Of a stretch of DNA of 64,000 nucleotides, positions 1 to 64,000 are shown piece by piece. The notes beneath the pieces are model-generated. The model was not told the DNA's origin. It was given only the letters and a program-made list of their open reading frames with translations, and ran no database searches. Numbering within the stretch: the stretch's first letter is position 1; every line of letters begins with the position of its first letter. Origin of the DNA: Roseococcus suduntuyensis (GTDB lineage: Bacteria; Pseudomonadota; Alphaproteobacteria; Acetobacterales; Acetobacteraceae). The position numbers and the translations under genes were made by a program. The DNA lies in contig NZ_JACIDJ010000003.1 in assembly GCF_014196305.1 (NCBI RefSeq), positions 248,001 through 312,000 of the forward strand, written 5' to 3'.

Positions 1-926
1 GCTCCTCCTACGTGATCCATGTGGGGCATGCGGTCGAAGCCATCATCCAGGGCAAGTGCAACGTCGCGCTGATCACGCTCGCCGGCCGTCCGCGCGCCGA
101 GGGCATGCAGACCGGCACCGCCGTGCGCAGCTTCGGCGCGGGCGTGCCCGATGAGAGCTTCGAGCTGCCCTATGGCCGCACCATCGCCACCATGCACGCC
201 ATGGTCGCGACCCGGCACATGTACGAGTTCGGCACGACCAGCGAGCAGCTCGCCTGGATCAAGGTCGCGGCCTCGACCCATGCGCAGTACAACCCGCACG
301 CCATGCTGCCCAAGGTCGTGACGGTCGAGGATGTGGTGAACTCGCCCATGGTGGCGGACCCGCTGCATCGCCTTGACTGCTGCGTGATTTCCGATGGCGG
401 CGGCGCGCTGATCGTCGCACGTCCCGAGATCGCCAAGACGCTGAACCGCCCCAAGGTGGGCGTGAAGGGCTGGGGCGAGGCCTACAAGCACCAGAACGCG
501 GGCGGCATCGACCTCACCTACTCCGCCGCCGCCATGTCCGGGCCGATGGCCTTCAACAAGGCCGGCGTGAAGCCCGCCGACATCAAGTACGCCTCGATCT
601 ATGACAGCTTCACCATCTCGGTGCTGGTGCAGCTCGAAGACCTCGGCTTCTGCGAGAAGGGCAAGGGCGGCCAGTTCGTGCAGGATGGCGGCCTGATCTC
701 GGGCGTGGGTAAGCTGCCCTTCAACACCGATGGCGGCGGTCTGTGCAACAACCACCCGTCCAACCGCGGCGGCATGACCAAGGTGATCGAGGCGGTGCGC
801 CAGGCGCGTGGCGAGGCCCACCCGAAGGTGCAGGTCCCCAACGCCGACCTCGTGCTCGCCAACGGCAAGGGCGGCAACCTCGGCACGCGGCATGGCTGCG
901 GCACCGTCATCCTGGAGAGGGAGTGA
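1..926 (+). CDS. Thiolase family protein (acetyl-CoA acetyltransferase / SCP-x type), 5' end outside window
   Basis: The open frame enters from the left edge (first whole codon at position 3), so only about the last 307 residues are present. The visible part is thiolase C-terminal sequence of the SCP-x/thiolase-like group: a Gly-rich GGGLCNNHPSNRGG segment holding the family His, and a terminal HGCGTVIL segment with the Cys that acts as base in thiolases. The nucleophilic Cys of the N-terminal half would lie off the window. It is followed 5 nt later by a DUF35 OB-fold gene; such pairs are typical of non-canonical thiolases of acyl-CoA or sterol-like metabolism. The family is secure, the substrate unknown. 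Confidence 0.9.
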   Translation, partial: SSYVIHVGHAVEAIIQGKCNVALITLAGRPRAEGMQTGTAVRSFGAGVPDESFELPYGRTIATMHAMVATRHMYEFGTTSEQLAWIKVAASTHAQYNPHAMLPKVVTVEDVVNSPMVADPLHRLDCCVISDGGGALIVARPEIAKTLNRPKVGVKGWGEAYKHQNAGGIDLTYSAAAMSGPMAFNKAGVKPADIKYASIYDSFTISVLVQLEDLGFCEKGKGGQFVQDGGLISGVGKLPFNTDGGGLCNNHPSNRGGMTKVIEAVRQARGEAHPKVQVPNADLVLANGKGGNLGTRHGCGTVILERE

Positions 927-931
927 TCACC

Positions 932-1330
932 ATGGCAACGCAAGCCTTTGACCGCACGCCCCAGGCGCCCGCGGAAAGCCCCGACAACAAGCCCTATTTT
1001 GACGGCTGCCGCGAAGGCAAGCTGATCCTGGGCAAGTGCAAGGACACGGGGAAGGTCTTCCACTACCCGCGCCATGTCTCGCCCTTCACGCTCTCGAACA
1101 ATGTCGAGTTCGTGGAGGCCAAGGGCACGGGCGAGATCTACTCCTGGTCCGTGGCCCGCGGGAAGGAGCCCTTCTGCGTGGCCTATGTGAAGCTCGACGA
1201 AGGGCCGATCATGCTGACCAACATCATCGAGTGCGACCTCGATGCGCTGGCCTGCGGCCAGAAGGTGAAGGTGAAGTTCCGCGCCACCGAGGGCGATGGC
1301 GCCCCGGTGCCGATGTTCGTGCTCGCCTGA
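932..1330 (+). CDS. DUF35 OB-fold acyl-CoA-associated protein, partner of the upstream thiolase
   Basis: A 132-residue protein starting at the ATG at 932, just after the thiolase stop, with GGAGAGGGAG upstream as ribosome binding site. It reads as a DUF35 protein: an N-terminal PYFDGCREGKL helix, a short knuckle ending HYPR, then an OB-fold from about residue 50. The rubredoxin-like zinc knuckle that normally carries four cysteines is degenerate: only Cys in GKCKDTGK is at a recognisable position, so zinc binding is doubtful. Partners of this kind support thiolase activity by binding acyl-CoA. The pairing supports the family call; the reaction is not predictable. Confidence 0.8.
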   Translation: MATQAFDRTPQAPAESPDNKPYFDGCREGKLILGKCKDTGKVFHYPRHVSPFTLSNNVEFVEAKGTGEIYSWSVARGKEPFCVAYVKLDEGPIMLTNIIECDLDALACGQKVKVKFRATEGDGAPVPMFVLA

Positions 1331-1394
1331 ATGTGAACACCACCGGGCGGGGGGCCTCCCTGCCCGGTGGACATCGCCGCCCAGGAGCCCCGGC

Positions 1395-2057
1395 ATGACC
1401 CTCCCCGTCAACGAAGCCTATTTCGGCAACGGCCGGCTGCGGGCGGAGATGGAGGGCTTCCAGTTCAGCGATGACGGCAGCCCCGTCATCACCTCGGACC
1501 CCAACCCCGACCCTTCCCGCCGCAACTCGGCCGGCGTCTTTGCCCGCAATGGCGGCATGGTGGCGGTGCGCCGCGTCACCTACTACCAGGGCGACCTGAT
1601 GATGCGCTTCGCGAGCCCCAGCCGGATGCCGGCGGGCCATGGCGCGGCGGACCTGCTGAACTCCCCCTGGTGGATCGAACAGGACCGCATGGTGCTGCTC
1701 ATCACCCGCGCGCGCGAGGCGGCGGTGCCGCTGGTCGAGATGGCCCGGCGCCAGCTCGCCCTGCCCGAGACCTTCACCGATGCCGACCAGATCCTGGCCG
1801 TGCGCCCCCGCGCCGGCCTGCTGCTGGGCGCCTGGGCGGGCCGTGGGCTGACCGCGGAGGGGGCGGGCGAGCGGCGCATCGTCGCGGGCGGCGAGGCGCC
1901 GCACCTGCACATGGAGCAGCTCTACATCCCGGGCCTCGGCCCCATGGGCGGCGGCTATGCCGAGGGGCGGCGCAATGCCGAGGCGTGGTTCGACCTGGCC
2001 ACCTTCAAGACCTACGACCCCAACGCCCCGGGCTTCCGCCCCTACGCGATGCGCTGA
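1395..2057 (+). CDS. Conserved hypothetical protein, 220 aa
   Basis: Starts at ATG 1395 (upstream CAGGAG near 1382). No signal peptide or membrane segment is visible. The protein has a mixed composition, a WWIEQDR segment near residue 95, and a Gly-rich MEQLYIPGLGPMGGGYAEG segment near residue 175. I do not recognise a family. It lies 64 nt after the DUF35 gene on the same strand and may be cotranscribed with the thiolase pair, which would suggest a role in the same acyl-CoA pathway; that is inference only. It converges on the SDR gene that ends at 2135. Confidence 0.7.
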   Translation: MTLPVNEAYFGNGRLRAEMEGFQFSDDGSPVITSDPNPDPSRRNSAGVFARNGGMVAVRRVTYYQGDLMMRFASPSRMPAGHGAADLLNSPWWIEQDRMVLLITRAREAAVPLVEMARRQLALPETFTDADQILAVRPRAGLLLGAWAGRGLTAEGAGERRIVAGGEAPHLHMEQLYIPGLGPMGGGYAEGRRNAEAWFDLATFKTYDPNAPGFRPYAMR

Positions 2058-2134
2058 CCCGCCCGCGCGGATGCCGCCGGCCCGGCGTCTGGCGCGCACA
2101 AGGGTGGAACCCGTGCGCGCGCCGCGTGGTCGCC

Positions 2135-2917
2135 TCAGCCCATGGACGAGTTGAACGCGCCGCCATCCATCACGAGGTTCTGCCCCACGATGAAGCCCGC
2201 CTGCGCGCTGCACAGGAAGGCGCAGGCGCGGCCGAATTCGTCGGGGTCGCCCAGGCGTCCGGCGGGGTTGCGCGCGGCATTGGCCGCCAACTCCTCCTCC
2301 GCCGTCTTGCCGCTCTTGGCCGCCGCGGCCACGGCGTTGCCGCGCAGCCGGTCGGTCAGGAAGGGGCCGGGCAGCAACCCGTTGATGGTGACGTTGTGCG
2401 CCGCCACCTGGCGCGCCAGGCCCGCGACGAACCCCGTCAGCCCCGCGCGCGCGCCATTGCTCATGCCCAGCGCCGGGATGGGCGCCTTCACCGAGGCCGA
2501 GGTGATGTTCACGATGCGCCCGAAACGCCGCGCGATCATGCCATCCACCACCGAGCGGATCAGGAAGATCGGCGTCAGCATGTTGGCGTCGAGCGCCTTG
2601 ATCCAGGCGTCGCGCTCCCAGTCGCGGAAATCGCCCGGCGGCGGCCCGCCCGCGTTGTTGATGAGGATGTCGGGCTCCGGGCAGGCGGCGAGTGCGGCGG
2701 CGCGGCCTTCCTCGGTGGTGATGTCGCCGGCGACGGCCGTCACATCGGCGCCGGTGGCGGCGCGGATTTCGGCCGCCGTGGCCTCCAGCGCCTCACGCCC
2801 GCGGGCGGTGATGACGAGGCGCACGCCCTCGCCCGCCAATGCAAACGCGCAGGCGCGGCCGAGGCCCTTGCTGGCCGCGCAGACGATCGCGCTGCGGCCC
2901 TTGATGCCGAGGTCCAT
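2135..2917 (-). CDS. Atypical short-chain dehydrogenase/reductase lacking the catalytic Tyr-Lys pair
   Basis: A 260-residue SDR of FabG-like length. The Rossmann loop reads AASKGLG (residues 14-20) and the NNAGG motif is at 87-91. Aligned with FabG, the active-site Ser is kept (Ser140 in NITS), but the YxxxK motif is replaced: Ser153 stands in place of Tyr and Arg157 in place of Lys (SNGAR). Ordinary carbonyl reduction by the SDR mechanism is therefore unlikely; the protein may use another chemistry or act non-catalytically. It is last in a minus-strand run after the DUF192 gene (26-nt gap), so it may be cotranscribed with it. Confidence 0.85.
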   Translation of the reverse strand: MDLGIKGRSAIVCAASKGLGRACAFALAGEGVRLVITARGREALEATAAEIRAATGADVTAVAGDITTEEGRAAALAACPEPDILINNAGGPPPGDFRDWERDAWIKALDANMLTPIFLIRSVVDGMIARRFGRIVNITSASVKAPIPALGMSNGARAGLTGFVAGLARQVAAHNVTINGLLPGPFLTDRLRGNAVAAAAKSGKTAEEELAANAARNPAGRLGDPDEFGRACAFLCSAQAGFIVGQNLVMDGGAFNSSMG

Positions 2918-2943
2918 GGTTCACTCTCCCTTGTTGGTGAAGT

Positions 2944-3432
2944 TCAGCGGGCGGTGCCGAAGATGTGGTGCTCGACCACATCGCCGACGCGCAGCCCGAA
3001 GCGTTCGGCGGCGCCCGCCTGCAATTCCAGCGTCGCGCGCACGGGGCCGCGGCTGTCGATGGTGGCGAGGCTCAGCGGTGTGGCGCGCTCATGGATGCGA
3101 TGGATGCGGCCATCGGCGCGGATGAACACCATGTCGAGCGAGATGAGCGTGTTGCGCATCCACATGGAGCTTTCGCGCGGGGCGCCCCAGTCGAAGAGCA
3201 TGCCCTCATCGGGCTCCATGCTGCTGCGGAACATCATGCCCACCATCTGCTGGTCCGGGCTCAGCGCCATCTCGGTGCGGAAGGTGTGGCGGGTGCCGTC
3301 GCGGGTGACGATGACCAGCGGTTCCGTGGGCAGGCGTGGCTGGGGGCGGTCCACGCCGGGCTGCGCGACCGCCGCGAAAGGGGCCAGCAGGAGGGCGAGC
3401 AGGAAGGGGCGCTTCTTCATGGCGCGCATCAT
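2944..3432 (-). CDS. DUF192 family secreted protein
   Basis: About 162 residues, with an N-terminal signal peptide (KKRP then LLALLLAPFAAVA, probable cleavage before QPG) and a DUF192 domain filling the rest: MALSPDQQMVGMMFR, then the hallmark GMLFDWG and MWMRNTLISLDMVFI segments. These are small periplasmic proteins of unknown function. The chosen start at 3432 forms an ATGA overlap with the stop of the histone-deacetylase-like gene, implying translational coupling; the Met codon at 3420 (MKKRP) is an alternative that gives a cleaner signal peptide. Confidence 0.85.
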   Translation of the reverse strand: MMRAMKKRPFLLALLLAPFAAVAQPGVDRPQPRLPTEPLVIVTRDGTRHTFRTEMALSPDQQMVGMMFRSSMEPDEGMLFDWGAPRESSMWMRNTLISLDMVFIRADGRIHRIHERATPLSLATIDSRGPVRATLELQAGAAERFGLRVGDVVEHHIFGTAR

Positions 3433-4550
3433 GCCATGGCGAAGAGGCTTTCGGGCAGCCCCCGGGCGAGCAGGGCGCGCACCTCCGCGCGCACCGGGCC
3501 CTCGCGGGGGGCGTCGAGCAGGGTGGTGAACCAGTGCGGCGCGGGGTTGCGGCCGGCGGCGCGGTGGAAGCTGAGGCCGCGCAGCACGGATTCGGCCGCC
3601 TCCGGCAGGCGCAGCGGCGGGGCGATGCCGTTCAGCTCCGCCCAGGCCAGTGCCCAGCAGCGCGCCACGGACCAGGGGTTGTAGCCCCCTCCCCCCAGGA
3701 CCATCAGCCGCGGCGCGGCCCCGCGCAGGCAGGCCACGAGGTCGCGATGGGCGTTGTTGGAGAGGGCCAGGCGCGACAGCGGGTCCTCCAGCAGCGCGTC
3801 CGAGCCGCATTGCAGCATGATGGCCTCAGGGCGCAGGCGGGCGATGAGGGGTTCGATCAGGCCCTCGCGCAGGGCGCGCATCTCGGTGTCATGGAAGCCC
3901 GCGGGCACGGGCAGGTTCAACGCCTGGCCGCCCGCCACGTCCTCGGCCACGCCGGAAAAGGGCCAGCGCGCGCCCTCATGGATGGAGACGGTGATGACGC
4001 GCGGCTCATCCTGGAAGGCATCCTGCACGCCATCGCCGTGATGCGCGTCCACGTCGAGGTAGAGGAGGCGCGTCAGCCCCTGGTCCATCCAGGCGAGCAG
4101 CCCCAGCACCGCATCGTTCACATAGCAGAAGCCCGACGCGCGATCGCGGCGGCCATGATGCGTGCCGCCGCCCGGCACATGCACCACGCCGCCATGGCGC
4201 GTCAGCTCAGCGGCCAGCAGCACGCCACCCGCGCTGGTGGCGGGGCGGCGGAAGACCTCGCGATAGACGGGGTTGCCATCGGCGCCGATGCGGAAGCGCT
4301 CGCGGTCTTCGGGGCTAACAGCTTGCGCTTCCTCGGCGCGTTGAAGGGCCGCGATATAGCCGGGGTCGTGGAAGCGCGTGAGGGCCGCGACATCCGCCAT
4401 GGGGCTGTCGCGGTATTGCGCCTCCTCCACCCAGCCCAGCGCCCGGATCAGGTCGAGCGTGGTGGAGACGCGCGGGATGGCCAGCGGGTGCTTGGGGCCG
4501 TAGGTGGAGCGGCGGTAGATCTCGCTGCCCACCAGCAGCGGCGGGCTCAA
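3429..4550 (-). CDS. Histone deacetylase-family protein (AcuC / acetylpolyamine amidohydrolase type)
   Basis: A 373-residue class II-like deacetylase. Visible active-site elements are GGGTHHGRRDRASGFCYVND (about residues 135-155), the zinc-binding YLDVDAHHGDGV (Asp and His ligands), SIHEG, LQCGSDALLEDP, and GGGGYNP near residue 275 before the C-terminal helices. These enzymes remove acetyl groups from lysine or small amines; the bacterial substrate cannot be read from sequence. It overlaps by 4 nt both the preceding PEP-mutase family gene (4547-4550) and the following DUF192 gene, so it sits mid-operon. Confidence 0.9.
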   Translation of the reverse strand: MSPPLLVGSEIYRRSTYGPKHPLAIPRVSTTLDLIRALGWVEEAQYRDSPMADVAALTRFHDPGYIAALQRAEEAQAVSPEDRERFRIGADGNPVYREVFRRPATSAGGVLLAAELTRHGGVVHVPGGGTHHGRRDRASGFCYVNDAVLGLLAWMDQGLTRLLYLDVDAHHGDGVQDAFQDEPRVITVSIHEGARWPFSGVAEDVAGGQALNLPVPAGFHDTEMRALREGLIEPLIARLRPEAIMLQCGSDALLEDPLSRLALSNNAHRDLVACLRGAAPRLMVLGGGGYNPWSVARCWALAWAELNGIAPPLRLPEAAESVLRGLSFHRAAGRNPAPHWFTTLLDAPREGPVRAEVRALLARGLPESLFAMA

Positions 4551-5470
4551 TTGTTTTGCGGCATGCCCTCGGGGATGATGGTCCGCACCAGGCTCGCGTC
4601 CAGCTCCTCGTATTCATGGTAGCGGATGGTGGCGTAGAGCTCGGCACGCGTCTGCATGCGGTCGAGCGCCCCCTGGGTGCCGCCCTCGGCCGCGATCTGG
4701 GCGTAGAGCTTCTCCCAGGCCTTGGCCGCGATCCGCAGGTGGGAGACGGGCCAGATCACCATGGAATAGCCCATGGATTCGAACTCGGCCGCGGTGAAGA
4801 AGGGGGTGCGGCCGAACTCGGTCATGTTGGCGAGCAGCTTCACGCCCGGCATGCGGCGCGCGAACTCGATGAACATGTCGCGGGTGACCAGCGCCTCGGG
4901 GAAGATGGCGTCCGCGCCGGCTTCCAGATAACGCTTGGCGCGGTCCACGGCGGCCTCCATGCCCTCGCTCGCCACCGCGTCGGTGCGGGCGATGACGTAG
5001 AGGTGGCGCCGCGCCTTGCGGGCGGCGGCGACCTTGGCGGCCATCTCCTCCACGCTGGCGAGCTTCTTGTCGTTCAGGTGGCCGCACTTCTTGGGCAGGT
5101 GCTGGTCTTCGAGATGCACGGCGGCCGCCCCCGCATCCTCGAAGGTGCGGACCATGTGCATGACGTTCAGCGCCTCGCCATAGCCGGTGTCGCCATCCAC
5201 CAGCAGGGGCATGCCGGTGGCGCGGGCCACCTGGCGGATGTGGAAGCACACATCCTCGACGGTGATCATGCCGAGGTCGGGCAGGCCCATGGTGGCGGAC
5301 ATGGCCGCACCCGAGAGATACAGCGCCTCGAAGCCCTGCTTCTGCGCCAGCAGCGCGGCCAGGCCCAGATGCGCGCCCGGCATCTGCAGGATGTTCGGGC
5401 GGTCCAGCAGGGCGCGGAAGCGCTCGCCGGCGGGGCGGTCGGGGAGGTCGGCGCCGATCACATAGGGCAT
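4547..5470 (-). CDS. Isocitrate lyase / PEP mutase superfamily enzyme (PrpB-like)
   Basis: A 307-residue TIM-barrel protein of the isocitrate lyase/PEP mutase superfamily. Visible are LVDGDTGYGEALN (metal and substrate loop), HLEDQHLPKKCGH, with the KKCGH catalytic loop typical of C-C-bond-cleaving members, and IARTDA. The Cys in KKCGH favours a lyase (methylisocitrate lyase, oxaloacetate decarboxylase or dimethylmalate lyase type) over PEP mutase. No prpC or prpD is nearby, so a methylcitrate-cycle role is not supported by context. Its start at 5470 lies 51 nt after the transporter stop, and its stop overlaps the next gene. Confidence 0.85.
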   Translation of the reverse strand: MPYVIGADLPDRPAGERFRALLDRPNILQMPGAHLGLAALLAQKQGFEALYLSGAAMSATMGLPDLGMITVEDVCFHIRQVARATGMPLLVDGDTGYGEALNVMHMVRTFEDAGAAAVHLEDQHLPKKCGHLNDKKLASVEEMAAKVAAARKARRHLYVIARTDAVASEGMEAAVDRAKRYLEAGADAIFPEALVTRDMFIEFARRMPGVKLLANMTEFGRTPFFTAAEFESMGYSMVIWPVSHLRIAAKAWEKLYAQIAAEGGTQGALDRMQTRAELYATIRYHEYEELDASLVRTIIPEGMPQNN

Positions 5471-5521
5471 GGGCGGGGCTCCGGTCTGGGCGTGATCACC
5501 GGATCACGCGGGGGAAATCGA

Positions 5522-6922
5522 TCAGATGAAGAACAGGAAGGTGCACAGCACGAAGAGCGGCACCAGGAAGAGGCAGGCCCAGGCGAAATAGCCGAAGAAG
5601 GAGGGCATCCGCACCCCGTTCTCCTCGACGATGGCCTTCACCATGAAGTTGGGCGCGTTGCCGATATAGGTGTTGGCGCCCATGAACACCGCGCCGGCCG
5701 AGATGGCGGCGAGCGTGGCCGCCCCCTGCGTCATCAGGAATTGCGGATCACCGCCCGCCAGGTTGAAGAAGACCAGGTAGGTGGGTGCGTTGTCGAGGAA
5801 GCTCGACAGCGCGCCGGTCAGCCAGAAATACACCCAGGGGATGGGCGCGCCCGCGCCATCGGAGGTCAGCGCCACGAGCGGCGCCATGGCGCCCGCGGGG
5901 CCGGCCTTCAGGATGGCGATGACCGGGCCCATGCAGAGGAAGATGGCGGCGAACAGCTTCGCCACCTCGGCCATGGCGCCCCAGGTGAAGCCATTGGCCT
6001 CGCGCAGGGTCTTGGAGGTCAGCAGCATGGAGACGGCGGTGACGCCCAGGAAGATGGCGATGGCGACCAGTCGCTCGATCCCCACGGTCTGGCCCAGCAC
6101 GGTGGTGGTGCCGGGGCTCCAGATGCCCTGGAGCAGCACGCCGAACACCACGACCAGGATCAGGCCCACATTCACCCAGCCCTCGATGGACAGGCGCACG
6201 CGCGCGCCCTCGAAGCCGGGCTTCACCGGCTCCTTCGCGTAGAGCCAGCTGTCGAGCAGGAAGTAGATGCCCAGCAGCACCACGGCGCAGACGGCGAAGG
6301 GCAGGAAGAGGTGGATGGTGGGCCAGAAGAAGGACACGCCCTTCAGGAAGCCCAGATAGAGCGGCGGGTCGCCGATGGGCGTCAGGCTGCCGCCGATGTT
6401 CGACACCAGGAAGATGAAGAACACGAAGCTGTGCACCTTGCGCGTGCGGTCCGCATTGGCGCGCAGCAACGGGCGGATCAGCAGCATGGACGCGCCCGTG
6501 GTGCCCATCATGCTGGCCAGGATGGTGCCCACGGCGAGGATGGCCGTGTTGGTCAGCGGCGTGCCCACCAGCGTGCCGCGCAGCAGCACCCCGCCGCCCG
6601 TGGTGTAGAGCGCCAGCAGCAGCACGATGAAGGGGATGTACTCGTCCACCAGCACGAAGGCGACCTCATTGCCCGCGGCGCCCACCCCGAAGATGGCGGC
6701 GAAGGGAATGAGGAAGGCCGCCCCCCAGGCGGCCGCCACCTTGCCATAGTGGTGGTGCCAGAAATGCGGCGCCAGCAGCGGCATCAGAGCGATGGAGAGC
6801 AGGATGCCCGCGAAGGGCAGGCCCCAGATCAATCCGATCTGGCTGCCATCTATGGACGCGGCATGGGCGGGGGTGACGACACAGGCGAGCAAGAGCGCGA
6901 TCAGAACCGGACGCAAGGCCAC
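5522..6922 (-). CDS. Sodium:proton antiporter / citrate transporter-like membrane protein
   Basis: A 466-residue polytopic inner-membrane protein with a cleavable-looking N-terminal segment (LIALLLACVVTPAHA) and about eleven to twelve hydrophobic helices. The conserved NIGGSLTPIGDPPLYLGFL stretch (about residue 190) and the repeat-like TLVGTPLTNTA mark the NhaD/CitMHS-like ion transporter superfamily. Direction and substrate cannot be told from sequence: Na+/H+ exchange or dicarboxylate uptake are both possible. Being first in a minus-strand run ahead of a PEP-mutase/isocitrate-lyase enzyme is compatible with organic-acid uptake. It diverges from coxG across a palindrome-rich gap. Confidence 0.8.
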   Translation of the reverse strand: MALRPVLIALLLACVVTPAHAASIDGSQIGLIWGLPFAGILLSIALMPLLAPHFWHHHYGKVAAAWGAAFLIPFAAIFGVGAAGNEVAFVLVDEYIPFIVLLLALYTTGGGVLLRGTLVGTPLTNTAILAVGTILASMMGTTGASMLLIRPLLRANADRTRKVHSFVFFIFLVSNIGGSLTPIGDPPLYLGFLKGVSFFWPTIHLFLPFAVCAVVLLGIYFLLDSWLYAKEPVKPGFEGARVRLSIEGWVNVGLILVVVFGVLLQGIWSPGTTTVLGQTVGIERLVAIAIFLGVTAVSMLLTSKTLREANGFTWGAMAEVAKLFAAIFLCMGPVIAILKAGPAGAMAPLVALTSDGAGAPIPWVYFWLTGALSSFLDNAPTYLVFFNLAGGDPQFLMTQGAATLAAISAGAVFMGANTYIGNAPNFMVKAIVEENGVRMPSFFGYFAWACLFLVPLFVLCTFLFFI

Positions 6923-7002
6923 CCCCTGGAAAAAGCGGCCAAGGCTTTCCCCAAAAAACCCCGCGCGTCAACAGAACGACCACGGTTTCCAGCCCTTGGG
7001 AC

Positions 7003-7042
7003 ACCCCCCGGCGCGCCGGGGGGTTTGCGTGGGGGCGCCCCC
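7003..7042. promoter_or_regulatory. Two adjacent perfect palindromes in a divergent intergenic region
   Basis: In the 155-nt gap between the divergent transporter and coxG genes, positions 7003-7024 form a 22-nt perfect palindrome (6 C, GG CGCG CC, 6 G, flanked by A and T), followed 6 nt later by a second perfect 12-nt palindrome at 7031-7042 (GGGGGCGCCCCC). A terminator is not needed between divergent genes, and the T run after the first is only three long. They may be operators or RNA hairpins in the coxG 5' leader. coxG has a good ribosome binding site (TAGGAGA) downstream of them. Confidence 0.5.
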
Positions 7043-7077
7043 GCCCCTAATAACGCGACAAGCTTAGGAGATATCCC

Positions 7078-7698
7078 ATGGAAATGTCCGGCGAGCGCCG
7101 GATCGAGGCGCCCCGCGCCGAGGTCTGGGCGGCCCTGAACGACCCCGAGGCGCTGAAGGCCGCCATCCCGGGCTGCGAGAGCATCGAGAAACTGTCCGAG
7201 ACCGATCTTGCGGCCCGCCTGGCCATCAAGATCGGGCCGATGGCGGCCAAGTTCTCGGCGAAGGTGAAGCTCGAAAACCTCAACCCGCCGGCCAGCTACA
7301 CCATCACCGGCGAGGGCAATGGCGGCGCCATGGGCTTCGCCAAGGGCGGCGCCGATGTCCATCTCGACGAGGTGGGCCCGACCGAAACCCTGCTGCGCTA
7401 CAGTGTGAAGGCGCAGGTGGGCGGCAAGATGGCCCAGCTCGGCGCGCGGCTGATCGACAGCACCGCCAAGCAGATGGCCGACCAGTTCTTCGACCGCTTC
7501 AAGGCGAACCTGGAGCCCAAGGTGCAGGTCGCGGCCGTGCCTGGCGCGGCACCCGCCCCGGCCGTGACGCCCGCGCCCGCGCCCGCCGCGATCTCGGTCT
7601 TCTCCCTCATCCCTTCGGAGTTTCTTGGAATGCCTCTCGTCTTCTGGATCGGCAGCGCCGGCATGCTCTTCGTGCTGTTCCTGATCTTCCTGACGTGA
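7078..7698 (+). CDS. coxG: CoxG-like SRPBCC protein with C-terminal membrane anchor
   Basis: A 206-residue protein: a START/SRPBCC fold of the carbon-monoxide-dehydrogenase subunit G family (residues 1-150; motifs ERRIEAPRAEVWAALNDPE and IPGCES), an Ala/Pro linker, and a single C-terminal hydrophobic helix (about residues 185-205) that would tether it to the membrane. In CO-oxidising bacteria CoxG helps recruit the CO dehydrogenase to the membrane. The next gene starts inside its stop codon (GTGA, 7695-7698), so it heads a tight maturation operon. The true partner may be any xanthine-oxidase-family molybdoenzyme, as no coxMSL is present here. Confidence 0.88.
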   Translation: MEMSGERRIEAPRAEVWAALNDPEALKAAIPGCESIEKLSETDLAARLAIKIGPMAAKFSAKVKLENLNPPASYTITGEGNGGAMGFAKGGADVHLDEVGPTETLLRYSVKAQVGGKMAQLGARLIDSTAKQMADQFFDRFKANLEPKVQVAAVPGAAPAPAVTPAPAPAAISVFSLIPSEFLGMPLVFWIGSAGMLFVLFLIFLT

Positions 7699-8591
7699 CC
7701 GCCACGCTGCCCGCCGATGTCGCGGCCACCACCGCGCTGCTCGCGTCGGGCGGCTATGTGGCGGATGCCGCGCTGGCCACCACCGTCCACCTGGCGCTGC
7801 GCATGGGCCGCCCCCTCTTCCTGGAGGGCGAGCCCGGCACCGGCAAGACCGAGATCGCGAAGGTCCTGGCCGCGCAACTGCCGCGCGGCCTGGTGCGGCT
7901 GCAATGCTATGACGGGCTGGACCTCTCGGCCGCGGCCTATGAGTGGAACCATGCGCGCCAGCTCATGGCCATCCGCATGGCCGAGGCGCGGGGCGAGACG
8001 GCGAACCTGGAAGCCTCCATCTACGAACGCCGCTACCTGGAGGCGCGGCCCCTGCTGCGCGCGCTGGAGGGCGAACCCTCGGTCCTGCTCATTGACGAGC
8101 TGGACCGCGCGGACGAACCCTTCGAGGCCTTCCTGCTGGAGGTGCTGAGCGACTTCCAGATCACGGTGCCCGAGCTCGGCACCATCCATGCGGCCACGCC
8201 GCCCGTGGTCATCATCACCTCCAACCGCACGCGGGAGGTGCATGACGCCATCCGCCGGCGTTGCCTCTACCATTGGGTGGACTACCCCGACGCGGCGCGG
8301 GAACGCGCCATCCTGGCGCTGCGCGCGCCGCATGTGGCCGAGACGCTCTCGGCCCAGGTGGTCGCTTTCGTGCAGCGCCTGCGCCAGGGCGATTACTACA
8401 AGCTGCCCGGCGTGGCCGAGACCATTGATTGGGCCAACGCCCTGGCGGCACTCGACGCGCGGGAACTGGAGGCGGGGGCCGTCAACGCCACGCTGGGCGT
8501 GCTGCTGAAATACCAGGACGACATCGCGAAGCTGCGCGGCGAGGAGGCGGCGCGACTGGTGGCGGAGGCGAAGGAAGGCGCGCGGGCGTGA
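7695..8591 (+). CDS. coxD: MoxR-family AAA+ ATPase, CoxD-like
   Basis: A 298-residue AAA+ ATPase starting with GTG at 7695, overlapping the coxG stop. Walker A is GEPGTGKTE (near residue 40) and Walker B VLLIDELDRAD (near 130), followed by sensor 1 in IITSNRTRE. In the cox system CoxD is the MoxR-type chaperone that, with the VWA protein CoxE, helps build the Cu-S-Mo active site of CO dehydrogenase. Its immediate neighbours here are CoxG-like and CoxE-like proteins, which supports that role or an equivalent one for another molybdenum hydroxylase. Cytoplasmic. Confidence 0.88.
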   Translation: MTATLPADVAATTALLASGGYVADAALATTVHLALRMGRPLFLEGEPGTGKTEIAKVLAAQLPRGLVRLQCYDGLDLSAAAYEWNHARQLMAIRMAEARGETANLEASIYERRYLEARPLLRALEGEPSVLLIDELDRADEPFEAFLLEVLSDFQITVPELGTIHAATPPVVIITSNRTREVHDAIRRRCLYHWVDYPDAARERAILALRAPHVAETLSAQVVAFVQRLRQGDYYKLPGVAETIDWANALAALDARELEAGAVNATLGVLLKYQDDIAKLRGEEAARLVAEAKEGARA

Positions 8592-9808
8592 TCCCGCCGC
8601 GCGAATCCATGCAGGTTCCGCCGGCGCCGCTCAGGCCGGCGGCCGCGCTCGCGCCGAACATCCAGGCCTTTGTGCGCCTGCTGCGCCGGGCGGGGCTTTC
8701 GGTGGGCCCCGGCGATGCGCTGCTGGCCATGGAGGCGCTAACCATCGCGGGGCTGGACAGCCGGGCGGGATTCCGCGCCGCGCTCAAGGCCACGCTGCTG
8801 CGCAAGCACGAGCAGAACGACATCTTCGACGCCGCCTTCGAACTGTTCTGGCGCGACCCGGAACGCGCCCGCGCCGGGGCCGCGATGGCGCTGATGGAGG
8901 CCCAGAAGCCCGAGGAGCGCGCGAAGCCCGGCGGCCGGCGCCTCGCCGAGGCCATGGCGGGCGACCGCCCCAAGCCCCCGCCTCCGGAGGAGGAGGAAAA
9001 GCGCGAGCTGGACGCCTCCATGACGGTGTCCGAACGCGAACGCCTGCAGCAGATGGATTTCGAGGCGATGAGCGCCGCCGAGATCAGCGCCGCCAAGCAG
9101 GAAATCCGCAAGCTCGTTCTGCCGCTGGACGCCCGCCCCACCCGCCGCTTCCGTCCCGACCCGTTGGGCCCGCGCGTGGATGTGCGCGCCACCATCCGCG
9201 CGGCCACCCGCACGGGCGGCGAGATCGCGACCATCGCCCGCCGCCGCCAGGTGGAGCGCACGCCGCCGCTCGTCGCCATCTGCGACATCTCGGGCAGCAT
9301 GGCGCGCTACGCGCAGATCCTGCTGCACTTCATGCACGCCGTGACGGCGGATCGCGACCGGGTCCACAGCTTTCTCTTCGGCACCAGGCTGTCCAACATC
9401 ACGCGGCAATTGCGCCACAAGGACCCCGAGATCGCCTTCGAGATGATCAGCCACATCGTCCCCGACTGGTCAGGCGGGACGCGCATCGGCGAGGCGCTGG
9501 AACGCTTCAACCAGGATTGGGGCCGCCGCGTGCTGGGCCAGGGTGCCGTGGTGCTGCTGATCACCGACGGGCTGGACCGCGAGGGCGGGCGGGGGCTGGC
9601 GGAGGCCACGGACCGGCTCCAACGCTCCTGCCGGCGGCTGATCTGGTTGAATCCGCTGTTGCGTTATGCGGGCTTCCAACCCAAATCCCAGGGCATCCGG
9701 GCGATGCTGCCCCATGTCCATGACTTCCGCCCGGTGCACAACCTCGCCAGCCTCAAGGCGCTGGTGGATGCGCTGAGCGAAACCCCCAAGCGGGAGCACG
9801 GACGATGA
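8588..9808 (+). CDS. coxE: VWA-domain protein, CoxE-like
   Basis: 406 residues from a GTG at 8588 that overlaps the MoxR stop; an ATG at 8609 is an alternative start. The N-terminal half is helical and charged, with a Pro/Glu-rich stretch near residue 135. The C-terminal half is a von Willebrand A domain with a MIDAS motif CDISGSM (about residue 236), a WSGGTRIG threonine loop, and LITDGLDR. CoxE-type VWA proteins work with the CoxD AAA+ ATPase in cofactor maturation. The gene is coupled to its neighbours on both sides by 4-nt overlaps. Confidence 0.87.
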   Translation: MIPPRESMQVPPAPLRPAAALAPNIQAFVRLLRRAGLSVGPGDALLAMEALTIAGLDSRAGFRAALKATLLRKHEQNDIFDAAFELFWRDPERARAGAAMALMEAQKPEERAKPGGRRLAEAMAGDRPKPPPPEEEEKRELDASMTVSERERLQQMDFEAMSAAEISAAKQEIRKLVLPLDARPTRRFRPDPLGPRVDVRATIRAATRTGGEIATIARRRQVERTPPLVAICDISGSMARYAQILLHFMHAVTADRDRVHSFLFGTRLSNITRQLRHKDPEIAFEMISHIVPDWSGGTRIGEALERFNQDWGRRVLGQGAVVLLITDGLDREGGRGLAEATDRLQRSCRRLIWLNPLLRYAGFQPKSQGIRAMLPHVHDFRPVHNLASLKALVDALSETPKREHGR

Positions 9809-10119
9809 CCGAGGACATGCTGGAAACCGCCGCCGCCTGGGCCGAGGCGGGGGAGCAGGTGGCCATCGCGACGGTGGTGGAAACCTGGGGTTCCTCGCCG
9901 CGGCCGGCGGGGTCCATGCTGGTCGTCACCGCATCCGGTCGGATGGCGGGCAGCGTCTCGGGCGGCTGCATCGAGGGCGCGGTGGCCGAAGTGGCGCAGG
10001 AGACGATGCGCACCGGCCAGCCGCAGCTGCTCGACTTCGGCATCAGCGATGAGCGCGCCTGGGAGGTGGGGCTGGCCTGCGGCGGCAAGCTCAAGGTCTT
10101 CGTGGAGAAACTGGCGTGA
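9805..10119 (+). CDS. XdhC/CoxI family protein, N-terminal-domain-only subunit
   Basis: A 104-residue protein equal to the N-terminal XdhC_CoxI domain alone, with ETWGSSPRPAGSML and SGSVSGGCIEGAV motifs. In usual XdhC proteins this domain and a Rossmann domain are fused; here the Rossmann part is the next gene, overlapping by 4 nt. XdhC proteins bind molybdenum cofactor and insert its sulfurated form into xanthine-dehydrogenase-family enzymes. The split into two coupled genes is known in cox-type clusters. The start ATG overlaps the coxE stop. Confidence 0.87.
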   Translation: MTEDMLETAAAWAEAGEQVAIATVVETWGSSPRPAGSMLVVTASGRMAGSVSGGCIEGAVAEVAQETMRTGQPQLLDFGISDERAWEVGLACGGKLKVFVEKLA

Positions 10120-10790
10120 AACTCGCTTTGCTGGCCAGCCTGCGCAAGGCGCGCGCGGCCGGCCGCCCCGTGGTGGTGCTGACGCGCCTTTCGGACGGCC
10201 ACCAATGCCTCTGGCCCGATGAGGCGCTGCCCGGAACGCTGGCCGAGGCCGCGCAGGCGGCGCTGGATTCCGACCGCACCGCCAATATCGAGAGCGAGGG
10301 CGAGGCCTGGTTCGTCCAGCCGCACAACCCGCCCTTGCGCCTCGTCATCGTGGGCGCGGTGCATGTGGCGCAGGCGCTGGCGCCCATGGCCGCCGGCATG
10401 GGCTTTGCCGTCACCATCGTGGACCCGCGCCGGGCCTTCGCCACCGAGGAACGCTTCACGGGTGTGGCGCTCAACCATGACTGGCCGGACGAGGCGATGG
10501 TGGCGCTGGCGCCCGACACGCGCACGGCCATCGTGACGCTGACGCATGACCCCAAGCTGGACGACCCCGCGCTGGACGTGGCGCTGAAAAGCCCCGCCTT
10601 CTACGTGGGCGCACTCGGCAGCCGGCGCACCCATGCCAAGCGCGTGGACCGCCTGAAGGAACTGGGCCATGGCGATGCCGCCATCGCCCGCATCGCGGCC
10701 CCGGTGGGGCTGGACATCGGCGCCGTGACGGCGCCTGAAATCGCGCTGTCCATCATGGCGCAGGTGGTGGCGCGGAGGCGCGGCAAATGA
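10116..10790 (+). CDS. XdhC family protein, Rossmann-domain subunit
   Basis: 224 residues from GTG 10116. The N-terminal 75 residues form a small lead-in domain; from about residue 80 there is the XdhC C-terminal Rossmann fold (LRLVIVGAVHVAQALAPMA, with the glycine-poor GAVHVA nucleotide loop), then TLTHDPKLDDPAL, YVGALGSRRTHAKR and APVGLDIGAVTAPEIALSI, all hallmark XdhC segments. Together with the preceding small gene it would reconstitute a complete XdhC for handling molybdenum cofactor during maturation of a molybdenum hydroxylase. Coupled by overlap to both neighbours. Confidence 0.88.
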   Translation: MKLALLASLRKARAAGRPVVVLTRLSDGHQCLWPDEALPGTLAEAAQAALDSDRTANIESEGEAWFVQPHNPPLRLVIVGAVHVAQALAPMAAGMGFAVTIVDPRRAFATEERFTGVALNHDWPDEAMVALAPDTRTAIVTLTHDPKLDDPALDVALKSPAFYVGALGSRRTHAKRVDRLKELGHGDAAIARIAAPVGLDIGAVTAPEIALSIMAQVVARRRGK

Positions 10791-12448
10791 TTTTTGGACT
10801 CACGCCGCTGGACGAGGCCGAGGGCGCCATCCTCGCCCACACCATCCGCCTCAAGGACCGCGTGCTGAAGAAGGGCACGGTGCTGGACGCCGACGCCGTG
10901 GCCGCGCTGCGCGCCGCGGGGCAGCCCCAGGTGGTGGCCGCCCGCATGGCCCCGGGCGACGTGCCGGAGGACGAGGCGGCGGCGCGCATCGCCGATGCGG
11001 CGTTGCGCCCGTTGATCGCGCGCAGCAAATCCGCCACCGGGCGGGTGAACCTGCTGGCGGAGAGTGCGGGGCTGCTGGTTCTGGATGCCGCGCTGATCGA
11101 GCGGCTCAACACGCTCGATGAGAGCATCACCATCGCGACCCTGCCGAACCACAGCCAGGTCAGCCCCAAGGAGATGTTGGCCACCATCAAGATCATCCCC
11201 TTCGCCGTGCCGGGGCCGGCGCTGGCCGTGGCCGAGGCGCTGCTGCGCGGCGGCCAGGCCCTTTCGCTGCACCCCTACCGCGCCATGAAGGTGGGGCTGG
11301 TGATGACCGAGCTGCCGGGCGTCAAGGAAAGCGCCATGGAGGGCGCGGTGGAGGTCACCCGCGCCCGCGTGGAGGCCCTGATGGGCACGCTGCTGCCGGT
11401 GGAGCGCGCGCGGCACGAGGCCGGCCCCACCGCCGATGCGCTCTCGCGCCTCAAGCGCCAGGGGGCGGAGATGCTGCTCATCGCCGGCGCCTCGGCCACG
11501 GTGGACCGGCGCGACGTCGGCCCCGCCGCCATCGTGAAGGCGGGCGGGCGCATCGAGCATTTCGGCATGCCGGTGGACCCCGGAAACCTGATCTGCCTGG
11601 GCGAGGTGGATGGCATCCCCGCCATGGTCCTGCCCGGCTGCGCCCGCAGCCCCAAGCTGAACGGCTTCGACTGGGTGTTGCAGCGCCTCTTCGCCGGCAT
11701 TCCCGTCCGCGCGCGCGACATCATGGCGATGGGCGTGGGCGGCCTGCTCAAGGAGATCGAGACGCGGCCCCTGCCGCGCGAGAAGGCGCCGACAACCCCT
11801 CCCCCCGCCCGCGCCCCGCGCCGGCCGCGCCAGGTGGCGGGCCTGGTTCTGGCCGCCGGACGTTCGCGCCGCATGGCGCCGCTGAACAAGCTGCTGGTGG
11901 CCGACACGCAAGGTGTGGCCATGATCGCCCGCGTGGTGGATTCCGTGCTGGAAAGCGGCGTGCGCCCGGTGCTGGTCGTCACCGGCCATGAGCGCGATCG
12001 GGTGCAGGAGGCGCTGACCGGCCGCCCCGTCATCTTCGCCCATGCCGAGGATTACGCGGAGGGGCTGTCGGCCAGCCTGCGCGCCGGCCTCGCCGCCCTG
12101 CCCGAGGGTGCCGAGGGCGTGCTGGTGGCACTCGGCGACATGCCGCTGGTGACGCCCTCCGTGATCCAGCGCCTCGTCTCCGCCTTCGACCCGGAGGAGG
12201 GCCGCGCGATCGTCCAGCCCACCTTCCGCGGCAAGCAGGGCAACCCGGTGCTGTGGGGGCGCGAATTCGTGCCGGCGATGATGGAGATCACGGGCGATGT
12301 GGGCGCGCGGCAACTGGTGGGCCGCCACGCCGACCGCCTCGTCGAGGTCGAGGTGGCCGATGACGGCGTGCTGCGCGACTTCGACACGACCGAGGCGCTG
12401 CGGGCCAGCCCGGGCTTCCAGGCCGGCCGGGTGAAGGAGAAGGGCTGA
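10787..12448 (+). CDS. Fused molybdopterin-binding / molybdenum cofactor nucleotidyltransferase protein
   Basis: 553 residues with two parts. Residues 1-340 form a molybdopterin-binding (MoaB/MoeA-like) module: PLDEAEGAILAHTIRLKD at the start, VGLVMTELPGVKESAMEGAVEVTRAR, and the phosphate-binding LLIAGASATVDRRDVGPAA. After a Pro/Arg linker, residues 348-553 are a MobA/MocA-type nucleotidyltransferase with the signature LVLAAGRSRRMAPLNKLL, then LVALGDMPLVTP. MocA makes the cytosine dinucleotide form of the cofactor used by xanthine-oxidase-family enzymes such as CO dehydrogenase. The fusion in a cox-type operon supports cofactor finishing for a molybdenum hydroxylase. Confidence 0.86.
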   Translation: MIFGLTPLDEAEGAILAHTIRLKDRVLKKGTVLDADAVAALRAAGQPQVVAARMAPGDVPEDEAAARIADAALRPLIARSKSATGRVNLLAESAGLLVLDAALIERLNTLDESITIATLPNHSQVSPKEMLATIKIIPFAVPGPALAVAEALLRGGQALSLHPYRAMKVGLVMTELPGVKESAMEGAVEVTRARVEALMGTLLPVERARHEAGPTADALSRLKRQGAEMLLIAGASATVDRRDVGPAAIVKAGGRIEHFGMPVDPGNLICLGEVDGIPAMVLPGCARSPKLNGFDWVLQRLFAGIPVRARDIMAMGVGGLLKEIETRPLPREKAPTTPPPARAPRRPRQVAGLVLAAGRSRRMAPLNKLLVADTQGVAMIARVVDSVLESGVRPVLVVTGHERDRVQEALTGRPVIFAHAEDYAEGLSASLRAGLAALPEGAEGVLVALGDMPLVTPSVIQRLVSAFDPEEGRAIVQPTFRGKQGNPVLWGREFVPAMMEITGDVGARQLVGRHADRLVEVEVADDGVLRDFDTTEALRASPGFQAGRVKEKG

Positions 12449-12984
12449 TGGCCCGCATCCCCTATCGCGACCGCGCGGATCTGGCGCCCCAGGACCAGGA
12501 GCTGCTGGCACGGCCCATCACCCTGCACCGCGCGCTGGTGAACGCGCCGGGCATGGCGCGGGCCTTCTCGGGGATGGGCAAGCATATCCGCTACGGCATG
12601 GCGCTGGACGCGCGGCTGCGGGAGCTGGCCATCCTGCAGGTCGGCTGGCTGGCGCGCTCGCCCTATGAGTGGTCGCACCATGTGAAGATCGGCATGGAGT
12701 TCGGCGTGACCGATGCCGACATCCGCGCCCTGATGGCGGGTGGGGAGGGGCTGGAGCCCCTCGCGCGCCTCGTCCTGCAAGGTGCCGCGGAGGTCTTCGC
12801 GGGCGGGATGGAGGAGGAGACCTTCACCGCCCTCCAGGCCGAATTGGGCGATGCCCGGATGGTGGAGCTGACCCTCACCTGCGCCTTCTACTGCGCCGTG
12901 GTGCGGACGCTGGCCAGCCTCGCCATTGATGTGGAGCCGGAATACCGGCCCTATCTGGACCGGTATCCCCTGCCCGCTACTTGA
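12448..12984 (+). CDS. Carboxymuconolactone decarboxylase-family (AhpD-like) protein
   Basis: 178 residues; start ATG shares one base with the preceding stop (TGATG). It has the all-helical CMD fold, with the EWSHHVKIG helix typical of the non-redox subgroup; the CxxC pair of AhpD peroxidases is absent at this position. Function is unknown; such proteins are often annotated as decarboxylase-like but mostly lack demonstrated activity. It is the last gene of the cox-type maturation operon and overlaps the convergent nitroreductase gene by 8 nt. Confidence 0.82.
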   Translation: MARIPYRDRADLAPQDQELLARPITLHRALVNAPGMARAFSGMGKHIRYGMALDARLRELAILQVGWLARSPYEWSHHVKIGMEFGVTDADIRALMAGGEGLEPLARLVLQGAAEVFAGGMEEETFTALQAELGDARMVELTLTCAFYCAVVRTLASLAIDVEPEYRPYLDRYPLPAT

Positions 12985-13813
12985 GCGGGAAGCCCAGGGC
13001 GCGCACCGCCGCCTTCAGCCGGTCGCGCCCGTTCAGCGCGCGGATGCTGCCCATCCGTTGCAGCACGCGGCCCGACCAGTTGTCGTTGTCCATGCCCTGG
13101 CGCGCGGAGAAGGCAGCCATCTCGCCATCATAGGCGGCGCGCAGGCTGGCCTCGCCCTCGGTGGCATAGGTGTCGTGGTGCAGCACGCTGGCCTGGGGCA
13201 GGCGCGGCTTCACCTCATTCGCGACACCCTCGGCGGCATAGCCCACGCAGAGGCCAAAGACGCCCATGACGCCCGGCGGCAGGGCGACAAGCTGCGCCAC
13301 CTGCTCGGGGTCGTTGCGGAGCGCGCCGATATAGACGGTGGACAGCCCCAGCGATTCCGCGGCCACCACGGCGTTCTGCGCGGCGAGCGCGGCATCAATC
13401 GCCGCCACCAAAAAACTTTCCAGATAGGGCAGGCCTTCCAGCACGCGGCCCTCCGCCTCCGCCATGCGGGCATTGCGCGAGAGGTCGGCGCACCACACCA
13501 GGAAGATGGGGCATTGCTCGATATGCTTCTGGTTGCCGGCCAGCTTCGCCATCGCCGCGCGCTTGGCCGGGTCCGTCACCGAGACGACCGACCAGGTCTG
13601 CAGGTTGGAACTGGTGGCGGCCGATTGCGCGGCGGCGACCAGCGTCTCCAGCGTGCCCGCGGGCGGCGCGTCGGGCCGGTAGCCGCGGATGGAGCGGTGC
13701 GAGAGCAGCAGCGCGATATGCTCGTTCCACGGCCCGGCGGCGGGGGTGGCGGCGCCATAGCGCGCGGTCAGGGCCTCCTGCTTCGTGGTGGCGATCGGGG
13801 TGGCGATGTCCAT
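12977..13813 (-). CDS. NfsA-like FMN-dependent nitroreductase / flavin reductase
   Basis: 278 residues of the NADPH-dependent nitroreductase (NfsA/FRP) family: the FMN-binding HRSIRGYRPD near residue 40, SSNLQTWSVV near 65, and a second FMN contact region AESLGLSTVYIGALRNDPE. The C-terminal extension (GMDNDNWSGRVLQRMGSI) is typical of the NfsA branch. The enzyme would reduce quinones, flavins or nitro compounds in the cytoplasm. It starts 23 nt downstream of the Zur-like gene stop, so the two may share a transcript. Confidence 0.87.
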   Translation of the reverse strand: MDIATPIATTKQEALTARYGAATPAAGPWNEHIALLLSHRSIRGYRPDAPPAGTLETLVAAAQSAATSSNLQTWSVVSVTDPAKRAAMAKLAGNQKHIEQCPIFLVWCADLSRNARMAEAEGRVLEGLPYLESFLVAAIDAALAAQNAVVAAESLGLSTVYIGALRNDPEQVAQLVALPPGVMGVFGLCVGYAAEGVANEVKPRLPQASVLHHDTYATEGEASLRAAYDGEMAAFSARQGMDNDNWSGRVLQRMGSIRALNGRDRLKAAVRALGFPLK

Positions 13814-13836
13814 GCTCGTCTCTCTCTCGGGGTCGT

Positions 13837-14289
13837 TCAGGGCTTGGCGCAGGCGGCGCAGAGGCCTTCCAGCTCCACCGTCATGCGCTCCACGCGGAAG
13901 CCCGCGCGGGCGGCGGCCGCCTCCAGGGCGTGGGCGGCTTCATGGTCGGTGAGTTCGGTGGTGGTGCCGCAGCGGCGGCAGATCAGAAACTGGTGGGGGT
14001 GGCTGTGGGCGCCATGGTCGTGCCCGGCCTCGATGCAGGGGGTGAAGGCGTTCAGCCGCTCCAGCTTATGGATCAGCCCCTGTTCCAGCAGGAAATCCAG
14101 CGCGCGATAGACGGTGGGCGGGGCCGCGCCGGCGCGCTGGGCCTTCAGCTGGTCCAGCAGGGCATAGGCGCCCACGGGCTGCTCGGCCTCCAGCACCAGG
14201 CGCAGCACCTGGCGGCGCAGCGGGGTGAGCTGCGCGCCGCGCTTCGCGCATTGCGCCGCCGCCTGTTCGAGCATGGTGTCCAGCTCCAT
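13837..14289 (-). CDS. zur: Fur-family transcriptional regulator, probably Zur
   Basis: A 150-residue Fur-family repressor: a winged helix (LTPLRRQVLRLVLEAEQPVGAYALL, PPTVYRALDFLLEQGL) followed by a His-rich hinge (EAGHDHGAHSHPHQ) and two structural CxxC pairs (CRRC near residue 105 and CAAC at the end). The short form and the divergent position next to a COG0523/CobW GTPase gene favour the zinc sensor Zur over Fur. Only 44 nt separate it from hisI, so one operator could control both directions. Confidence 0.85.
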   Translation of the reverse strand: MELDTMLEQAAAQCAKRGAQLTPLRRQVLRLVLEAEQPVGAYALLDQLKAQRAGAAPPTVYRALDFLLEQGLIHKLERLNAFTPCIEAGHDHGAHSHPHQFLICRRCGTTTELTDHEAAHALEAAAARAGFRVERMTVELEGLCAACAKP

Positions 14290-14314
14290 CCGCCCCTCAT
14301 CGCGCTTCCGCTTC

Positions 14315-14328
14315 TGACATATAGTGTG
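14315..14328. promoter_or_regulatory. Candidate Zur operator in the 44-nt divergent gap
   Basis: The sequence TGACATATAGTGTG, an imperfect AT-rich dyad (ACA-5-TGT core), is the only AT-rich element between the divergent zur and hisI starts. An AT-rich dyad around a central TATA is what alphaproteobacterial Zur boxes look like, but this one matches only loosely. Both mRNAs would need to be almost leaderless. Low confidence. Confidence 0.3.
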
Positions 14329-14333
14329 TGGCG

Positions 14334-14759
14334 ATGACGGACACCCCCTCCCCCCTCGTGACAGATCCGGCGGCGCGCGCCCGCATCCTGGCCGCCGTGC
14401 GCTTCGACATGCGCGGCCTCGTCCCCGCCATCGCCCAGCAGCACGACACGGGCGAGGTGCTGATGATGGCCTGGATGAACGAAGCGGCCCTGGACGAGAC
14501 GCTCGCCACCGGGCGCGCCTGCTACTACAGCCGCAGCCGCGGCGGGCTGTGGCGCAAGGGCGAGACCTCGGGCCAGCACCAGGAGGTGCGGGACCTGCGC
14601 CTGGATTGCGACGGCGACACCATCCTGCTGCTGGTCCACCAGCATGGCGTGGCCTGCCACACCGGGCGCCGCAGCTGCTTCTACCTGGCCCCGCGCGAGG
14701 GGGAGCTTTCCGAAATCATGGCACCCCTCATCAGCCCCGAAAGGCTCTATGGCGCATGA
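14334..14759 (+). CDS. hisI: Phosphoribosyl-AMP cyclohydrolase
   Basis: 141 residues, single-domain HisI (no HisE fusion), catalysing opening of the adenine ring of phosphoribosyl-AMP in histidine synthesis. The family core is complete: [29 protein letters not shown], the metal-binding LRLDCDGD and [11 protein letters not shown], with all three zinc-binding cysteines kept. An ATG at 14334 was preferred to the in-frame GTG at 14328. No other his gene is near; instead it heads a run with cobW and diverges from zur, which suggests zinc-linked expression (inference). Its stop overlaps the cobW start (ATGA). Confidence 0.92.
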
Positions 14760-15736
14760 GCACCCCCGTCACGCTGCTGACCGGCTTCCTGGGCGCGGGC
14801 AAGACCACGCTGCTGAACCGCCTGCTGCACGACCCCGCCATGGCCGGCACCGCCGTGCTGATCAACGAGTTCGGGGAGGTGGGGCTGGACCACCTCTTCA
14901 TCGTGGCACCCGAGGAGGATTCGGTGCTGCTGGCCTCGGGCTGCCTGTGCTGCACCATCCGGGGCGATCTTTCCCGCGCGCTGCGTGACCTCGCGGCGCG
15001 CGGGCGCGAATTCCGCCGCGTGGTGATCGAGACGACGGGCCTGGCCGACCCCGCCCCCATCCTGCACACCCTGATGCGCGACCCGCTGCTGCTGCGCGAC
15101 TACCGCCTGGATGGCGTGGTGACGCTGGTGGACGCGGTGGCCGGCATGGCCACGCTCGACACCCAGGAGGAGGCGCGGCGGCAGGTGGCCGTGGCGGATC
15201 GGCTGGTGATCAGCAAGGCGGATCTGGCGGACCCCGCGCCGCTGCGCGCGCGGCTGGCGGCGCTGAACCCCGTCGCGCCCATGCTGGACGCGCGCACGGC
15301 CACGGTCGAGGAACTGCTCGACGCCGGGCCCTTCGGCGCCGATGGCAAGCTGCCCGACATCACGGGCTGGATCGCGGCGGCGGGGCACCATCACCACCAT
15401 CACCACCACGACGTGAACCGGCATGACGCGCGCATCCGCGCCCTTTGCCTGCGCTTCGACGCGCCGCTGCCCTGGGAAGGGTTGGCGAGCTACCTGGAAA
15501 TGATGGCCATGACCCAGGGTGAGCACATGCTCCGCATGAAGGGCATCCTGAACCTGAAGGGCGAGCCGGGCCCGGTGGTGATGCACGGCGTGCAGCACAG
15601 CTTCCACCCGCCGCAGCGCCTGGCGGAATGGCCGGCGGGGGATGACCGGTCCTCGCGCCTCGTCTTCATCCTGCGCGACCTGGAGCCGCGCGTGGTGGAG
15701 GACGGGTTGCGCGCCTTCCTGGAGGCCGCGGCATGA
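14756..15736 (+). CDS. CobW/COG0523 family GTPase, putative zinc chaperone
   Basis: 326 residues. The G1 loop is GFLGAGKTT (residues 10-18), the metal-binding CLCC motif lies at 63-66, the G3-like region is ETTG (92-95) and the nucleotide-specificity SKAD motif is at 153-156. A run of eight histidines (211-218) lies between the GTPase and CobW_C domains, typical of members that handle zinc or cobalt. Next to zur it is best read as a Zur-controlled metallochaperone delivering zinc to apo-enzymes; the adjacent zinc-dependent HisI is an attractive client (inference). It is coupled by 4-nt overlaps to hisI and to the GNAT gene. Confidence 0.9.
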
Positions 15737-16323
15737 CGGTGCGCCTCGAAACCCTGGCGGGGACGGCGGCGCGGCCGCACCTCGCCTCGCTGGCCGCGCT
15801 GCGGACGGAGGTCTTCGCGGAGTTCCCCTATCTCTACGCCGGCGACCGCGAGGAGGAGGCGCGCTACCTCGCCACCTATGCCGAGGGGCGCGGCGCCGCC
15901 ATCGTGGTCGCGCTGGACGGCGACACCGCCGTGGGCGCGGCCACCTGCCAGCCCATGGTGGAAACCCATGGCGAGGTGCGCGAGGCCTTCGCGCGCTCGG
16001 GCCACGATCCCGCCGCCACCTGCTATTTCGGGGAATCCGTGCTGCGCGCCTCCTATCGCGGCCAGGGCATCGGCGTCGGCTTCTTCATGGCGCGCGAGGC
16101 GCATGCGCGCGCGCTGGGCCTTCGCATCGCGACCTTCTGCGCCGTGGTCCGCAACCCGAACGACCCGCGCCGTCCGGCCGGCTACACGCCGCTCGACGCC
16201 TTCTGGCGCAAGCGCGGCTACACCCACCATCCGGAACTCTCCTGCGTGATGCGCTGGCGGGAACACGACGACGACCGGGAGACGCCGCACACCCTCGCCT
16301 TCTGGGTGAAGGCGTTGGCGTGA
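15733..16323 (+). CDS. GNAT family N-acetyltransferase
   Basis: 196 residues with a GNAT fold: an N-terminal ALRTEVFAEFPYLYAG helix region, a central strand ATCQPM, the acetyl-CoA pyrophosphate loop region SYRGQGIGVGFFMAREAHAR (RGQGIG near residue 115), and the C-terminal YTPLDAFWRKRGY segment. Substrate unknown. It starts with ATG overlapping the cobW stop and ends inside the GTG of the nitrilase gene, so it belongs to the same overlapping operon. Confidence 0.85.
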   Translation: MTVRLETLAGTAARPHLASLAALRTEVFAEFPYLYAGDREEEARYLATYAEGRGAAIVVALDGDTAVGAATCQPMVETHGEVREAFARSGHDPAATCYFGESVLRASYRGQGIGVGFFMAREAHARALGLRIATFCAVVRNPNDPRRPAGYTPLDAFWRKRGYTHHPELSCVMRWREHDDDRETPHTLAFWVKALA

Positions 16324-17192
16324 GGCTCGCGACCCTCGCCTGGCCCGTGGAACCACTGGCCGATGTCTCGGCCTATGCGGCCAAGCTCGACCATTGGTGC
16401 GGCCAGGCCCGCGCGGGCGGGGCGGAGCTGCTGCTGGCGGCGGAATATGCCTGCGTGGAACTGGGCGCCGCCCTGGCCGGCAACCGCGAGGCGGATGAGG
16501 CCACGGAACTCCGCGCCATGGTGGCGGCAAGCGAGGCCATCCTGGCGGCCATGCGCGGCGCGTCCATGCGGCACGGGCTATGGCTGGCGCCGGGCACCCT
16601 GCCGGTGGCGATGGGCGGGCGCATCATCAACCGCGCGCCGCTGATCACGCCCGAGGGGCGCATCGCCTTCCAGGACAAGTTCCGCATGACCCGCTTCGAG
16701 GCCGAGCGCTGGGGCGTCGCGGCCGGCGCCCCGCCCGGCGTCTTCGAGACGCCCTGGGGACGGGTGGGCCTTGCCATCTGCTACGACGCGGAATTCCCGT
16801 CGCTGGTGCGCGCGCAGGTGGAGGCCGGCGCCTGGCTGGTGCTGGTGCCCTCCTGCACCGACACGCTGCATGGCTGGCACCGCGTGCGAATCGCGGCGCA
16901 GGCGCGCGCCATGGAAAACCAGTGCTTCGTGGCCGTGGCGCCGACGGTGGGCGGCTTCGCGGCCTCGGCCGCGCTGGACGAGAACCACGGCGCGGCCTGC
17001 GTCTTCGGCCCCGTGGACCGTGGCTTCGCGCCGGATGGCGTGGTGGCGGCGGGCGTGCTGGACGCGGCCGGGCTGGTGTTCGCCGATCTCGACCCCGCGC
17101 GCCTTCAGGCGGTGCGCGCCGATGGCGCGGTGCGCAACCACAGCGACTGGCCGGGCGCCATCCCACACCCCGCTCCCCTGGGCTTCGCATGA
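16320..17192 (+). CDS. Carbon-nitrogen hydrolase (nitrilase superfamily)
   Basis: 290 residues from a GTG at 16320. The nitrilase catalytic triad is visible: Glu in LLLAAEYAC (about residue 42), Lys in FQDKFRMTR (about 119) and Cys in LAICYDAEFP (about 154). Members hydrolyse amides or nitriles; there is no additional domain to point to a substrate. The overlap with the upstream acetyltransferase suggests the two may act together. Its stop overlaps the lpxB start. Confidence 0.87.
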   Translation: MRLATLAWPVEPLADVSAYAAKLDHWCGQARAGGAELLLAAEYACVELGAALAGNREADEATELRAMVAASEAILAAMRGASMRHGLWLAPGTLPVAMGGRIINRAPLITPEGRIAFQDKFRMTRFEAERWGVAAGAPPGVFETPWGRVGLAICYDAEFPSLVRAQVEAGAWLVLVPSCTDTLHGWHRVRIAAQARAMENQCFVAVAPTVGGFAASAALDENHGAACVFGPVDRGFAPDGVVAAGVLDAAGLVFADLDPARLQAVRADGAVRNHSDWPGAIPHPAPLGFA

Positions 17193-18298
17193 CGCTGCTC
17201 TACCTCTCGGCCGGCGAGGCCTCAGGCGATGTGCTGGGGGCGCGGCTGATAGCCGCACTCCGCGCCCGCGCGCCCGATCTGGAATTCGCCGGTCTGGGCG
17301 GGGAGCGCATGGCCGAGCAGGGCTTCGAAACCCTGTTCCCCATCCGCGAACTGGCCTTGATGGGCTTGCTGGAGGTGCTGCCCAGCCTGCGGCGTCTGGC
17401 CCGGCGGCTCGACGAGACGGCGGCCGACATCGCGCGTCGCCGACCGCGCCTCGTGGTGACCATAGACAGCCCGGGCTTCAACTTGCGCCTCGCGGCCCGC
17501 GTGCGGCCGCTTGGCATCCCGGTGGTGCATTACGTGGCGCCGCAGATCTGGGCCTGGCGGCCGGGACGCGTCAAGAAGATCGCGCAGCGGGTGGACCGCA
17601 TCCTGGCGCTGCTGCCCTTCGAGGCGCCGCTGTTCGAAGCCGCGGGCATCCCGGTCAGCTTCGTGGGCCACCCCATCCTGGAGAGCGAGGCCGCGCAGGG
17701 CGATGCCGCCCGCTTCCCGCTGGAGGGGCCGGGGCTGATCGTCATGCCCGGCAGCCGGCGCGGCGAGGTGGGGCGGTTACTGCCCATCTTCGCCGAAACG
17801 CTGCGCGCCCTGCCGCCGGAGGTTGTTCCGGTGCTGGGCCTGGCCGGCACCGTGGCGGAGGAGGTGAAGGCCAAGGCCGCCGGCTTCGGCCGCCCCTGCC
17901 GCTTCGTCCGTGGCCCGTTGGAAAAGGCCGATGCCTTCGCGGCCGCGACGGCCGGGCTGATCAAGTCCGGCACCTCCTCGCTCGAGGCGGCGGTGGCCGG
18001 GCTGCCGCATGTGGTGGCCTATCGGGTGAACCCCATCACGGCCGCCATCGCGCGGCGCCTGGTGCGGGTGCGCTTCGCGAGCCTCGTGAACCTGCTCTGC
18101 GACCGTGAGGTGGTGCCGGAGTTCATCCAGCAGGACTGCACGCCCGAGAAGCTGGCAGTGGCATTGCGTCCCTTGCTCGCGGGCGGTGAGGCGGCGGCGG
18201 CGCAGCGGGCGGGCTTCGCCGAGGCGCTGGCCCGCCTCAGCCCCGCCCAGGGCCTGCCCAGCGAGGCGGCGGCGGAAGCCGTGCTGGGCATGATGTAA
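17189..18298 (+). CDS. lpxB: Lipid-A-disaccharide synthase
   Basis: 369 residues, the normal LpxB length. Family signatures are LYLSAGEASGDVLGARL at the start, DSPGFNLRLA, HYVAPQIWAWRPGRVKKI, FVGHPILES, MPGSRRGEVGRLLP and KSGTSSLEAAVAGLPHVVAYR. It joins UDP-diacylglucosamine to lipid X in outer-membrane lipid A synthesis, at the cytoplasmic membrane surface. It is the last gene of the operon that starts at hisI, and sits 95 nt ahead of crtE, outside the usual lpxD-fabZ-lpxA-lpxB cluster. Start ATG overlaps the nitrilase stop. Confidence 0.95.
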   Translation: MTLLYLSAGEASGDVLGARLIAALRARAPDLEFAGLGGERMAEQGFETLFPIRELALMGLLEVLPSLRRLARRLDETAADIARRRPRLVVTIDSPGFNLRLAARVRPLGIPVVHYVAPQIWAWRPGRVKKIAQRVDRILALLPFEAPLFEAAGIPVSFVGHPILESEAAQGDAARFPLEGPGLIVMPGSRRGEVGRLLPIFAETLRALPPEVVPVLGLAGTVAEEVKAKAAGFGRPCRFVRGPLEKADAFAAATAGLIKSGTSSLEAAVAGLPHVVAYRVNPITAAIARRLVRVRFASLVNLLCDREVVPEFIQQDCTPEKLAVALRPLLAGGEAAAAQRAGFAEALARLSPAQGLPSEAAAEAVLGMM

Positions 18299-18327
18299 GG
18301 CCCGCTTGTCGATTGGACATTTTCTTG

Positions 18328-18345
18328 TGTCAGTTTCGCGTGACA
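18328..18345 (+). promoter_or_regulatory. PpsR/CrtJ box upstream of crtE
   Basis: TGTCAGTTTCGCGTGACA matches the PpsR/CrtJ consensus TGT-N12-ACA exactly, with the full TGTCA...TGACA arms. It is 49 nt before the crtE start, between lpxB and crtE. Photosynthesis genes of purple bacteria are repressed by PpsR/CrtJ at such sites in the presence of oxygen or light. ppsR itself is not in this window. Confidence 0.8.
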
Positions 18346-18393
18346 CATAGGGGCTGACAGTGTCATGCTCTCCCTTCGGAAGGGAGACGCCCC

Positions 18394-19254
18394 ATGGACA
18401 TCACCGCGCGGATCGAGCGGAGCCTGCACACGGCCCTCGCCCCCGGGGCGACGCCGCCCCTCTTGAACCTGGCCATGCAGCACGCCGTCTTTCCCGGCGG
18501 GGCACGGGTGCGGCCGCGGCTGTGCCTCGCCGCGGCCGAGGCCTGTGGCGGCGATGACCCGGCGCTGGCCGAGGCGGCGGCGGCGGCCATCGAGCTGATG
18601 CACTGCGCCTCGCTCGTGCATGACGACATGCCCTGCTTCGACGACGCGGCGACACGGCGCGGGCGACTCTCCGTCCACCGCGCCTTCGGCGAGCCGCTGG
18701 CCCTGCTGGCGGGCGATGCGCTGATCGTCCTCGCCTTCCAGACCGTGCTGCGCGCGCCCATCCGGCATCCGGAACGCCTCGCCGAAATCATGCGCATCGT
18801 CGCCGATTCGGTCGGCACACCCACGGGAATCGTGGCGGGCCAGGCCTGGGAATGCGAGACCCATGTGGATGTCTCGGCCTACCACCGCGCCAAGACGGCC
18901 GCCCTTTTCGCCGGCGCCAGCATGGCGGGCGCGGCCGCGGCGGGCGGGCCCATCGAGGAATGGCGCGCGGTCGGCGAACGGCTGGGCGAGGCCTACCAGG
19001 TGGCCGACGACATCGGCGACGCGATCTCGGCCGCCGAGGAAATGGGCAAGCCCGTGGGCCAGGACGCGGCCCTCGGCCGCCCCAGCGCCGTGCGCGAGCT
19101 GGGGCTGCGCGGTGCCGTGGCGCGACTCGAGGCGCTGGCCGACGCGGCTGCCGCCGCCGTGCCGCCCTGCCGTGGCCGCGCGGGGCTGGGCGCCCTGATT
19201 CGCGAGGGCGCGCGCCGCCTTTTGCCCAAGACCCTGCCCGCGGGGGCGATGTGA
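18394..19254 (+). CDS. crtE: Geranylgeranyl diphosphate synthase
   Basis: 286 residues, an all-helical trans-prenyltransferase. The first Asp-rich motif is HDDMPCFDD (residues 76-84) and the second is ADDIGDA (204-210); GARVRPRL and DAL match the diphosphate-binding helices. It makes C20 GGPP for carotenoids and for the phytyl/geranylgeranyl tail of bacteriochlorophyll. Its position immediately ahead of bchC, behind a PpsR box, is that of crtE in many photosynthesis clusters and separates it from housekeeping ispA. Ribosome binding site AGGGAG lies about 8 nt upstream of ATG 18394. Confidence 0.9.
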   Translation: MDITARIERSLHTALAPGATPPLLNLAMQHAVFPGGARVRPRLCLAAAEACGGDDPALAEAAAAAIELMHCASLVHDDMPCFDDAATRRGRLSVHRAFGEPLALLAGDALIVLAFQTVLRAPIRHPERLAEIMRIVADSVGTPTGIVAGQAWECETHVDVSAYHRAKTAALFAGASMAGAAAAGGPIEEWRAVGERLGEAYQVADDIGDAISAAEEMGKPVGQDAALGRPSAVRELGLRGAVARLEALADAAAAAVPPCRGRAGLGALIREGARRLLPKTLPAGAM

Positions 19255-19276
19255 CCTTCCCACCACCAACGGTATA

Positions 19277-19314
19277 TGTCCATTTTGCTTGACACCTGTC
19301 ATCGTCACCTTACA
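19277..19314 (+). promoter_or_regulatory. Tandem PpsR/CrtJ boxes over the bchC promoter
   Basis: Two perfect TGT-N12-ACA sites, 19277-19294 and 19297-19314, are separated by only 2 nt and so repeat every 20 nt, about two helical turns on one DNA face. The end of the first box supplies a TTGACA hexamer (19289-19294); TACAGT (19311-19316), 16 nt further on, could be the -10. The repressor would therefore cover the RNA polymerase site. The bchC ATG is at 19351. Confidence 0.82.
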
Positions 19315-19350
19315 GTGACCCAACACCTTCCTGGGGGAAGTCCCGTCCAA

Positions 19351-20280
19351 ATGGACACGATCGCCATCATCCTCACCGAACCCGAAAACCTGCGCCTGCA
19401 GCGTGTGGGCCTCGTCGCGCCTGGCGATGAGGATGTGGTCGTGGATGTCGAGTGGTCGGGCATTTCCACCGGCACGGAGAAGCTTCTCTACACCGGCCGC
19501 ATGCCGAACTTCCCCGGCATGGGTTACCCCCTGGTGCCCGGCTATGAGAGCGTGGGCCGCGTGGTCCAGGCCGGCCCGGCCTCGGGCCAGGCGGTGGGGT
19601 CGCGGGTGTTCATTCCCGGCTCGCGCGGGTTCCGTGATGTGCGCGGGTTGTTCGGCGGCGCCGCCGGTCGCCTCGTCTCCTCCGGCAAGCGCGTGGTCCC
19701 GGTGGCCGAGGAGCTGGGCGAACGCGCGGTGCTGCTGGCGCTGGCCGCCACCGCCTACCACGCCATCGCCGAGCATCCGCCGGAACTCATCATCGGCCAT
19801 GGCGTGCTGGGGCGCCTGCTCGCGCGCATCACGCTGGCCATCGGCGCCCCCGCCCCCGTCGTGTGGGAGACGAGCCCCGACCGTGCCGCGGATGCCCTGG
19901 GCTACCAGGTGCTGGACGCCGAGCGCGACAACCGCCGCGACTACGGCCGCATCTGCGACGCGAGTGGCGATGCGAACATCCTGGACATGTTGATCGGCCG
20001 GCTGCGTTCGGGCGGCGAGATCACGCTGGCGGGCTTCTATGACCGCCTCTCCTTTGCCTTCGCGCCGGCCTTCATGCGTGAGGCGCGCATCCGCATCGCC
20101 GCCGAGTGGCACCCGGCCGACATGGTCGCGCTGAACGCGCTGGTCGCGTCGGGGAAGCTCTCGCTGGACGGTCTCATCACCCATCGGGAACCCGCGGCGA
20201 CGGCGCCCGATGCCTATCGCACCGCCTTCGGCGATGCGCGATGCCTGAAGATGATTCTTGATTGGAGGAAGTTCGAATGA
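19351..20280 (+). CDS. bchC: 3-hydroxyethyl bacteriochlorophyllide a dehydrogenase
   Basis: 309 residues, BchC of the medium-chain dehydrogenase type: WSGISTGTEKLLYTGRMP near residue 30, PLVPGYESVGRVV near 60, and RSGGEITLAGFYDRLSFAFAPAF toward the C-terminus. It oxidises the C3-hydroxyethyl group to acetyl in bacteriochlorophyllide a synthesis. The ATG at 19351 has GGGGGAAG upstream and lies after the tandem PpsR boxes; an upstream extension would run through the promoter. Its stop overlaps the bchX start by 4 nt, so it heads the bchCXYZ-puf superoperon. Confidence 0.94.
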   Translation: MDTIAIILTEPENLRLQRVGLVAPGDEDVVVDVEWSGISTGTEKLLYTGRMPNFPGMGYPLVPGYESVGRVVQAGPASGQAVGSRVFIPGSRGFRDVRGLFGGAAGRLVSSGKRVVPVAEELGERAVLLALAATAYHAIAEHPPELIIGHGVLGRLLARITLAIGAPAPVVWETSPDRAADALGYQVLDAERDNRRDYGRICDASGDANILDMLIGRLRSGGEITLAGFYDRLSFAFAPAFMREARIRIAAEWHPADMVALNALVASGKLSLDGLITHREPAATAPDAYRTAFGDARCLKMILDWRKFE

Positions 20281-21257
20281 ACGCTGTGTCCGGGAACATG
20301 CAGCCTTCGTCTTCCGACGACGCCGCCTCGATCGAGGCGCCGCCGGCCGTGAAGCAAACCCAGATCATCGCGATCTATGGCAAGGGGGGCATCGGGAAGT
20401 CCTTCACCCTCGCGAATCTCAGCTACATGATGGCGCAGCAGGGCAAGCGCGTGCTGCTCATCGGCTGCGACCCGAAGAGCGACACCACCTCGCTGCTGTT
20501 CGGCGGGCGCTCCTGCCCCACCATCATCGAGACCTCCTCCAAGAAGAAGGCGGCCGGTGAGCAGGTGCAGATCGGCGACGTCTGCTTCAAGCGCGACGGC
20601 GTCTTCGCGATGGAGCTGGGCGGGCCGGAAGTGGGCCGCGGCTGCGGCGGGCGCGGCATCATCCATGGCTTCGAGCTGCTGGAGAAGCTGGGCTTCCACC
20701 AGTGGGATTTCGACTACGTGCTGCTCGACTTCCTGGGCGACGTGGTCTGTGGCGGCTTCGGCCTGCCGATCGCGCGCGACATGTGCCAGAAGGTGATCGT
20801 CGTCGGCTCGAACGACCTGCAGTCGCTCTATGTCGCGAACAATGTGTGCTCGGCGGTGGACTACTTCCGCAAGCTGGGCGGCAATGTCGGCGTGGCGGGC
20901 CTGGTCATCAACAAGGATGACGGCACGGGCGAGGCGCAGGCCTTCGCGGACGCGGTGGGCATTCCGGTGCTCGCCGCCATCCCGGCCGATGACGACATCC
21001 GCCGCAAGAGCGCCAACTACGAGATCGTGGGCACCCCGGGCGGCCAATGGGCCCCGCTGTTCGAGGCGCTGGGCGTGCAGGTGGCGGAAGCGCCGCCGCT
21101 GCGCCCCAACCCGCTGACGCACGAGAACCTGCTGAACCTGTTCAAGGGCGATGCGGTGGGCCGCGGCGTGGTGCTCGACCCGGCCACCATGGAGGACATG
21201 TGCGGCAGCGAAGTGCTGAACAAGCCCTCCCTCGAAGTGGTGTACGAGGGCGCCTGA
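20277..21257 (+). CDS. bchX: Chlorophyllide a reductase iron protein subunit X
   Basis: 326 residues, the NifH-like ATPase of chlorophyllide oxidoreductase. The P-loop GKGGIGKS is near residue 38, switch I GCDPKSDTTSLLF follows, and the two [4Fe-4S] cysteines are in GRGCGGRGII and VVCGGFGLPIARD. It passes electrons to BchY-BchZ for reduction of the C7=C8 bond of the chlorin. The ATG at 20277 overlaps the bchC stop and has GGAGGA just upstream; a TTG at 20262 was rejected because it would overlap that ribosome binding site. Confidence 0.95.
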   Translation: MNAVSGNMQPSSSDDAASIEAPPAVKQTQIIAIYGKGGIGKSFTLANLSYMMAQQGKRVLLIGCDPKSDTTSLLFGGRSCPTIIETSSKKKAAGEQVQIGDVCFKRDGVFAMELGGPEVGRGCGGRGIIHGFELLEKLGFHQWDFDYVLLDFLGDVVCGGFGLPIARDMCQKVIVVGSNDLQSLYVANNVCSAVDYFRKLGGNVGVAGLVINKDDGTGEAQAFADAVGIPVLAAIPADDDIRRKSANYEIVGTPGGQWAPLFEALGVQVAEAPPLRPNPLTHENLLNLFKGDAVGRGVVLDPATMEDMCGSEVLNKPSLEVVYEGA

Positions 21258-21259
21258 GG

Positions 21260-22759
21260 ATGGACACCCTCCCCCCTCGCGCAACGGAGGCCTCGGGCTG
21301 CCATGGCGGCCGCGAGACGCTGGATGCCGCGGCGCGCGCCGCCGGCAAGACGGCGGTGATGGACCAGCTCATGCGCGACTACCCGCGCGGTCCGCACGAC
21401 CAGCCGCAGAGCATGTGCCCGGCCTTCGGCAGCCTCCGTGTGGGGCTCAGGATGCGGCGGGTGGCGACCATCCTCTCGGGCAGCGCCTGCTGCGTCTATG
21501 GGTTGACCTTCACCAGCCACTTCTACGGCGCGAAGCGCACCGTGGGCTATGTGCCCTTCAACTCCGAGACGCTGGTCACGGGCAAGCTGTTCGAGGACAT
21601 CCGCGACGCGGTGCACCAGATGGCGAAGCCCGAGGATTACGACGCGGTCGTCATCACGAATTTGTGCGTGCCCACGGCCTCGGGCGTACCGCTGGAACTC
21701 CTGCCCAAGGAGATCAACGGCGTGCGGATCATCGGCATTGACGTGCCGGGCTTCGGCGTGCCGACCCATGCGGAAGCCAAGGACGTGCTGGCCGGTGCCA
21801 TGCTGCGCTATGCCCGCAACGAGGCCGAGGCCGGCCCCGTGGCACGCCCCCGCAACATGACGGATGCGCGGCGCATCACCCTGATCGGAGAGCTGTTCCC
21901 CGCCGATCCGGTGGGCATCGGGCAGATCCTGGCGCCCATGGGCCTTGTGGCCGGCGCGCAGGCGCCCTGCCGCGAATGGCGCGACATGTATGCGGCGCTG
22001 GACTGCGCCGCCGTCGCCGCCCTGCATCCCTTCTATACGGCGAGCGTGCGCGAGTTCCGTGCGGCCGGGCGTCAGGTGGTGGGCTCGGGCCCCGTGGGTG
22101 TGGACGGCACGGCCGACTGGATCGAGGCCATCGGTCTCGCCGCCGATGTTCCCGCCGCCCAGCGCGAGGCCGCCCGCCAGGCCGTGCTGCCCGCCATCCG
22201 CAGCGTGCTGGCGAAGAACAGCGTGAACGCGCGCATCACCGTCTCGGGCTATGAGGGCAGCGAGCTGCTGGTGGCGCGCCTGCTGATCGAGGCCGGCGCC
22301 GAAGTTCCCTACGTCGGCACCGCCTGCCCGCGCACCGAATGGTCCGCGGCCGATGCGTATTGGCTGAAGGCCCATGGCTGCCACGTGCAGTATCGCGCGA
22401 GCCTGGAGCAGGATTTGGCCGCGATGAAGGAAGCCAAGCCCGACCTCGCGCTCGGCACCACGCCGCTGGTGCAGAAGGCGAAGGAGATGGGCACGCCCGC
22501 CCTCTACTTCACCAACATGGTCAGCGCCCGGCCGCTCTTCGGCATCGCGGGCGCGGCCTCCATGGCCGGGATCGTCGCCGCGCAGACCAAGGGCCGCGAG
22601 CGCTTCGGCCGCATGGTCAGCTTCTTCGAAGGTGTCGGCACGCCCGACGGCGCGGGCTACGGCTTCGCCGGCAAGCCCATTGACCCGCCCGGTTTCCGCG
22701 ACCGCCAGCGCAAGCTGCGCGCCGCGCAGGCGAAGGCCCTCGAAGCGGTGGGGACCTAG
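21260..22759 (+). CDS. bchY: Chlorophyllide a reductase subunit Y
   Basis: 499 residues, the NifD-like subunit of chlorophyllide oxidoreductase. Cluster-binding cysteines are visible in SMCPAFGSLRVG and SGSACCVYGL, and there is an NLCVPTASGVPLELLP segment. A GELFPADPVGIGQIL region and the GYEGSELLVARLL domain complete the family pattern. With BchZ it holds the [4Fe-4S] cluster and substrate site. The ATG is 2 nt after the bchX stop, so translation is probably coupled. Confidence 0.95.
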   Translation: MDTLPPRATEASGCHGGRETLDAAARAAGKTAVMDQLMRDYPRGPHDQPQSMCPAFGSLRVGLRMRRVATILSGSACCVYGLTFTSHFYGAKRTVGYVPFNSETLVTGKLFEDIRDAVHQMAKPEDYDAVVITNLCVPTASGVPLELLPKEINGVRIIGIDVPGFGVPTHAEAKDVLAGAMLRYARNEAEAGPVARPRNMTDARRITLIGELFPADPVGIGQILAPMGLVAGAQAPCREWRDMYAALDCAAVAALHPFYTASVREFRAAGRQVVGSGPVGVDGTADWIEAIGLAADVPAAQREAARQAVLPAIRSVLAKNSVNARITVSGYEGSELLVARLLIEAGAEVPYVGTACPRTEWSAADAYWLKAHGCHVQYRASLEQDLAAMKEAKPDLALGTTPLVQKAKEMGTPALYFTNMVSARPLFGIAGAASMAGIVAAQTKGRERFGRMVSFFEGVGTPDGAGYGFAGKPIDPPGFRDRQRKLRAAQAKALEAVGT

Positions 22760-22762
22760 GCC

Positions 22763-24202
22763 ATGCTGGTTCTCGATCATGACCGCGCCGGTGGATATTG
22801 GGGCGCCATCTATGCCTTCTCGGCCGTGCGTGGGCTGCGCGTGGTGATCGATGGCCCGGTGGGCTGCGAGAACCTGCCGGTGACGGCGGTGCTACACTAC
22901 ACCGACGCGCTGCCGCCGCATGAGCTGCCCATCGTGGTGACGGGCCTCGATGAGGAAAGCCTCAGCCAGAACGGCACCGAGCCCAACATGCGCCGCGCCG
23001 CCGCGACGCAGGACCCCGAGCTGCCCGCCGTGGTGGTGACGGGCTCCATCGCCGAGATGATCGGCGGCGGTGTCACGCCGCAGGGCAGCAACCTGCAGCG
23101 CTTCATCTGCCGCACGATCGACGAGGACCAGTGGCAGGCCGCGGACCGCGCCATCATGTGGCTCTGGACCGAGTTCGGCGCGCGCGGGCGCAAGGTGCGC
23201 GCGCGCAACCCCAAGCTGGGCGAGAAGCCGCGCGTCAACATCATCGGCCCCATCTACGGCACCTTCAACATGCCCTCCGACCTGGCCGAAATCCGCCGCC
23301 TGGTCGAAGGCATGGGCTGCGAGATCAACCTGGTCTTCCCGCTGGGCAGCCACATCGAGGACATCGCGAAGCTGCCGGATGCGGATGTGAACATCTGCCT
23401 CTACCGCGAGTTCGGCCGGAAGCTCTGCGAGGAGCTGGAGCGCCCCTACCTCCAGGCGCCCATCGGCATGTTCGCGACCACCAACTTCCTGCGCAAGCTG
23501 GGCGAACTCACGGGCCTCGACCCCGAGCCCTTCATCGAGCGCGAGAAGCACACCACGCTGAAGCCGCTGTGGGATCTGTGGCGGTCGGTGACGCAGGATT
23601 TCTTCGCCTCGGCCCCCTACTCCGTGGTGGCGACGCACACCTACACGCACGGCCTGACCCAGTTCCTTACCGAGGAGATGGGAATCCCCTGCGCCTATTC
23701 CGCCAGCCGCCAGGCGGGCCAGAAGCCCGACAACGCGGCCACGCGCGAGGCGATGAAGTCCCCGGGCCTCGTCGTCTTCGGCAGCTTCAACGAGCGCATG
23801 TACATGGCCGAGGCCGGCCAGAAGGCCGCCTACATCCCGGCGAGCTTCCCAGGTGCCATCATCCGCCGCGCCACCGGCACGCCCTTCATGGGCTATGCGG
23901 GTGCCACCTACGTCATCCAGGAATACTGCAACGCGCTGTTCGACGCGCTGTTCCACATCCTCCCGCTCGGCACCGAGCTGGACAAGATCGCGGCGACGCC
24001 CGCCCGCGCCTCCGATGTCTGGGAGGAGGCGGCCCAGGCGCTGCTCGATGCGCGCGTGGAGCGCGAGCCCTTCCTCATCCGCATCTCGGCCGCCAAGCGC
24101 CTGCGCGAGCAGGTGGAGCAGGCGGCGCGCGATGCCGGCGAAGCGCGCGTCACGCTGGAGCGTGCGCGCACCATCCTTGTCCCCGAGGCGCAGCCGGCAT
24201 GA
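22763..24202 (+). CDS. bchZ: Chlorophyllide a reductase subunit Z
   Basis: 479 residues, the NifK-like subunit: [20 protein letters not shown] at the N-terminus, [19 protein letters not shown] with the cluster Cys, [14 protein letters not shown], a conserved [18 protein letters not shown], and a long C-terminal part with [10 protein letters not shown]. It forms the catalytic heterotetramer with BchY in the cytoplasm. Start is 3 nt after the bchY stop. pufB follows with a 136-nt gap that lacks a recognisable pufQ, unlike the classic bchZ-pufQ-pufB order. Confidence 0.95.
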
Positions 24203-24309
24203 CCGCGCGCCCGGACCAACCCACTGCCCGCCCGGCCTGGCCGGGAAGACAGATGTGCGCGGCGGTCTTCGCCAAGCACGACCCTGCTGCGCGGGAATTG
24301 CGCGGTAAC

Positions 24310-24323
24310 CGGCCGCAAGGCCG
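24310..24323 (+). other. Small GNRA-loop hairpin ahead of pufB
   Basis: CGGCC-GCAA-GGCCG forms a 5-bp stem with a GCAA tetraloop, ending 15 nt before the pufB ATG and just before its ribosome binding site (TGGAGG). A stem-loop near the 5' end of puf messages can slow decay; whether this one does is inference. Confidence 0.4.
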
Positions 24324-24338
24324 TATGGAGGTCAACAC

Positions 24339-24527
24339 ATGGCCGAAGTGATTGCTAGGGCAGGTCTGACCGAGCCCGAAGCCCGTGAAGTGCATCGCCT
24401 GGTGATGCAGGGCTGGATTTTCGCGGTGTTCGCCTCGATGGGCGCGCACATCCTGGTGTGGATGTGGCGGCCGCTCGTCTATGGCAGCCAGGTGGTTCCG
24501 CCCGACTGGCGCTTCTTCATCAATTGA
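24339..24527 (+). CDS. pufB: Light-harvesting complex 1 beta subunit
   Basis: 62 residues: a polar N-terminus (AGLTEPEAREVHRLVMQGW) typical of LH1 beta, then one membrane helix with the bacteriochlorophyll-ligating His in SMGAHILVWMWRPLVYG. It forms the core antenna ring around the reaction centre with PufA. Ribosome binding site TGGAGG precedes the ATG. First gene of pufBALMC, cotranscribed with bchCXYZ upstream and probably also from a nearer promoter not identified here. Confidence 0.95.
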   Translation: MAEVIARAGLTEPEAREVHRLVMQGWIFAVFASMGAHILVWMWRPLVYGSQVVPPDWRFFIN

Positions 24528-24594
24528 AGCGTGCGGGCTGCCTGCCTGACGGCATGCGGCCCGCTTCCCTGCCCATCCTATAGGAGAAGAGCAA

Positions 24595-24792
24595 ATGCAT
24601 AAGATCTGGATGGTGGCGAACCCGCTGCGCATTGGAATGCTGGGCGCCGTCGGCGTCATCGGCATCGCGGCCGTGATCCACTTCGTGGTCCTCAGCTCGC
24701 CGCGTTACTGCGACCACCTCGGTTGGTGCTCGGAGAGCCTCGCCTACACGGCGGGTCAGCCCGTGGCCCGTACGCCCGCCGGCGTTCGGTAG
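24595..24792 (+). CDS. pufA: Light-harvesting complex 1 alpha subunit
   Basis: 65 residues starting MHKIWMVANPLR, the KIW motif of LH1 alpha, followed by one membrane helix with the pigment-binding His in AAVIHFVVLSS. The C-terminal tail (after SPRYCDHLGW) carries two cysteines and is longer than the Rhodobacter version. A TAGGAGAAG ribosome binding site precedes the ATG. A strong RNA hairpin follows the gene, separating it from pufL. Confidence 0.94.
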   Translation: MHKIWMVANPLRIGMLGAVGVIGIAAVIHFVVLSSPRYCDHLGWCSESLAYTAGQPVARTPAGVR

Positions 24793-24830
24793 GCACAGGC
24801 CGTGTCGCTCCACGGCAGTGGGCGAAGCAA

Positions 24831-24856
24831 GCGCAGCGGGCGTCGCCCGCTGTCGC
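24831..24856 (+). other. pufA-pufL intercistronic RNA hairpin
   Basis: CAGCGGGCG-T-CGCCCGCTG (24834-24852) is a perfect 9-bp inverted repeat, extended by three more pairs (24831-24833 with 24854-24856) around one bulged T. In Rhodobacter, hairpins at exactly this place stop 3'-to-5' decay and keep pufBA mRNA in excess over pufLM, matching the antenna-to-centre ratio. No U tract follows, so it is not a full terminator. Confidence 0.75.
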
Positions 24857-24911
24857 GGATGACGACACACAGGGGCAGGTTCCGCGCCTGCCATGACAGG
24901 AGCATCAAGCC

Positions 24912-25736
24912 ATGGCGATGCTGACTTTCGAAGCCAAATATCGTGTCCGGGGAGGCACCCTCGTCGGCGGGAACCTGTTCGACTTCTGGGTGGGTCCCTT
25001 CTACGTGGGCTTCTTCGGCCTCACGACCTTCTTTTTCTCGCTGGTGGGCACGGCCCTGATCCTCTACGGCGCGGCCATCGGCGGCACGTGGAATCCGTGG
25101 CTGATCAACATCGCGCCACCCGATCTTCGCTATGGCCTGGGCCTTGCTCCGCTGCGCGAAGGCGGATTGTGGCAGATGATCACCATCTGCGCGATCGGCG
25201 CCTTCGTGTCCTGGGCACTCCGCCAGGCCGAGATCTCGCGCAAGCTCGGCATGGGGATGCACATTCCCTGGGCCTACGGCATGGCGGTCTTCGCCTACAT
25301 CACCCTGGTGGTCATCCGCCCGGTGCTGATGGGCGCCTGGGGGCATGCCTTCCCCTACGGGATCTTCAGCCACCTCGATTGGGTGAGCAACGTCGGCTAC
25401 CAGTACCTGCACTTCCACTACAACCCGGCGCACATGATCGCGGTGACCTTCTTCTTCACCACGACGCTGGCGCTGTCGCTCCATGCCTCGCTGGTGCTCG
25501 CCGCCATCAACCCCAAGAAGGGCGAGACGGTGAAGACGGCCGAGCATGAGAACACCTTCTACCGCGACTTCATCGGCTACTCGATCGGCACGCTGGGCAT
25601 CCATCGCCTGGGCCTGTTCATCGCGCTGTCGGCGGGGTTCTGGAGTGCGGTGTGCATCGTGATCAGCGGCCCCTTCTGGACCCGCGGCTGGCCCGAATGG
25701 TGGAACTGGTGGCTTCAGCTGCCGATCTGGAACTGA
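24912..25736 (+). CDS. pufL: Photosynthetic reaction centre L subunit
   Basis: 274 residues with five membrane helices. The sequence aligns with Rhodobacter L without gaps in the core. His169 counting Met (L168 in standard numbering, in FHYNPAH) and His174 (L173, special-pair ligand) are kept; the Fe ligands are in SLHASL and GIHRLG. L168 is His as in Mg-bacteriochlorophyll species, whereas Zn-bacteriochlorophyll Acidiphilium has Glu there. An ACAGGAGCA ribosome binding site precedes the ATG. It is separated from pufM by 15 nt. Confidence 0.97.
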
Positions 25737-25751
25737 GGGAGGGACGCCACG

Positions 25752-26708
25752 ATGGAATATCAATTCATCTTCACGCGGGTCCAGCCGCATCCGCCTTCCT
25801 ACCCGGGCGTGCCGCTGCCGCGTGACAACCAGGCGCGCGTGGGCAAGCCCATGCACAGCCGCCTGCTCGGCCTCTTCGCCGACGCGCAGATCGGGCCCTT
25901 CTACCTGGGCTGGCTCGGCCTGCTCTCGGTGGCCTGCGGCTTCATCGCCTTCGAGATCATCGGCCTGAACATGCTGGCCTCGGTGAACTGGAACGTGGTG
26001 GAGTTCATCCGCCTGCTGCCCTGGCTGGCGCTGGAACCCCCTGGGCCGCAATGGGGTCTTCGTATCCCGCCACTGAACCAGGGCGGCTGGTGGCTGATGG
26101 CCGGCTTCTTCCTGACGGCCTCCGTGCTGCTGTGGCTCGCGCGGACCTGGCGCCGGGCCGACCAGCTGGGCCTCGGCCAGCACACCTTCTGGGCCTTCGC
26201 GGCGGCCATCTGGCTCTTCCTGGTGCTGGGCTTCCTGCGCCCGCTGTGGATGGGCTCCTGGAGCGAGGCGGTGCCCTTCGGCATCTTCCCGCACCTGGAT
26301 TGGACGGCCGCCTTCTCGATCCGCTACGGGAACCTCTTCTACAACCCGTTCCACGCGCTCTCGATCGTGTTCCTCTACGGCTCCGTGCTGCTCTTCGCGA
26401 TGCACGGCGCCACGATCCTGGCCGTGGCCCGCTTCGGCGGCGAGCGCGAGGTGGACCAGGCCATGGACCGCGGCACCGCGGCCGAGCGCGCCGGCATCTT
26501 CTGGCGCTGGACCATGGGCTTCAACGCCACCTACGAGAGCATCCACCGCTGGGCCTGGTGGTTCGCGGTACTGACCCCACTGACCGGCGGCATCGGCATC
26601 CTGCTGACCGGCACGGTCGTGGACAACTGGTACCTCTGGGCGATCGAGAAGCGCTTCGCACCGGCCTATCCGGCCGTGTGGGGCCCGATCATCGACCCGA
26701 CGCGCTGA
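25752..26708 (+). CDS. pufM: Photosynthetic reaction centre M subunit
   Basis: 318 residues, five membrane helices. Ligand histidines are visible in [11 protein letters not shown] (special pair), FAMHGATIL and [10 protein letters not shown] (non-haem iron). The C-terminal tail [15 protein letters not shown] extends beyond the last helix, as in species whose reaction centre carries a bound cytochrome subunit. With PufL it binds the four bacteriochlorophylls, two bacteriopheophytins, quinones and the carotenoid. Ribosome binding site GAGGGAGGGAC precedes the ATG at 25752. Confidence 0.97.
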
Positions 26709-26721
26709 GGGAGGAGAACAC

Positions 26722-27861
26722 ATGAAGCCCGAGTTCTTCAGGAAGTTCAACTTCCTCTTCGGGACCGCGGTGGTGGCTCTCGCCGCCGCGGCCTTCCTGG
26801 TCCTCACCTTCGAGCGGCCCACAATCGAGACGGTGCAGTCCGGGTTCCGCGGCACCTCGATGGGGCAGGTGTACAACACCCGCACCCTGACCGCGGTGCA
26901 GGCCCGCAACACGGTGCCCGAGATGGACGAGGCCATTCCCAATGATCCCGAAAGCCCCCGGGCTTCCGAGATCTACGAGAATGTCCAGATCCTGGGCCAT
27001 CTGAGCGTGGAACAGTTCGGCCGGATCATGCTCGCGATGAGCGAGTGGATCTATCCGAACGCCGAGAACCCCGCCGAGAGCTGCAATGGCTGCCACGTCC
27101 CCGGCAACTTCGCCGCCGAGGACATGTACACCAAGCACGTGGCGCGCCGGATGCTGCAGATGGTGCACACCATCAACACCACCTTCAGCAACCACGTGAA
27201 CGCGAATGGCGAAGTGGGCGTCACCTGCTACACCTGCCACCGCGGCCAGGCCGTGCCGGCCGCCGTGTGGTCGCAGGAACCCTCCAACGCCGCGCCCTCG
27301 CGCATGTGGGCGGTGGCGGGCGAGCAGAACCGTCCCGTGACGGCCACCGGCTACGCAACCCTGCCGACCGACCCCTTCACCCCCTACCTCTGGGGTGACG
27401 AGGAAATCCGCGTGATCTCGGGTGCGGCGCGCGAGCGCAACAACAACCAGAGCATCCTGCAGACCGAATGGACCTATGGGCTGATGATGCACATGTCCAC
27501 GTCGCTCGGCGTGAACTGCACCTTCTGCCACAACAGCCGTTCCTTCGCCTCCTGGGACAGCAGCACGCCGCAGCGCGTGACCGCCTGGCACGGGATCCGG
27601 ATGGTGCGCGCCATCAACAACGACTACATCGAGAGCCTGCGGGACCGTTTCCCGCCGAACCGCCTGGGCCCGCTGGGTGATACGCTCAAGGTGAACTGCT
27701 CCACCTGCCACGTGGGCGTCTACCAGCCGCTCTATGGTGCGCCGATGCTGCGGAACTACCCGGAGCTGATCCTGCCCACCCAGACCGCGGCACCCGCGGC
27801 GGACCCGTCCGCCCCCGTGCAGCCGGCCGCGGCCCCCGCAGCGGCGCCCGCGCTCAACTGA
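26722..27861 (+). CDS. pufC: Reaction-centre tetraheme cytochrome c subunit
   Basis: 379 residues with four CxxCH sites at about 121 (CNGCH), 169 (CYTCH), 266 (CTFCH) and 326 (CSTCH), the number and spacing of PufC. It docks on the periplasmic side of PufLM and re-reduces the special pair. The N-terminus has one hydrophobic helix (residues 9-29) and no lipobox Cys, so it is probably held by an uncleaved membrane anchor rather than the lipid anchor of Blastochloris. The C-terminus is an Ala/Pro tail. Last gene of the puf operon, with GAGGGAGGAG upstream of ATG 26722 and a terminator 22 nt past the stop. Confidence 0.96.
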   Translation: MKPEFFRKFNFLFGTAVVALAAAAFLVLTFERPTIETVQSGFRGTSMGQVYNTRTLTAVQARNTVPEMDEAIPNDPESPRASEIYENVQILGHLSVEQFGRIMLAMSEWIYPNAENPAESCNGCHVPGNFAAEDMYTKHVARRMLQMVHTINTTFSNHVNANGEVGVTCYTCHRGQAVPAAVWSQEPSNAAPSRMWAVAGEQNRPVTATGYATLPTDPFTPYLWGDEEIRVISGAARERNNNQSILQTEWTYGLMMHMSTSLGVNCTFCHNSRSFASWDSSTPQRVTAWHGIRMVRAINNDYIESLRDRFPPNRLGPLGDTLKVNCSTCHVGVYQPLYGAPMLRNYPELILPTQTAAPAADPSAPVQPAAAPAAAPALN

Positions 27862-27882
27862 GCCGGACACCGTGCTAGACCG

Positions 27883-27917
27883 AAGGGGCGGAGGGCGCAG
27901 GCCTTCCGCCCCTTTCC
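27883..27917 (+). terminator. Intrinsic terminator of the bchCXYZ-pufBALMC operon
   Basis: A 14-bp stem with one G-U pair (27883-27896 with 27901-27914) and loop GCAG begins 21 nt after the pufC stop, followed by the pyrimidine tract TTCCCTT. This closes the puf operon and isolates the DedA-like gene and crtI, though readthrough is possible because the tract is not pure T. Confidence 0.75.
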
Positions 27918-27929
27918 CTTGTGGTGCCC

Positions 27930-28367
27930 ATGACAACCCTGCTTGCCCTTCTCAGCCTGTTCTTCGTGGCGCTGGGCGCCGCCTCGCTGCTGCCCATGGC
28001 CTCCGAGCCCGTGCTGATCGCGATGCTGCTGACGGCCGAAATCGACCCCTGGCTGCTGGTCGCGGTGGCGAGCCTCGGCAACACGCTCGGCTCCGTCATC
28101 AACTACGTGCTGGGGCGCCTGGTGGAGCGCTTCCGCCACCGCCCCTGGTTCCCCGCGAGCGAAGCCTCGCTGGATCGCGCGCAGGGCTGGTATCGCCGCT
28201 GGGGCCGCTGGTCGCTGCTGCTGAGCTGGGCGCCCATCATCGGCGACCCGCTGACGGTGGTGGCGGGCATCATGCGCGAACCGCTCTGGAGCTTCGTGCT
28301 GCTCGTCGCGATCGCCAAGACCGGGCGCTATGTCGCGCTCGCGCTCATCACGCTGGGTTTCGTCTGA
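27930..28367 (+). CDS. YqaA/DedA-like (SNARE-associated) small membrane protein
   Basis: 145 residues from ATG 27930 (GTG 27921 is an in-frame alternative, but falls just after the terminator). Three to four hydrophobic segments are visible, with the family's GNTLGSVINYVLGR and a later SWAPIIGDPLTVVAGIM stretch. Short YqaA-type DedA relatives are implicated in lipid or undecaprenyl-phosphate transport and membrane homeostasis; this specific role is unproven. It precedes crtI by 70 nt with no obvious promoter between, so the two may be cotranscribed. Confidence 0.8.
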   Translation: MTTLLALLSLFFVALGAASLLPMASEPVLIAMLLTAEIDPWLLVAVASLGNTLGSVINYVLGRLVERFRHRPWFPASEASLDRAQGWYRRWGRWSLLLSWAPIIGDPLTVVAGIMREPLWSFVLLVAIAKTGRYVALALITLGFV

Positions 28368-28437
28368 AACCCGCGCTTTCCCTTGGCCTGAGCGCGCGCG
28401 ATGCGCGATGATGGCGCACTCGCAGGAACACGCCACG

Positions 28438-29955
28438 ATGAACGTCATCTCCTCCCCGCCCCGCCCGCAGGCCGTCGTCATCGGCGCGGGGTTCGGCGGG
28501 CTCGCGGCCGCGGTGCGGCTGCTGGCGCGCGGCTTCCGCGTGACGCTGGTCGAGAAGCTCGATGCGCCGGGCGGCCGCGCCTACACCTTCCGCCAGGACG
28601 GGCATGTCTTCGACGCCGGCCCCACCATCATCACCGCACCCTACCTGCTGGAGGAGCTGTGGGCACTGCACGGCGAAAACATGTCGGATGTGGTGGACCT
28701 GCGCGCGATAGACCCCTTCTACGTGATCCGCTTCGACGACGGCACCGAGTTCCATGCCAGCGCCGACGTGGAGAAGATGCGCGCGGAGGTGGCGCGCCTC
28801 GCGCCTGAGGATGTGGACGGCTTCGACCGCCACATCGCCGCCAGCAAGGCCATCTACGACGTGGCCTTCGCGGAACTGGCCGACAAGCCCTTCCACCGCT
28901 TCACGACGATGCTGAAGGCCATTCCGGACATGGTGCGGCTGCAGGGCTATCGCTCGGTGTTCGGGCGCGTCTCGGCCAACTTCAAGAACCACAAGATGCG
29001 GGTGGCCTTCAGCTTCCATCCGCTGCTGATCGGCGGCAATCCGCTCAGCACAACGGCCTATTACTGCCTGATCGCGCATCTGGAGAAGCTGCACGGCGTC
29101 CACTACGCCATGGGCGGCACGGGGGCGATCGTGCAGGCGCTGGCGGACCTCATCACGCGCCATGGCGGCAGCTTGCGGATGAACAGCGAGGTGGCGGAGA
29201 TCACGACCGAGAACGGCGCCGTCAGCGGCGTGCGCCTCGCTTCCGGCGAGATGCTGGCCGCCGATGTCGTCGTCTCCAACGCCGACCCGGCCTGGACCTA
29301 CGGCAAGCTAATGGGCGCCACCAAGCGCCGGCGCTGGACCGATGCGAAGCTCTCCCGCGCCGCCTACTCCATGGGGCTCTTCGTCTGGTATTTCGGCACC
29401 GACCGCCGCTTCGACGACGTCTATCACCACACCATGGTGCTGGGCCCGCGTTATGAAGGGCTGCTGCGGGACATCTTCTCCCGCAAGAAACTGACCGAGG
29501 ATTTCTCGCTCTACCTGCACCGGCCCACGGCGAATGACCCGTCGCTCGCGCCGGAAGGCTGCGACAGCTTCTACGTGCTCTCCCCCGTGCCCAATCTCGG
29601 CAGCGGCACGGACTGGGCGCGCGAGGCGCAGGCCTATCGCGACCGCGTGCTGAAGCGGCTGGAGGAGACGGTGATGCCAGGCCTGGGCCGGCACATCACC
29701 ACCGAGCGCATCATGACGCCTCTCGACTTCCAGCACCGCCTCAACGCGCGCGATGGTGCCGCCTTCGCCATGGAGCCGCAGCTGTTCCAATCCGCCTGGT
29801 TCCGCCCGCACAATGTCAGCGAGGAGGCGCGCAACCTCTTCCTCGTGGGCGCCGGCACGCATCCGGGTGCCGGGGTTCCGGGCGTGGTGGCCTCGGCGCG
29901 CGTGCTCGACCAGGTGGTGCCGGACGCAGCCAGCTTTCAGCGCGCGCGCGTCTGA
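28438..29955 (+). CDS. crtI: Phytoene desaturase
   Basis: 505 residues, normal CrtI length. The FAD-binding VVIGAGFGGLAAAVRLLARG is at about residue 11, followed by the acidic ribose-binding residue in LVEKLDAPGGRAYTF. The C-terminal carotene-desaturase signature LFLVGAGTHPGAGVPGVV is present. It introduces double bonds into phytoene at the membrane, giving neurosporene or lycopene. The Met at 28438 was chosen for fit to family length; MMAHSQEHAT upstream is in frame but unneeded. No crtB follows, unlike the usual crtIB pair. Its end overlaps the convergent crtD paralogue by 19 nt. Confidence 0.93.
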   Translation: MNVISSPPRPQAVVIGAGFGGLAAAVRLLARGFRVTLVEKLDAPGGRAYTFRQDGHVFDAGPTIITAPYLLEELWALHGENMSDVVDLRAIDPFYVIRFDDGTEFHASADVEKMRAEVARLAPEDVDGFDRHIAASKAIYDVAFAELADKPFHRFTTMLKAIPDMVRLQGYRSVFGRVSANFKNHKMRVAFSFHPLLIGGNPLSTTAYYCLIAHLEKLHGVHYAMGGTGAIVQALADLITRHGGSLRMNSEVAEITTENGAVSGVRLASGEMLAADVVVSNADPAWTYGKLMGATKRRRWTDAKLSRAAYSMGLFVWYFGTDRRFDDVYHHTMVLGPRYEGLLRDIFSRKKLTEDFSLYLHRPTANDPSLAPEGCDSFYVLSPVPNLGSGTDWAREAQAYRDRVLKRLEETVMPGLGRHITTERIMTPLDFQHRLNARDGAAFAMEPQLFQSAWFRPHNVSEEARNLFLVGAGTHPGAGVPGVVASARVLDQVVPDAASFQRARV

Positions 29956-31430
29956 AGGCCGACACCCTGCACGGGCCGCGTTCGGCCGGCGCGGTCCTCG
30001 ATCACTCGCGCGGCAGCGAGCCGGCCTGACATCGCGGCCATTGGAATGCCCGGGCCTGGATGCACCGAGCCGCCCGCGAGATACAGGCCGGGCAACGGGC
30101 CGCGGGCACCGGGCCGCGCGAAGCTGCCCATCATGCCGTGATTGGCGCGGCCATACAGCGCGCCGCCTGTGCCGGGGAAGAGCGCGTGAAAGCCCTCGGG
30201 CGTGGTGGCGACCATGCCGTCGCGTTGCACATGCAGGCCGCATCGCTCCAGCAGCGCGAAGGCGCGCGCTTCCTCGGCCGTCGCGTCGAAGCGCGCCACA
30301 TCGCCATCGGGCGGCGCGTTGACCAGCACCAGCAGGCGTTCGGGCGCGCCGGGCGCGGGCGCCTCGCCCACCGCGCCGCGGTCTTGCGCGCAGATGTAGA
30401 CGGTGGGCGCTTCGGCCACGCGGCGGCGGTTGAACACGGCGTCGAACTCGGCGGCGTAGTCCTCGGCGAAGAAGACGTTGTGGTGCGCGAGGTCGAAGCC
30501 CGAGGTCGGCGCGTTCACGCACCAGGTGATGGCGGACAGCGAACGCTTGGCGCGCGGCGTGGCCACCCCGCCTGCACCCAGCGCGGGCAGCGCCGAGGCA
30601 TCGCCGTTGAACACCACGGCATCGGCGCGCAACTCCTCGCCGCCCGCCAGCCGCACGCCGGCCGCGCGCCCGGCCTCCACCAGCACGCGCTCCACCCGCG
30701 CGTTGAAACGGAACGTCGCCCCCTGCCCCTCGGCCAGCTTGTGCAGCGCCAGCGCCACGGCGCGCATGCCGCCCTTCACCTGCCAGACGCCATCCTGCTC
30801 CACATGCGCCACCAGCATCAGCGTGGCCGGCGCCAGGAAGGGTGAGGAGCCCACATAGGTCGCGTAGCGCGCGAAGAGCTGCCGCAGCCGCGCGTCGCGG
30901 AAATACACGCCCAGCGCCGAATGCAGCGTGCGCATCGGCATGGTCCGCCACAGCGCGCCGAGATCCCCCACGCGCCGCACCAGGTCCAGCATGGAGGGCC
31001 GCTCCGAGGCGATGAAGGGCCCGACCAGGGTGCGATGGATAGCGGCACTCCGCGCGCAGAAGTCGCGATAGCCCTGCGCGTCGGCGGGCGAGGCGAAGGC
31101 GGCGATGGCATCGGCCGAGCGCTCGATGTCCGCGAACAGGTCCAGACGCCCGCCCGCCCGCCAGGCGTGCCGCGCCAGCAGGTCCGAGGCCGCGATGGTG
31201 AGGTGGTCCTCCAGAAGCTGCCCGGCATCGGCGAACAGCCCCTCGAAGATCCAGCGCATGGTGAAGACGGTGGGCCCGGCATCCACGCCACGGCCGGCCA
31301 CCTCCACATGGCGCATCTTGCCGCCCGCGGTGGCGGCGGCCTCCAGCACCGTCACATCGCAGCCCTGGCGCGCCAGGTCGGCGGCGGCGGCGAGCCCGCC
31401 CATCCCTGCCCCCATGACGATGACGCGCAT
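29937..31430 (-). CDS. CrtD-like carotenoid 3,4-desaturase, first of two paralogues
   Basis: 497 residues of the CrtI/CrtD flavoprotein family: VIVMGAGMGGLAAAADLARQG at the N-terminus, GGKMRHVEVAGRGVDAGPTVFTMR, a central YATYVGSSPFLAPATLML, EQDGVWQVKGGM, and a C-terminal GLYLAGGSVHPGPGIPMA. These match the CrtD branch (DAGPTxxTMR, YVGxSPF) rather than CrtI. A clearly related gene lies at 36158-37621. CrtD makes the 3,4 double bond in hydroxylated or methoxylated carotenoids on the way to spirilloxanthin; two copies suggest division of labour between carotenoid ends or a changed substrate here. It follows the DUF2306-like gene by 48 nt. Confidence 0.82.
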   Translation of the reverse strand: MRVIVMGAGMGGLAAAADLARQGCDVTVLEAAATAGGKMRHVEVAGRGVDAGPTVFTMRWIFEGLFADAGQLLEDHLTIAASDLLARHAWRAGGRLDLFADIERSADAIAAFASPADAQGYRDFCARSAAIHRTLVGPFIASERPSMLDLVRRVGDLGALWRTMPMRTLHSALGVYFRDARLRQLFARYATYVGSSPFLAPATLMLVAHVEQDGVWQVKGGMRAVALALHKLAEGQGATFRFNARVERVLVEAGRAAGVRLAGGEELRADAVVFNGDASALPALGAGGVATPRAKRSLSAITWCVNAPTSGFDLAHHNVFFAEDYAAEFDAVFNRRRVAEAPTVYICAQDRGAVGEAPAPGAPERLLVLVNAPPDGDVARFDATAEEARAFALLERCGLHVQRDGMVATTPEGFHALFPGTGGALYGRANHGMMGSFARPGARGPLPGLYLAGGSVHPGPGIPMAAMSGRLAAARVIEDRAGRTRPVQGVGLQTRAR

Positions 31431-31478
31431 GGTCAGGGGAGCATCCAGCGCATCGTCATGCGACCATCCCGCGCGTAT

Positions 31479-32213
31479 TCACGCGACGGCCGCCGCCGCG
31501 CGCCGCGCCCTGAGGCCCAGGTCAATCTTGCGCCGGTGCCAGATGATCAGCCCCACGCCGATGGCCAAGGGCACCGCCCACATGGCCGGGTGAAGTGCCA
31601 GCCAGGGCAGCACCCGCACCGAACCGAAGGCGAAGAAGGCCGTGTAGACGCTGATCCCCGCGCCCACGAGACCCTTCAGGTGCTCTTTCAGCCAGTCCAT
31701 CTGGCCCGGGCGCGGGTTCAGGATGAAGTACATGTTCGTGCCGAAGGTGGCGAAGCCCACCAGCGCGATGCCCACCATCAGCGGCTGGCCGATCAGCCAG
31801 CCATCCAGCGCGCAGGCAAAGGCGGCGGCCAGCAGCAGCCATTGCAGTGCCATGTTGAGCGGCGTGCGGTTGGCCGCGTGGTCGCGCCGGTTCCAGACGC
31901 AGAGCCAGCCATACCAGACGAGGTTCACGGTCAGGATGGCGTTGTGCAGCATCATCCAGCCGAAGATGCCGCGGATGAACTCGGCGTCGAACATGCCGAC
32001 GAGGTGCGGGTGGGTGCCCATCGGGTCCAGCAGGGTCAGCACGCTCATCCCCACGGCGAAGAGGCCCGTGGCCAGCAGGCAGGCGTTGAACACCTTGCCC
32101 CAGGCCTTGTGCTTGGCGCCGCCCTTCTTGCCCGCGATCGGCACCCAGAAGGCGATGGCGCCGATGCTGCCGGTGACGATGTGCAGTGCCACCAGGGTGT
32201 GAAAGAGATCCAT
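31479..32213 (-). CDS. DUF2306-like integral membrane protein
   Basis: 244 residues with about six or seven hydrophobic helices and a short basic loop KKGGAKHKAWGKVF near residue 30, a pattern of DUF2306-type membrane proteins. Histidines in LHIVTG and MLHNAIL lie at helix edges and could bind haem or metal, which is speculation. It is first in a minus-strand pair with a crtD paralogue and diverges from cytochrome P450 across 66 nt, so all may be part of one regulated locus. No function can be assigned from sequence. Confidence 0.72.
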   Translation of the reverse strand: MDLFHTLVALHIVTGSIGAIAFWVPIAGKKGGAKHKAWGKVFNACLLATGLFAVGMSVLTLLDPMGTHPHLVGMFDAEFIRGIFGWMMLHNAILTVNLVWYGWLCVWNRRDHAANRTPLNMALQWLLLAAAFACALDGWLIGQPLMVGIALVGFATFGTNMYFILNPRPGQMDWLKEHLKGLVGAGISVYTAFFAFGSVRVLPWLALHPAMWAVPLAIGVGLIIWHRRKIDLGLRARRAAAAVA

Positions 32214-32239
32214 GCGCCTGGCCCCGTCCGTGTCGAAAC

Positions 32240-32257
32240 TGACAATGCCACTTGACA
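32240..32257. promoter_or_regulatory. Near-consensus PpsR/CrtJ box between DUF2306-like gene and P450
   Basis: TGACAATGCCACTTGACA differs by one base from TGTCA-N8-TGACA (TGA for TGT in the left arm). It is centred in the 66-nt divergent gap, with a further TGTC...GACA dyad just upstream (32231-32244) and a TTGACA hexamer at 32252-32257. If functional it would place both flanking operons in the photosynthesis regulon. Confidence 0.45.
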
Positions 32258-32279
32258 GTTTTACCTGTAAAGCGCGGCA

Positions 32280-33668
32280 ATGACCTCACCGATGAACAGC
32301 GTCTTCACCCCGCCCAAGCCCACCTCCTTCGCGGCGCTGGTGGCCCTGCTCCGCGTGGTGCTGCGCGGCGATGGCGACCTGCTCTGCCTGCTGCCGGCCT
32401 CGGCCTATCGCACCGAGATCGGGCATCTGGGCTGGTCCCGCCGGCAGACCGTGATCGTGAACCGCCCCGACCAGGTGCGCCGCGTGCTGTCCGACCCCGA
32501 GGGCATCTTTCCCAAGAGCGACCTGATGGTGGAGGCCCTGGACCCGCTGATCGGCGACAGCATCTTCGTCTCGTCAGGGCCCACCTGGAAGCGGCAGCGG
32601 CGGATGATTGACCCCTCGCTCAGCATGATGCGGGTGAACAACGCCTACCCCGCGATGGTCGCCGGCTGCGAGGCGGCGGAACATATGCTGGACCAGGCGG
32701 CCGCAGACGGCACGCGGCTGTCCCTGGACCTGACGATGAGCCACCTGACGGCCGACATCATCTGCCGCACCGTGTTCTCCACGAACCTGCAGCACCAGGC
32801 CGCGCATGACGTCTTCGAGGCCTTCACGCTCTTCGAGCGCAGCGTGGCGCAGGTGGAAATCAAGCGCCTCATCTTCGACCCGGCCTGGACGCGTGCGCCG
32901 CAAAAGCCCGAGGTGCTGGAGGCCTGCGCGACCATCCGCGCCCACCTGGCCGCCCTGATCGACACCCACACCGGCGAGGACGCCGCCCGCTTCGACGACA
33001 TCGCGACGGCCGTGCTGGGTGCCCGCGACCCCGACACCGACGCGCCCTTCACGCGGGAGGAGCTGATAGACCAGCTCGGCGTGCTGTTCCTGGCCGGCCA
33101 TGAGACCAGCGCCAGCGCGCTGACCTGGGTGTTCTACCTGTTGGCGACGCACCCGGCCCTGGTGGCGCGGCTGCGCGCCGAGGTGCGGGAGGTCTGCGGT
33201 GACGGCCCGGTGGAATTCGAACACACGAAGCGCCTGCCATTCGTGCGCAACGTGTTCCGCGAAACGCTCCGCCTCTATCCGCCCATCACCTTCCTGCCGC
33301 GAATCGCGCAGGAGGCGACGACCATCGGCGACCTCAAGGTGCGGCGCGGCGCGCTGGTCATGGTGGCGCCCTGGGTGCTGCACCGCCATGCGCGCTACTG
33401 GAAGCGCCCCCATGAATTCGACGCCGACCGCTTCAGCCCCGAGCGCGAGGGCGAGATCACGCCCGGCACCTACATCCCCTTCGGCCAGGGCCCGCGCGTC
33501 TGCGCGGGTGCGGCCTTCGCCACCACCGAGGCCGTGCTGCTCATCGCGCGCCTGTTCCGCCGCTTCGACGTCCACATCGAGGCGCCCGAGCGCGTGCGCC
33601 CCGCCGCGCGCCTCACCACCCGCCCCACCGAGCAGATCTTCTGCACCGTGAGCCGCGCCGGCGCATGA
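32280..33668 (+). CDS. Cytochrome P450
   Basis: 462 residues. The I-helix oxygen-binding motif is LFLAGHETSASAL, the ExxR motif is in FRETLRLYPPITFL, and the haem loop is FGQGPRVCAGAAF with the thiolate Cys408. The N-terminus has no membrane anchor, so it is a soluble bacterial-type P450 needing separate redox partners, none of which is nearby. It starts at ATG 32280 (ATG 32292 possible) and overlaps the ATP-grasp gene by 4 nt. Placement between carotenoid genes suggests an oxidation of a carotenoid or another isoprenoid or lipid, but the sequence alone does not show the substrate. Confidence 0.9.
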   Translation: MTSPMNSVFTPPKPTSFAALVALLRVVLRGDGDLLCLLPASAYRTEIGHLGWSRRQTVIVNRPDQVRRVLSDPEGIFPKSDLMVEALDPLIGDSIFVSSGPTWKRQRRMIDPSLSMMRVNNAYPAMVAGCEAAEHMLDQAAADGTRLSLDLTMSHLTADIICRTVFSTNLQHQAAHDVFEAFTLFERSVAQVEIKRLIFDPAWTRAPQKPEVLEACATIRAHLAALIDTHTGEDAARFDDIATAVLGARDPDTDAPFTREELIDQLGVLFLAGHETSASALTWVFYLLATHPALVARLRAEVREVCGDGPVEFEHTKRLPFVRNVFRETLRLYPPITFLPRIAQEATTIGDLKVRRGALVMVAPWVLHRHARYWKRPHEFDADRFSPEREGEITPGTYIPFGQGPRVCAGAAFATTEAVLLIARLFRRFDVHIEAPERVRPAARLTTRPTEQIFCTVSRAGA

Positions 33669-34795
33669 GCGCGCCCACGGTCCTGCTGACATTGGGGCGG
33701 CTGCCCAAGGGGCTGGACGTGGCGCGGTCCTTCGCGGCCGCGGGCTGCCGCGTGGTGGTGGCGGAACCGTTCTCGCGGCACCTGGTCGGCGCCTCGCGCG
33801 CAGTGGCGAAGTCGGTCGTGGTGCGTCCGCCCAGCGCGGGCAAGCGCGGCTATCTGGACGACCTGGCCCGCGTGGTGCGCGAGGAGGAGGTGGACTGGGT
33901 CATCCCCATCTCGGAGGAGACGATGCACGTCACCTTCCTGCGCGACCTGGTGCCTGGGAACGTCACCATCTTCACGCCGCCGCCCGAGGCGCTGCTGCCG
34001 CTCTATGACAAGCACGGCTTCACCCGGCTCTGCGCCGAATACGGCGTGCGCGCGCCGGAGACCTTCATGCTCGGCACGCCCGAGGCCACGGCGCTGGCGG
34101 CCGCGCACAAGGTGGTGGTGAAGCCCATCCATTCCTGCGCCGGACGCGGCGTGCGAATCCTGGAACCTGGCACCCCCCCGCCCGCCGACGACGTGCCCTG
34201 CGTGGTGCAGCGCTTCGTGGAGGGCCAGATCTTCTCCTCCTGCGCCATCGCGCGCGAGGGGCGGATCCTGGGCAACATCCTCTATCGCGGCGCGATGTTC
34301 GCGGGCTCCGTCGCCATCGTCTTCGAGCGCGTCGAAGACCCACGCCTCACCGACTGGATCACCCGCTTCGTCGCCGCCTCCGGCCACACCGGCTTCATCT
34401 CCTTCGACCTGATCCAGGATGCGGCGGGCGAGGTCTGGGGCATCGAGTGCAACCCGCGCACCACCTCGGGCATCCACTTCTTCGAGAATGCCAGCATCGC
34501 CCGCGCCGTGCTGGACGAGGCGCCCGCCACGCCGCGCGCGGAGCGGCGCTTGCAGCAATTCTACTCGGTGCTGACGGCGCTGTCGGGCGTGATGTTCCGG
34601 CGCGGCTATTTCGCGGTGCTGACGCAACTGCTCGGCACGCGCGATGTCACCTTCGACCGGCGTGACCCCGTGCCGGCGCTCACCATGATCTGGACCACCT
34701 GGCCCATCATCCGCCTCGCCATGGCGAAGAAGGTGCCCTTCGGCGAGGTGGCGACGCTGGATGTGGGCTGGTTCGAGGGGGAACGCGCCCCGTGA
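33665..34795 (+). CDS. ATP-grasp enzyme, carbamoyl-phosphate-synthase-L-like ligase
   Basis: 376 residues. An N-terminal Rossmann-like pre-ATP-grasp domain (LLTLGRLPKGLDVARSFAAAG) is followed by the ATP-grasp fold: VVVKPIHSCAGRGVRI binds ATP (about residue 140), and GFISFDLIQDAAG with WGIECNPRTTSGIHF carries the Mg-binding Glu and Asn (about residues 240-275). The last 90 residues contain an aromatic, hydrophobic segment (ALTMIWTTWPIIRLAM) that may touch the membrane. Such enzymes join a carboxylate to an amine or thiol through an acyl phosphate. Coupling to P450 suggests the P450 product or a partner acid is its substrate (inference). Confidence 0.83.
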   Translation: MSAPTVLLTLGRLPKGLDVARSFAAAGCRVVVAEPFSRHLVGASRAVAKSVVVRPPSAGKRGYLDDLARVVREEEVDWVIPISEETMHVTFLRDLVPGNVTIFTPPPEALLPLYDKHGFTRLCAEYGVRAPETFMLGTPEATALAAAHKVVVKPIHSCAGRGVRILEPGTPPPADDVPCVVQRFVEGQIFSSCAIAREGRILGNILYRGAMFAGSVAIVFERVEDPRLTDWITRFVAASGHTGFISFDLIQDAAGEVWGIECNPRTTSGIHFFENASIARAVLDEAPATPRAERRLQQFYSVLTALSGVMFRRGYFAVLTQLLGTRDVTFDRRDPVPALTMIWTTWPIIRLAMAKKVPFGEVATLDVGWFEGERAP

Positions 34796-35220
34796 GGCCG
34801 GCCCAGCCCGCGGACGCACCCGCCCTGACCGCGCTCTTCCTGGCCGCGCGCCGCGCCGCCATGCCCTGACTGCCGGAACTCCACACCGAGGCGCAGACGC
34901 TGCACTGGATGCAGGCGCTGGTGCTGCCGCGAAGCCGGGTGTGGGTGGCCGATGACGAGGCGGGCCTGCCCGCCGGCTTCGCCGCGCTGACGCCAGGGCG
35001 GCTCGATCATCTCTACGTCGCCCCCGGATCGCAGGGGCGCGGCCTCGGCGACGCGCTGTTGCGGGAGGTGAAGCTGGCCAGCCCGGATGGGCTGACGCTG
35101 CACGTCTTCCAGCGCAACGCGCCCGCGCGCCGTTTTTATGAGCGGCGAGGCTTCCGCCTCATCGCCCTGCGCGACGGCCAGGAGAATGAGGAGCGGGAGC
35201 CGGACGCGATCTACACCTAG
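34792..35220 (+). pseudogene. GNAT acetyltransferase gene interrupted by in-frame TGA
   Basis: A continuous GNAT reading frame runs from the GTG at 34792, which overlaps the ATP-grasp stop, to the TAG at 35220, but has a TGA at 34867-34869. The preceding codons read LFLAARRAAMP and the following ones LPELHTEAQTLHWM, where close GNAT proteins have a Trp (MPWLPELH), so TGG to TGA is the likely change. Downstream, LDHLYVAPGSQGRGLGDALL is the acetyl-CoA loop and FQRNAPARRFYERRGFR the C-terminal signature. A short product from ATG 34909 (103 aa) would lack the N-terminal part of the fold. It may be a recent nonsense mutation or a sequencing error. Confidence 0.8.
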
Positions 35221-35228
35221 CGGCCCGG

Positions 35229-36161
35229 CTAACCCAGCGTCCGCGGCACCTTCCACGGCAGCATCGCATACATGGCCGGGTTCTTGAACCGATCCAGTTC
35301 CAGGCTCTCATGCACCGCCGTCGTCTCCTGCCCCAGCAGCGTCGTGCGGATTTCCGAGCGCGAGTAGAAGGGCGTGTCCTCCAGCGTCCGCACCACCCGC
35401 GCCTGGCCGCTCTCGGAGCGCGTGGGCCTTCGGATGCGCCACAACGTGCGCGGCATGGTGGCCGGCGGCGGCACGGCGATGTCCACCACCGCGCCATCAT
35501 CCGTCGCCTTCAGCGCGAGCGACTGCTTCGAACCATCGCGCCGTTCGGCGTTGTAGAGAATGGCCGTCGCGTCCTGCATGGGCGCACGGCACCAGTCCCA
35601 CTCACGAAAGTCCTCTTCCAGCGGGGCGGCGCCGTGGTTGGTGTCGAAATAGGCGGGGCCGGACCAGCGCAAGCCGGGGCTGCTCAGTTCCACCTCCACG
35701 CGGGAGCGCGGCGCGATAGGCTGCCAGCGGTGCCGCCCATGCGTGTCCAGCGTGAATTCGCGGCTTCCCAGCGCGCGCGGCCGCACGCGCACCGTGCCCG
35801 TCAGCCGTGAGGGGATGGGCGCCGTCATCTCGTTGATGTGGATGGTCAGCGTCTCGCCATCCCAGTCGAGCCGCGAGGGGCCGATCTGCAAATAATCCGG
35901 CCCGCGCGACAGGGCGCCACGCCGGCGGTCCGTCATCGCCCAGCGGCGCGGGCTGCCATAGAGCGCCACGTTCAGGCAGCAGTGATTTTGCGGGTCGGCC
36001 GGGCCGCGCCGATGCGCCGCCGCATACCAGGGCGAGAACACCGTGCCGATGAAGGCGATGAGGGTGATGCCATGCGCCCCGTCATCGGACAGCGCGTCCA
36101 CATACCACCAGGCATAGCCGCGCTCGGGCACATGCCGGTCGAATTCCCAACCTCTCATCAT
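35229..36161 (-). CDS. crtC: Carotenoid 1,2-hydratase (hydroxyneurosporene synthase)
   Basis: 310 residues, CrtC lipocalin-like protein with Trp-rich strands: GYAWWYVDALSDDGAHGITLIAF near the N-terminus, FIGTVFSPWYAAA, CLNVALYG, and FREWDWCRAPM later. It adds water across the C1-C2 double bond of lycopene or neurosporene, the first step from acyclic carotenes toward spirilloxanthin. Its start overlaps the stop of the upstream crtD by 4 nt (36158-36161), the conserved crtD-crtC pairing. It converges on the broken GNAT gene with an 8-nt gap. Confidence 0.93.
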   Translation of the reverse strand: MMRGWEFDRHVPERGYAWWYVDALSDDGAHGITLIAFIGTVFSPWYAAAHRRGPADPQNHCCLNVALYGSPRRWAMTDRRRGALSRGPDYLQIGPSRLDWDGETLTIHINEMTAPIPSRLTGTVRVRPRALGSREFTLDTHGRHRWQPIAPRSRVEVELSSPGLRWSGPAYFDTNHGAAPLEEDFREWDWCRAPMQDATAILYNAERRDGSKQSLALKATDDGAVVDIAVPPPATMPRTLWRIRRPTRSESGQARVVRTLEDTPFYSRSEIRTTLLGQETTAVHESLELDRFKNPAMYAMLPWKVPRTLG

Positions 36162-37621
36162 CGCTCCTCAAGAATGGCCTCGGCGGCGAACCGCCCGGAA
36201 ATTGCCGCCATGGCGAGCCCCGCGCCAGGGTGGGTGCCCCCGCCCGCCAGGAACAGCCCGGGCAGGCGCGTGGCCGCGCGCGGGCGTTCGAAGGCGGCGT
36301 TCCACCCCTGCATCGCGGCCCCGTAGAGGGCGCCGCCCGTGCCGGGAAACAGCGCCTCGTAGCCCGCGGGGGTGGTCGCGTGGGTCTGCGTGATCTCCAG
36401 CGCGAAACCGGCCGCGGCGAGCTGCGCGAGGCGTGATTTCGTCAGCGCCGCCAGGTCCGGCACCGCGGAGGCGCCGCGCGCGGGGGCGGTGAGGTTGAGC
36501 TGGAAGCCCTCCTCGCCGTCTGGCACCGCGCCGTCATCGCCACGGTCCAGCGCGGTCAGGTGCAGGGTGGAGGCGGCGGGCAAGCGGGCGCGGAAATCCA
36601 GCGCGGCATATTCGCCGCCCGGCGCGGGAAAGACCACATTGGTGGGCAGCGCCGGGCGGCCCGTGATGCGCCCGCGCAAAAGCCAGGTGACGGCCGAGAA
36701 GGAACGCTGTCGCGGCGGGATGGCGTCCACCGCGCCCGCGGCCGCCGCGCCGAAAAGGCTCGCGCCGAGGGCCGCCACATCGGCGTTGATCACCACCGCA
36801 TCGGCCGCGACCTCCTCGCCATCCGCGAGGCGCAGGCCGGAGGCGCGGCCGCCGGCCACCAGCACCTCCGCCACGGGCGCGTCGCAGCGCAGCCGCACGC
36901 CCATGTCCTCCGCCACGCGCGCCAGCGCCGCCGCCATCCGATGCACGCCGCCGGCGACGCGCCAAACGCCCTCCTGCTCCACCGCCGCCACCATCATCAG
37001 CGTGGCCGGCGCGCGCAGCGGCGAGGCGCCGACATAGGTCGCGTAGCCGCCGAACAACTGCCGCAGCCGCGCGTCGCGGAAATGCTTGCCCAGCGCGTCG
37101 TCCAGCCGGGCGAAGGGCGAAAGGCCGAGCAGCCGCCCCATGCCGAGTTCCGCCGCCAGCCCCAGGGCGGTCGGGCGGGCGCGCTGCAGGAAGGCCGCGT
37201 CCAGCGCCGCGCGCGCATCGCGGGCGCGGGCCATGAAGTCGCGATAGCCGCGCGCCTCGGCGGCCCCCGCGAAGGCGCCGATGGCGTCGGCGTTGCGGGC
37301 CTCGTCGCGGTGCAGGTCGAGCGTGCTGCCATCGGGCCAGACATGGCGGCCGAGCGACTGTGCCTCGGCCAGGTCCAGATGCGCGTCGAGCGACGTGCCG
37401 CCCATGGCGAAGAGCGCCTCGAACACCGGGCGCAGCGTGAGCTGGGTGGGCCCGGCATCCATCGCGACACCGCCCAGTTCCACCGCGCGCAGCTTGCCGC
37501 CCGGCACCGCCGCTCGCTCAAAGACCGAAACGGCACAGCCACGCGCGGCGAGATGGATGGCCGCCGCCAGCCCCCCCACCCCGGCCCCCACGATGGCCAC
37601 GCGCCTGTCCCGCCCCGTCAT
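36158..37621 (-). CDS. crtD: Methoxyneurosporene / hydroxycarotenoid 3,4-desaturase
   Basis: 487 residues from ATG 37621 (MTGRDRRVAIVGAGVGGL). The FAD motif GAGVGGLAAAIHLAARG, VAMDAGPTQLTLR, GGYATYVGASPLRAPATLMM, EQEGVWRVAGGVHRM and the terminal LPGLFLAGGGTHPGAGLAMA define CrtD. Its pairing with crtC and divergence from crtF behind a PpsR box make it the canonical crtD; the copy at 29937-31430 shares the same motifs. Frame continues upstream of the chosen start, but through the operator region. It makes the C3-C4 double bond in the pathway to spirilloxanthin. Confidence 0.9.
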   Translation of the reverse strand: MTGRDRRVAIVGAGVGGLAAAIHLAARGCAVSVFERAAVPGGKLRAVELGGVAMDAGPTQLTLRPVFEALFAMGGTSLDAHLDLAEAQSLGRHVWPDGSTLDLHRDEARNADAIGAFAGAAEARGYRDFMARARDARAALDAAFLQRARPTALGLAAELGMGRLLGLSPFARLDDALGKHFRDARLRQLFGGYATYVGASPLRAPATLMMVAAVEQEGVWRVAGGVHRMAAALARVAEDMGVRLRCDAPVAEVLVAGGRASGLRLADGEEVAADAVVINADVAALGASLFGAAAAGAVDAIPPRQRSFSAVTWLLRGRITGRPALPTNVVFPAPGGEYAALDFRARLPAASTLHLTALDRGDDGAVPDGEEGFQLNLTAPARGASAVPDLAALTKSRLAQLAAAGFALEITQTHATTPAGYEALFPGTGGALYGAAMQGWNAAFERPRAATRLPGLFLAGGGTHPGAGLAMAAISGRFAAEAILEER

Positions 37622-37650
37622 GCCCCGAGTGACCCCTTCCCGGCCCTGAT

Positions 37651-37668
37651 TGTCAATCCATCCTGACA
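37651..37668. promoter_or_regulatory. PpsR/CrtJ box between crtD and crtF
   Basis: TGTCAATCCATCCTGACA fits TGT-N12-ACA exactly with TGTCA/TGACA arms. It lies 30 nt from the crtD start and 63 nt from the crtF start in the divergent gap, so one operator may control both crtDC and crtF. A further TGACA occurs 9 nt downstream (37676-37680) but with the wrong spacing for a second box. Confidence 0.8.
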
Positions 37669-37731
37669 ATGCTGGTGACAAGGCAATGCACTGAGCTATC
37701 CTCCCGGCATGAAGACCGCAGGAATTTTCGC

Positions 37732-38874
37732 ATGAGCGACCAGGTGGCCGAAGCCCCGCTTGCCCTTTCGCTGCGGGACCGCTTCCTCGCCTTCCGGGAC
37801 CGCATGGTGTCGAGCCCGCGCTTCCGGGCCTGGGCCGCGCGCTTCCCGCTGACGCGGCCATTGGCCCGCCGGCGCGCGCGGGCGCTGTTCGACCTGAATG
37901 CGGGCTTCGTCTATTCGCAGATCCTCACCGCCTGCGTGCGGCTGCGCGTGTTCGACGCGCTGCGTGAGGGGCCGCGTTCCATCGCATATCTCGCCGTGAA
38001 GCTCTCCCTCTCCACCGAGGCCACGCTCAGGCTGATGGAAGCCGCCGCCGCGTTGGACCTTGTCGAGGCGCGCGGCGGCGGTCGCTATGGCCTGGGCTCG
38101 CTGGGTGCCGCGCTGGTGGACAATGCCGGCGTGGTCGCGATGGTCGAGCACCACGCCATGCTCTACGCCGACCTGGCCGACCCCGTGGCGCTGCTGCGCA
38201 GCCCGCGCGGGGGCACGAAGCTCGCGGCCTATTGGGCCTATGCGGGCAATGACGGCGCGGCCTCGCTCGACCTCGGAGCGGTGGGCGAATACAGCGCCTT
38301 GATGGCGGCCTCCCAGCCCATGATCGCGGCCGAGATCCTGGGCGCCTATCCGCTGGCGCGCCACCGCTGCCTGATGGATGTCGGCGGCGGCGAGGGCGCC
38401 TTCCTCAGCGCCGCGGGCCACAGTGCGCCGAAGCTCAGCCTGATGCTGTTCGACCTGCCGGCCGTCGCCGAACGCGCGCGCGCGCGGCTGGCCGCCGAGG
38501 GCCTCGCCGACCGCGCCACCACCCATGGCGGCAGCTTCCACACCGACGCGCTGCCGGAGGGGGCCGACGTCATCTCGCTCGTGCGCGTCGTCCACGACCA
38601 TGACGATGACGCGGCGGCCGGCATCCTCGCCCGCGCGCATGCCGCGCTGCCGCAAGGCGGCACCCTGCTGCTGGCCGAGCCCATGTCCGGCACGCCCGGC
38701 GCCGAGCCCATCGGCGAGGCCTATTTCGGCTTTTATCTCCTGGCCATGGGGCGGGGACGGCCGCGCCGGATGGAAGAACTCCAGCACATGCTGGCGACGG
38801 CCGGGTTCAGCACCAGCCGCCCCGTCCGCACCCGCACGCCCATGCTGACCAGCCTGCTGGTGGCGACGAAATAG
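37732..38874 (+). CDS. crtF: Hydroxyneurosporene O-methyltransferase
   Basis: 380 residues. An N-terminal winged-helix dimerisation domain (SQILTACVRLRVFDALREG, STEATLRLMEAAAALDLVE) precedes a class I methyltransferase with the SAM loop LMDVGGGEGAFL (near residue 217) and MLFDLPAVAERA. CrtF methylates the C1 hydroxyl made by CrtC. The ATG at 37732 follows a PpsR box and a weak ribosome binding site; an upstream in-frame start would begin next to the operator. With crtE, crtI, crtC and crtD this completes the spirilloxanthin-type steps except phytoene synthase. Confidence 0.91.
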   Translation: MSDQVAEAPLALSLRDRFLAFRDRMVSSPRFRAWAARFPLTRPLARRRARALFDLNAGFVYSQILTACVRLRVFDALREGPRSIAYLAVKLSLSTEATLRLMEAAAALDLVEARGGGRYGLGSLGAALVDNAGVVAMVEHHAMLYADLADPVALLRSPRGGTKLAAYWAYAGNDGAASLDLGAVGEYSALMAASQPMIAAEILGAYPLARHRCLMDVGGGEGAFLSAAGHSAPKLSLMLFDLPAVAERARARLAAEGLADRATTHGGSFHTDALPEGADVISLVRVVHDHDDDAAAGILARAHAALPQGGTLLLAEPMSGTPGAEPIGEAYFGFYLLAMGRGRPRRMEELQHMLATAGFSTSRPVRTRTPMLTSLLVATK

Positions 38875-38933
38875 CACCTGGCATTGTCGGCGCTGCGCGT
38901 CGCGCCTAGCCTTCCCGCCAGGAGGAACCGCCC

Positions 38934-40430
38934 ATGTCCGACCGCCTCGAATTCGGCTGGTACCTGCCCACCTCGGGCGACACGGTCTGCTATGGCGACC
39001 GCGGCAGCGACATCCCGCCCTCGGCGGACATGTTCGACCGCGTGGTGATGGCGGCCGAGGCGGCGGGCTTCGAATACTTCCTGGTCCCCGTCGCCGCCCC
39101 CTGCTGGGAGGCCTTCACCGCCAGCGCCATGGCGGTGGCCAAGACCAGAACCATCAAGGCGCTGGTCGCCGCGCGCCCCGGCTACATCACGCCGCTGCAA
39201 TTCGCGAAGATGATCGCGACCTTCGACCAGCTCTCGGGCGGGCGCATCGCCGTCAACCTCATCGCCGGGCAGAGCGAGGCGGAGAACCGCGCCGAAGGCG
39301 TGAACCTCACCAAGGAAGACCGCTACGCGATGATGGAGGAGGATGTCTCCATCATGAAGGCACTGTGGAGCAGCCCCGGCCCCGTCACCTTCAAGGGCCG
39401 CTTCCGCACCCTGGAAGGCGCGCGCATCGCGCCGCAGACGCTGCAACAACCCAGCCCGCGCTTCTATCTCGGCGGCGGGTCCATGGAGGCCTGGGAGGTC
39501 TCGGCCAAGCACGCCGATGTCCACCTCTTCTGGGGCGACACGCCCGCCACCATCGCGCAGAACATCGCCACCCTGCGCGACATGGCCGAACGCCACGGCC
39601 GCCGCGAGGCGCTCGGCTTCGGCATGCGCCTGCAGATCTGCTGCCGCGACACCGAAGAGGAAGCCTGGTCCGCCGCGCACGAACTCGTCCGCGGCGTGAC
39701 CGAGGAACAGACCCGCAAGATCCAGGCGAACATCGCAGGCTCCGCCGCCAACCAGCGCGTGCAACAACTCGCCCGCGAACATGGCGACCTCATCGCCCCT
39801 CACCTCTGGTCCGGCCTCACCCGCGCGCGCCAAGGGGCCGGCATCATGGTCGTGGGCAACCCGCAGCAATGCGCGTCCACCCTGCAGGACTTCATCGAGG
39901 CCGGCTGCACCTCCTTCTGCCTCTCCGGCTACCTGCACGACGAGGAAGCGACCCGCTTCGCCCGCCTGGTCCGCCCCCTGCTCGCCCAGCGCAACCACGG
40001 CCGGATGCTGGCGGCGCAGGCGGGAGCGCGGGCACTGGGGCGCGCTGGCAGGGGCTGCCGCCCCCGCCATACCACCCCCGCCAGGGGCCATAGGCCCCTG
40101 ACCCCATGTGTGATGGCCATTTGCAGGGAGGGGCGTCACGGGCGCGCCCGTGGTCACAGGCATGCCATGCCCCTCCCTGCAAATGGCCATGAGACGGGTT
40201 CCGAGGGCCACGGCCCTCGGCGGGAGGGGTCTGGGGAGGGCGGCGCCCTCCCCAACGGCACCCCGCGCCCCCTCCCCGTCTCCGCCCGCCGGCGTGCGGC
40301 CGTGGTCACATCTGGATGTTCAGGGCCTGGACCAGCGGGCGCACGGCGGCGATCTGGTTGTGGACGGAGGCGCCGAATTCGGCGGCGCTGTTGCCGCCCG
40401 GTTCGGCGCCCAGTTCCAGGATGCGGCTAG
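38934..40430 (+). CDS. LLM class flavin-dependent oxidoreductase (SsuD-like) with unusual C-terminal extension
   Basis: 498 residues from ATG 38934 (GGAGGA upstream). Residues 1 to about 365 match alkanesulfonate monooxygenase-type luciferase-like enzymes: EFGWYLPTSGD, TIKALVAARPGYI, LSGGRIAVNLIAGQSEAENRAEG, KEDRYAMMEEDVSIMKALW, FYLGGGSMEAWEVSAKHAD, ending LVRPLLAQ. It would use reduced flavin to attack a sulfonate or related compound. The last 130 residues are Arg/Pro/Gly-rich translation of an intergenic hairpin array and of antisense tctC DNA; the normal protein is about 370-380 residues. No ssuE or transporter is adjacent. Confidence 0.8.
   Translation: MSDRLEFGWYLPTSGDTVCYGDRGSDIPPSADMFDRVVMAAEAAGFEYFLVPVAAPCWEAFTASAMAVAKTRTIKALVAARPGYITPLQFAKMIATFDQLSGGRIAVNLIAGQSEAENRAEGVNLTKEDRYAMMEEDVSIMKALWSSPGPVTFKGRFRTLEGARIAPQTLQQPSPRFYLGGGSMEAWEVSAKHADVHLFWGDTPATIAQNIATLRDMAERHGRREALGFGMRLQICCRDTEEEAWSAAHELVRGVTEEQTRKIQANIAGSAANQRVQQLAREHGDLIAPHLWSGLTRARQGAGIMVVGNPQQCASTLQDFIEAGCTSFCLSGYLHDEEATRFARLVRPLLAQRNHGRMLAAQAGARALGRAGRGCRPRHTTPARGHRPLTPCVMAICREGRHGRARGHRHAMPLPANGHETGSEGHGPRREGSGEGGALPNGTPRPLPVSARRRAAVVTSGCSGPGPAGARRRSGCGRRRRIRRRCCRPVRRPVPGCG
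40082..40253. repeat. Array of four strong inverted repeats read through by the LLM gene
   Basis: Successive hairpins are: 40082-40100 (CAGGGGCC-ATA-GGCCCCTG); 40113-40134 with 40169-40190, a perfect 22-bp inverted repeat whose loop holds its own 16-nt palindrome at 40137-40152; 40201-40220 (9-bp stem, AC loop); and 40233-40253 (9-bp stem, GGC loop). The block looks like a mosaic intergenic repeat (BIME-like) between convergent genes and could also stop transcription from both sides. No transposase or target duplication is visible. Confidence 0.7.
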
Positions 40431-41280
40431 CCACGCTTTCGTGGCGCGCGGCGGCGGCGAGCTCGCGGTGCAGGCGTTCCAGCACGGGGGCCGGCGTGCG
40501 GGCGGGCGCGAAGAAGCCGTTCCAGCCGAGCAATTCGGCGTTTGGGAAGCCCTGTTCCCGGACGGTCCGCACCTCGGGCAGCACGCGCGGACGGCGGTCG
40601 GCCAGGGTGGCGATGGGGCGCAGCGCGCCGCCGCGGATGTGCTGCAGCGAGGAGGAGAGCTGGTCGCCGCCGAACACGACACGGCCGGCCAGCAGGTCCT
40701 GCACCAGGGGTGCCGCGCCGCGGAAGGGGATGTGTTCCATCTGGAACTGCCCGTCGCGCTTCAGCACCTCGCTGATCATGTGCATGGTGCTGCCGGGGCC
40801 GGTGGAGCCGTAGAAGGGCGGGGGGTTCTGGGTCTTCGCCCAGGCGACGAATTCCGTCAGGTCGCGCGCGGGCACCTGCGCGTTGGCGAGCAGGATCATG
40901 GGCACCGCGGCGCCAAGGGTGATGGGCGCGAAATCCGTCTCGATGCGGTGCGGCGCGCGGCCGGCGATCTCCAGCGCGGCGGTGGTGGTCGAGAAGGTCA
41001 GGTTGTGGAACAGCAGCACCTGGCCATCGGGCGGCGCCTTGGCGACATAGTCGGCGCCGATGGAGCCGCCGCCGCCGCCCCGGTTCTCGACCACGGCGGG
41101 GCCCAGCGTGTCACCCAGGCGCTGGGCGAAGATGCGCGCCAGGATGTCGGTGGTGCCGCCCGCCGGGAAGGGCACGACGATGCGGATGGGGCCGCTCGGC
41201 GTCCAGGACTGGGCGCGCAGGATGGCGGGGGCGGCGGGCAGCCCGGCGACTGCGAGGCCGAGCGTGCGGCGGTTGAGCAT
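40306..41280 (-). CDS. Tripartite tricarboxylate transporter substrate-binding protein (Bug/TctC family)
   Basis: 324 residues. An N-terminal export signal (MLNRRTLGLAVAGLPAAPAILRAQ, with RR, possibly Tat-type) is followed by the Bug-family fold: IRIVVPFPAGGTTDILARI, VVENRGGGGGSIGADYVAKAPPDGQ, and FRGAAPLVQDLLAGRV. It would bind a carboxylate ligand in the periplasm. No TctA or TctB membrane genes are adjacent, so it is an orphan binding protein, common in this class. The LLM frame on the other strand runs 125 nt into its 3' end. Confidence 0.88.
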   Translation of the reverse strand: MLNRRTLGLAVAGLPAAPAILRAQSWTPSGPIRIVVPFPAGGTTDILARIFAQRLGDTLGPAVVENRGGGGGSIGADYVAKAPPDGQVLLFHNLTFSTTTAALEIAGRAPHRIETDFAPITLGAAVPMILLANAQVPARDLTEFVAWAKTQNPPPFYGSTGPGSTMHMISEVLKRDGQFQMEHIPFRGAAPLVQDLLAGRVVFGGDQLSSSLQHIRGGALRPIATLADRRPRVLPEVRTVREQGFPNAELLGWNGFFAPARTPAPVLERLHRELAAAARHESVASRILELGAEPGGNSAAEFGASVHNQIAAVRPLVQALNIQM

Positions 41281-41359
41281 GGGTCCGTTCCTTCCAGCGG
41301 CGCCGGCTCGTTGCTGTCCGGCGCATGGAAGTAAGGGTGGGCGCGTCGCCGCGCGCCCG

Positions 41360-42772
41360 TCAATGCCCCGCGTTTTCGCCCGAGAAATCGGGCGCGGCGA
41401 GGCCCGAGGCCTCGATCTGCGCGGCGAGCTGCGCCTTGAGGCGTTCCAGCCCCTCGGCGCTGGAAGCCTCGGCGCGCGCCACCAGCACGGCCTGGGTGTT
41501 GGAGGCGCGCAGCAGCCACCAGCCATCGGGCGTGTTCACGCGCACGCCGTCCACGGCGGAGACATCGGCGCCCTCGGCATCGAGGCGGGCCGCGACCTCG
41601 CGCACAACCTCGAACTTGCGCGTGTCCTCGCAGTTGAAGCGCAGTTCGGGCGTGTTGAGCACCTGGGGCAGGCCCGCGCGCATCTGGGCGAGGCTCTGGT
41701 CGCTGCGGGCCAGGATGTCGAGCAGGCGCACGGCGGAATAGAGCGCGTCGTCGAAGCCATACCACTTGTCGGCGAAGAAGATGTGGCCCGACATCTCGCC
41801 GGCCAGCGGGCAGCCCGTCTCGGCCATCTTCTGCTTGATGAGGGAGTGGCCGGTGCGCCACATCAGCGGCGTGCCACCGGCGGCCGCGATCTCGTCGAAG
41901 AGCACCTGGGATGCCTTCACATCGGCGATGATGGTGGCACCCGGATGCGCCTTCAGCACGTCACGCGCGAGGACGACCAGAAGCTGGTCGCCGAAGAGCA
42001 TGTTGCCCTCGCCATCCACCACGCCGATGCGGTCCGCATCGCCGTCGAAGGCGATGCCGAGGTCCGCCTTGGTCTCCTTCACCTTCGCGATGATCTGCGC
42101 GAGGTTCTTCAGCACCGTGGGGTCGGGGTGGTGGTTGGGGAAGCGGCCGTCGATCTCGGCGTTGATCACGTGGTGCGTGCCGGGCAGTTCGCGCACCAGG
42201 CGCTCGGTGATGGCGCCGCCCGAGCCATTGCCCGGGTCCCACACCACGTTCAGCGTCTTGGCGCCCCCGCCGTAGTCCTGGACCATGCGCGCGATGTAGG
42301 TGGCCGAGACATCCACCTCGCGCGAGGAACCCGTGGCCTCCGGCACCACGTCACCCTCGGCGGCCATGCGGCCCAGTTCCTGGATGTCCTTCCCGAAGAA
42401 CGGCTTCTTGCCGATCATCATCTTGAAGCCGTTGTAGTCGGGCGGGTTGTGGCTGCCCGTCAGCATCACCGCGCCATCGGCCTTCTGGTCGTAGCTCGCG
42501 AAGTAGAGCATGGGCGTGGGGCCGCAGCCCACGCGCACCACCTCCATGCCGGACGCCACGAGGCCCGCCACGAGGTGCGTCTCCAGTTCGGGCGAGGAGA
42601 GCCGCCCGTCACGCCCCACCGCCACGCGCCCGCCACCGGCGCGGGCCACGATGGTGCCGAAGACGCGGCCGATGGCGAAGGCGTCCGTGCCATGGAGCGT
42701 TTTGCCCACGATGCCGCGAATGTCGTATTCGCGCAGCGAGGTCGGGTCGAAGCGGTGGTTGAAGGCGTCCAT
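41360..42772 (-). CDS. Phosphomannomutase / phosphoglucomutase
   Basis: 470 residues, four-domain alpha-D-phosphohexomutase: REYDIRGIVG at the N-terminus, phosphoserine loop MLTGSHNPPDYNGFK (catalytic Ser near residue 105), metal loop FDGDADRIG, sugar loop GEMSGH, and phosphate loop LLRASNTQAVL. It interconverts hexose 1- and 6-phosphates; with the next gene, galU, it supplies UDP-glucose for cell-surface polysaccharide. Start ATG 42772 was chosen at family length; galU ends 32 nt upstream on the same strand. Confidence 0.92.
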   Translation of the reverse strand: MDAFNHRFDPTSLREYDIRGIVGKTLHGTDAFAIGRVFGTIVARAGGGRVAVGRDGRLSSPELETHLVAGLVASGMEVVRVGCGPTPMLYFASYDQKADGAVMLTGSHNPPDYNGFKMMIGKKPFFGKDIQELGRMAAEGDVVPEATGSSREVDVSATYIARMVQDYGGGAKTLNVVWDPGNGSGGAITERLVRELPGTHHVINAEIDGRFPNHHPDPTVLKNLAQIIAKVKETKADLGIAFDGDADRIGVVDGEGNMLFGDQLLVVLARDVLKAHPGATIIADVKASQVLFDEIAAAGGTPLMWRTGHSLIKQKMAETGCPLAGEMSGHIFFADKWYGFDDALYSAVRLLDILARSDQSLAQMRAGLPQVLNTPELRFNCEDTRKFEVVREVAARLDAEGADVSAVDGVRVNTPDGWWLLRASNTQAVLVARAEASSAEGLERLKAQLAAQIEASGLAAPDFSGENAGH

Positions 42773-42804
42773 CAGGGGCGTCCGATCGGGTGCGGGAGTG
42801 AGGG

Positions 42805-43671
42805 TCAGCGGTAGCGGTCGAGGAAGCCGCGCACCGCGGGTGCCAGCTCCGGCCGTTCCAGGGCGAAGGCGATCTGCGCCTCCAGGAAGCCCAACTTGTC
42901 GCCGCAGTCGAAGCGCCGCCCCTCGTAGCGCAGCCCGTGGAAGGGCTGGGTGCCGATGAGCTTGGCCATGCTGTCGGTCAGCTGCACCTCGCCCCCCGCG
43001 CCCTTCTCCAGCTTGGCCAGGTGCGTCATCACCTCGGGCATCAGCACGTAGCGGCCGATGATGGTGAGGTTGGACGGCGCCTGGTCCACCGGCGGCTTCT
43101 CGACCAGGCCCTTCACGGAGACGAGGCGGCCCATGTCCTTCTCGATGTCGAGCACGCCGTACTTGTTCACGCGCTCCATCGGGACTTCCTCGATGGCGAC
43201 GACATTGCCGCCCGTCTCGCGATAGGCCTCGGCGAGCTGGGCGACGCAGGAGGTCTCGCACTGCATCAGGTCGTCGGGGAGGATGATGGCGAAGGGGTCG
43301 TCGCCCACGAAGGCGCGCGCGCACCAGATAGCGTGGCCGAGGCCCATCGGCACCTGCTGGCGGACGGTGACGATGGAGCCGGGGGTCACGGCGAGCGCGC
43401 GCAGCTCGGCCAGGATGTCGGCCTTGTTGCGTTCCTCGAGGCTCTTTTCCAGCTCGTAGGCGATGTCGAAATGCTCGACGATCGCGGTCTTGCCGCGGCC
43501 GGTGATGAAGCAGAACTGCTCGATGCCGGCGGCGCGCGCCTCGTCCACCGCATACTGGATCAGCGGGCGGTCCACGACCGGCAGCATTTCCTTCGCGACC
43601 GCCTTTGTCGCCGGCAGGAAGCGGGTGCCGAAGCCTGCCACGGGCAGGACGGCCTTCTTGAGGGGCTTCAT
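42805..43671 (-). CDS. galU: UTP-glucose-1-phosphate uridylyltransferase
   Basis: 288 residues starting MKPLKKAVLPVAGFGTRFLPATK, the GalU nucleotide-binding signature; the conserved QYAVDEARAAGIEQFCFITGRGK and a VPMGLGHAIWCARAFVGDDPFAI segment follow. It makes UDP-glucose from glucose 1-phosphate in the cytoplasm. The Met at 43671 fits the family; the upstream frame extension is Cys/Thr-poor filler with no ribosome binding site. It is paired with the hexomutase downstream. Confidence 0.94.
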   Translation of the reverse strand: MKPLKKAVLPVAGFGTRFLPATKAVAKEMLPVVDRPLIQYAVDEARAAGIEQFCFITGRGKTAIVEHFDIAYELEKSLEERNKADILAELRALAVTPGSIVTVRQQVPMGLGHAIWCARAFVGDDPFAIILPDDLMQCETSCVAQLAEAYRETGGNVVAIEEVPMERVNKYGVLDIEKDMGRLVSVKGLVEKPPVDQAPSNLTIIGRYVLMPEVMTHLAKLEKGAGGEVQLTDSMAKLIGTQPFHGLRYEGRRFDCGDKLGFLEAQIAFALERPELAPAVRGFLDRYR

Positions 43672-43748
43672 CACGGGGGCTCCTTCACCGGTGCAAGCCG
43701 TTGTTGCCACGGCCAAGGCGCCACCCGCAAGCCAGCCCCCGGATGTGG

Positions 43749-44978
43749 TCAGCGCGTGCCGGCGACGCGCTGCGTGCCGGGCGGGGTGGCGCGGGTGCCG
43801 CGCGGCGCATTGGCCGGGGCGCGGCGGGCGGCCGGGCTGGGCTGGGCGCGCGCGGCCTGGGTGCGGGCCGGCTGGGCACGGGCGGGGGCGGTGCGGGCGG
43901 CCTGGGCACGGGCGGTGCGGGCCGCCTGTGCGCGGGCGGGCGCGTTGCGGGCCGGACGCGCGGCGGCCTGGGCACGCGCGGGCGGCGTGCGCGGGCGGGC
44001 CGTGGCCTGGGCGGTGGCCGGCGGACGGGCGGCACGCGCCGCCACGGCGGCGGGCACGGGCGGGGGCAGCCCGCCCCCCACGGCACGGGCGGCCAGCACC
44101 CGCCCGGCGGCGGCGGCCGCGGCCATCTCGGCGGCGGCGGGCGGGACGCCGCGCACGCCTTGGCGCGCGAAGCCCTCGTCGAAGAGGCTCGCCATCTGGG
44201 CGTTGCGCTCGCGCCAGTTGGCGCCGCCGAAGACGGCACCCACGAGGCGAACGCCCCCCCGCTCGGCCGAGGTCAGGATGTTGTAGCCCGAGGCGCGGAT
44301 ATAGCCGGTCTTGATGCCGTCCGTGCCCGGGTAGTCCACCAGCATGCCGTTGTGGCTGCGGATCAGGCCCTGGTTGTGCCGGAAATGCGTGGCGCTGAAA
44401 TAATGGTAGTGCTGCGGGAAATCCTGCAGCAGCCGGCGGCCCAGCAGCGCCATGTCGCGCGCCGTGGTCACCTGGTCGGGGTCGGGCAGGCCCGAGGCGT
44501 TGCGGAAGACGGTCCGCGTCATGCCGAGCTGGCGGGCGCGCAGCGTCATCTGCCGGGCGAAAGCCTCCTCGCTGCCGGCCAGGTGTTCGCCCACCGCGGC
44601 CGCCACGTCATTGGCCGAGCGGGTGACGAGGGCCAGGATGGCCGTCTCGACCGAGAACAGCGTGCCCACGGGCAGGCCGAGCTTGGAGGGTGGGCGGGAC
44701 TGCGCCTCGGCCGACATGCGAATCGGCGAGTTGAGCGCGAGCCGCCCGCCCTGCATGGCCTCGAACAGCATGTAGAGCGTCATGGCCTTGGTGAGCGAGG
44801 CCGGGTGACGCAGCGCATCGGCATGGTGCGAAACCAGGATGTTGCCGGTCTGGTGATCCAGGACGATGGCGGCGTAGCGCTCACTCCGCTCGATGGCCGC
44901 CACCTGGGCGCGGCCCGGCGCCATGGCCGCGAGCAGAAGCACCACGGCAAGGCCCAAGGCCTGGAAACGACACGACAT
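43749..44978 (-). CDS. D-alanyl-D-alanine carboxypeptidase (peptidase S11) with long Ala/Arg/Pro tail
   Basis: 409 residues. A signal peptide (FQALGLAVVLLLAAMAPGRAQ) is followed by an S11 low-molecular-mass penicillin-binding domain: SLTKAM (SxxK nucleophile, about residue 62), SAND (SxN) and KTGYI (KTG). After about residue 285 the protein becomes a roughly 120-residue tail of Ala, Arg, Pro and Gln with repeated ARAQAARTA-type units and no predicted fold. The enzyme trims peptidoglycan stem peptides in the periplasm. The tail replaces the usual C-terminal beta domain and amphipathic membrane anchor; its positive charge might bind the cell wall or outer-membrane lipids (inference). Confidence 0.88.
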   Translation of the reverse strand: MSCRFQALGLAVVLLLAAMAPGRAQVAAIERSERYAAIVLDHQTGNILVSHHADALRHPASLTKAMTLYMLFEAMQGGRLALNSPIRMSAEAQSRPPSKLGLPVGTLFSVETAILALVTRSANDVAAAVGEHLAGSEEAFARQMTLRARQLGMTRTVFRNASGLPDPDQVTTARDMALLGRRLLQDFPQHYHYFSATHFRHNQGLIRSHNGMLVDYPGTDGIKTGYIRASGYNILTSAERGGVRLVGAVFGGANWRERNAQMASLFDEGFARQGVRGVPPAAAEMAAAAAAGRVLAARAVGGGLPPPVPAAVAARAARPPATAQATARPRTPPARAQAAARPARNAPARAQAARTARAQAARTAPARAQPARTQAARAQPSPAARRAPANAPRGTRATPPGTQRVAGTR

Positions 44979-45139
44979 GCAGCAATCCCCCCGGATCGGT
45001 CAGGGACGCGGCCTCCCCCAAGGCTGGGCATCCCCTATGGGCGCAATCAATCAGCGATGCGGCGGGATGTCCATTGGTTTCGGGCCGAGACCGGGCTTTT
45101 CCGGCTTCTCCGCGAATTTTGTGCGCTGCAACATTTTCC

Positions 45140-45212
45140 TTGAAATCCCCGGGGAAGGCCGCTAGATCACACTCATGCTGCATCGCAGCAAAGCCCGCAT
45201 GCTGCTTCGCAG
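45140..45212 (+). promoter_or_regulatory. Phasin promoter with two PhaR-type operators
   Basis: In the 323-nt gene-free gap 44979-45301, TTGAAA (45140-45145) and CTAGAT (45162-45167), 16 nt apart, resemble a sigma-70 promoter. At its expected start point lie two dyads fitting CTGC-N3-GCAG, at 45178-45188 (CTGC-ATC-GCAG) and 45202-45212 (CTGC-TTC-GCAG), 24 nt apart, each within a longer TGCTGC..GCAGCA repeat. CTGC-N3-GCAG is the site bound by PhaR, the PHB-responsive repressor of phasin genes (Paracoccus). A further hairpin follows at 45221-45244. The rest of the gap (44979-45139) holds nothing I can name. Confidence 0.7.
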
Positions 45213-45301
45213 CAAAAAACGTCGTGGGCGCTTCGCCACGACAAAACGTGCCGCCTCGCCTCATCCAGGCCGAGAGGCGGTCTTGGACAAGGATGACGCA
45301 G

Positions 45302-45808
45302 ATGGCCAACCAGGCTGACATGAAGAAGGCGATGACCACCGCCGCCCAGACCGGCGCCGACCAGGCGAAGAAGATGATGGAAGACGGCGCCACCCAGGCC
45401 CGCGCCACCGTCGAGAAGAGCATGGAAGCCGCCCACAAGGCGACCGCCGACATGATGAAGGTGGCCGAGGACGCGGTGGAATTCAGCCGCGGCAACCTCG
45501 AAGCCATCACCAAGGCCTCGCAGGCCTATGTGACCGGCGTGCAGGACCTCTCCCGCCAGACGATGGCGATGTTCCAGACGATGTCCGAGCAGGCCATCGA
45601 GGGCATGAAGACGCTGTCTTCCGTGAAGAGCCTGAAGGAAGCCGCCGATTTCCAGGCCTCCTTCGCCAAGACCTCCATGGAGCGCGCCATGAATGACGGC
45701 GTGAAGCTGCAGGAGACCGCGCTGAAGGTCGCCGAGACCTCCATCGAGCCCATCGCCGCCCGCATGACGGTCGCGATGGAGAAGATGGGCAAGCCGCTGG
45801 CCGCCTGA
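45302..45808 (+). CDS. phaP: Phasin (PHA granule-associated protein)
   Basis: 168 residues, highly helical and rich in Ala, Met, Glu and Lys, without Cys or Trp: the phasin pattern ([27 protein letters not shown] is the core Phasin_2-type segment near residues 65-90). It coats polyhydroxyalkanoate granules. The ATG at 45302 has AAGGA 8 nt upstream; an ATG at 45293 is a weaker option. The two CTGC-N3-GCAG sites upstream support PhaR control, and a strong terminator follows 33 nt after the stop, so it is monocistronic. Confidence 0.88.
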
Positions 45809-45841
45809 CGCCTTCCCTCCTCGCGAGGGCCAGCGTGACGA

Positions 45842-45877
45842 GGCCCCGGGTTCCGCGCAGGAGCCCGGGGCCTTTTT
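45842..45877 (+). terminator. Intrinsic terminator after phaP
   Basis: GGCCCCGGG (45842-45850) pairs with CCCGGGGCC (45864-45872); inner bases extend the stem to 13 bp with a GCGCA loop. Five T follow (45873-45877). A textbook rho-independent terminator on the plus strand. Confidence 0.92.
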
Positions 45878-45981
45878 CGTTCCACTTCGCGCGCCGCGCG
45901 TCATTTTCTTCGACCCGCGTGCGGTGCGGAGCAGGCAAGCCCTTTTCCTGGGCGGCCGGCACCCGATATCCTCCAGCGATC

Positions 45982-46401
45982 ATGACGCATACGGACAAGC
46001 GGCCCACCATGCAGCCCGGAACGAATTTCCTGAAGGATCGCGCCCTGGCGTGGGACAAGCTGCGCATCACCCTCTCGGACGGCGACAAGCGCGAGGGCGA
46101 TGGCGGCCCGGCGACCGGCGTCGTCGTCAAGCCGCGCCCCAAGACCAAGAAGCCGGCGATGTACAAGGTGCTGATGCTGAACGACGACTACACGCCGATG
46201 GAGTTCGTCGTCCACGTCCTGGAGCGCTTCTTCCAGAAGAACCGCGACGAGGCGACACGCATCATGATGCATGTGCATCGGCGCGGCGTGGGCGTCTGCG
46301 GCGTCTATACCTATGAGGTGGCCGAGACGAAGGTCACGCAGGTCATGGACCTCGCGCGACAGAACCAGCACCCGCTCCAGTGCACGATTGAGAAAGAGTG
46401 A
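45982..46401 (+). CDS. clpS: ATP-dependent Clp protease adaptor ClpS
   Basis: 139 residues: a variable N-terminal 60 residues, then the ClpS fold with [24 protein letters not shown] (hydrophobic pocket for N-degron residues), [24 protein letters not shown]. It delivers N-end-rule substrates to ClpA in the cytoplasm. Start at ATG 45982; the MQPGTNF Met at 46009 is an alternative. clpA follows on the same strand with a 267-nt gap, the conserved clpS-clpA order. Confidence 0.93.
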
Positions 46402-46668
46402 AACCGGAGCGCGTGTGACGCGAAAAAAATCCCCCCTTTCGGCCACACAGGCTTTACCTTTCCAGCCGGACTCTCGGTCCGGGACGGCCGCCCCAGGGCG
46501 GCACGCCGGACCACGGCGGAACGAGACCCCGGTGCTTGAGTGTGGGGCGCCTGACTTTCAGGAGCCTTTCAGCCGGGGAGGTGACTTTGGGGGAAGTGCC
46601 ATCACATCACCTGTCAACGGATGGGCCGCATTTCCGCGGCCCGCCACCCTCTGGGGAGCGTACTGAAC
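46402..46668 (+). promoter_or_regulatory. clpS-clpA intergenic region
   Basis: 267 nt without a gene. It contains an A-run after clpS (GAAAAAAATCC), a CCGGAC-GTCCGG dyad near 46466-46482, and a GGGCCGC/GCGGCCC 7-bp hairpin (46623-46642) that ends 26 nt before the clpA ATG and could affect its translation. No clear sigma-32 or sigma-70 promoter could be assigned by eye. Confidence 0.35.
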
Positions 46669-49023
46669 ATGCTGTCCCGCAATCTCGAGCAGACGCTCCA
46701 TCGGGCCCTCGGCCTCGCCAATGACCGCCGGCACGAATACGCGACACTCGAACACCTGCTCCTGGCGCTGGCCGAGGATGCCGATGCCACCACCGTGCTG
46801 CGCGCCTGCGGCGTGGACGTGGACAAGCTGAAGCGCGACCTGGGCGAGTTCCTGGACAAGGACCTGGCCGGCCTGGTCTCCGACCGTGGCGGCGACCCGA
46901 AGCCCACCGCCGGTTTCCAGCGCGTGGTGCAGCGCGCCGCCATCCATGTGCAGAGCAGCGGCCGCGACGAAGTGACCGGCGCCAATGTGCTGGTGGCCCT
47001 CTTCAGCGAGCGCGAGAGCCATGCCGTCTATTTCCTGCAGCTGCAGGACATGACGCGGCTCGATGCCGTCAACTTCATCAGCCATGGCATCGCGAAGGCG
47101 CCCGGACGCAGCCAGCCGCGCCCCGTGCAAGGCAGCGCGCAGACGCCGCCCGAGGAAGGGGCCGGCAACAATGAGCGCGAGGAGAAGCCGCGCGGGGGCA
47201 ACCGCAACCAGGATGCGCTGAGCACCTATTGCGTGAACCTCAACAAGAAGGCGGGCCAGGGCAAGATCGACCCGCTGATCGGGCGCGACTCCGAGATCGA
47301 GCGCACCATCCAGATCCTGTGCCGGCGCACCAAGAACAACCCGCTCTATGTGGGTGATCCGGGCGTGGGCAAGACCGCGATCGCGGAGGGCCTGGCCAAG
47401 CGCATCGTGGAAGGCGACGTGCCCGAGGTGCTGGCCAAGTCCACCATCTACAGCCTGGACATGGGCAGCCTGCTCGCCGGCACGCGCTATCGCGGCGATT
47501 TCGAGGAGCGCCTGAAGGCGGTGGTGAGCGAGCTGGAAGCCCAGCCCGGCGCCATCCTCTTCATTGACGAGATCCACACCGTGATCGGCGCCGGCGCCAC
47601 CTCCGGCGGCGCGATGGATGCGTCCAACCTGCTCAAGCCCGCGCTGGCCCAGGGCACGCTGCGCTGCATCGGCAGCACCACCTACAAGGAATACCGCGTC
47701 CATTTCGAGAAGGACCGCGCGCTGGTCCGCCGCTTCCAGAAGATCGACGTGAACGAGCCCTCGGTCGAGGACACGGTCAAGATCCTGCAGGGGCTGAAGA
47801 CCAACTACGAGAAGCACCACAAGGTGAAGTACACGCCCGAAGCCATCCGCGCGGCGGTGGAGCTTTCGGCCAAGTACATCCATGACCGCAAGCTGCCCGA
47901 CAAGGCGATTGACGTCATCGACGAGGTCGGCGCCTCGCGCATGCTGGTGGCCGAGACCAAGCGCAAGAAGACCGTGACGCTGAAGGATGTGGAGGAGGTG
48001 GTGGCGAAGATCGCGCGCATTCCTCCCAAGTCCGTCAGCGCCGACGACAAGGAGACGCTGCGCACCCTGGAGCGTGACCTCAAGGCGATGGTGTTCGGCC
48101 AGGACCGCGCCATCGAGGCCCTGTCCTCGGCCATCAAGCTGAGCCGCGCGGGCCTGCGCGACCCGGAGAAGCCCATCGGCAACTACCTGTTCTCCGGCCC
48201 CACGGGCGTCGGCAAGACGGAGGTGGCCAAGCAGCTTTCCAAGACGCTGGGCATCGAGCTGATCCGCTTCGACATGTCCGAATACATGGAGCGGCACAGC
48301 GTCTCCCGCCTGATCGGCGCGCCGCCCGGCTATGTGGGCTTCGACCAGGGCGGCCTGCTGACCGACGGCATCGACCAGCACCCGCATTGCGTGCTGCTGC
48401 TCGACGAGATCGAGAAGGCGCACCAGGATCTCTACAACATCCTGCTGCAGGTGATGGACCACGGGAAGCTGACCGACCACAACGGCAAGACGGTGGATTT
48501 CCGCAACGTCATCCTCATCATGACGACCAATGCGGGCGCGGCCGACATGCAGAAGCCCGCCATCGGCTTCGGCAGCCCCGTCCGCACCGGCGAGGACGAG
48601 GAGGCCGTGAAGCGCATGTTCACGCCCGAGTTCCGCAATCGCCTCGACGCCGTGATTCCCTTCGCGGGCCTCACGCAGGAGATCGTGGCGCAGGTGGTGG
48701 AGAAGTTCGTCATGCAGCTGGAGGCCCAGCTGGCCGACCGCAACGTGACGATCGAGCTTTCCTCCGCCGCCAAGGAATGGCTGGCCGAGCGTGGCTACGA
48801 CCCGCTCTATGGCGCGCGGCCGCTGGCCCGCGTGATCCAGGAGCACATCAAGAAGCCGCTGGCCGAGGAACTGCTCTTCGGCAAGCTGGCCAAGGGTGGC
48901 GCGGTCAAGGTCAACCTGGTGGATGGCGCGCTCAGCTTCGACATGGCCGAGGCCCCCGTCGCCGCCCTGCCCCGCCCCGAAGGCGATGGCGAGGCGGAGA
49001 AGGAACCCGAGACGGCTGAGTGA
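46669..49023 (+). CDS. clpA: ATP-dependent Clp protease ATP-binding subunit ClpA
   Basis: 784 residues. N-terminal repeat domain ([30 protein letters not shown]), then AAA-1 with Walker [10 protein letters not shown] (near residue 228) and Walker [10 protein letters not shown], and AAA-2 with GPTGVGKTE (near 510) and [11 protein letters not shown]. The IGF tripeptide in the loop KPAIGFGSP is where ClpA docks on ClpP. A low-complexity Arg/Asn linker (residues 145-185) sits between the N-domain and AAA-1. It unfolds proteins for ClpP. A GNRA-loop terminator follows 25 nt after the stop. Confidence 0.96.
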
Positions 49024-49048
49024 CCTTCACCAAATCCATGGACGGCGA

Positions 49049-49082
49049 GGCCCCGATGGGAAACCATCGGGGCCTTTCCTTT
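49049..49082 (+). terminator. Intrinsic terminator after clpA
   Basis: GGCCCCGATGG (49049-49059) and CCATCGGGGCC (49064-49074) form a perfect 11-bp stem closed by a GAAA tetraloop, followed by TTTCCTTT. Strong plus-strand terminator; the next ATG is 15 nt further. Confidence 0.9.
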
Positions 49083-49096
49083 ATGGAGCCAACCGC

Positions 49097-49453
49097 ATGA
49101 CCACCGACACCCGCATCGAGGATTGGGACAACTACAGCGCCGGCCTGCGCGAGCGCGGCAAGGAGTTGTCCGCCCTGCATCCGGAGCTGATGAAGGGCTT
49201 CGGCGCCCTCAGCCGCGGCGCCAGCACCACGAAGCACCTGGACGCCAAGACGCGCGAGATGATCGCGCTCGCCGTCGCCGTCACCACGCGCTGCGAGGGC
49301 TGCATTGACGCCCATGCCCGCAAGGCCCGTGCCGCGGGCGCCACCAAGGAGGAGGTGGCGGAGGCGCTGGGGGTGGCCATCGCGCTCAACGCGGGGGCCG
49401 CGCTGACCTATTCCCTGCACGTGCTGGACGCGCTGGACGGCGCGGGCGGGTGA
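49097..49453 (+). CDS. Carboxymuconolactone decarboxylase-family protein with AhpD-type CxxC
   Basis: 118 residues, one CMD/AhpD domain. The redox motif TRCEGCIDAHARKA (CxxC with the downstream His, near residues 75-85) is intact, as in AhpD-type peroxidase reductases, unlike the CxxC-less relative at 12448-12984. Probable role in thiol peroxide defence or disulfide exchange in the cytoplasm. It follows the clpA terminator and overlaps the next gene by 4 nt (GTGA). Confidence 0.88.
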   Translation: MTTDTRIEDWDNYSAGLRERGKELSALHPELMKGFGALSRGASTTKHLDAKTREMIALAVAVTTRCEGCIDAHARKARAAGATKEEVAEALGVAIALNAGAALTYSLHVLDALDGAGG

Positions 49454-50058
49454 GGCTGCTCATCCTCGGCGCCGGCGGCCACGCGCTGGTGGTGCTGGAG
49501 GCGCTGGACGCGCTGGGATGGGATGTCGCCGGGGTGCTGGATGACCGGGCCACGGCGCCCATCCTCGGCCGCCCCGTGCTGGGGCCGCTTGCGTCGCTGG
49601 GCGCCCATGGCGCCACGCGCGCCGTCGTCGCGCTGGGCGACAACGCCACGCGGCTGGAATGGGGCGAGGCGGCGCGGCAGGCGGGGCTCGCCCTGCCCGC
49701 CTTGGTGCATCCGGCGGCGCTGGTCTCGCCCAGCGCGCGCATCGGGGATGGCGCGCAGGTGATGGCGCGGGCCTCGGTCGGGCCGCTGGCGGTGATCGGC
49801 GCACTCGCCCTGGTGAACACCGCGGCCGTGGTCGAGCATGAATGCGTGGTGGAAGGGGGCGCCCATGTCGCGCCGGGCGCCGTGCTCTGCGGCGCGGTGC
49901 GCGTGGGGGTGGGCGCGCTGGTGGGCGCCGGGGCGGTGGTGGCGCCGGGGCGCCGCCTGGGGGCTGGTGCCGTGGCCGGCGCGGGGGCGGCGGTGGTGCG
50001 CGACGTGGCGGCGGGCGCGGTGGTGGCCGGGGTGCCGGCCAGGCCGCTCGGCGTCTGA
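49450..50058 (+). CDS. PglD/NeuD-like sugar O- or N-acyltransferase
   Basis: 202 residues from GTG 49450. The N-terminal Rossmann-like domain begins LLILGAGGHALVVLEAL (UDP-sugar or nucleotide binding), and the C-terminal half is a left-handed beta-helix of hexapeptide repeats with the catalytic His region NTAAVVEHECVVEGGAHVAPGA and the terminal GVPARPL. This is the PglD/NeuD layout for acetylating amino sugars of surface glycans. No glycan cluster surrounds it, so the target is unknown. It converges on aapP. Confidence 0.85.
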   Translation: MRLLILGAGGHALVVLEALDALGWDVAGVLDDRATAPILGRPVLGPLASLGAHGATRAVVALGDNATRLEWGEAARQAGLALPALVHPAALVSPSARIGDGAQVMARASVGPLAVIGALALVNTAAVVEHECVVEGGAHVAPGAVLCGAVRVGVGALVGAGAVVAPGRRLGAGAVAGAGAAVVRDVAAGAVVAGVPARPLGV

Positions 50059-50062
50059 TCGT

Positions 50063-50082
50063 CTTCGGTCACGTCACCGAAG
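50063..50082. terminator. Hairpin between convergent pglD-like gene and aapP
   Basis: CTTCGGT-6-ACCGAAG, a 7-bp perfect stem, lies in the 40-nt gap between two convergent stops. There is no T run on either side, so termination efficiency is uncertain. Confidence 0.4.
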
Positions 50083-50098
50083 GCGTGAAGCCGTCGCC

Positions 50099-50833
50099 CT
50101 ACAGGATCTGGCTGAGGAACATCCGCGTCCGGTCATAGCGCGGGTTGGCGAAGAATTCCTCGGGCGGCGCCTGCTCCACCACCTCGCCCTGGTCCATGAA
50201 GACCACACGGTCGGCCACCTGGCGGGCGAAGCCCATCTCATGCGTCACCACCACCATGGTCATGCCCGTGTTGGCGAGTTCCACCATCACGTCCAGCACC
50301 TCCTTGATCATCTCGGGGTCGAGGGCGGAGGTGGGTTCGTCGAACAGCATGATGCGGGGCTGCATGCACAGCGCGCGCGCGATGGCGACGCGCTGCTGCT
50401 GCCCGCCCGAGAGCTGCAGCGGGTATTTCAGCGCCTGCTCCGGGATGCGCACGCGCTCCAGGTGCGACATGGCGATGCGCTTGGCCTCCGCCTCGGGCAT
50501 CTGCTTCACCCAGGTCAGCGCGAAGGTGCAGTTCTCCAGCACGGTCATGTGCGGGAAGAGGTTGAAGGACTGGAACACCATCCCCGTCTCGCGGCGGATG
50601 GCCTCGTCGTCGCGCGCCCCCCCGCCGAAGGCCCGGCCATGGATGCGGATGTCGCCGCGCTGGTGGCGCTCCAGCTGGTTCACGCAGCGGATCATGGTGG
50701 ACTTGCCGGAGCCCGAGGGGCCGCAGACCACCACGCGCTCCCGCTCGGCGATGGAGAGATTGATCTCCTTCAGCGCCTGGAAGCCGCCATACCATTTGCT
50801 GACGCCGACGAGTTCGATGGCGGGCGTGGTCAT
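50099..50833 (-). CDS. aapP: General L-amino acid ABC transporter ATP-binding protein
   Basis: 244 residues, polar amino acid transport ATPase: Walker [10 protein letters not shown] (near residue 38), Q-loop [17 protein letters not shown], signature LSGGQQQR, Walker [15 protein letters not shown], and the H-loop His in [11 protein letters not shown]. It energises AapQM in the inner membrane. The Met at 50833 overlaps the aapM stop by 4 nt. Last gene of aapJQMP. Confidence 0.93.
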
Positions 50834-52182
50834 CGGCGCTGCCCCCCGCCCAGCCGGCGTTCCAGGTTCATGCTGTATTGCGACATGGCGAAGCAGAACA
50901 CGAAGTAGATCATCGTGATGAAGAAGAAGGGCTCGATGAACAGGCCCAGCCAGCGCGTGTCCTCGCCCACCGCGCGCGCCATGCTCAGCATGTCGAAGAG
51001 GCCGATGATGGACACCAGCGTGGTGTCCTTGAACAGCCCGATGAAGTTCCCGACGATGGCCGGGATCATGATGCGCAGCGCCTGCGGCAGGATGATGAGC
51101 GTGGTGGACTGCCAGTAGCCCAGCCCCATGGCGGCCGCGGCCTCGTATTGGCCCTTGGGGATGGCCTGCAGCCCGCCGCGCACGATCTCGGCCATGTAGG
51201 CGGCGGCGAAGAGGCAGACGGCCACGATGGCGCGCAGCAACCGGTCCACCTCCACCCCCACCGGCAGGAAGAGCGGCAGCATGGTGTTGAACATGAACAG
51301 GATGGTGATGAGCGGCACCGAGCGGAACAGCTCGATGAAGGCGACGCAGAAGCCACGGATCAGCGGCATGGAGGAACGCCGCCCCAGCGCCAGCAGCACC
51401 CCCGCCGGCAGCGAGAAGGTGATGCCGATGCCCGAGATCACCATGGTGAGGAACAGGCCGCCCCAGAGCCGCGTCGGCACCGCCACCAGTTGCCAGCGCG
51501 AGACGATGAGCAGGGCCGTGACGAACAGCGCCGCCCAGGCCAGCTGCCGCACCAGGCGCGCACGCTCGGGGACGGGATCGGGGCCGGCCAGGGTGTGGAC
51601 CAGCAGGGGAATGAAGCCCTGGCCCGTCCGCATCTCGCTGATCGCGGTCAGCCAGACCCAGAAGAAGGTGGCGAGGCTGCCCGCCACCAGCACCATCCAG
51701 ATCCAGCCCTTCTCCCCGCCCAGAAACAGGTAGGAGACGAGGAAGGGATAGACCAGCACCGCCGTCAGCCCGATGGCCACCTTGGACTTCACCCGCGGCA
51801 GGAACAGCGGCAGCGCCCACAGCACCAGGATCAAGGCACCGAGGTCAATGCGCCACACCTGGTCCTTGGGGTAGAGGCCGTAGATCAGGTTGGGCAGCCA
51901 GGCGATGACGCCCGGCCAGCAGGCGCCCGAGCGCCCCACCGCGTCCAGACAGGCGCGGCGGTTGGGCGCGTCCCACACCGCATTGATCAGCGCCCAGGAG
52001 ATGATGGCCTCCAGGAAGACGTAGAGGATGTAGGCGCCCAGCAGCGTCAGGATGGCGTTCGGCACCGAGGAGAAAAGGTTGGCGCGCAGCCAGCCCATCA
52101 CCCCCACCGTGCTGGGCGGCGGCGGCGCCGAGGGGCGCGGCGTGAAGACGAGCGGCGGCGCGGGCGTGTGGTCAGGGGCCAT
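50830..52182 (-). CDS. aapM: General L-amino acid ABC transporter permease AapM
   Basis: 450 residues with a long N-terminal extension and about eight membrane segments; the HisM-type permease domain with the EAA-like loop ([24 protein letters not shown]) is near residues 330-355. Length and extension agree with AapM of rhizobia rather than with short HisM proteins. It starts 3 nt after aapQ. The N-terminal residues are Pro-rich and cytoplasmic. Confidence 0.9.
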
Positions 52183-52185
52183 GGC

Positions 52186-53370
52186 TCAACGCTCCGTCAG
52201 CTGCATGCGGCGGTTGTAGAGGTTGAGCAGGCCCGACACGGCAAGGCTCACCACGCAGTAGAAGGCCATGGTCATCGCCACGATCGGGATGGCTCGGCCC
52301 GACTGGTTGAGCGAGGTGTTCATCCACACGCTCACCAGGTCGGGGAAGCCGATGGCGATGGCCAGTGACGAGTTCTTCGTCAGGTTCAGGTACTGGCTGA
52401 TGAGCGGCGGGATGATCACGCGCATGGCCTGCGGCAGGATGATGAAGCGCATGGTGCGCGACGGCTTCACGCCCAGCGCGCGCGCCGCTTCCGTCTGGCC
52501 GTGGGCCACCGACTGGATGCCCGCGCGCACGATCTCCGCGATGAAGCAGGAGGTGTAGATGGAGAGCGCGACCACCAGCGCGCAGAAGGCCGGCGGCACG
52601 CTGAGGCCGCCCACGAAGTTGAAGCCGCGCAGCGCGGGCCAGTCCCAGGCGAGCGGCGCGCCGGACGCGTAGAACACCGCGAGGGGGAGCAGGATGATGA
52701 GCGCGGTGGCCGCCGTGCCGCCCGGGAAGATGCGCCCCGTGGCGCGGCGGCGGCGGTTGGACCACATGACGATCCCGACCGCGCCCAGCACCGCGACCAG
52801 CAGCGCGGCCAGCGTCCAGCCGAAGCCCTCCTGCGGCACCGGGCCCGGCATGTAGAAGCCGCGGTTGTTCAGGAAGAAGAGGCCGCCCCAGTCGATGCTC
52901 TCGCGCGGGCGGGGCAGCAGGTTGAAGACGCCGAAATACCACGCGATGATCTGCAGCAGCAGCGGCGTGTTGCGCAGCACCTCGATGTACCAGCGCGCCA
53001 GCGTCCCGATCAGCCAGTTGGTGGACAACCGCGCCAGCCCCACGATGAGGCCGATGATGGTGGCGAAGACGATGCCGATGACGGCCACCAGCAGCGTGTT
53101 CGCGATGCCCACCTGGAAGACGCGCAGATAGCTGTCGCCCTCGCGATACGGGATCAGCGTGAAGGCGATGTTGAACCCGGCGGACACATCCAGGAAGTCG
53201 AACCCCGCGGACATGTTCCGCTGGGACATGTTCGTGATGGTGTTCGAGACGAGGTAGTAGAGCAGCCCCGTGACCGCCACGAACACCGCGGCCTGGTAGA
53301 AGAAGGCCCGCACGCCGGCATCATTGAGGAAGGAAGGGCGCGGCGGCGCCGTGCTGGTGCTGCTGGACAT
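52186..53370 (-). CDS. aapQ: General L-amino acid ABC transporter permease AapQ
   Basis: 394 residues, about eight membrane helices. An N-terminal segment (FYQAAVFVAVTGLLYYLVSNT) and GFDFLDVSAGFNIAF match AapQ-type permeases; the coupling loop with EIVRAGIQSVAHGQTEAARALG (about residues 300-320) contacts AapP. With AapM it forms the membrane channel for a broad range of L-amino acids. A strong hairpin separates it from aapJ upstream. Confidence 0.9.
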   Translation of the reverse strand: MSSSTSTAPPRPSFLNDAGVRAFFYQAAVFVAVTGLLYYLVSNTITNMSQRNMSAGFDFLDVSAGFNIAFTLIPYREGDSYLRVFQVGIANTLLVAVIGIVFATIIGLIVGLARLSTNWLIGTLARWYIEVLRNTPLLLQIIAWYFGVFNLLPRPRESIDWGGLFFLNNRGFYMPGPVPQEGFGWTLAALLVAVLGAVGIVMWSNRRRRATGRIFPGGTAATALIILLPLAVFYASGAPLAWDWPALRGFNFVGGLSVPPAFCALVVALSIYTSCFIAEIVRAGIQSVAHGQTEAARALGVKPSRTMRFIILPQAMRVIIPPLISQYLNLTKNSSLAIAIGFPDLVSVWMNTSLNQSGRAIPIVAMTMAFYCVVSLAVSGLLNLYNRRMQLTER

Positions 53371-53393
53371 GCGGGACCTGTTCCGGAAATGGG

Positions 53394-53418
53394 GGGGCCG
53401 CGCCCGGCGCGCGGCCCC
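53394..53418 (-). other. aapJ-aapQ intercistronic hairpin
   Basis: A perfect 10-bp inverted repeat GGGGCCGCGC / GCGCGGCCCC with a 5-nt loop lies 24 nt after the aapJ stop and 24 nt before the aapQ start. As in other binding-protein operons, such a hairpin may protect or attenuate the message so that more binding protein than permease is made. No U tract follows on the minus strand. Confidence 0.6.
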
Positions 53419-53441
53419 GTTTCAGCGCTGCGGCGTCGGGA

Positions 53442-54467
53442 TCACCGGAACGGCATGGCGTACATCAGCCCGCCATTGGTCCAGAGCGCGTTGAGCGAGT
53501 TCGCGCGGGGAATGCCCACGGGCGTGTTGGCGCCCACATGGCGCTCATACGCCTCGCCGTAATTGCCGATGTGGCGGATGACGCGGACCATGAAGTCGGC
53601 CGGCAGGCCCATGCCCTGCCCCACATTGCCCTCGGTGCCGAGCAGGCGACGGATGCCGGGGTTGGTGGAGCGCTGCATCTCGGCCAGGTTGCCCTGGTTC
53701 ACGCCCATCTCCTCCGCCTCGATCATCCCGTAGAGGACCCAGCGGACGATATCGCCCCAGTTCTGGTCACCATGGCGCACCACGGGGCCGAGCGGCTCCT
53801 TCGAGATGGTCTCGGGCAGGATGATGTGGTCGTTCGGGCTCGGGAAGGCGGCGCGGCGCGAGGCCAGGCCAGACTTGTCATTGGTGTAGGCATCGCAGCC
53901 GCCACCCAGATAGGTCTCGACCAGCACGTTGACGTTCTCGTTCGTCACCGCGCGGAAGGTCATGTTGTTGGCGCGGAAATAGTCGGCGAGGTTCAGCTCG
54001 GTCGTCGTGCCGGTCAGCACGCAGACCGTGGCGCCGTCGAGTTGGCGGGCCGAGGTGATGTTGGACGCGCGCGGCACCAGGAAGCCCTGGCCGTCATAGA
54101 AGTTCACGCCGGCGAATTCGAGGCCGAGCTGCGTGTCGCGCACCGCCGTCCAGGTGGTGGTGCGGGAGAGCATGTCGCTCTCGCCATTGGCCAGCGAGGT
54201 GAAGCGCACGGCCGAGGTCACCGACTGGTACTGCACGCGGTTGGGGTCGTCGAAGATGGCCGCGGCGACGGCGCGGCACATGTCCACATCGAGACCGGAC
54301 CAGGTGCCGTTGGCGGCCAGCGCGTAGAAGCCCGGTGTGGGCAGGCCCACCTGGCAGTTCAGGCTGCCGCGGGTGCGGACCTGCTGCAGCGTCGCTTGGG
54401 CATAGGCGGCGGTGCTGACCGTCACCATCGCCGCGGCGGCGGCGAGGAGGGTGAGTCCCAGTTTCAT
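53442..54467 (-). CDS. aapJ: General L-amino acid ABC transporter substrate-binding protein
   Basis: 341 residues. Signal peptide LTLLAAAAAMVTVSTAAYAQ (cleavage near residue 25), then a type II periplasmic fold: TRGSLNCQVGLPTPGFYALAANGTWSGLDVDMCRAVAAAI, ligand region RTTTWTAVRD, GGGCDAYTNDKSGLASRR, and the C-terminal GLMYAMPFR typical of AapJ. It captures L-amino acids in the periplasm for AapQMP. The ATG at 54467 begins the signal peptide; further upstream frame lacks one. A 528-nt gene-free gap lies upstream and should hold the operon promoter. Confidence 0.93.
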   Translation of the reverse strand: MKLGLTLLAAAAAMVTVSTAAYAQATLQQVRTRGSLNCQVGLPTPGFYALAANGTWSGLDVDMCRAVAAAIFDDPNRVQYQSVTSAVRFTSLANGESDMLSRTTTWTAVRDTQLGLEFAGVNFYDGQGFLVPRASNITSARQLDGATVCVLTGTTTELNLADYFRANNMTFRAVTNENVNVLVETYLGGGCDAYTNDKSGLASRRAAFPSPNDHIILPETISKEPLGPVVRHGDQNWGDIVRWVLYGMIEAEEMGVNQGNLAEMQRSTNPGIRRLLGTEGNVGQGMGLPADFMVRVIRHIGNYGEAYERHVGANTPVGIPRANSLNALWTNGGLMYAMPFR

Positions 54468-54995
54468 TTTGGTGTACTCCCAGACGTTGAAGGCAGCCTC
54501 ATGCGCCGAGGGCACATGCGGCCGTCTGCGCGGGGGAAGCATGACGGTTGTCACCATCCCGGTTCAACCGGATCGTGACGCTGCCGTGCATTTCCCAACC
54601 TCGCATGCCGGAACGGTACGTGACGGCAAGGGGGCGTGCCACGCGCGTCTTGCCTGGCGCGCAGGCGAATCTGGGGCGCTGGACAAGGGCATGCCGATGA
54701 TCTGGTCAAAGGTCCGCATCCGCGCCGGAAAAGCGTGCAGATGCGCGATGTCACATGGCGTCAGCAGGCAAGGTGAACCGGTGGGGCTTGCGCCGGAATC
54801 GGCGCGCCCTGCCCGCCCCCGGCCAGTCAGGCGGGCACGAATCCAGCACCAGCCTGGAAGCCGCAGCGGTCATGTCTTGCGGTTGTCTTGTCGCGAGGGT
54901 CAATTCCCTGGCGATGGCGCGGCCATGACCGCGCCATCGCTTTGGTTACTCGCGTGGATGCTGGTGGGCTGGCCCCGGCAGGCCGGCACCTGGCT
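54468..54995. other. 528-nt gene-free gap with a 12-bp hairpin
   Basis: No convincing gene was found on either strand; reading frames here are without ribosome binding sites or recognisable domains. It contains the promoter region of aapJ (reading leftward) and, at 54911-54940, a perfect 12-bp stem (GCGATGGCGCGG with its complement, loop CCATGA). The hairpin is 56 nt beyond the dppF stop and is the likely end of the dpp transcript, but its T-rich flank (TTTGGTT) is on the other strand. Runs of T- and G-rich sequence around 54550-54760 differ slightly from the flanking composition. Confidence 0.5.
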
Positions 54996-55991
54996 TCAGC
55001 CGCGCAGGTGGCAGGACACCCAGTGGCCGGGCGTGGACTCGCGCAGTTCCGGCACCGTGTCGGCGCAGGGCGAGGGCTTCTTGGCAATCGGGCAGCGCGT
55101 GTGGAAATGGCAGCCCGAAGGGGGGCGCAGCGGGTTCGGCACGTCCCCCTGCAACATGATGCGCTTGCGCTTCACGGTCGGGTCCGGGATGGGCACGGCC
55201 GAAAGCAGCGCCTCGGTGTAGGGATGCAGCGGGTTGGTGTAGAGGTCCCGCGCCGAGGCGATCTCGACGATGCGGCCCAGATACATCACCGCCACGCGGT
55301 CGGAGGTGTGCTCCACCACGCTCAGGTCATGGGCGATGAAGAGGTAGGTGAGGCCCAGCTTCTCCTGCAGATCCTCCAGCAGGTTCACCACCTGCGCCTG
55401 GATGGACACGTCCAGCGCCGAGACGGGCTCATCGCAGACCACGAGCTTGGGCGAGACCGCCAGCGCGCGCGCGATGCCGATGCGCTGGCGCTGCCCGCCC
55501 GAGAATTCATGCGGGAAGCGGCGCATCTGGTCGGCCTTGAGGCCCACCGTCTCCATCAGCTCCACCACCCGGTCCTCGCGCTCGCGCGCGGACTTGGCGA
55601 GGCCATGGATGACCAGTGCCTCGCCGATGATGGAGCCCACCGTCATGCGCGGGTTCAGGCTGGCGAAGGGGTCCTGGAAGATGATCTGCATGTCCCGGCG
55701 CAGGCTGCCGAGCTGCTCATTGTCGAGCGCGGTCACGTCCTGGCCCTGGAACCAGACCTGGCCGGAGGTGGGCTCGATCAGGCGCAGGATCAGGCGGCCG
55801 GTGGTGGACTTGCCGCAACCGCTCTCGCCCACCAGACCCAGTGTCTCGCCGGGGTTGAGGGTGAAGCTGACATCGCTGACCGCGTGCACATGGTCCACAG
55901 TGCGGCGCAGCAGACCGCCCTTCACCGGGAACTTCTTCACCAGGTTCTGGACGCGCAGGAGGGGTTCGGTCATGGGCGCGGAGGAATCCAT
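54996..55991 (-). CDS. dppF: Dipeptide/oligopeptide ABC transporter ATP-binding protein (DppF/OppF type)
   Basis: 331 residues: Walker [10 protein letters not shown] (near residue 54), [12 protein letters not shown]-loop, FSGGQRQRI signature, [12 protein letters not shown] Walker B, and the C-terminal oligo_HPY domain with [19 protein letters not shown]. The start at 55991 shares one base with the dppD stop (TGATG). With DppD it forms the ATPase pair of the transporter. The last gene of the operon. Confidence 0.91.
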
Positions 55992-57004
55992 CAGAGAATG
56001 CACGCCGCCTTGTGCCCCGGCGCCTTCTCGACCAGCGGCGGTTCGGCGGCGAGGCAGGCCTCGGTCACGTAGCGGCAGCGCGCGGCGAAGCGGCAGCCCT
56101 TGGGCGGGTTCAGCAGGGAGGGCACGGTGCCGGGAATGGCTTCCAGCCGCGTGTGGGTCGTGGCGGCGAGGTCAATGCGCGGGATCGAGCGGATCAGCCC
56201 CTGGGTGTAGGGGTGGCGGGGGTTGGCGAAGAGGTCCTCGACCGTCGCCTCCTCCACCACCTTGCCCGCATACATCACGACCACGCGCTGCGCCGTCTCG
56301 GCCACCACCCCCATGGCGTGGGTGATGAGCATGACGGCCATGCCCAGGCGTTCCTTCATCTCGGTCAGCAGTTCGAGAATCTGGGCCTGGATGGTGACGT
56401 CGAGCGCGGTGGTCGGCTCGTCCGCGATCAGCAGCTTCGGATTGCAGGAGAGCGCCATGGCGATCATGACGCGCTGGCGCATGCCGCCCGAGAACTGGTG
56501 CGGGTAGTCGTGCACGCGCCGCTGCGGGCTCGGGATGTTGACCAGCCGCAGCATGTCCGCCGCGCGCTCATAGGCCGCCTTCTTCGACAGGCCCTCATGG
56601 TGGCGCACCGTCTCGGCGATCTGCTGCCCCACGGTGTAGACGGGGTTGAGCGAGGTCATCGGCTCCTGGAAGACGATGCCGATCTGCTTGGAGCGGATGG
56701 CGCGCATCTGCGCCGGCGACATGGGGACGATGTCGCGCCCCTCGAACATGATGCTGCCGGCCACGATCTTGCCGGGCGGCATCGCGATGAGCTTCAGCAC
56801 CGTCATGGCGGTCACGGTCTTGCCGCAGCCGCTCTCGCCCACCACGCAGACCGTCTCGCCACGGTCCACGCCGATGTCCACGCCGTCCACGGCGCGCACC
56901 ATGCCGTCATCGGTGCGGAAATGCACCTTGAGGCCGCTGATCTCCAGCAGGCGCTGGCCCACCGCCGCGGGGACGGGGCGCGCTTGGGTCGTGCTCGCGC
57001 TCAT
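55991..57004 (-). CDS. dppD: Dipeptide/oligopeptide ABC transporter ATP-binding protein (DppD/OppD type)
   Basis: 337 residues: Walker [28 protein letters not shown], signature [15 protein letters not shown], Walker [14 protein letters not shown], and the cysteine-rich C-terminal segment (CRFAARC, CLAAEPP) of OppD/DppD proteins, which often holds an iron-sulfur cluster. The ATG at 57004 overlaps the dppC stop by 4 nt. Confidence 0.91.
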
Positions 57005-57960
57005 TTCACGCGCCTCGGGTCGAGGGCGTCGCGCAATCCATCGCCCACGAAGTTGATGCTGAGCACCGTGAGGAAGATGGCGAGGCCGGGAAACAGCGCC
57101 CAATGCGGCGCGAAGTCGAGATTGTCCTTGGCATCGAACAAGAGGCGCCCCCAGGTCGGGATGTCGGGCGGGAAACCCAGGCCCAGGAAGGAGAGCGTGC
57201 TCTCCGCGATGATGGCGGCCGCCACGTCGATGGTGGCGGCGACGATGACGGGGCCGAGCGCGTTGGGCAGGATGTGCTTCCACACCAGCCGGAAGCGCGA
57301 GGCGCCGAGCGCGCGGGCGGCCTCCACGAACTCCTTCTCGCGGAGTGAGAAGAACTGCGCGCGGACGAGGCGCGCCACCTGCATCCAGTTGAACAGGCCG
57401 ATGATGGTGACGATGAGGATGAAGACGCCCATCTCCGGCCCCACCACGCCCGTCAGCGCGTCGCGGAACAGATAGATGATGAGCAGCAGCAGCGGCAGCT
57501 GCGGCAGGGAGAGGAACAGGTCCGTCACCCACATCAGCGCGGCGTCGGTCTTGCCGCCCGCCATGCCGGCGAGCGAGCCCACCAGCACGCCCACGAAGAC
57601 CGCCACGAACATCGCGGCGAAGCCCACCGCGAGCGAGATGCGCCCGCCATAGAGGATGCGCGCCAGCAGGTCCTGCCCGAGGTCATCGGTGCCGAGCGGA
57701 TGGTCCCAGGAGGGGCCTTGCAGCCGCACCGAGAAATCAATGCCGTCGATCGGCACCCGGTAGAACAGGGGGCCGACGAGCACCGCCACGATCATCGTGA
57801 TCAGGATGCCCGAGCACACCACCGCCAGCCGGTGCTTGCGGAAGCGCCGCCATGCATCCTGCCAGGGTGAGATGGGAGGCCGCCGGGCCTCGGGCGTCAC
57901 GAGGACACCCGGGGCGCCCCCGGCGCTAACGGTAGCTGATACGGGGGTCGAGCCAGCCAT
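57001..57960 (-). CDS. dppC: Dipeptide/oligopeptide ABC transporter permease (DppC/OppC type)
   Basis: About 319 residues with the OppC_N segment (WQDAWRRFRKHRLAVVCSGILI, first helix) and five to six helices; the coupling-loop sequence EAARALGASRFRLVWKHILPNALGPVI is diagnostic. Start uncertain: the Met at 57960 overlaps dppB by 35 nt, while a GTG at 57900 (MTPEARRPP..) lies after the dppB stop but lacks a ribosome binding site. C-terminus ends DPRRVK, as normal. Confidence 0.88.
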   Translation of the reverse strand: MAGSTPVSATVSAGGAPGVLVTPEARRPPISPWQDAWRRFRKHRLAVVCSGILITMIVAVLVGPLFYRVPIDGIDFSVRLQGPSWDHPLGTDDLGQDLLARILYGGRISLAVGFAAMFVAVFVGVLVGSLAGMAGGKTDAALMWVTDLFLSLPQLPLLLLIIYLFRDALTGVVGPEMGVFILIVTIIGLFNWMQVARLVRAQFFSLREKEFVEAARALGASRFRLVWKHILPNALGPVIVAATIDVAAAIIAESTLSFLGLGFPPDIPTWGRLLFDAKDNLDFAPHWALFPGLAIFLTVLSINFVGDGLRDALDPRRVK

Positions 57961-58885
57961 AAATGATGTCCGCAAGCAGGTTGAAGAAGATGACGAGGCA
58001 GGCGAAGACGAAGGTGACCGCCATGATCACCGGCGTGTCATTCGCCAGGATCGCGGTGATCAGCAGCGAACCGATGCCCGGCACGCGGAAGATCTGCTCC
58101 GTCACGATGGCGCCGCCGAAGACGATGGGCATTTGCAGCGCCACCAGCGTCACCACGGGAATGAGCGCGTTGCGGACGACGTGGCGGATGGTCACGCGGC
58201 TCTCGGGCAGGCCCTTGGCGCGCGCCGTGGTCACGTGGTCCAGACGGATCACGTCCAGCACGGCCGAGCGGACGAAGCGCGTCCAGGCCGCGCCCTGGAA
58301 CAGCCCCAGCACCAGCACCGGCATGATGGACTGCCGGATGTGCTCCCACCACCACTGCCAGCCCGTGGCGGTGATGTTGGTGTTGTAGACGAAGGGCAGC
58401 CAGCCGAGCCAGATCGAGAAGAACATGATGAACAACAGGCCGGTGAAGAAGGTGGGCAGCGAGAAGCCCACGAAGGCCAAGGTGTTCACCACCTGGTCGA
58501 AGATGGAATAGGGCCGGGTCGCGGCCAGCACGCCCACCGGCAGCGCGATGGCGAGTGCCAGGATCTGCGAGCTGCCGATCACGATCAGCGTTGTGGGCAG
58601 GCGCTGCAGGATCAGCTGGTCCACATTGATGCGGCTGACGAAGGAGAAGCCCCACTCGCCCTGCAGCATGGCGAACAGCCAGCGGAAGTAGCGGATGTAG
58701 ATGGGGTCATCCATGCCGAGCGAGGCGCGCAGTTGCAGGCGCACCTCGGGCGGGATGGCGGGATTCGTCGCCAGCTCCTCGAAGGGATCTCCGGGAGCGA
58801 GCGCGAGCACGGTGAAGAGGATGACGCTGATCCCGAGCAAGCTCGGGATCGCGATCATCAAACGACGGATCAGGTATTGGGTCAC
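57926..58885 (-). CDS. dppB: Dipeptide/oligopeptide ABC transporter permease (DppB/OppB type)
   Basis: 319 residues from a GTG at 58885, 9 nt after the first binding-protein gene. The N-terminal YLIRRLMIAIPSLLGISVILF, the substrate-side loop LGMDDPIYIRYFRWL, the coupling loop TARAKGLPESRVTIRHVVRNALIPVV, and C-terminal DPRISYR define OppB-type permeases. It pairs with DppC in the inner membrane. Confidence 0.9.
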   Translation of the reverse strand: MTQYLIRRLMIAIPSLLGISVILFTVLALAPGDPFEELATNPAIPPEVRLQLRASLGMDDPIYIRYFRWLFAMLQGEWGFSFVSRINVDQLILQRLPTTLIVIGSSQILALAIALPVGVLAATRPYSIFDQVVNTLAFVGFSLPTFFTGLLFIMFFSIWLGWLPFVYNTNITATGWQWWWEHIRQSIMPVLVLGLFQGAAWTRFVRSAVLDVIRLDHVTTARAKGLPESRVTIRHVVRNALIPVVTLVALQMPIVFGGAIVTEQIFRVPGIGSLLITAILANDTPVIMAVTFVFACLVIFFNLLADIIYGWLDPRISYR

Positions 58886-58894
58886 TTGGGGAAA

Positions 58895-60697
58895 TCAGCC
58901 CTCGCGGAACCAGTCGGAGAGCAGCCAGTGGGTGTTGTCCCACGCGCTCAGCACCGGGCGCAGGTTCCGCAGGCTGGCCGAGACCAGCGGGCGCTTCACC
59001 AGCGGGATGATGTGGTTGCTGCCCACGATCAGGTCGTTCAGGCGGATGAACATCTCGGCCCGCTTCACCGGGTCCAGCTCGTTCTCGGCCTGGCGGAAGA
59101 TGTTGTCGTATTCCTCGTTCCGCCAGCGGACGATGTTGCGGCCCTGCCAATTGTTGGCACGCTGCGACACTTCCCACGACACGTACTGGTTCATGAACCG
59201 CTGCGGGTCCGCCTGCGGCATGGTGGTCGTGTACATCTGCATGTCGGCGTAGAACTTCGGGAAGGTGTCCGGGTTCGCCACATCGGCCGAGAAGAACACC
59301 GAGGCCGTGACCGACTTCAGATCGAGGTTGATGCCCGCACGCTGCGCCGCCTGGCGGTAGATCGCCTGGGTGCGCTGGCGCGGCGCGTTGACCGAGGTCT
59401 GGTACACGAAGGACAGGCGCACGCCGTCCTTGGCGCGCACGCCGTCGCGGCCGCGCACCCAGCCCGCCGCGTCTAGGATCTCGTTCGCGCGCTGCACGTT
59501 GAACTCGTGGCGCAGGTTGGTCGAGTTGAAGCGCGGCGGGTTGTTCAGGAAGTTGGCCGTGGCCGGGCCGCCGCGGCCATAGATGAACTGCTGCAGCGCG
59601 TTGCGGTCGATCAGTAGGGCCATCGCCTGGCGCACCGCGGGGTCGCGGAAGGCCGGGTGCTGGGTGCTGATGTGCGAACGCTCGCCATCCACCTCGCGGT
59701 TCGGGTCGGTGACGTTGAGCTGCACGAACTCGATGTTGCCGCCATCCACGATGTTCACGCGGCCGCGGTTGGCCGCCTCCAGGCGAACCAGCAGCTCATC
59801 CTCGACCTGCAGGTTCCAGGCGTAGTCGAAGTCGCCGGTCTGCAGCACGGCGCGCGCGGCGGAGACCGCATCACCCCCGCCCTTCACCTCGATCGTGTCG
59901 AAGTAGGGGCGGTTCTCGCCGTGATAGGTCGGGTTCAGCGCACCGATCAGGTTGTCGCCGGGCGCGAAGCTCACGAAGCGATAGGGACCGGTGCCCACGG
60001 GGCGCAGGTTGGTGGGGGCGTCACGCGCGGTGGCGCCCACGAACCCGCTGAAGAGGTGCTGCGGGATGATGCAGCCGGCCGAGGCCACGAAGGCATCCGC
60101 CCAGAACGGCGTCGGCCGCTCGAACTCAACGCGCACCGTGTGGCTGTCCACCTTCACCACGTTCACGTCGCGGTAGCTGCCGCTGGTGGTGGTGGCATTG
60201 GCCGGGTTGCGGGCATATTCCCAGGTGAAGACGACGTCGTCGGCCGTGAAGTCCTGGCCATCATGCCACTTTACGCCGCGCTTCAGCTTCCAGGTGACGG
60301 CCCGGCCGTCCTCGCGCAGCCCGCCATTCTCGATGGAGGGGATCTCGGCGGCCAGGATGGGCACCAGCGTGCCGTCCGTGGCCCAGCCGGCCAGCGGCTC
60401 GTAGAAGACGCGGCTCGACTCCTGGTTGGTGGTGCCCACCGCGAAATGCGGGTTCAGCAGGGTGGAGGCCTGCCAGTAGAGGATGCGAAGCGCCCCGCCG
60501 CCGCCGCGCCGCGTGGGGGTATAGGCCGGGATGGAGCCCGCCTGCGCCTGGGCCGAGCCGGCACCCGCGATGGCCAGCAGCTGCGTCGCCATCGGCGCCG
60601 TCATGCCGAGCGCCACCATGCGCGTGACGAAACCACGGCGCGACAGCGAACCACGCTTCACGCGCCCGATCATCTGGCGCAGATCATCTTCTCTCAT
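58895..60697 (-). CDS. Peptide-type ABC transporter substrate-binding protein, tandem copy 1 (Tat signal)
   Basis: 600 residues, SBP_bac_5 (OppA/DppA) family. The N-terminus has a twin-arginine motif in SLSRRGFVTRMVALG followed by a hydrophobic stretch ending SAQAQ, so it is exported folded by Tat. The body has RVFYEPLAGWATDGTLVPILA, VTWKLKRGVKWHDGQDFTADDV (domain core), and ALLIDRNALQQFIYGRGG. The neighbouring gene at 60892-62691 is a close paralogue of nearly the same length. It feeds dppBCDF, which begins 9 nt after its stop. Confidence 0.91.
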   Translation of the reverse strand: MREDDLRQMIGRVKRGSLSRRGFVTRMVALGMTAPMATQLLAIAGAGSAQAQAGSIPAYTPTRRGGGGALRILYWQASTLLNPHFAVGTTNQESSRVFYEPLAGWATDGTLVPILAAEIPSIENGGLREDGRAVTWKLKRGVKWHDGQDFTADDVVFTWEYARNPANATTTSGSYRDVNVVKVDSHTVRVEFERPTPFWADAFVASAGCIIPQHLFSGFVGATARDAPTNLRPVGTGPYRFVSFAPGDNLIGALNPTYHGENRPYFDTIEVKGGGDAVSAARAVLQTGDFDYAWNLQVEDELLVRLEAANRGRVNIVDGGNIEFVQLNVTDPNREVDGERSHISTQHPAFRDPAVRQAMALLIDRNALQQFIYGRGGPATANFLNNPPRFNSTNLRHEFNVQRANEILDAAGWVRGRDGVRAKDGVRLSFVYQTSVNAPRQRTQAIYRQAAQRAGINLDLKSVTASVFFSADVANPDTFPKFYADMQMYTTTMPQADPQRFMNQYVSWEVSQRANNWQGRNIVRWRNEEYDNIFRQAENELDPVKRAEMFIRLNDLIVGSNHIIPLVKRPLVSASLRNLRPVLSAWDNTHWLLSDWFREG

Positions 60698-60891
60698 TTA
60701 ACTCTCCCAGATCACAGCCTTGCCCACGCCGCCGGTTTCTCGCCGGTCGGTAGGGTCGCCTCTTCCTGCGCCAAGGCTATAGCACCGCCCACGGCGCGCA
60801 CCACCCTTTTGTGAAGACCGTGTGATGGCGCGCGACGCCCCGCCTGCACAGAGGCTGGGCGCCACATGCCGCACGCCGAGGCAGGCGCGCG

Positions 60892-62691
60892 TCAGGCCAC
60901 GCGGTGCCAGTCGCGCAGCAACCAGAGGGTATTTTCCCACCCGCTCAGCACCGGCCGCAGGTTCTTCAGATGGCCATTCACCAGGCGTTGATTCATCAGT
61001 GGGATGATGTGGTTGCTGCCCACCACCAGGTCATTCATGCGGATGAACATCGCCGCGCGCCGCACCGGGTCGAGTTCGCCTTCGGCCGCGCGGAACAGCG
61101 CGTCGTATTCGTCGCTGTGCCAGCGCGTGATGTTGCGGCCCTGCCACCGATTCTCCCGCGTGGACAGCTCCCACGACGTGAACTGATTCATGAAGAGCTG
61201 CGGGTCCGCCTGCGGCATGGTGGTGTTGTACATCTGGATGTCGGCGAAGAACTTCGTGTAGGTGTCCGGATTGCCGACATCGGCCGAGAAGAACACCGAC
61301 CCCACGACCGACTTCAGCTCGATATCAATGCCCGCGCGCAGCGCCGCCTGCTTCACGATGGCCTGGGTGCGCTGGCGCGGCGCGCTGACCGAGGTCTGGA
61401 ACACGAAGCGCAGCCGCACGCCATCCTTGGCGCGGATGCCGTCGCGCCCGCGCACCCAGCCCGCCGCGTCCAGCACCTCGTTCGCCTTCTCGATGCTGAA
61501 CTCCGGACGCGTGTTGGGCGAGGCGAAGCGCGGCGGCTGGTTCAGGAAATTCCCGGTGGCGACCCCGCCGCGGCCATAGATGAAGCGCTGCACGGAATCG
61601 CGGTCCACCAGCAATGCGATGGCCTGGCGCACGGCCGGGTCGCGGAAGGCGGGGTGCTGGGTGGAGGCATGGGCGCGTTCGCCATTCACCTCGACATTGG
61701 GGTCGGTGCGGTTGAGCTGGATGTGCTCGATGCCGCCGGTGGGCAGGTAGCTGACCACGCCGCGGCCCGCGGATTCCAGCCGGCGCAGCAGGTCATCCTC
61801 CACGCGCAGGCTCCAGGCGAAGTCGAAATCGCCGGTCTGCAGCACGGCCCGCGCGGCCGACGCCGCATCGCCCCCGCCCTTGATCTCCAGCGTGTCGAAG
61901 AAGGGGCGGTTCTCGGCGTGGTAGGTCGGGTTCAGCTCGCCCCGCAACGTGTCGCCGGGGGTGAAGCTCACGAAGCGGTAGGCGCCCGTGCCCACGGGGC
62001 GGAGGTTGGTCGGCGCGTCGCGCGAATTGGCGCCCACGAAATCCTGGAACTTGTGCTTCGGGATCAGCATCCCGCGCGAGGCCACGAAGGTGTCGGCCCA
62101 GAAGGGCGTGGGGCGCTCGAACTCCACGCGCACCGTGTGGTCATCCACCTTCACCACGTTCACGCCGCGATAGCTGCCCGAGGTGACGCCGGCGGTCGCG
62201 GGGTGGCGGCCATATTCCCAGTTGAACACCACGTCATCGGCCGAGAAATCCTGGCCGTCATGCCACTTCACGCCGCGCTTCAGCTTCCAGGTGACGGAGC
62301 GCCCATCCTCCGCCAGCCCGCCATTGTCCACGGAGGGGATCTCGGCCGCCAGGATGGGGTGCAGCGTGCCATCCGCGGCCCAGCCGGCCAGCGGCTCGTA
62401 GAAGACGCGCGCCGCGTCCTGGTTGGTGGTGCCGACGGCGAAATGCGGGTTCAGCAGCGTCTGCGCCTGCCAGTAGAGCACACGCAGCGGCCCGCCCCCG
62501 CCGCGGCGCGTGCCGGGATAGGGCGGCACGGCCTCGGGCGCGGTCTGGGCCGAGACGCCCGAGATGGCGAGAAGCTGCGTCGCCATCGGCGCGGTGAAGC
62601 CCACCGCCGCCATGCGCCGGACAAAGCCCCGGCGCGAGAGGGTGCCGCGCTTCACCCGGCCGATCAGTTCGCGCAGACCGTTTTCGTCCAT
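60892..62691 (-). CDS. Peptide-type ABC transporter substrate-binding protein, tandem copy 2 (Tat signal)
   Basis: 599 residues, a close paralogue of the downstream binding protein: same Tat motif (TLSRRGFVRRMAAVG), RVFYEPLAGWAADGTLHPILA, KRGVKWHDGQDFSADDV and IALLVDRDSVQRFIYGRGG, with differences concentrated in scattered positions through both lobes, so ligand range may differ. The 194-nt spacer between the two copies has no gene. The upstream M20 amidohydrolase ends 68 nt before its start. Confidence 0.91.
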   Translation of the reverse strand: MDENGLRELIGRVKRGTLSRRGFVRRMAAVGFTAPMATQLLAISGVSAQTAPEAVPPYPGTRRGGGGPLRVLYWQAQTLLNPHFAVGTTNQDAARVFYEPLAGWAADGTLHPILAAEIPSVDNGGLAEDGRSVTWKLKRGVKWHDGQDFSADDVVFNWEYGRHPATAGVTSGSYRGVNVVKVDDHTVRVEFERPTPFWADTFVASRGMLIPKHKFQDFVGANSRDAPTNLRPVGTGAYRFVSFTPGDTLRGELNPTYHAENRPFFDTLEIKGGGDAASAARAVLQTGDFDFAWSLRVEDDLLRRLESAGRGVVSYLPTGGIEHIQLNRTDPNVEVNGERAHASTQHPAFRDPAVRQAIALLVDRDSVQRFIYGRGGVATGNFLNQPPRFASPNTRPEFSIEKANEVLDAAGWVRGRDGIRAKDGVRLRFVFQTSVSAPRQRTQAIVKQAALRAGIDIELKSVVGSVFFSADVGNPDTYTKFFADIQMYNTTMPQADPQLFMNQFTSWELSTRENRWQGRNITRWHSDEYDALFRAAEGELDPVRRAAMFIRMNDLVVGSNHIIPLMNQRLVNGHLKNLRPVLSGWENTLWLLRDWHRVA

Positions 62692-62759
62692 GCCCGCCTC
62701 TCCCGAGATGTGTCTCCCGGGAAAGGCTAACGCATCGCGTCAGGCAGGAACCACTTCTT

Positions 62760-63953
62760 TCAGGCGCCGCGCAGTTCGTGATCCACGACGCTGACCCAGT
62801 AGGCGACGCCCAGCGGGATGATGTCGTCGTTGAAGTCGAAGTGCGGCGTGTGCAGGTTGGCGGAGGTGCCGTCCGGCCCATTGCCGCCGCCGATGAACAT
62901 GAAGGCGCCGGGCCGCTGCTCCAGCATCAGGGCGAAGTCCTCGGCCCCCGTCACCAGCGCGTTGTTGGTGTTCACCGCCGCATCGCCCACCAGCGCGCGG
63001 GCGGCGGCGGCGGCGACATCGGTCTGCTCGTCATGGTTCACGGTGGCCGGCGTGCCGCGGCGATAGGTGACCTCGGCCGTCACGCCATAGGAGGCGGCGA
63101 GGCCGTGCGCGAGTTCGCCGATGCGCCGCTCCAGCAGATCCCGGATGGCCGGCGTGTAGCTGCGCGCCGTGCCGGTGACGGTCATCTCCGCCGGCATGAC
63201 GTTGGCCGAGATGGGGGAACCACCCTGGATGGACCCCACGCTCAGCACCGCCGTCTCCACCGCCGGCACGTTGCGGCCGATGATGGTCTGAAGCGCGAGC
63301 ACAAAATGCGCCTGCACGATGGTGACGTCGGTGGCCAAATGCGGCGTCGAGCCACCATGCCCGCCCGTGCCCTTGAAGGTGACGATGAAGCGATCGGACG
63401 CCGCCAGCGCCGGCCCCTTGCGGATGGCGAAGCTGCCGGCCGGAATGGTGGGCTTGTTGTGCAGCCCATAGACGGCATCCACCGGGAAGCGCTCGAACAG
63501 CCCGTCGGCGATCATCGCCTTGGCGCCGCCCCGGCCTTCCTCGGCCGGCTGGAAGATCAGGTGGACGGTGCCGGCGAAATCCTTGTGCTGCGCCAGGTAG
63601 CGCGCCGCGCCCAGCAGCATGGTGGTGTGGCCGTCATGGCCGCAGGCGTGCATCAGCCCCTCATGCTTCGAGGCATAGGGCTTGCCCGTGGCCTCGGGGA
63701 TCTGCAGCGCGTCCATGTCGGCGCGCAGACCGATGACGCGCTGCCCAGGCCGCGTGCCCTTGATGGTGCCGACGACGCCGAGCTTGCCCACGCCCTCCGT
63801 CACCTCGATGCCCAGCGCGCGCAGTTCCTTCGCGACCAGCGCGGCGGTGCGGACCTCCTCCATGCCCAGTTCCGGGTGGGCGTGGATGTCCTGGCGGATG
63901 GCGGCCAGCTCGGGCTGCCATTGGCGCACGGTCTCGATGACGGAGGAATTCAT
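62760..63953 (-). CDS. M20 family metallopeptidase / amidohydrolase
   Basis: 397 residues of the HipO/AbgB-like M20D group: IRQDIHAHPELGMEEVRT at the N-terminus, metal-binding MHACGHDGHTTMLLGAARYLA (near residue 105), IFQPAEEGRGGAKAMI with the catalytic Glu pair, and TGAEDFALMLEQRPGAFMFIGG. It hydrolyses N-acyl or peptide-like amides in the cytoplasm. As first gene ahead of two peptide-binding proteins and dppBCDF it probably processes what the transporter brings in (inference). Start ATG 63953 has AGAGAGGCC upstream. Confidence 0.92.
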   Translation of the reverse strand: MNSSVIETVRQWQPELAAIRQDIHAHPELGMEEVRTAALVAKELRALGIEVTEGVGKLGVVGTIKGTRPGQRVIGLRADMDALQIPEATGKPYASKHEGLMHACGHDGHTTMLLGAARYLAQHKDFAGTVHLIFQPAEEGRGGAKAMIADGLFERFPVDAVYGLHNKPTIPAGSFAIRKGPALAASDRFIVTFKGTGGHGGSTPHLATDVTIVQAHFVLALQTIIGRNVPAVETAVLSVGSIQGGSPISANVMPAEMTVTGTARSYTPAIRDLLERRIGELAHGLAASYGVTAEVTYRRGTPATVNHDEQTDVAAAAARALVGDAAVNTNNALVTGAEDFALMLEQRPGAFMFIGGGNGPDGTSANLHTPHFDFNDDIIPLGVAYWVSVVDHELRGA

Positions 63954-63969
63954 GGGGCGGCCTCTCTTC

Positions 63970-63986
63970 GGCGGGAATGTCCCGCC
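63970..63986. other. Short inverted repeat upstream of the M20 gene
   Basis: GGCGGGA-ATG-TCCCGCC, 7-bp arms with a 3-nt centre, lies 17 nt before the M20 start. It could be an operator or leader hairpin; the window ends 14 nt later, so context is missing. Confidence 0.35.
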
Positions 63987-64000
63987 CAGGATGAACCCTT

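Follow-up and report, generated by a model that had tools for sequence, protein, structure and literature searches.

The window analysed here, a stretch of 64,000 nucleotides of the Roseococcus suduntuyensis genome, contains a block of genes which, as the profile matches confirmed, is flanked by crtI on one side and by crtC and crtD on the other. The crtI gene, of the phytoene desaturase family (28432-29955, plus strand, start codon provisional; TIGR02734, 603.5 bits), neighbours crtD2, a CrtD paralogue (29937-31430, minus strand), which in turn adjoins the gene of a seven-helix membrane protein (31479-32213, minus strand). A control region of 66 nt (32214-32279) separates the latter from the divergent cytochrome P450 gene, encoding a putative carotenoid oxygenase (32280-33668, plus strand), whose end overlaps by 4 nt the gene of an ATP-grasp ligase (33665-34795, plus strand). 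After a broken GNAT frame (34792-35220, plus strand) follow, both on the minus strand, crtC for carotenoid 1,2-hydratase (35229-36161; NF045922, 321.2 bits, not reaching the cut-off of 400) and a crtD gene assigned by the tree to the crtC-linked group (36158-37861; true start probably nearer 37600). The overlap, the 66-nt gap and the CrtD beyond the membrane protein had been described in a sequence-only reading of this DNA, and all three stand. With 624.7 bits crtD2 passed the NCBIfam cut-off of 580 for CrtD, 1-hydroxycarotenoid 3,4-desaturase (NF045637), the crtC-linked crtD stayed below it with 517.4 bits, and in the tree the crtC- and P450-linked CrtDs formed a supported group (96/99) that did not include crtD2.

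The arrangement was compared with that of related loci. The membrane protein gene and the P450 gene were divergent in all 31 loci whose three genes were measured (L035, which starts with the ATP-grasp gene, and L039, which duplicates L031, not being included), and the P450 and ATP-grasp genes overlapped in 26 of them; these frequencies show that the gene arrangement is not due to chance. The control region carries TGACA-N8-TGTAAA at position 32253, with another TGACA before it. The general form of this motif, TGACA-N8-TGTMAA, occurs once in the window and was found in 27 of 32 divergent regions, but in none of 200 first-order random versions. It was absent from all 18 regions of a second order, that of a gammaproteobacterial MAG. 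The divergent promoter region is shared within the window's own lineage.

The P450 matched PF00067 far above the cut-off (244.1 vs 22.8 bits, E 3.5e-72) and has the haem cysteine loop, the ExxR motif and the I-helix acid-alcohol pair of the superfamily. The loop around Cys408 (PFGQGPRVCAG) had been recognized correctly: C408, together with A272, G273, E275, T276, E328 and R331, was identical in 62 of 62 aligned orthologues. The best PDB match was a plant carotenoid hydroxylase, LUTEIN DEFICIENT 5 (CYP97A3), but this match is not diagnostic, because an unrelated P450 of the bacterial family, used as control, matched the same entry (3e-43, second to 7wzl). No residue indicates a pocket for carotenoids.

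The membrane protein had been called a DUF2306 protein forming its own pair with CrtD, divergent from the P450. The gene and the pairing proved real, but the label is weak: PF10067 (DUF2306) scored 14.8 bits (cut-off 31.6, E 0.033), therefore we use only the name DUF2306-like. In the AlphaFold model (mean pLDDT 89) there are seven long helices, and H11, H68, H178 and K30 were identical in 55 of 55 rows, representing both orders. The protein was detected (E<=1e-20) in 32 of the 33 genomes of the family that have an orthologue of the P450 and in none of the 266 others; in the sole exception (G207) the P450 gene lies at a contig end.

For the ligase, assignment to the ATP-grasp superfamily is based on PF02655 (32.8 vs 23.2 bits, E 9e-8), on the fold match to PurK and 2pn1 and on the Asp, Glu and Asn residues of the superfamily. 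K116, K153, D248, E261, N263 and R265, of which we take D248, E261 and N263 to be the metal-binding residues, did not vary in any of the 55 rows compared, a short row having been left out. With the model (mean pLDDT 88.7) Foldseek returned 567 PDB matches at E<=0.001, the best of which included PurK, 2pn1, an L-amino-acid ligase and PylC. ATP-grasp enzymes with this fold act on many different substrates. The equivalog NF005315 (PRK06849) scored 229.4 bits against a cut-off of 406, so that the ligase is a relative and not a member of that family. NF005315 was the best NCBIfam match, below the cut-off, also for the relatives encoded in KASIII-SDR-MBL operons, which share 28-34% identity with the cassette enzyme over nearly the full length. 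These relatives adjoin KASIII, SDR, MBL-fold, AMP-ligase-like, Rieske or GNAT genes, whereas the cassette ligase adjoins crt genes.

The GNAT frame, which starts with GTG at 34792 and overlaps the ATP-grasp stop codon, had been counted as a further member of the system. It is interrupted by an in-frame TGA (34867-34869), and what stays open from a start codon amounts to 103 residues (34909-35220); in R. thiosulfatophilus RB-3 the frame at this position is open. Among 32 mapped ATP-grasp loci, a few of which stop just beyond the ATP-grasp gene, only one (L031) had a match. Being broken here and found in a single locus, the GNAT is placed outside the system. Taken as a whole, what the sequence-only reading had observed was confirmed in part.

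Orthologues of the P450 were found in 33 of 299 genomes of the family, 27 with 66-100% and six with 54-56% identity, the remaining family matches at E<=1e-60 having 40% identity or less. The 27 genomes with the closer P450s are the same 27 that have an ATP-grasp orthologue (51-100%). In all six genomes without ATP-grasp the P450 gene follows crtD and crtC, overlapping crtC in three (L113, L114, L116) and lying within about 210 nt of it in the others. The reaction centre (Photo_RC) was detected in 97 of the 299 genomes, in 30 of the 33 with the P450 and in 26 of the 27 with ATP-grasp (Fisher p 3e-13, kinship ignored); in the 27th, crtI, crtC and a CrtD gene adjoin the cassette. Had the pair occurred mainly in non-phototrophs devoid of crt genes, a role in carotenoid tailoring would have been contradicted; such a distribution was looked for among these genomes and not found. 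Since 67 of the 97 Photo_RC genomes have no orthologue of the P450, it is not needed for phototrophy. Of 16 cassette genomes searched for a crtC-like gene, 15 had one. Where tested (in the second order this applies to G302 only), the cassette is nearly restricted to genomes with photosynthesis genes, and its linkage to carotenoid metabolism is strong.

The expected confinement to the Acetobacteraceae did not hold. The cassette also occurs in Rhabdaerophilum, Hyphomicrobiales, Beijerinckiaceae and Sphingomonadales MAGs, and Photo_RC was detected in six of six tested cassette genomes from the search beyond the 299-genome set. In the second order, the P450 was found in 25 of 296 genomes. The 24 loci (without L037) showed several gene orders and contained ATP-grasp (23), DUF2306-like (22), CrtD (23) and crtI (21) genes, the single locus without ATP-grasp ending at a contig end. 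ATP-grasp was divergent from the P450 in seven and convergent in two of the 24, and crtB and ATP-grasp are co-directional neighbours in L037, L184-L187 and L189-L192. Although gene order differs in the rearranged loci, the carotenoid genes remain adjacent; in G299 (Rhabdaerophilum) and G300 the single CrtI-family match (E<=1e-60) adjoins the cassette. The window's cassette shares 80-89% identity with the Rhabdaerophilum-type loci L032-L034 and 59-70% with another genome of its own genus; these identities indicate that the cassette has moved between lineages.

The interpretation we favour, with a probability of roughly 0.7, is that the block serves phototrophic Proteobacteria as a module for carotenoid tailoring, its P450 oxidising an acyclic carotenoid (C40) of the CrtC/CrtD branch and its ATP-grasp enzyme conjugating the product. 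We infer the substrate and the position at which it is oxidised, as well as what the membrane protein does and what the ligase produces. The P450 and the DUF2306-like protein would form the core. The substrate of the former would be an acyclic C40 carotenoid that CrtI produces and CrtC and CrtD modify, and the latter, its near-obligate partner, could be an electron carrier or hold the substrate. The ligase, added in most lineages, would activate a carboxylate with ATP to form an amide or an ester; this carboxylate might be a carotenoid acid produced by the P450, or a small acid to be put on a P450-made hydroxyl. Because it is missing from 6 of the 33 P450 genomes, the ATP-grasp enzyme may have a different function. 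The original interpretation as a tailoring system is thus partly supported: P450, ATP-grasp, DUF2306-like protein and CrtD are tied to carotenoid genes and to phototrophs, but neither the GNAT nor the family restriction survived.

It is possible, though rather unlikely, that the P450 only hydroxylates the carotenoid and that the ligase attaches a small acid such as an amino acid to the new hydroxyl, without any carotenoic acid being formed. Ester formation by ATP-grasp enzymes is uncommon, however, and P450s can carry out alone the three steps leading to an acid. The L-amino-acid ligase and PylC among the Foldseek neighbours would fit such loading, and no aldehyde dehydrogenase was found among the selected cassette neighbours scanned. 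A precedent is CYP287A1 of Deinococcus radiodurans, a bacterial P450 described as a carotenoid 2-beta-hydroxylase acting in the last step (PMC11306087). It acts on a beta-ring end, and the available part of that paper mentions no ATP-grasp or DUF2306 partner.

Carotenoic acids of Roseococcus had been invoked in support of the sequence-only reading. Such acids are indeed reported, a C30 carotenedioate and its diglucosyl ester in R. thiosulfatophilus (PMC12654162), but the link to the cassette is weakened because the acids, as described in the part of that source available, are C30 and the genome has a separate C30-type locus. Contig C10 carries what is likely a C30-type carotenoid locus, made up of two CrtI-family genes, the genes of an acyltransferase and a family-2 glycosyltransferase, and a gene in which SQS_PSY matches in two stretches. 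The C30 diapocarotenoid ester pathway (HpnCD or CrtM, CrtN, CrtP, a glycosyltransferase and an acyltransferase) likewise yields oxidised, conjugated carotenoids, but with other enzymes, another locus and another chain length, and the cassette lies apart from the likely genes of the CrtN/CrtP/HpnCD type and is not restricted to genomes that have more than one CrtI-family match (E<=1e-60). That the P450 makes the C30 acid and the ligase activates it for the glucosyl esters, a proposal close to the original one, is improbable. Two extra CrtI-family genes, taken for the C30 pathway, were present in six of six ATP-grasp genomes of the family examined and missing from both examined genomes with the P450 but without ATP-grasp. 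Against this, the cassette genomes G299-G302 have one CrtI-family match each (E<=1e-60), no second full SQS_PSY gene was found in G301 or G302, and the cassette adjoins crtC, crtD or crtB, genes of the C40 route.

The module often forms part of a photosynthesis gene cluster, close to bch and puf genes, and could modify another product of the photosynthetic membrane (bacteriochlorophyll, quinone or hopanoid), its position among crt genes reflecting shared regulation only. This is very unlikely, as rearranged loci keep the module with crtI, crtD, crtC or crtB; L116 (crtD-crtC-P450-DUF2306-like) had no bch or puf query match in 19.6 kb, and in Rhabdaerophilum the module lies with crtI about 88 kb from pufLM. 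Chance travel of unrelated genes with the photosynthesis cluster, as the GNAT exemplifies and the transfer between lineages (see above) might suggest, is hardly credible in view of the nearly complete P450/DUF2306-like pairing, the invariant catalytic residues, the frequent P450/ATP-grasp overlap and the linkage kept in the second order.

In the mapped loci the cassette lies inside the spirilloxanthin branch (CrtI, CrtC, CrtD, CrtF) or adjoins its genes. To our knowledge, the P450, the DUF2306-like protein and the ATP-grasp ligase are not among the known enzymes of this branch, and full-text literature searches found no description of the cassette. The photosynthetic C40 carotenoid gemmatoxanthin of Gemmatimonas phototrophica is acyclic and bears a 16-oic acid, an aldehyde and a methoxy end (PMC8342508); the cassette P450 could lead to a product of this kind. 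For the terminal acid of gemmatoxanthin the authors only suggest CruH-like proteins as candidates, in contrast to the P450 of the cassette, and according to the part of that paper available no enzyme had been identified that oxidises acyclic photosynthetic carotenoids at the C-19 or C-20 methyl. The cassette, present in genomes of several orders, is a concrete candidate for the oxidations that lack an enzyme there.

We tentatively suggest, at slightly less than even odds, that the cassette represents a conserved ATP-dependent carotenoid conjugation, in which the P450 and a membrane partner of a new type would produce a spirilloxanthin-type carotenoid acid or alcohol and the ATP-grasp enzyme would join it to an amine, an amino acid or an alcohol. 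The resulting pigments would be a class that has yet to be isolated, spread by gene transfer among phototrophic Proteobacteria. We know of no earlier ATP-grasp enzyme in carotenoid synthesis, and this one would be the first. For the DUF2306-like protein, in which three histidines are invariant, a role would emerge as obligate membrane partner of a carotenoid P450, the first such partner in bacteria; its pairing with the P450 is tight enough for a direct test. If this is true, polar conjugated carotenoids are predicted in phototrophs whose crt genes suggest spirilloxanthin-type pigments only.

The window carries, in this order, crtE, bchC, bchX, bchY, bchZ, pufBA, pufL, pufM, pufC, a VTT-domain gene, crtI, crtD2, the DUF2306-like gene, the P450 gene, the ATP-grasp gene, crtC, crtD and crtF. 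The genes pufL and pufM were also found with the reaction-centre profile Photo_RC, and the labels pufB, pufA, pufC and crtF are those we presume from sequence and position. Between crtD2 (29937-31430) and crtC (35229-36161) the P450 gene (32280-33668) overlaps the ATP-grasp gene (33665-34795) by 4 nt, and 66 nt separate this pair from the divergent membrane-protein gene of DUF2306-like type (31479-32213); these three genes are referred to as the cassette. Further out lie crtD (36158-37861) and crtI (28432-29955), the latter directly preceded in many cassette loci, that of Rhabdaerophilum among them, by the gene of the VTT-domain membrane protein (27921-28367 in the window). A scan of 29900-35300 found no terminator and a single sigma-70-type promoter-like site, which is within the ATP-grasp gene. 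The sequence-only reading had counted a GNAT frame (34792-35220) as a further member of the system. This frame contains an in-frame stop in the window, is uninterrupted in the close relative Roseococcus thiosulfatophilus RB-3 (contig NZ_JAFFQY010000011.1; ATP-grasp protein 91% and crtI 96% identical to the window's) and had no match in the remaining mapped cassette loci. Being broken in the window and not kept across loci, it was rejected as a cassette member.

In the sample of 299 genomes of the organism's own family, Acetobacteraceae, thresholds were set at E<=1e-10 for ATP-grasp, E<=1e-60 for P450, E<=1e-20 for the DUF2306-like protein and at the profile cut-off for Photo_RC, which was present in 97 genomes. 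P450 matches occurred in 76 genomes, 33 of which had orthologues (27 at 66-100% and six at 54-56% identity), the remaining genomes having only matches at 40% or less. ATP-grasp matches were found in 31, comprising 27 orthologues (51-100%) and four distant proteins (31-37%), and the 27 orthologue genomes were exactly those with the closer P450. The DUF2306-like protein was present in 32 genomes, namely all those with a P450 orthologue except G207. Photo_RC accompanied the ATP-grasp orthologue in 26 of 27 and the P450 orthologue in 30 of 33 genomes (Fisher's test, p 3e-13 and 1.5e-13, respectively, for genomes that are related and so not independent). The genomes with the P450 but without a Photo_RC match were G120 (80% complete), which also has the ATP-grasp gene and whose locus contains crtI, crtC and a CrtD gene (L059), G294 (75% complete) and G207, which is rated complete, consists of about 510 contigs and has bchC, bchX, bchY and bchZ on the same contig as the P450. 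Three genomes of the window's genus in which Photo_RC is absent (G124, G216, G248) have no P450 orthologue and lack ATP-grasp and the DUF2306-like protein as well.

Seven further loci were found in RB-3, in Rhabdaerophilum and in MAGs of Hyphomicrobiales, Beijerinckiaceae, Rubritepida, Sphingomonadales and Gammaproteobacteria, and Photo_RC was present in all six of these genomes tested (all but RB-3). The order to which the gammaproteobacterial MAG belongs (locus L037; hereafter the second order) was represented by 296 genomes, of which 25, including the query genome itself, had the P450 at 60-100% identity. The 24 other loci contained ATP-grasp in 23, the DUF2306-like gene in 22, a CrtD gene in 23 and crtI in 21 cases, and bchX or pufM was seen in 11. 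Contig ends cut the stretches without ATP-grasp (L188), CrtD and crtI (L191), the DUF2306-like gene (L197) and the DUF2306-like gene plus crtI (L207); the missing crtI of L193 is not explained by a contig end. Among 385 genomes sampled across the class, the ATP-grasp profile had 11 matches at E<=1e-10, and only the window's own genome reached a cassette-level score (648 bits; next 185). None of 34 candidate stretches from viral contigs encoded a cassette relative. Plasmids yielded no cassette; ATP-grasp relatives occurred in three plasmid records at 32-34% and P450 relatives in 13, with 35-40% identity in the ten listed.

At least four gene orders occur. In order A the DUF2306-like gene is divergent from P450-ATP-grasp, a CrtD gene follows the DUF2306-like gene or is located close to crtC, and crtI, often with crtC or crtB, is nearby; it is found in the window, in all 31 measured loci and, in the second order, in 15 of 24 loci, of which L188 ends before ATP-grasp is reached. 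In order B (seven of 24 second-order loci: L197-L199, L201, L202, L205 and L207) the P450 is followed by CrtD on one strand, ATP-grasp is divergent from the P450, and the DUF2306-like gene is beyond crtI where the contig reaches that far. In order D (L195 and L196, two of the 24) ATP-grasp is convergent with the P450. Order C (L113-L118) reads crtD-crtC-P450, in genomes without an ATP-grasp match; here the DUF2306-like gene is convergent in L114 and L116, lies on other contigs in G103, G240 and G270, and was not found in G207. Order C sets a core of P450, DUF2306-like protein and CrtC/CrtD apart from an add-on, the ATP-grasp enzyme. Across all these rearrangements the P450 keeps company with carotenoid genes. 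The gene crtB adjoins ATP-grasp in eight of the 24 second-order loci, and in L037 it follows about 10 nt after it.

The accompanying CrtD can be of either of two kinds. In a tree of 63 CrtD and six CrtI proteins (rows below 85% of length omitted; the rows of L051 and L037 long and unsure), the 25 CrtDs adjoining crtC or the P450 formed one supported group (96/99). The 38 adjoining the DUF2306-like gene fell outside that group, and a single origin for them appeared in just 6% of bootstrap trees. Of the window's two CrtDs one falls inside this group and one outside, and both have counterparts in other genomes; the second CrtD is therefore an old paralogue rather than the result of a local duplication. 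In one genus the position next to crtC, held by crtD in other loci, is taken by a GMC oxidoreductase gene (L056 11053-12897, L058 13313-14950, L062 6163-8043); the L056 protein, when scanned, was choline dehydrogenase-like, below the cut-off.

Identity values differed along the cluster. The Rhabdaerophilum cassette with crtI (L032 5716-11134) resembles the window's far more closely than does the cassette of G278, a member of the window's own genus (L042): crtI 84 versus 70%, DUF2306-like 81 versus 68%, P450 87 versus 66% and ATP-grasp 80 versus 59%. Outside this block, G278 and the window share 91-92% in bchZ and pufL, 80% in crtE, 60% in crtF and 55% in crtC, and the crtC of Rhabdaerophilum is 48% identical to the window's. 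The simplest reading of these identities is that the cassette and crtI probably moved as one block between orders, separately from the remaining cluster.

The 66-nt divergent gap reads TGACA-ATGCCACT-TGACA-GTTTTACC-TGTAAAG. The motif TGACA-N8-TGTMAA was present in 27 of 32 regions between the DUF2306-like and P450 genes (the window's counted), occurred once in the whole window and did not appear in 200 first-order random versions; in the second order none of the 18 divergent regions, L037's among them, contains it. Its half-sites resemble those of TGTMA-N8-TKACA, which we take to be PpsR/CrtJ sites and which are found at 18328, 19297 and 37651 by crtE, bchC and crtF, but the arrangement differs. 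The looser pattern TGT-N12-ACA was dropped as a signal of the divergent region, since random versions reach the same counts (4 of 32 regions, random mean 0.74, highest of 300 versions 4; second order 3 of 18, mean 0.31, highest 3). In the whole window it occurs 10 times versus 4.07 expected, a number reached by three of 100 shuffles; the sites by crtE, bchC and crtF (18328, 19277, 19297, 37651) are presumably PpsR/CrtJ-like.

Residue conservation in the three proteins was counted across both orders, in every row exceeding 85% of the query length. The P450 retains its haem cysteine, ExxR pair and I-helix Glu-Thr in 62 of 62 rows. ATP-grasp has K116, K153, D248, E261, N263 and R265 in 55 of 55 (the short L063 dropped), and the DUF2306-like protein has H11, K30, H68 and H178 in 55 of 55 (the short L191 dropped), where H35 (54/55), K180 (50/55) and R200 (48/55) were less strict. 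Alignments A1-A3 used 28 of 38, 29 of 32 and 17 of 32 rows besides the window's, omitting near-duplicates and short and distant rows, and in A3 further rows as well. The DUF2306-like protein is predicted to have seven long helices, and a PDB search with its fold gave no match at E<=0.001. For ATP-grasp, the model (pLDDT 88.7) has matches that extend over most of the protein to ATP-grasp enzymes which activate carboxylates, including PurK, 2pn1, L-amino-acid ligase and PylC; among the 50 matches listed, TM-scores by query were about 0.54-0.62 and identities below 20%, so the model does not tell which substrate the enzyme uses. Distant relatives of the enzyme (28-34%) sit in KASIII-SDR-MBL operons, which suggests, by analogy, that its substrates may be hydrophobic acids. 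One such uncharacterised operon (L107, L108, L170, L171), comprising KASIII, SDR, MBL-fold, AMP-ligase/F390-synthetase-like and ATP-grasp genes and a Rieske oxygenase or GNAT gene, recurs among Proteobacteria and was also seen on a Paenibacillus plasmid. Similarity of the P450 to CYP97 as proof of a carotenoid substrate was dropped after comparison with a control P450.

The sequence-only reading had linked the cassette to the carotenoic acids of Roseococcus. According to a review, Rc. thiosulfatophilus makes a C30 carotenedioate and its diglucosyl ester (PMC12654162). A row of genes on another contig of the window's genome (L160 1294-8235, contig C10), encoding a protein with two SQS_PSY stretches, a family-2 glycosyltransferase, an acyltransferase and two CrtI-family proteins, would fit such a product and is the likely C30 ester locus; the genome's strongest SQS_PSY gene, on contig C2, was taken for the crtB of C40 carotenoids. 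Against a role of the cassette in C30 acids, Rhabdaerophilum and three MAG cassette genomes (G299-G302) each show a single CrtI-family match at E<=1e-60. The extra CrtI-family pair was, however, found in all six genomes tested that carry ATP-grasp and belong to the window's family, so inside this family the cassette may yet be linked to C30 pigments.

Most likely, the P450 would act on an acyclic C40 carotenoid and oxidise it, either following CrtC and CrtD or alongside them, with the DUF2306-like protein as its putative partner, and the ATP-grasp enzyme would join the oxidised product to something. That P450s do act on carotenoids is shown by the bacterial CYP287A1 (PMC11306087), and gemmatoxanthin, a C40 carotenoic acid for which its authors name no established enzyme, shows that such acids exist in phototrophs (PMC8342508). 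Full-text searches of a literature library that does not include subscription papers found no description of a P450/DUF2306-like/ATP-grasp carotenoid system. While the chemistry is a proposal, the three genes constitute a real, conserved and undescribed module, and its link to carotenoids is strong.
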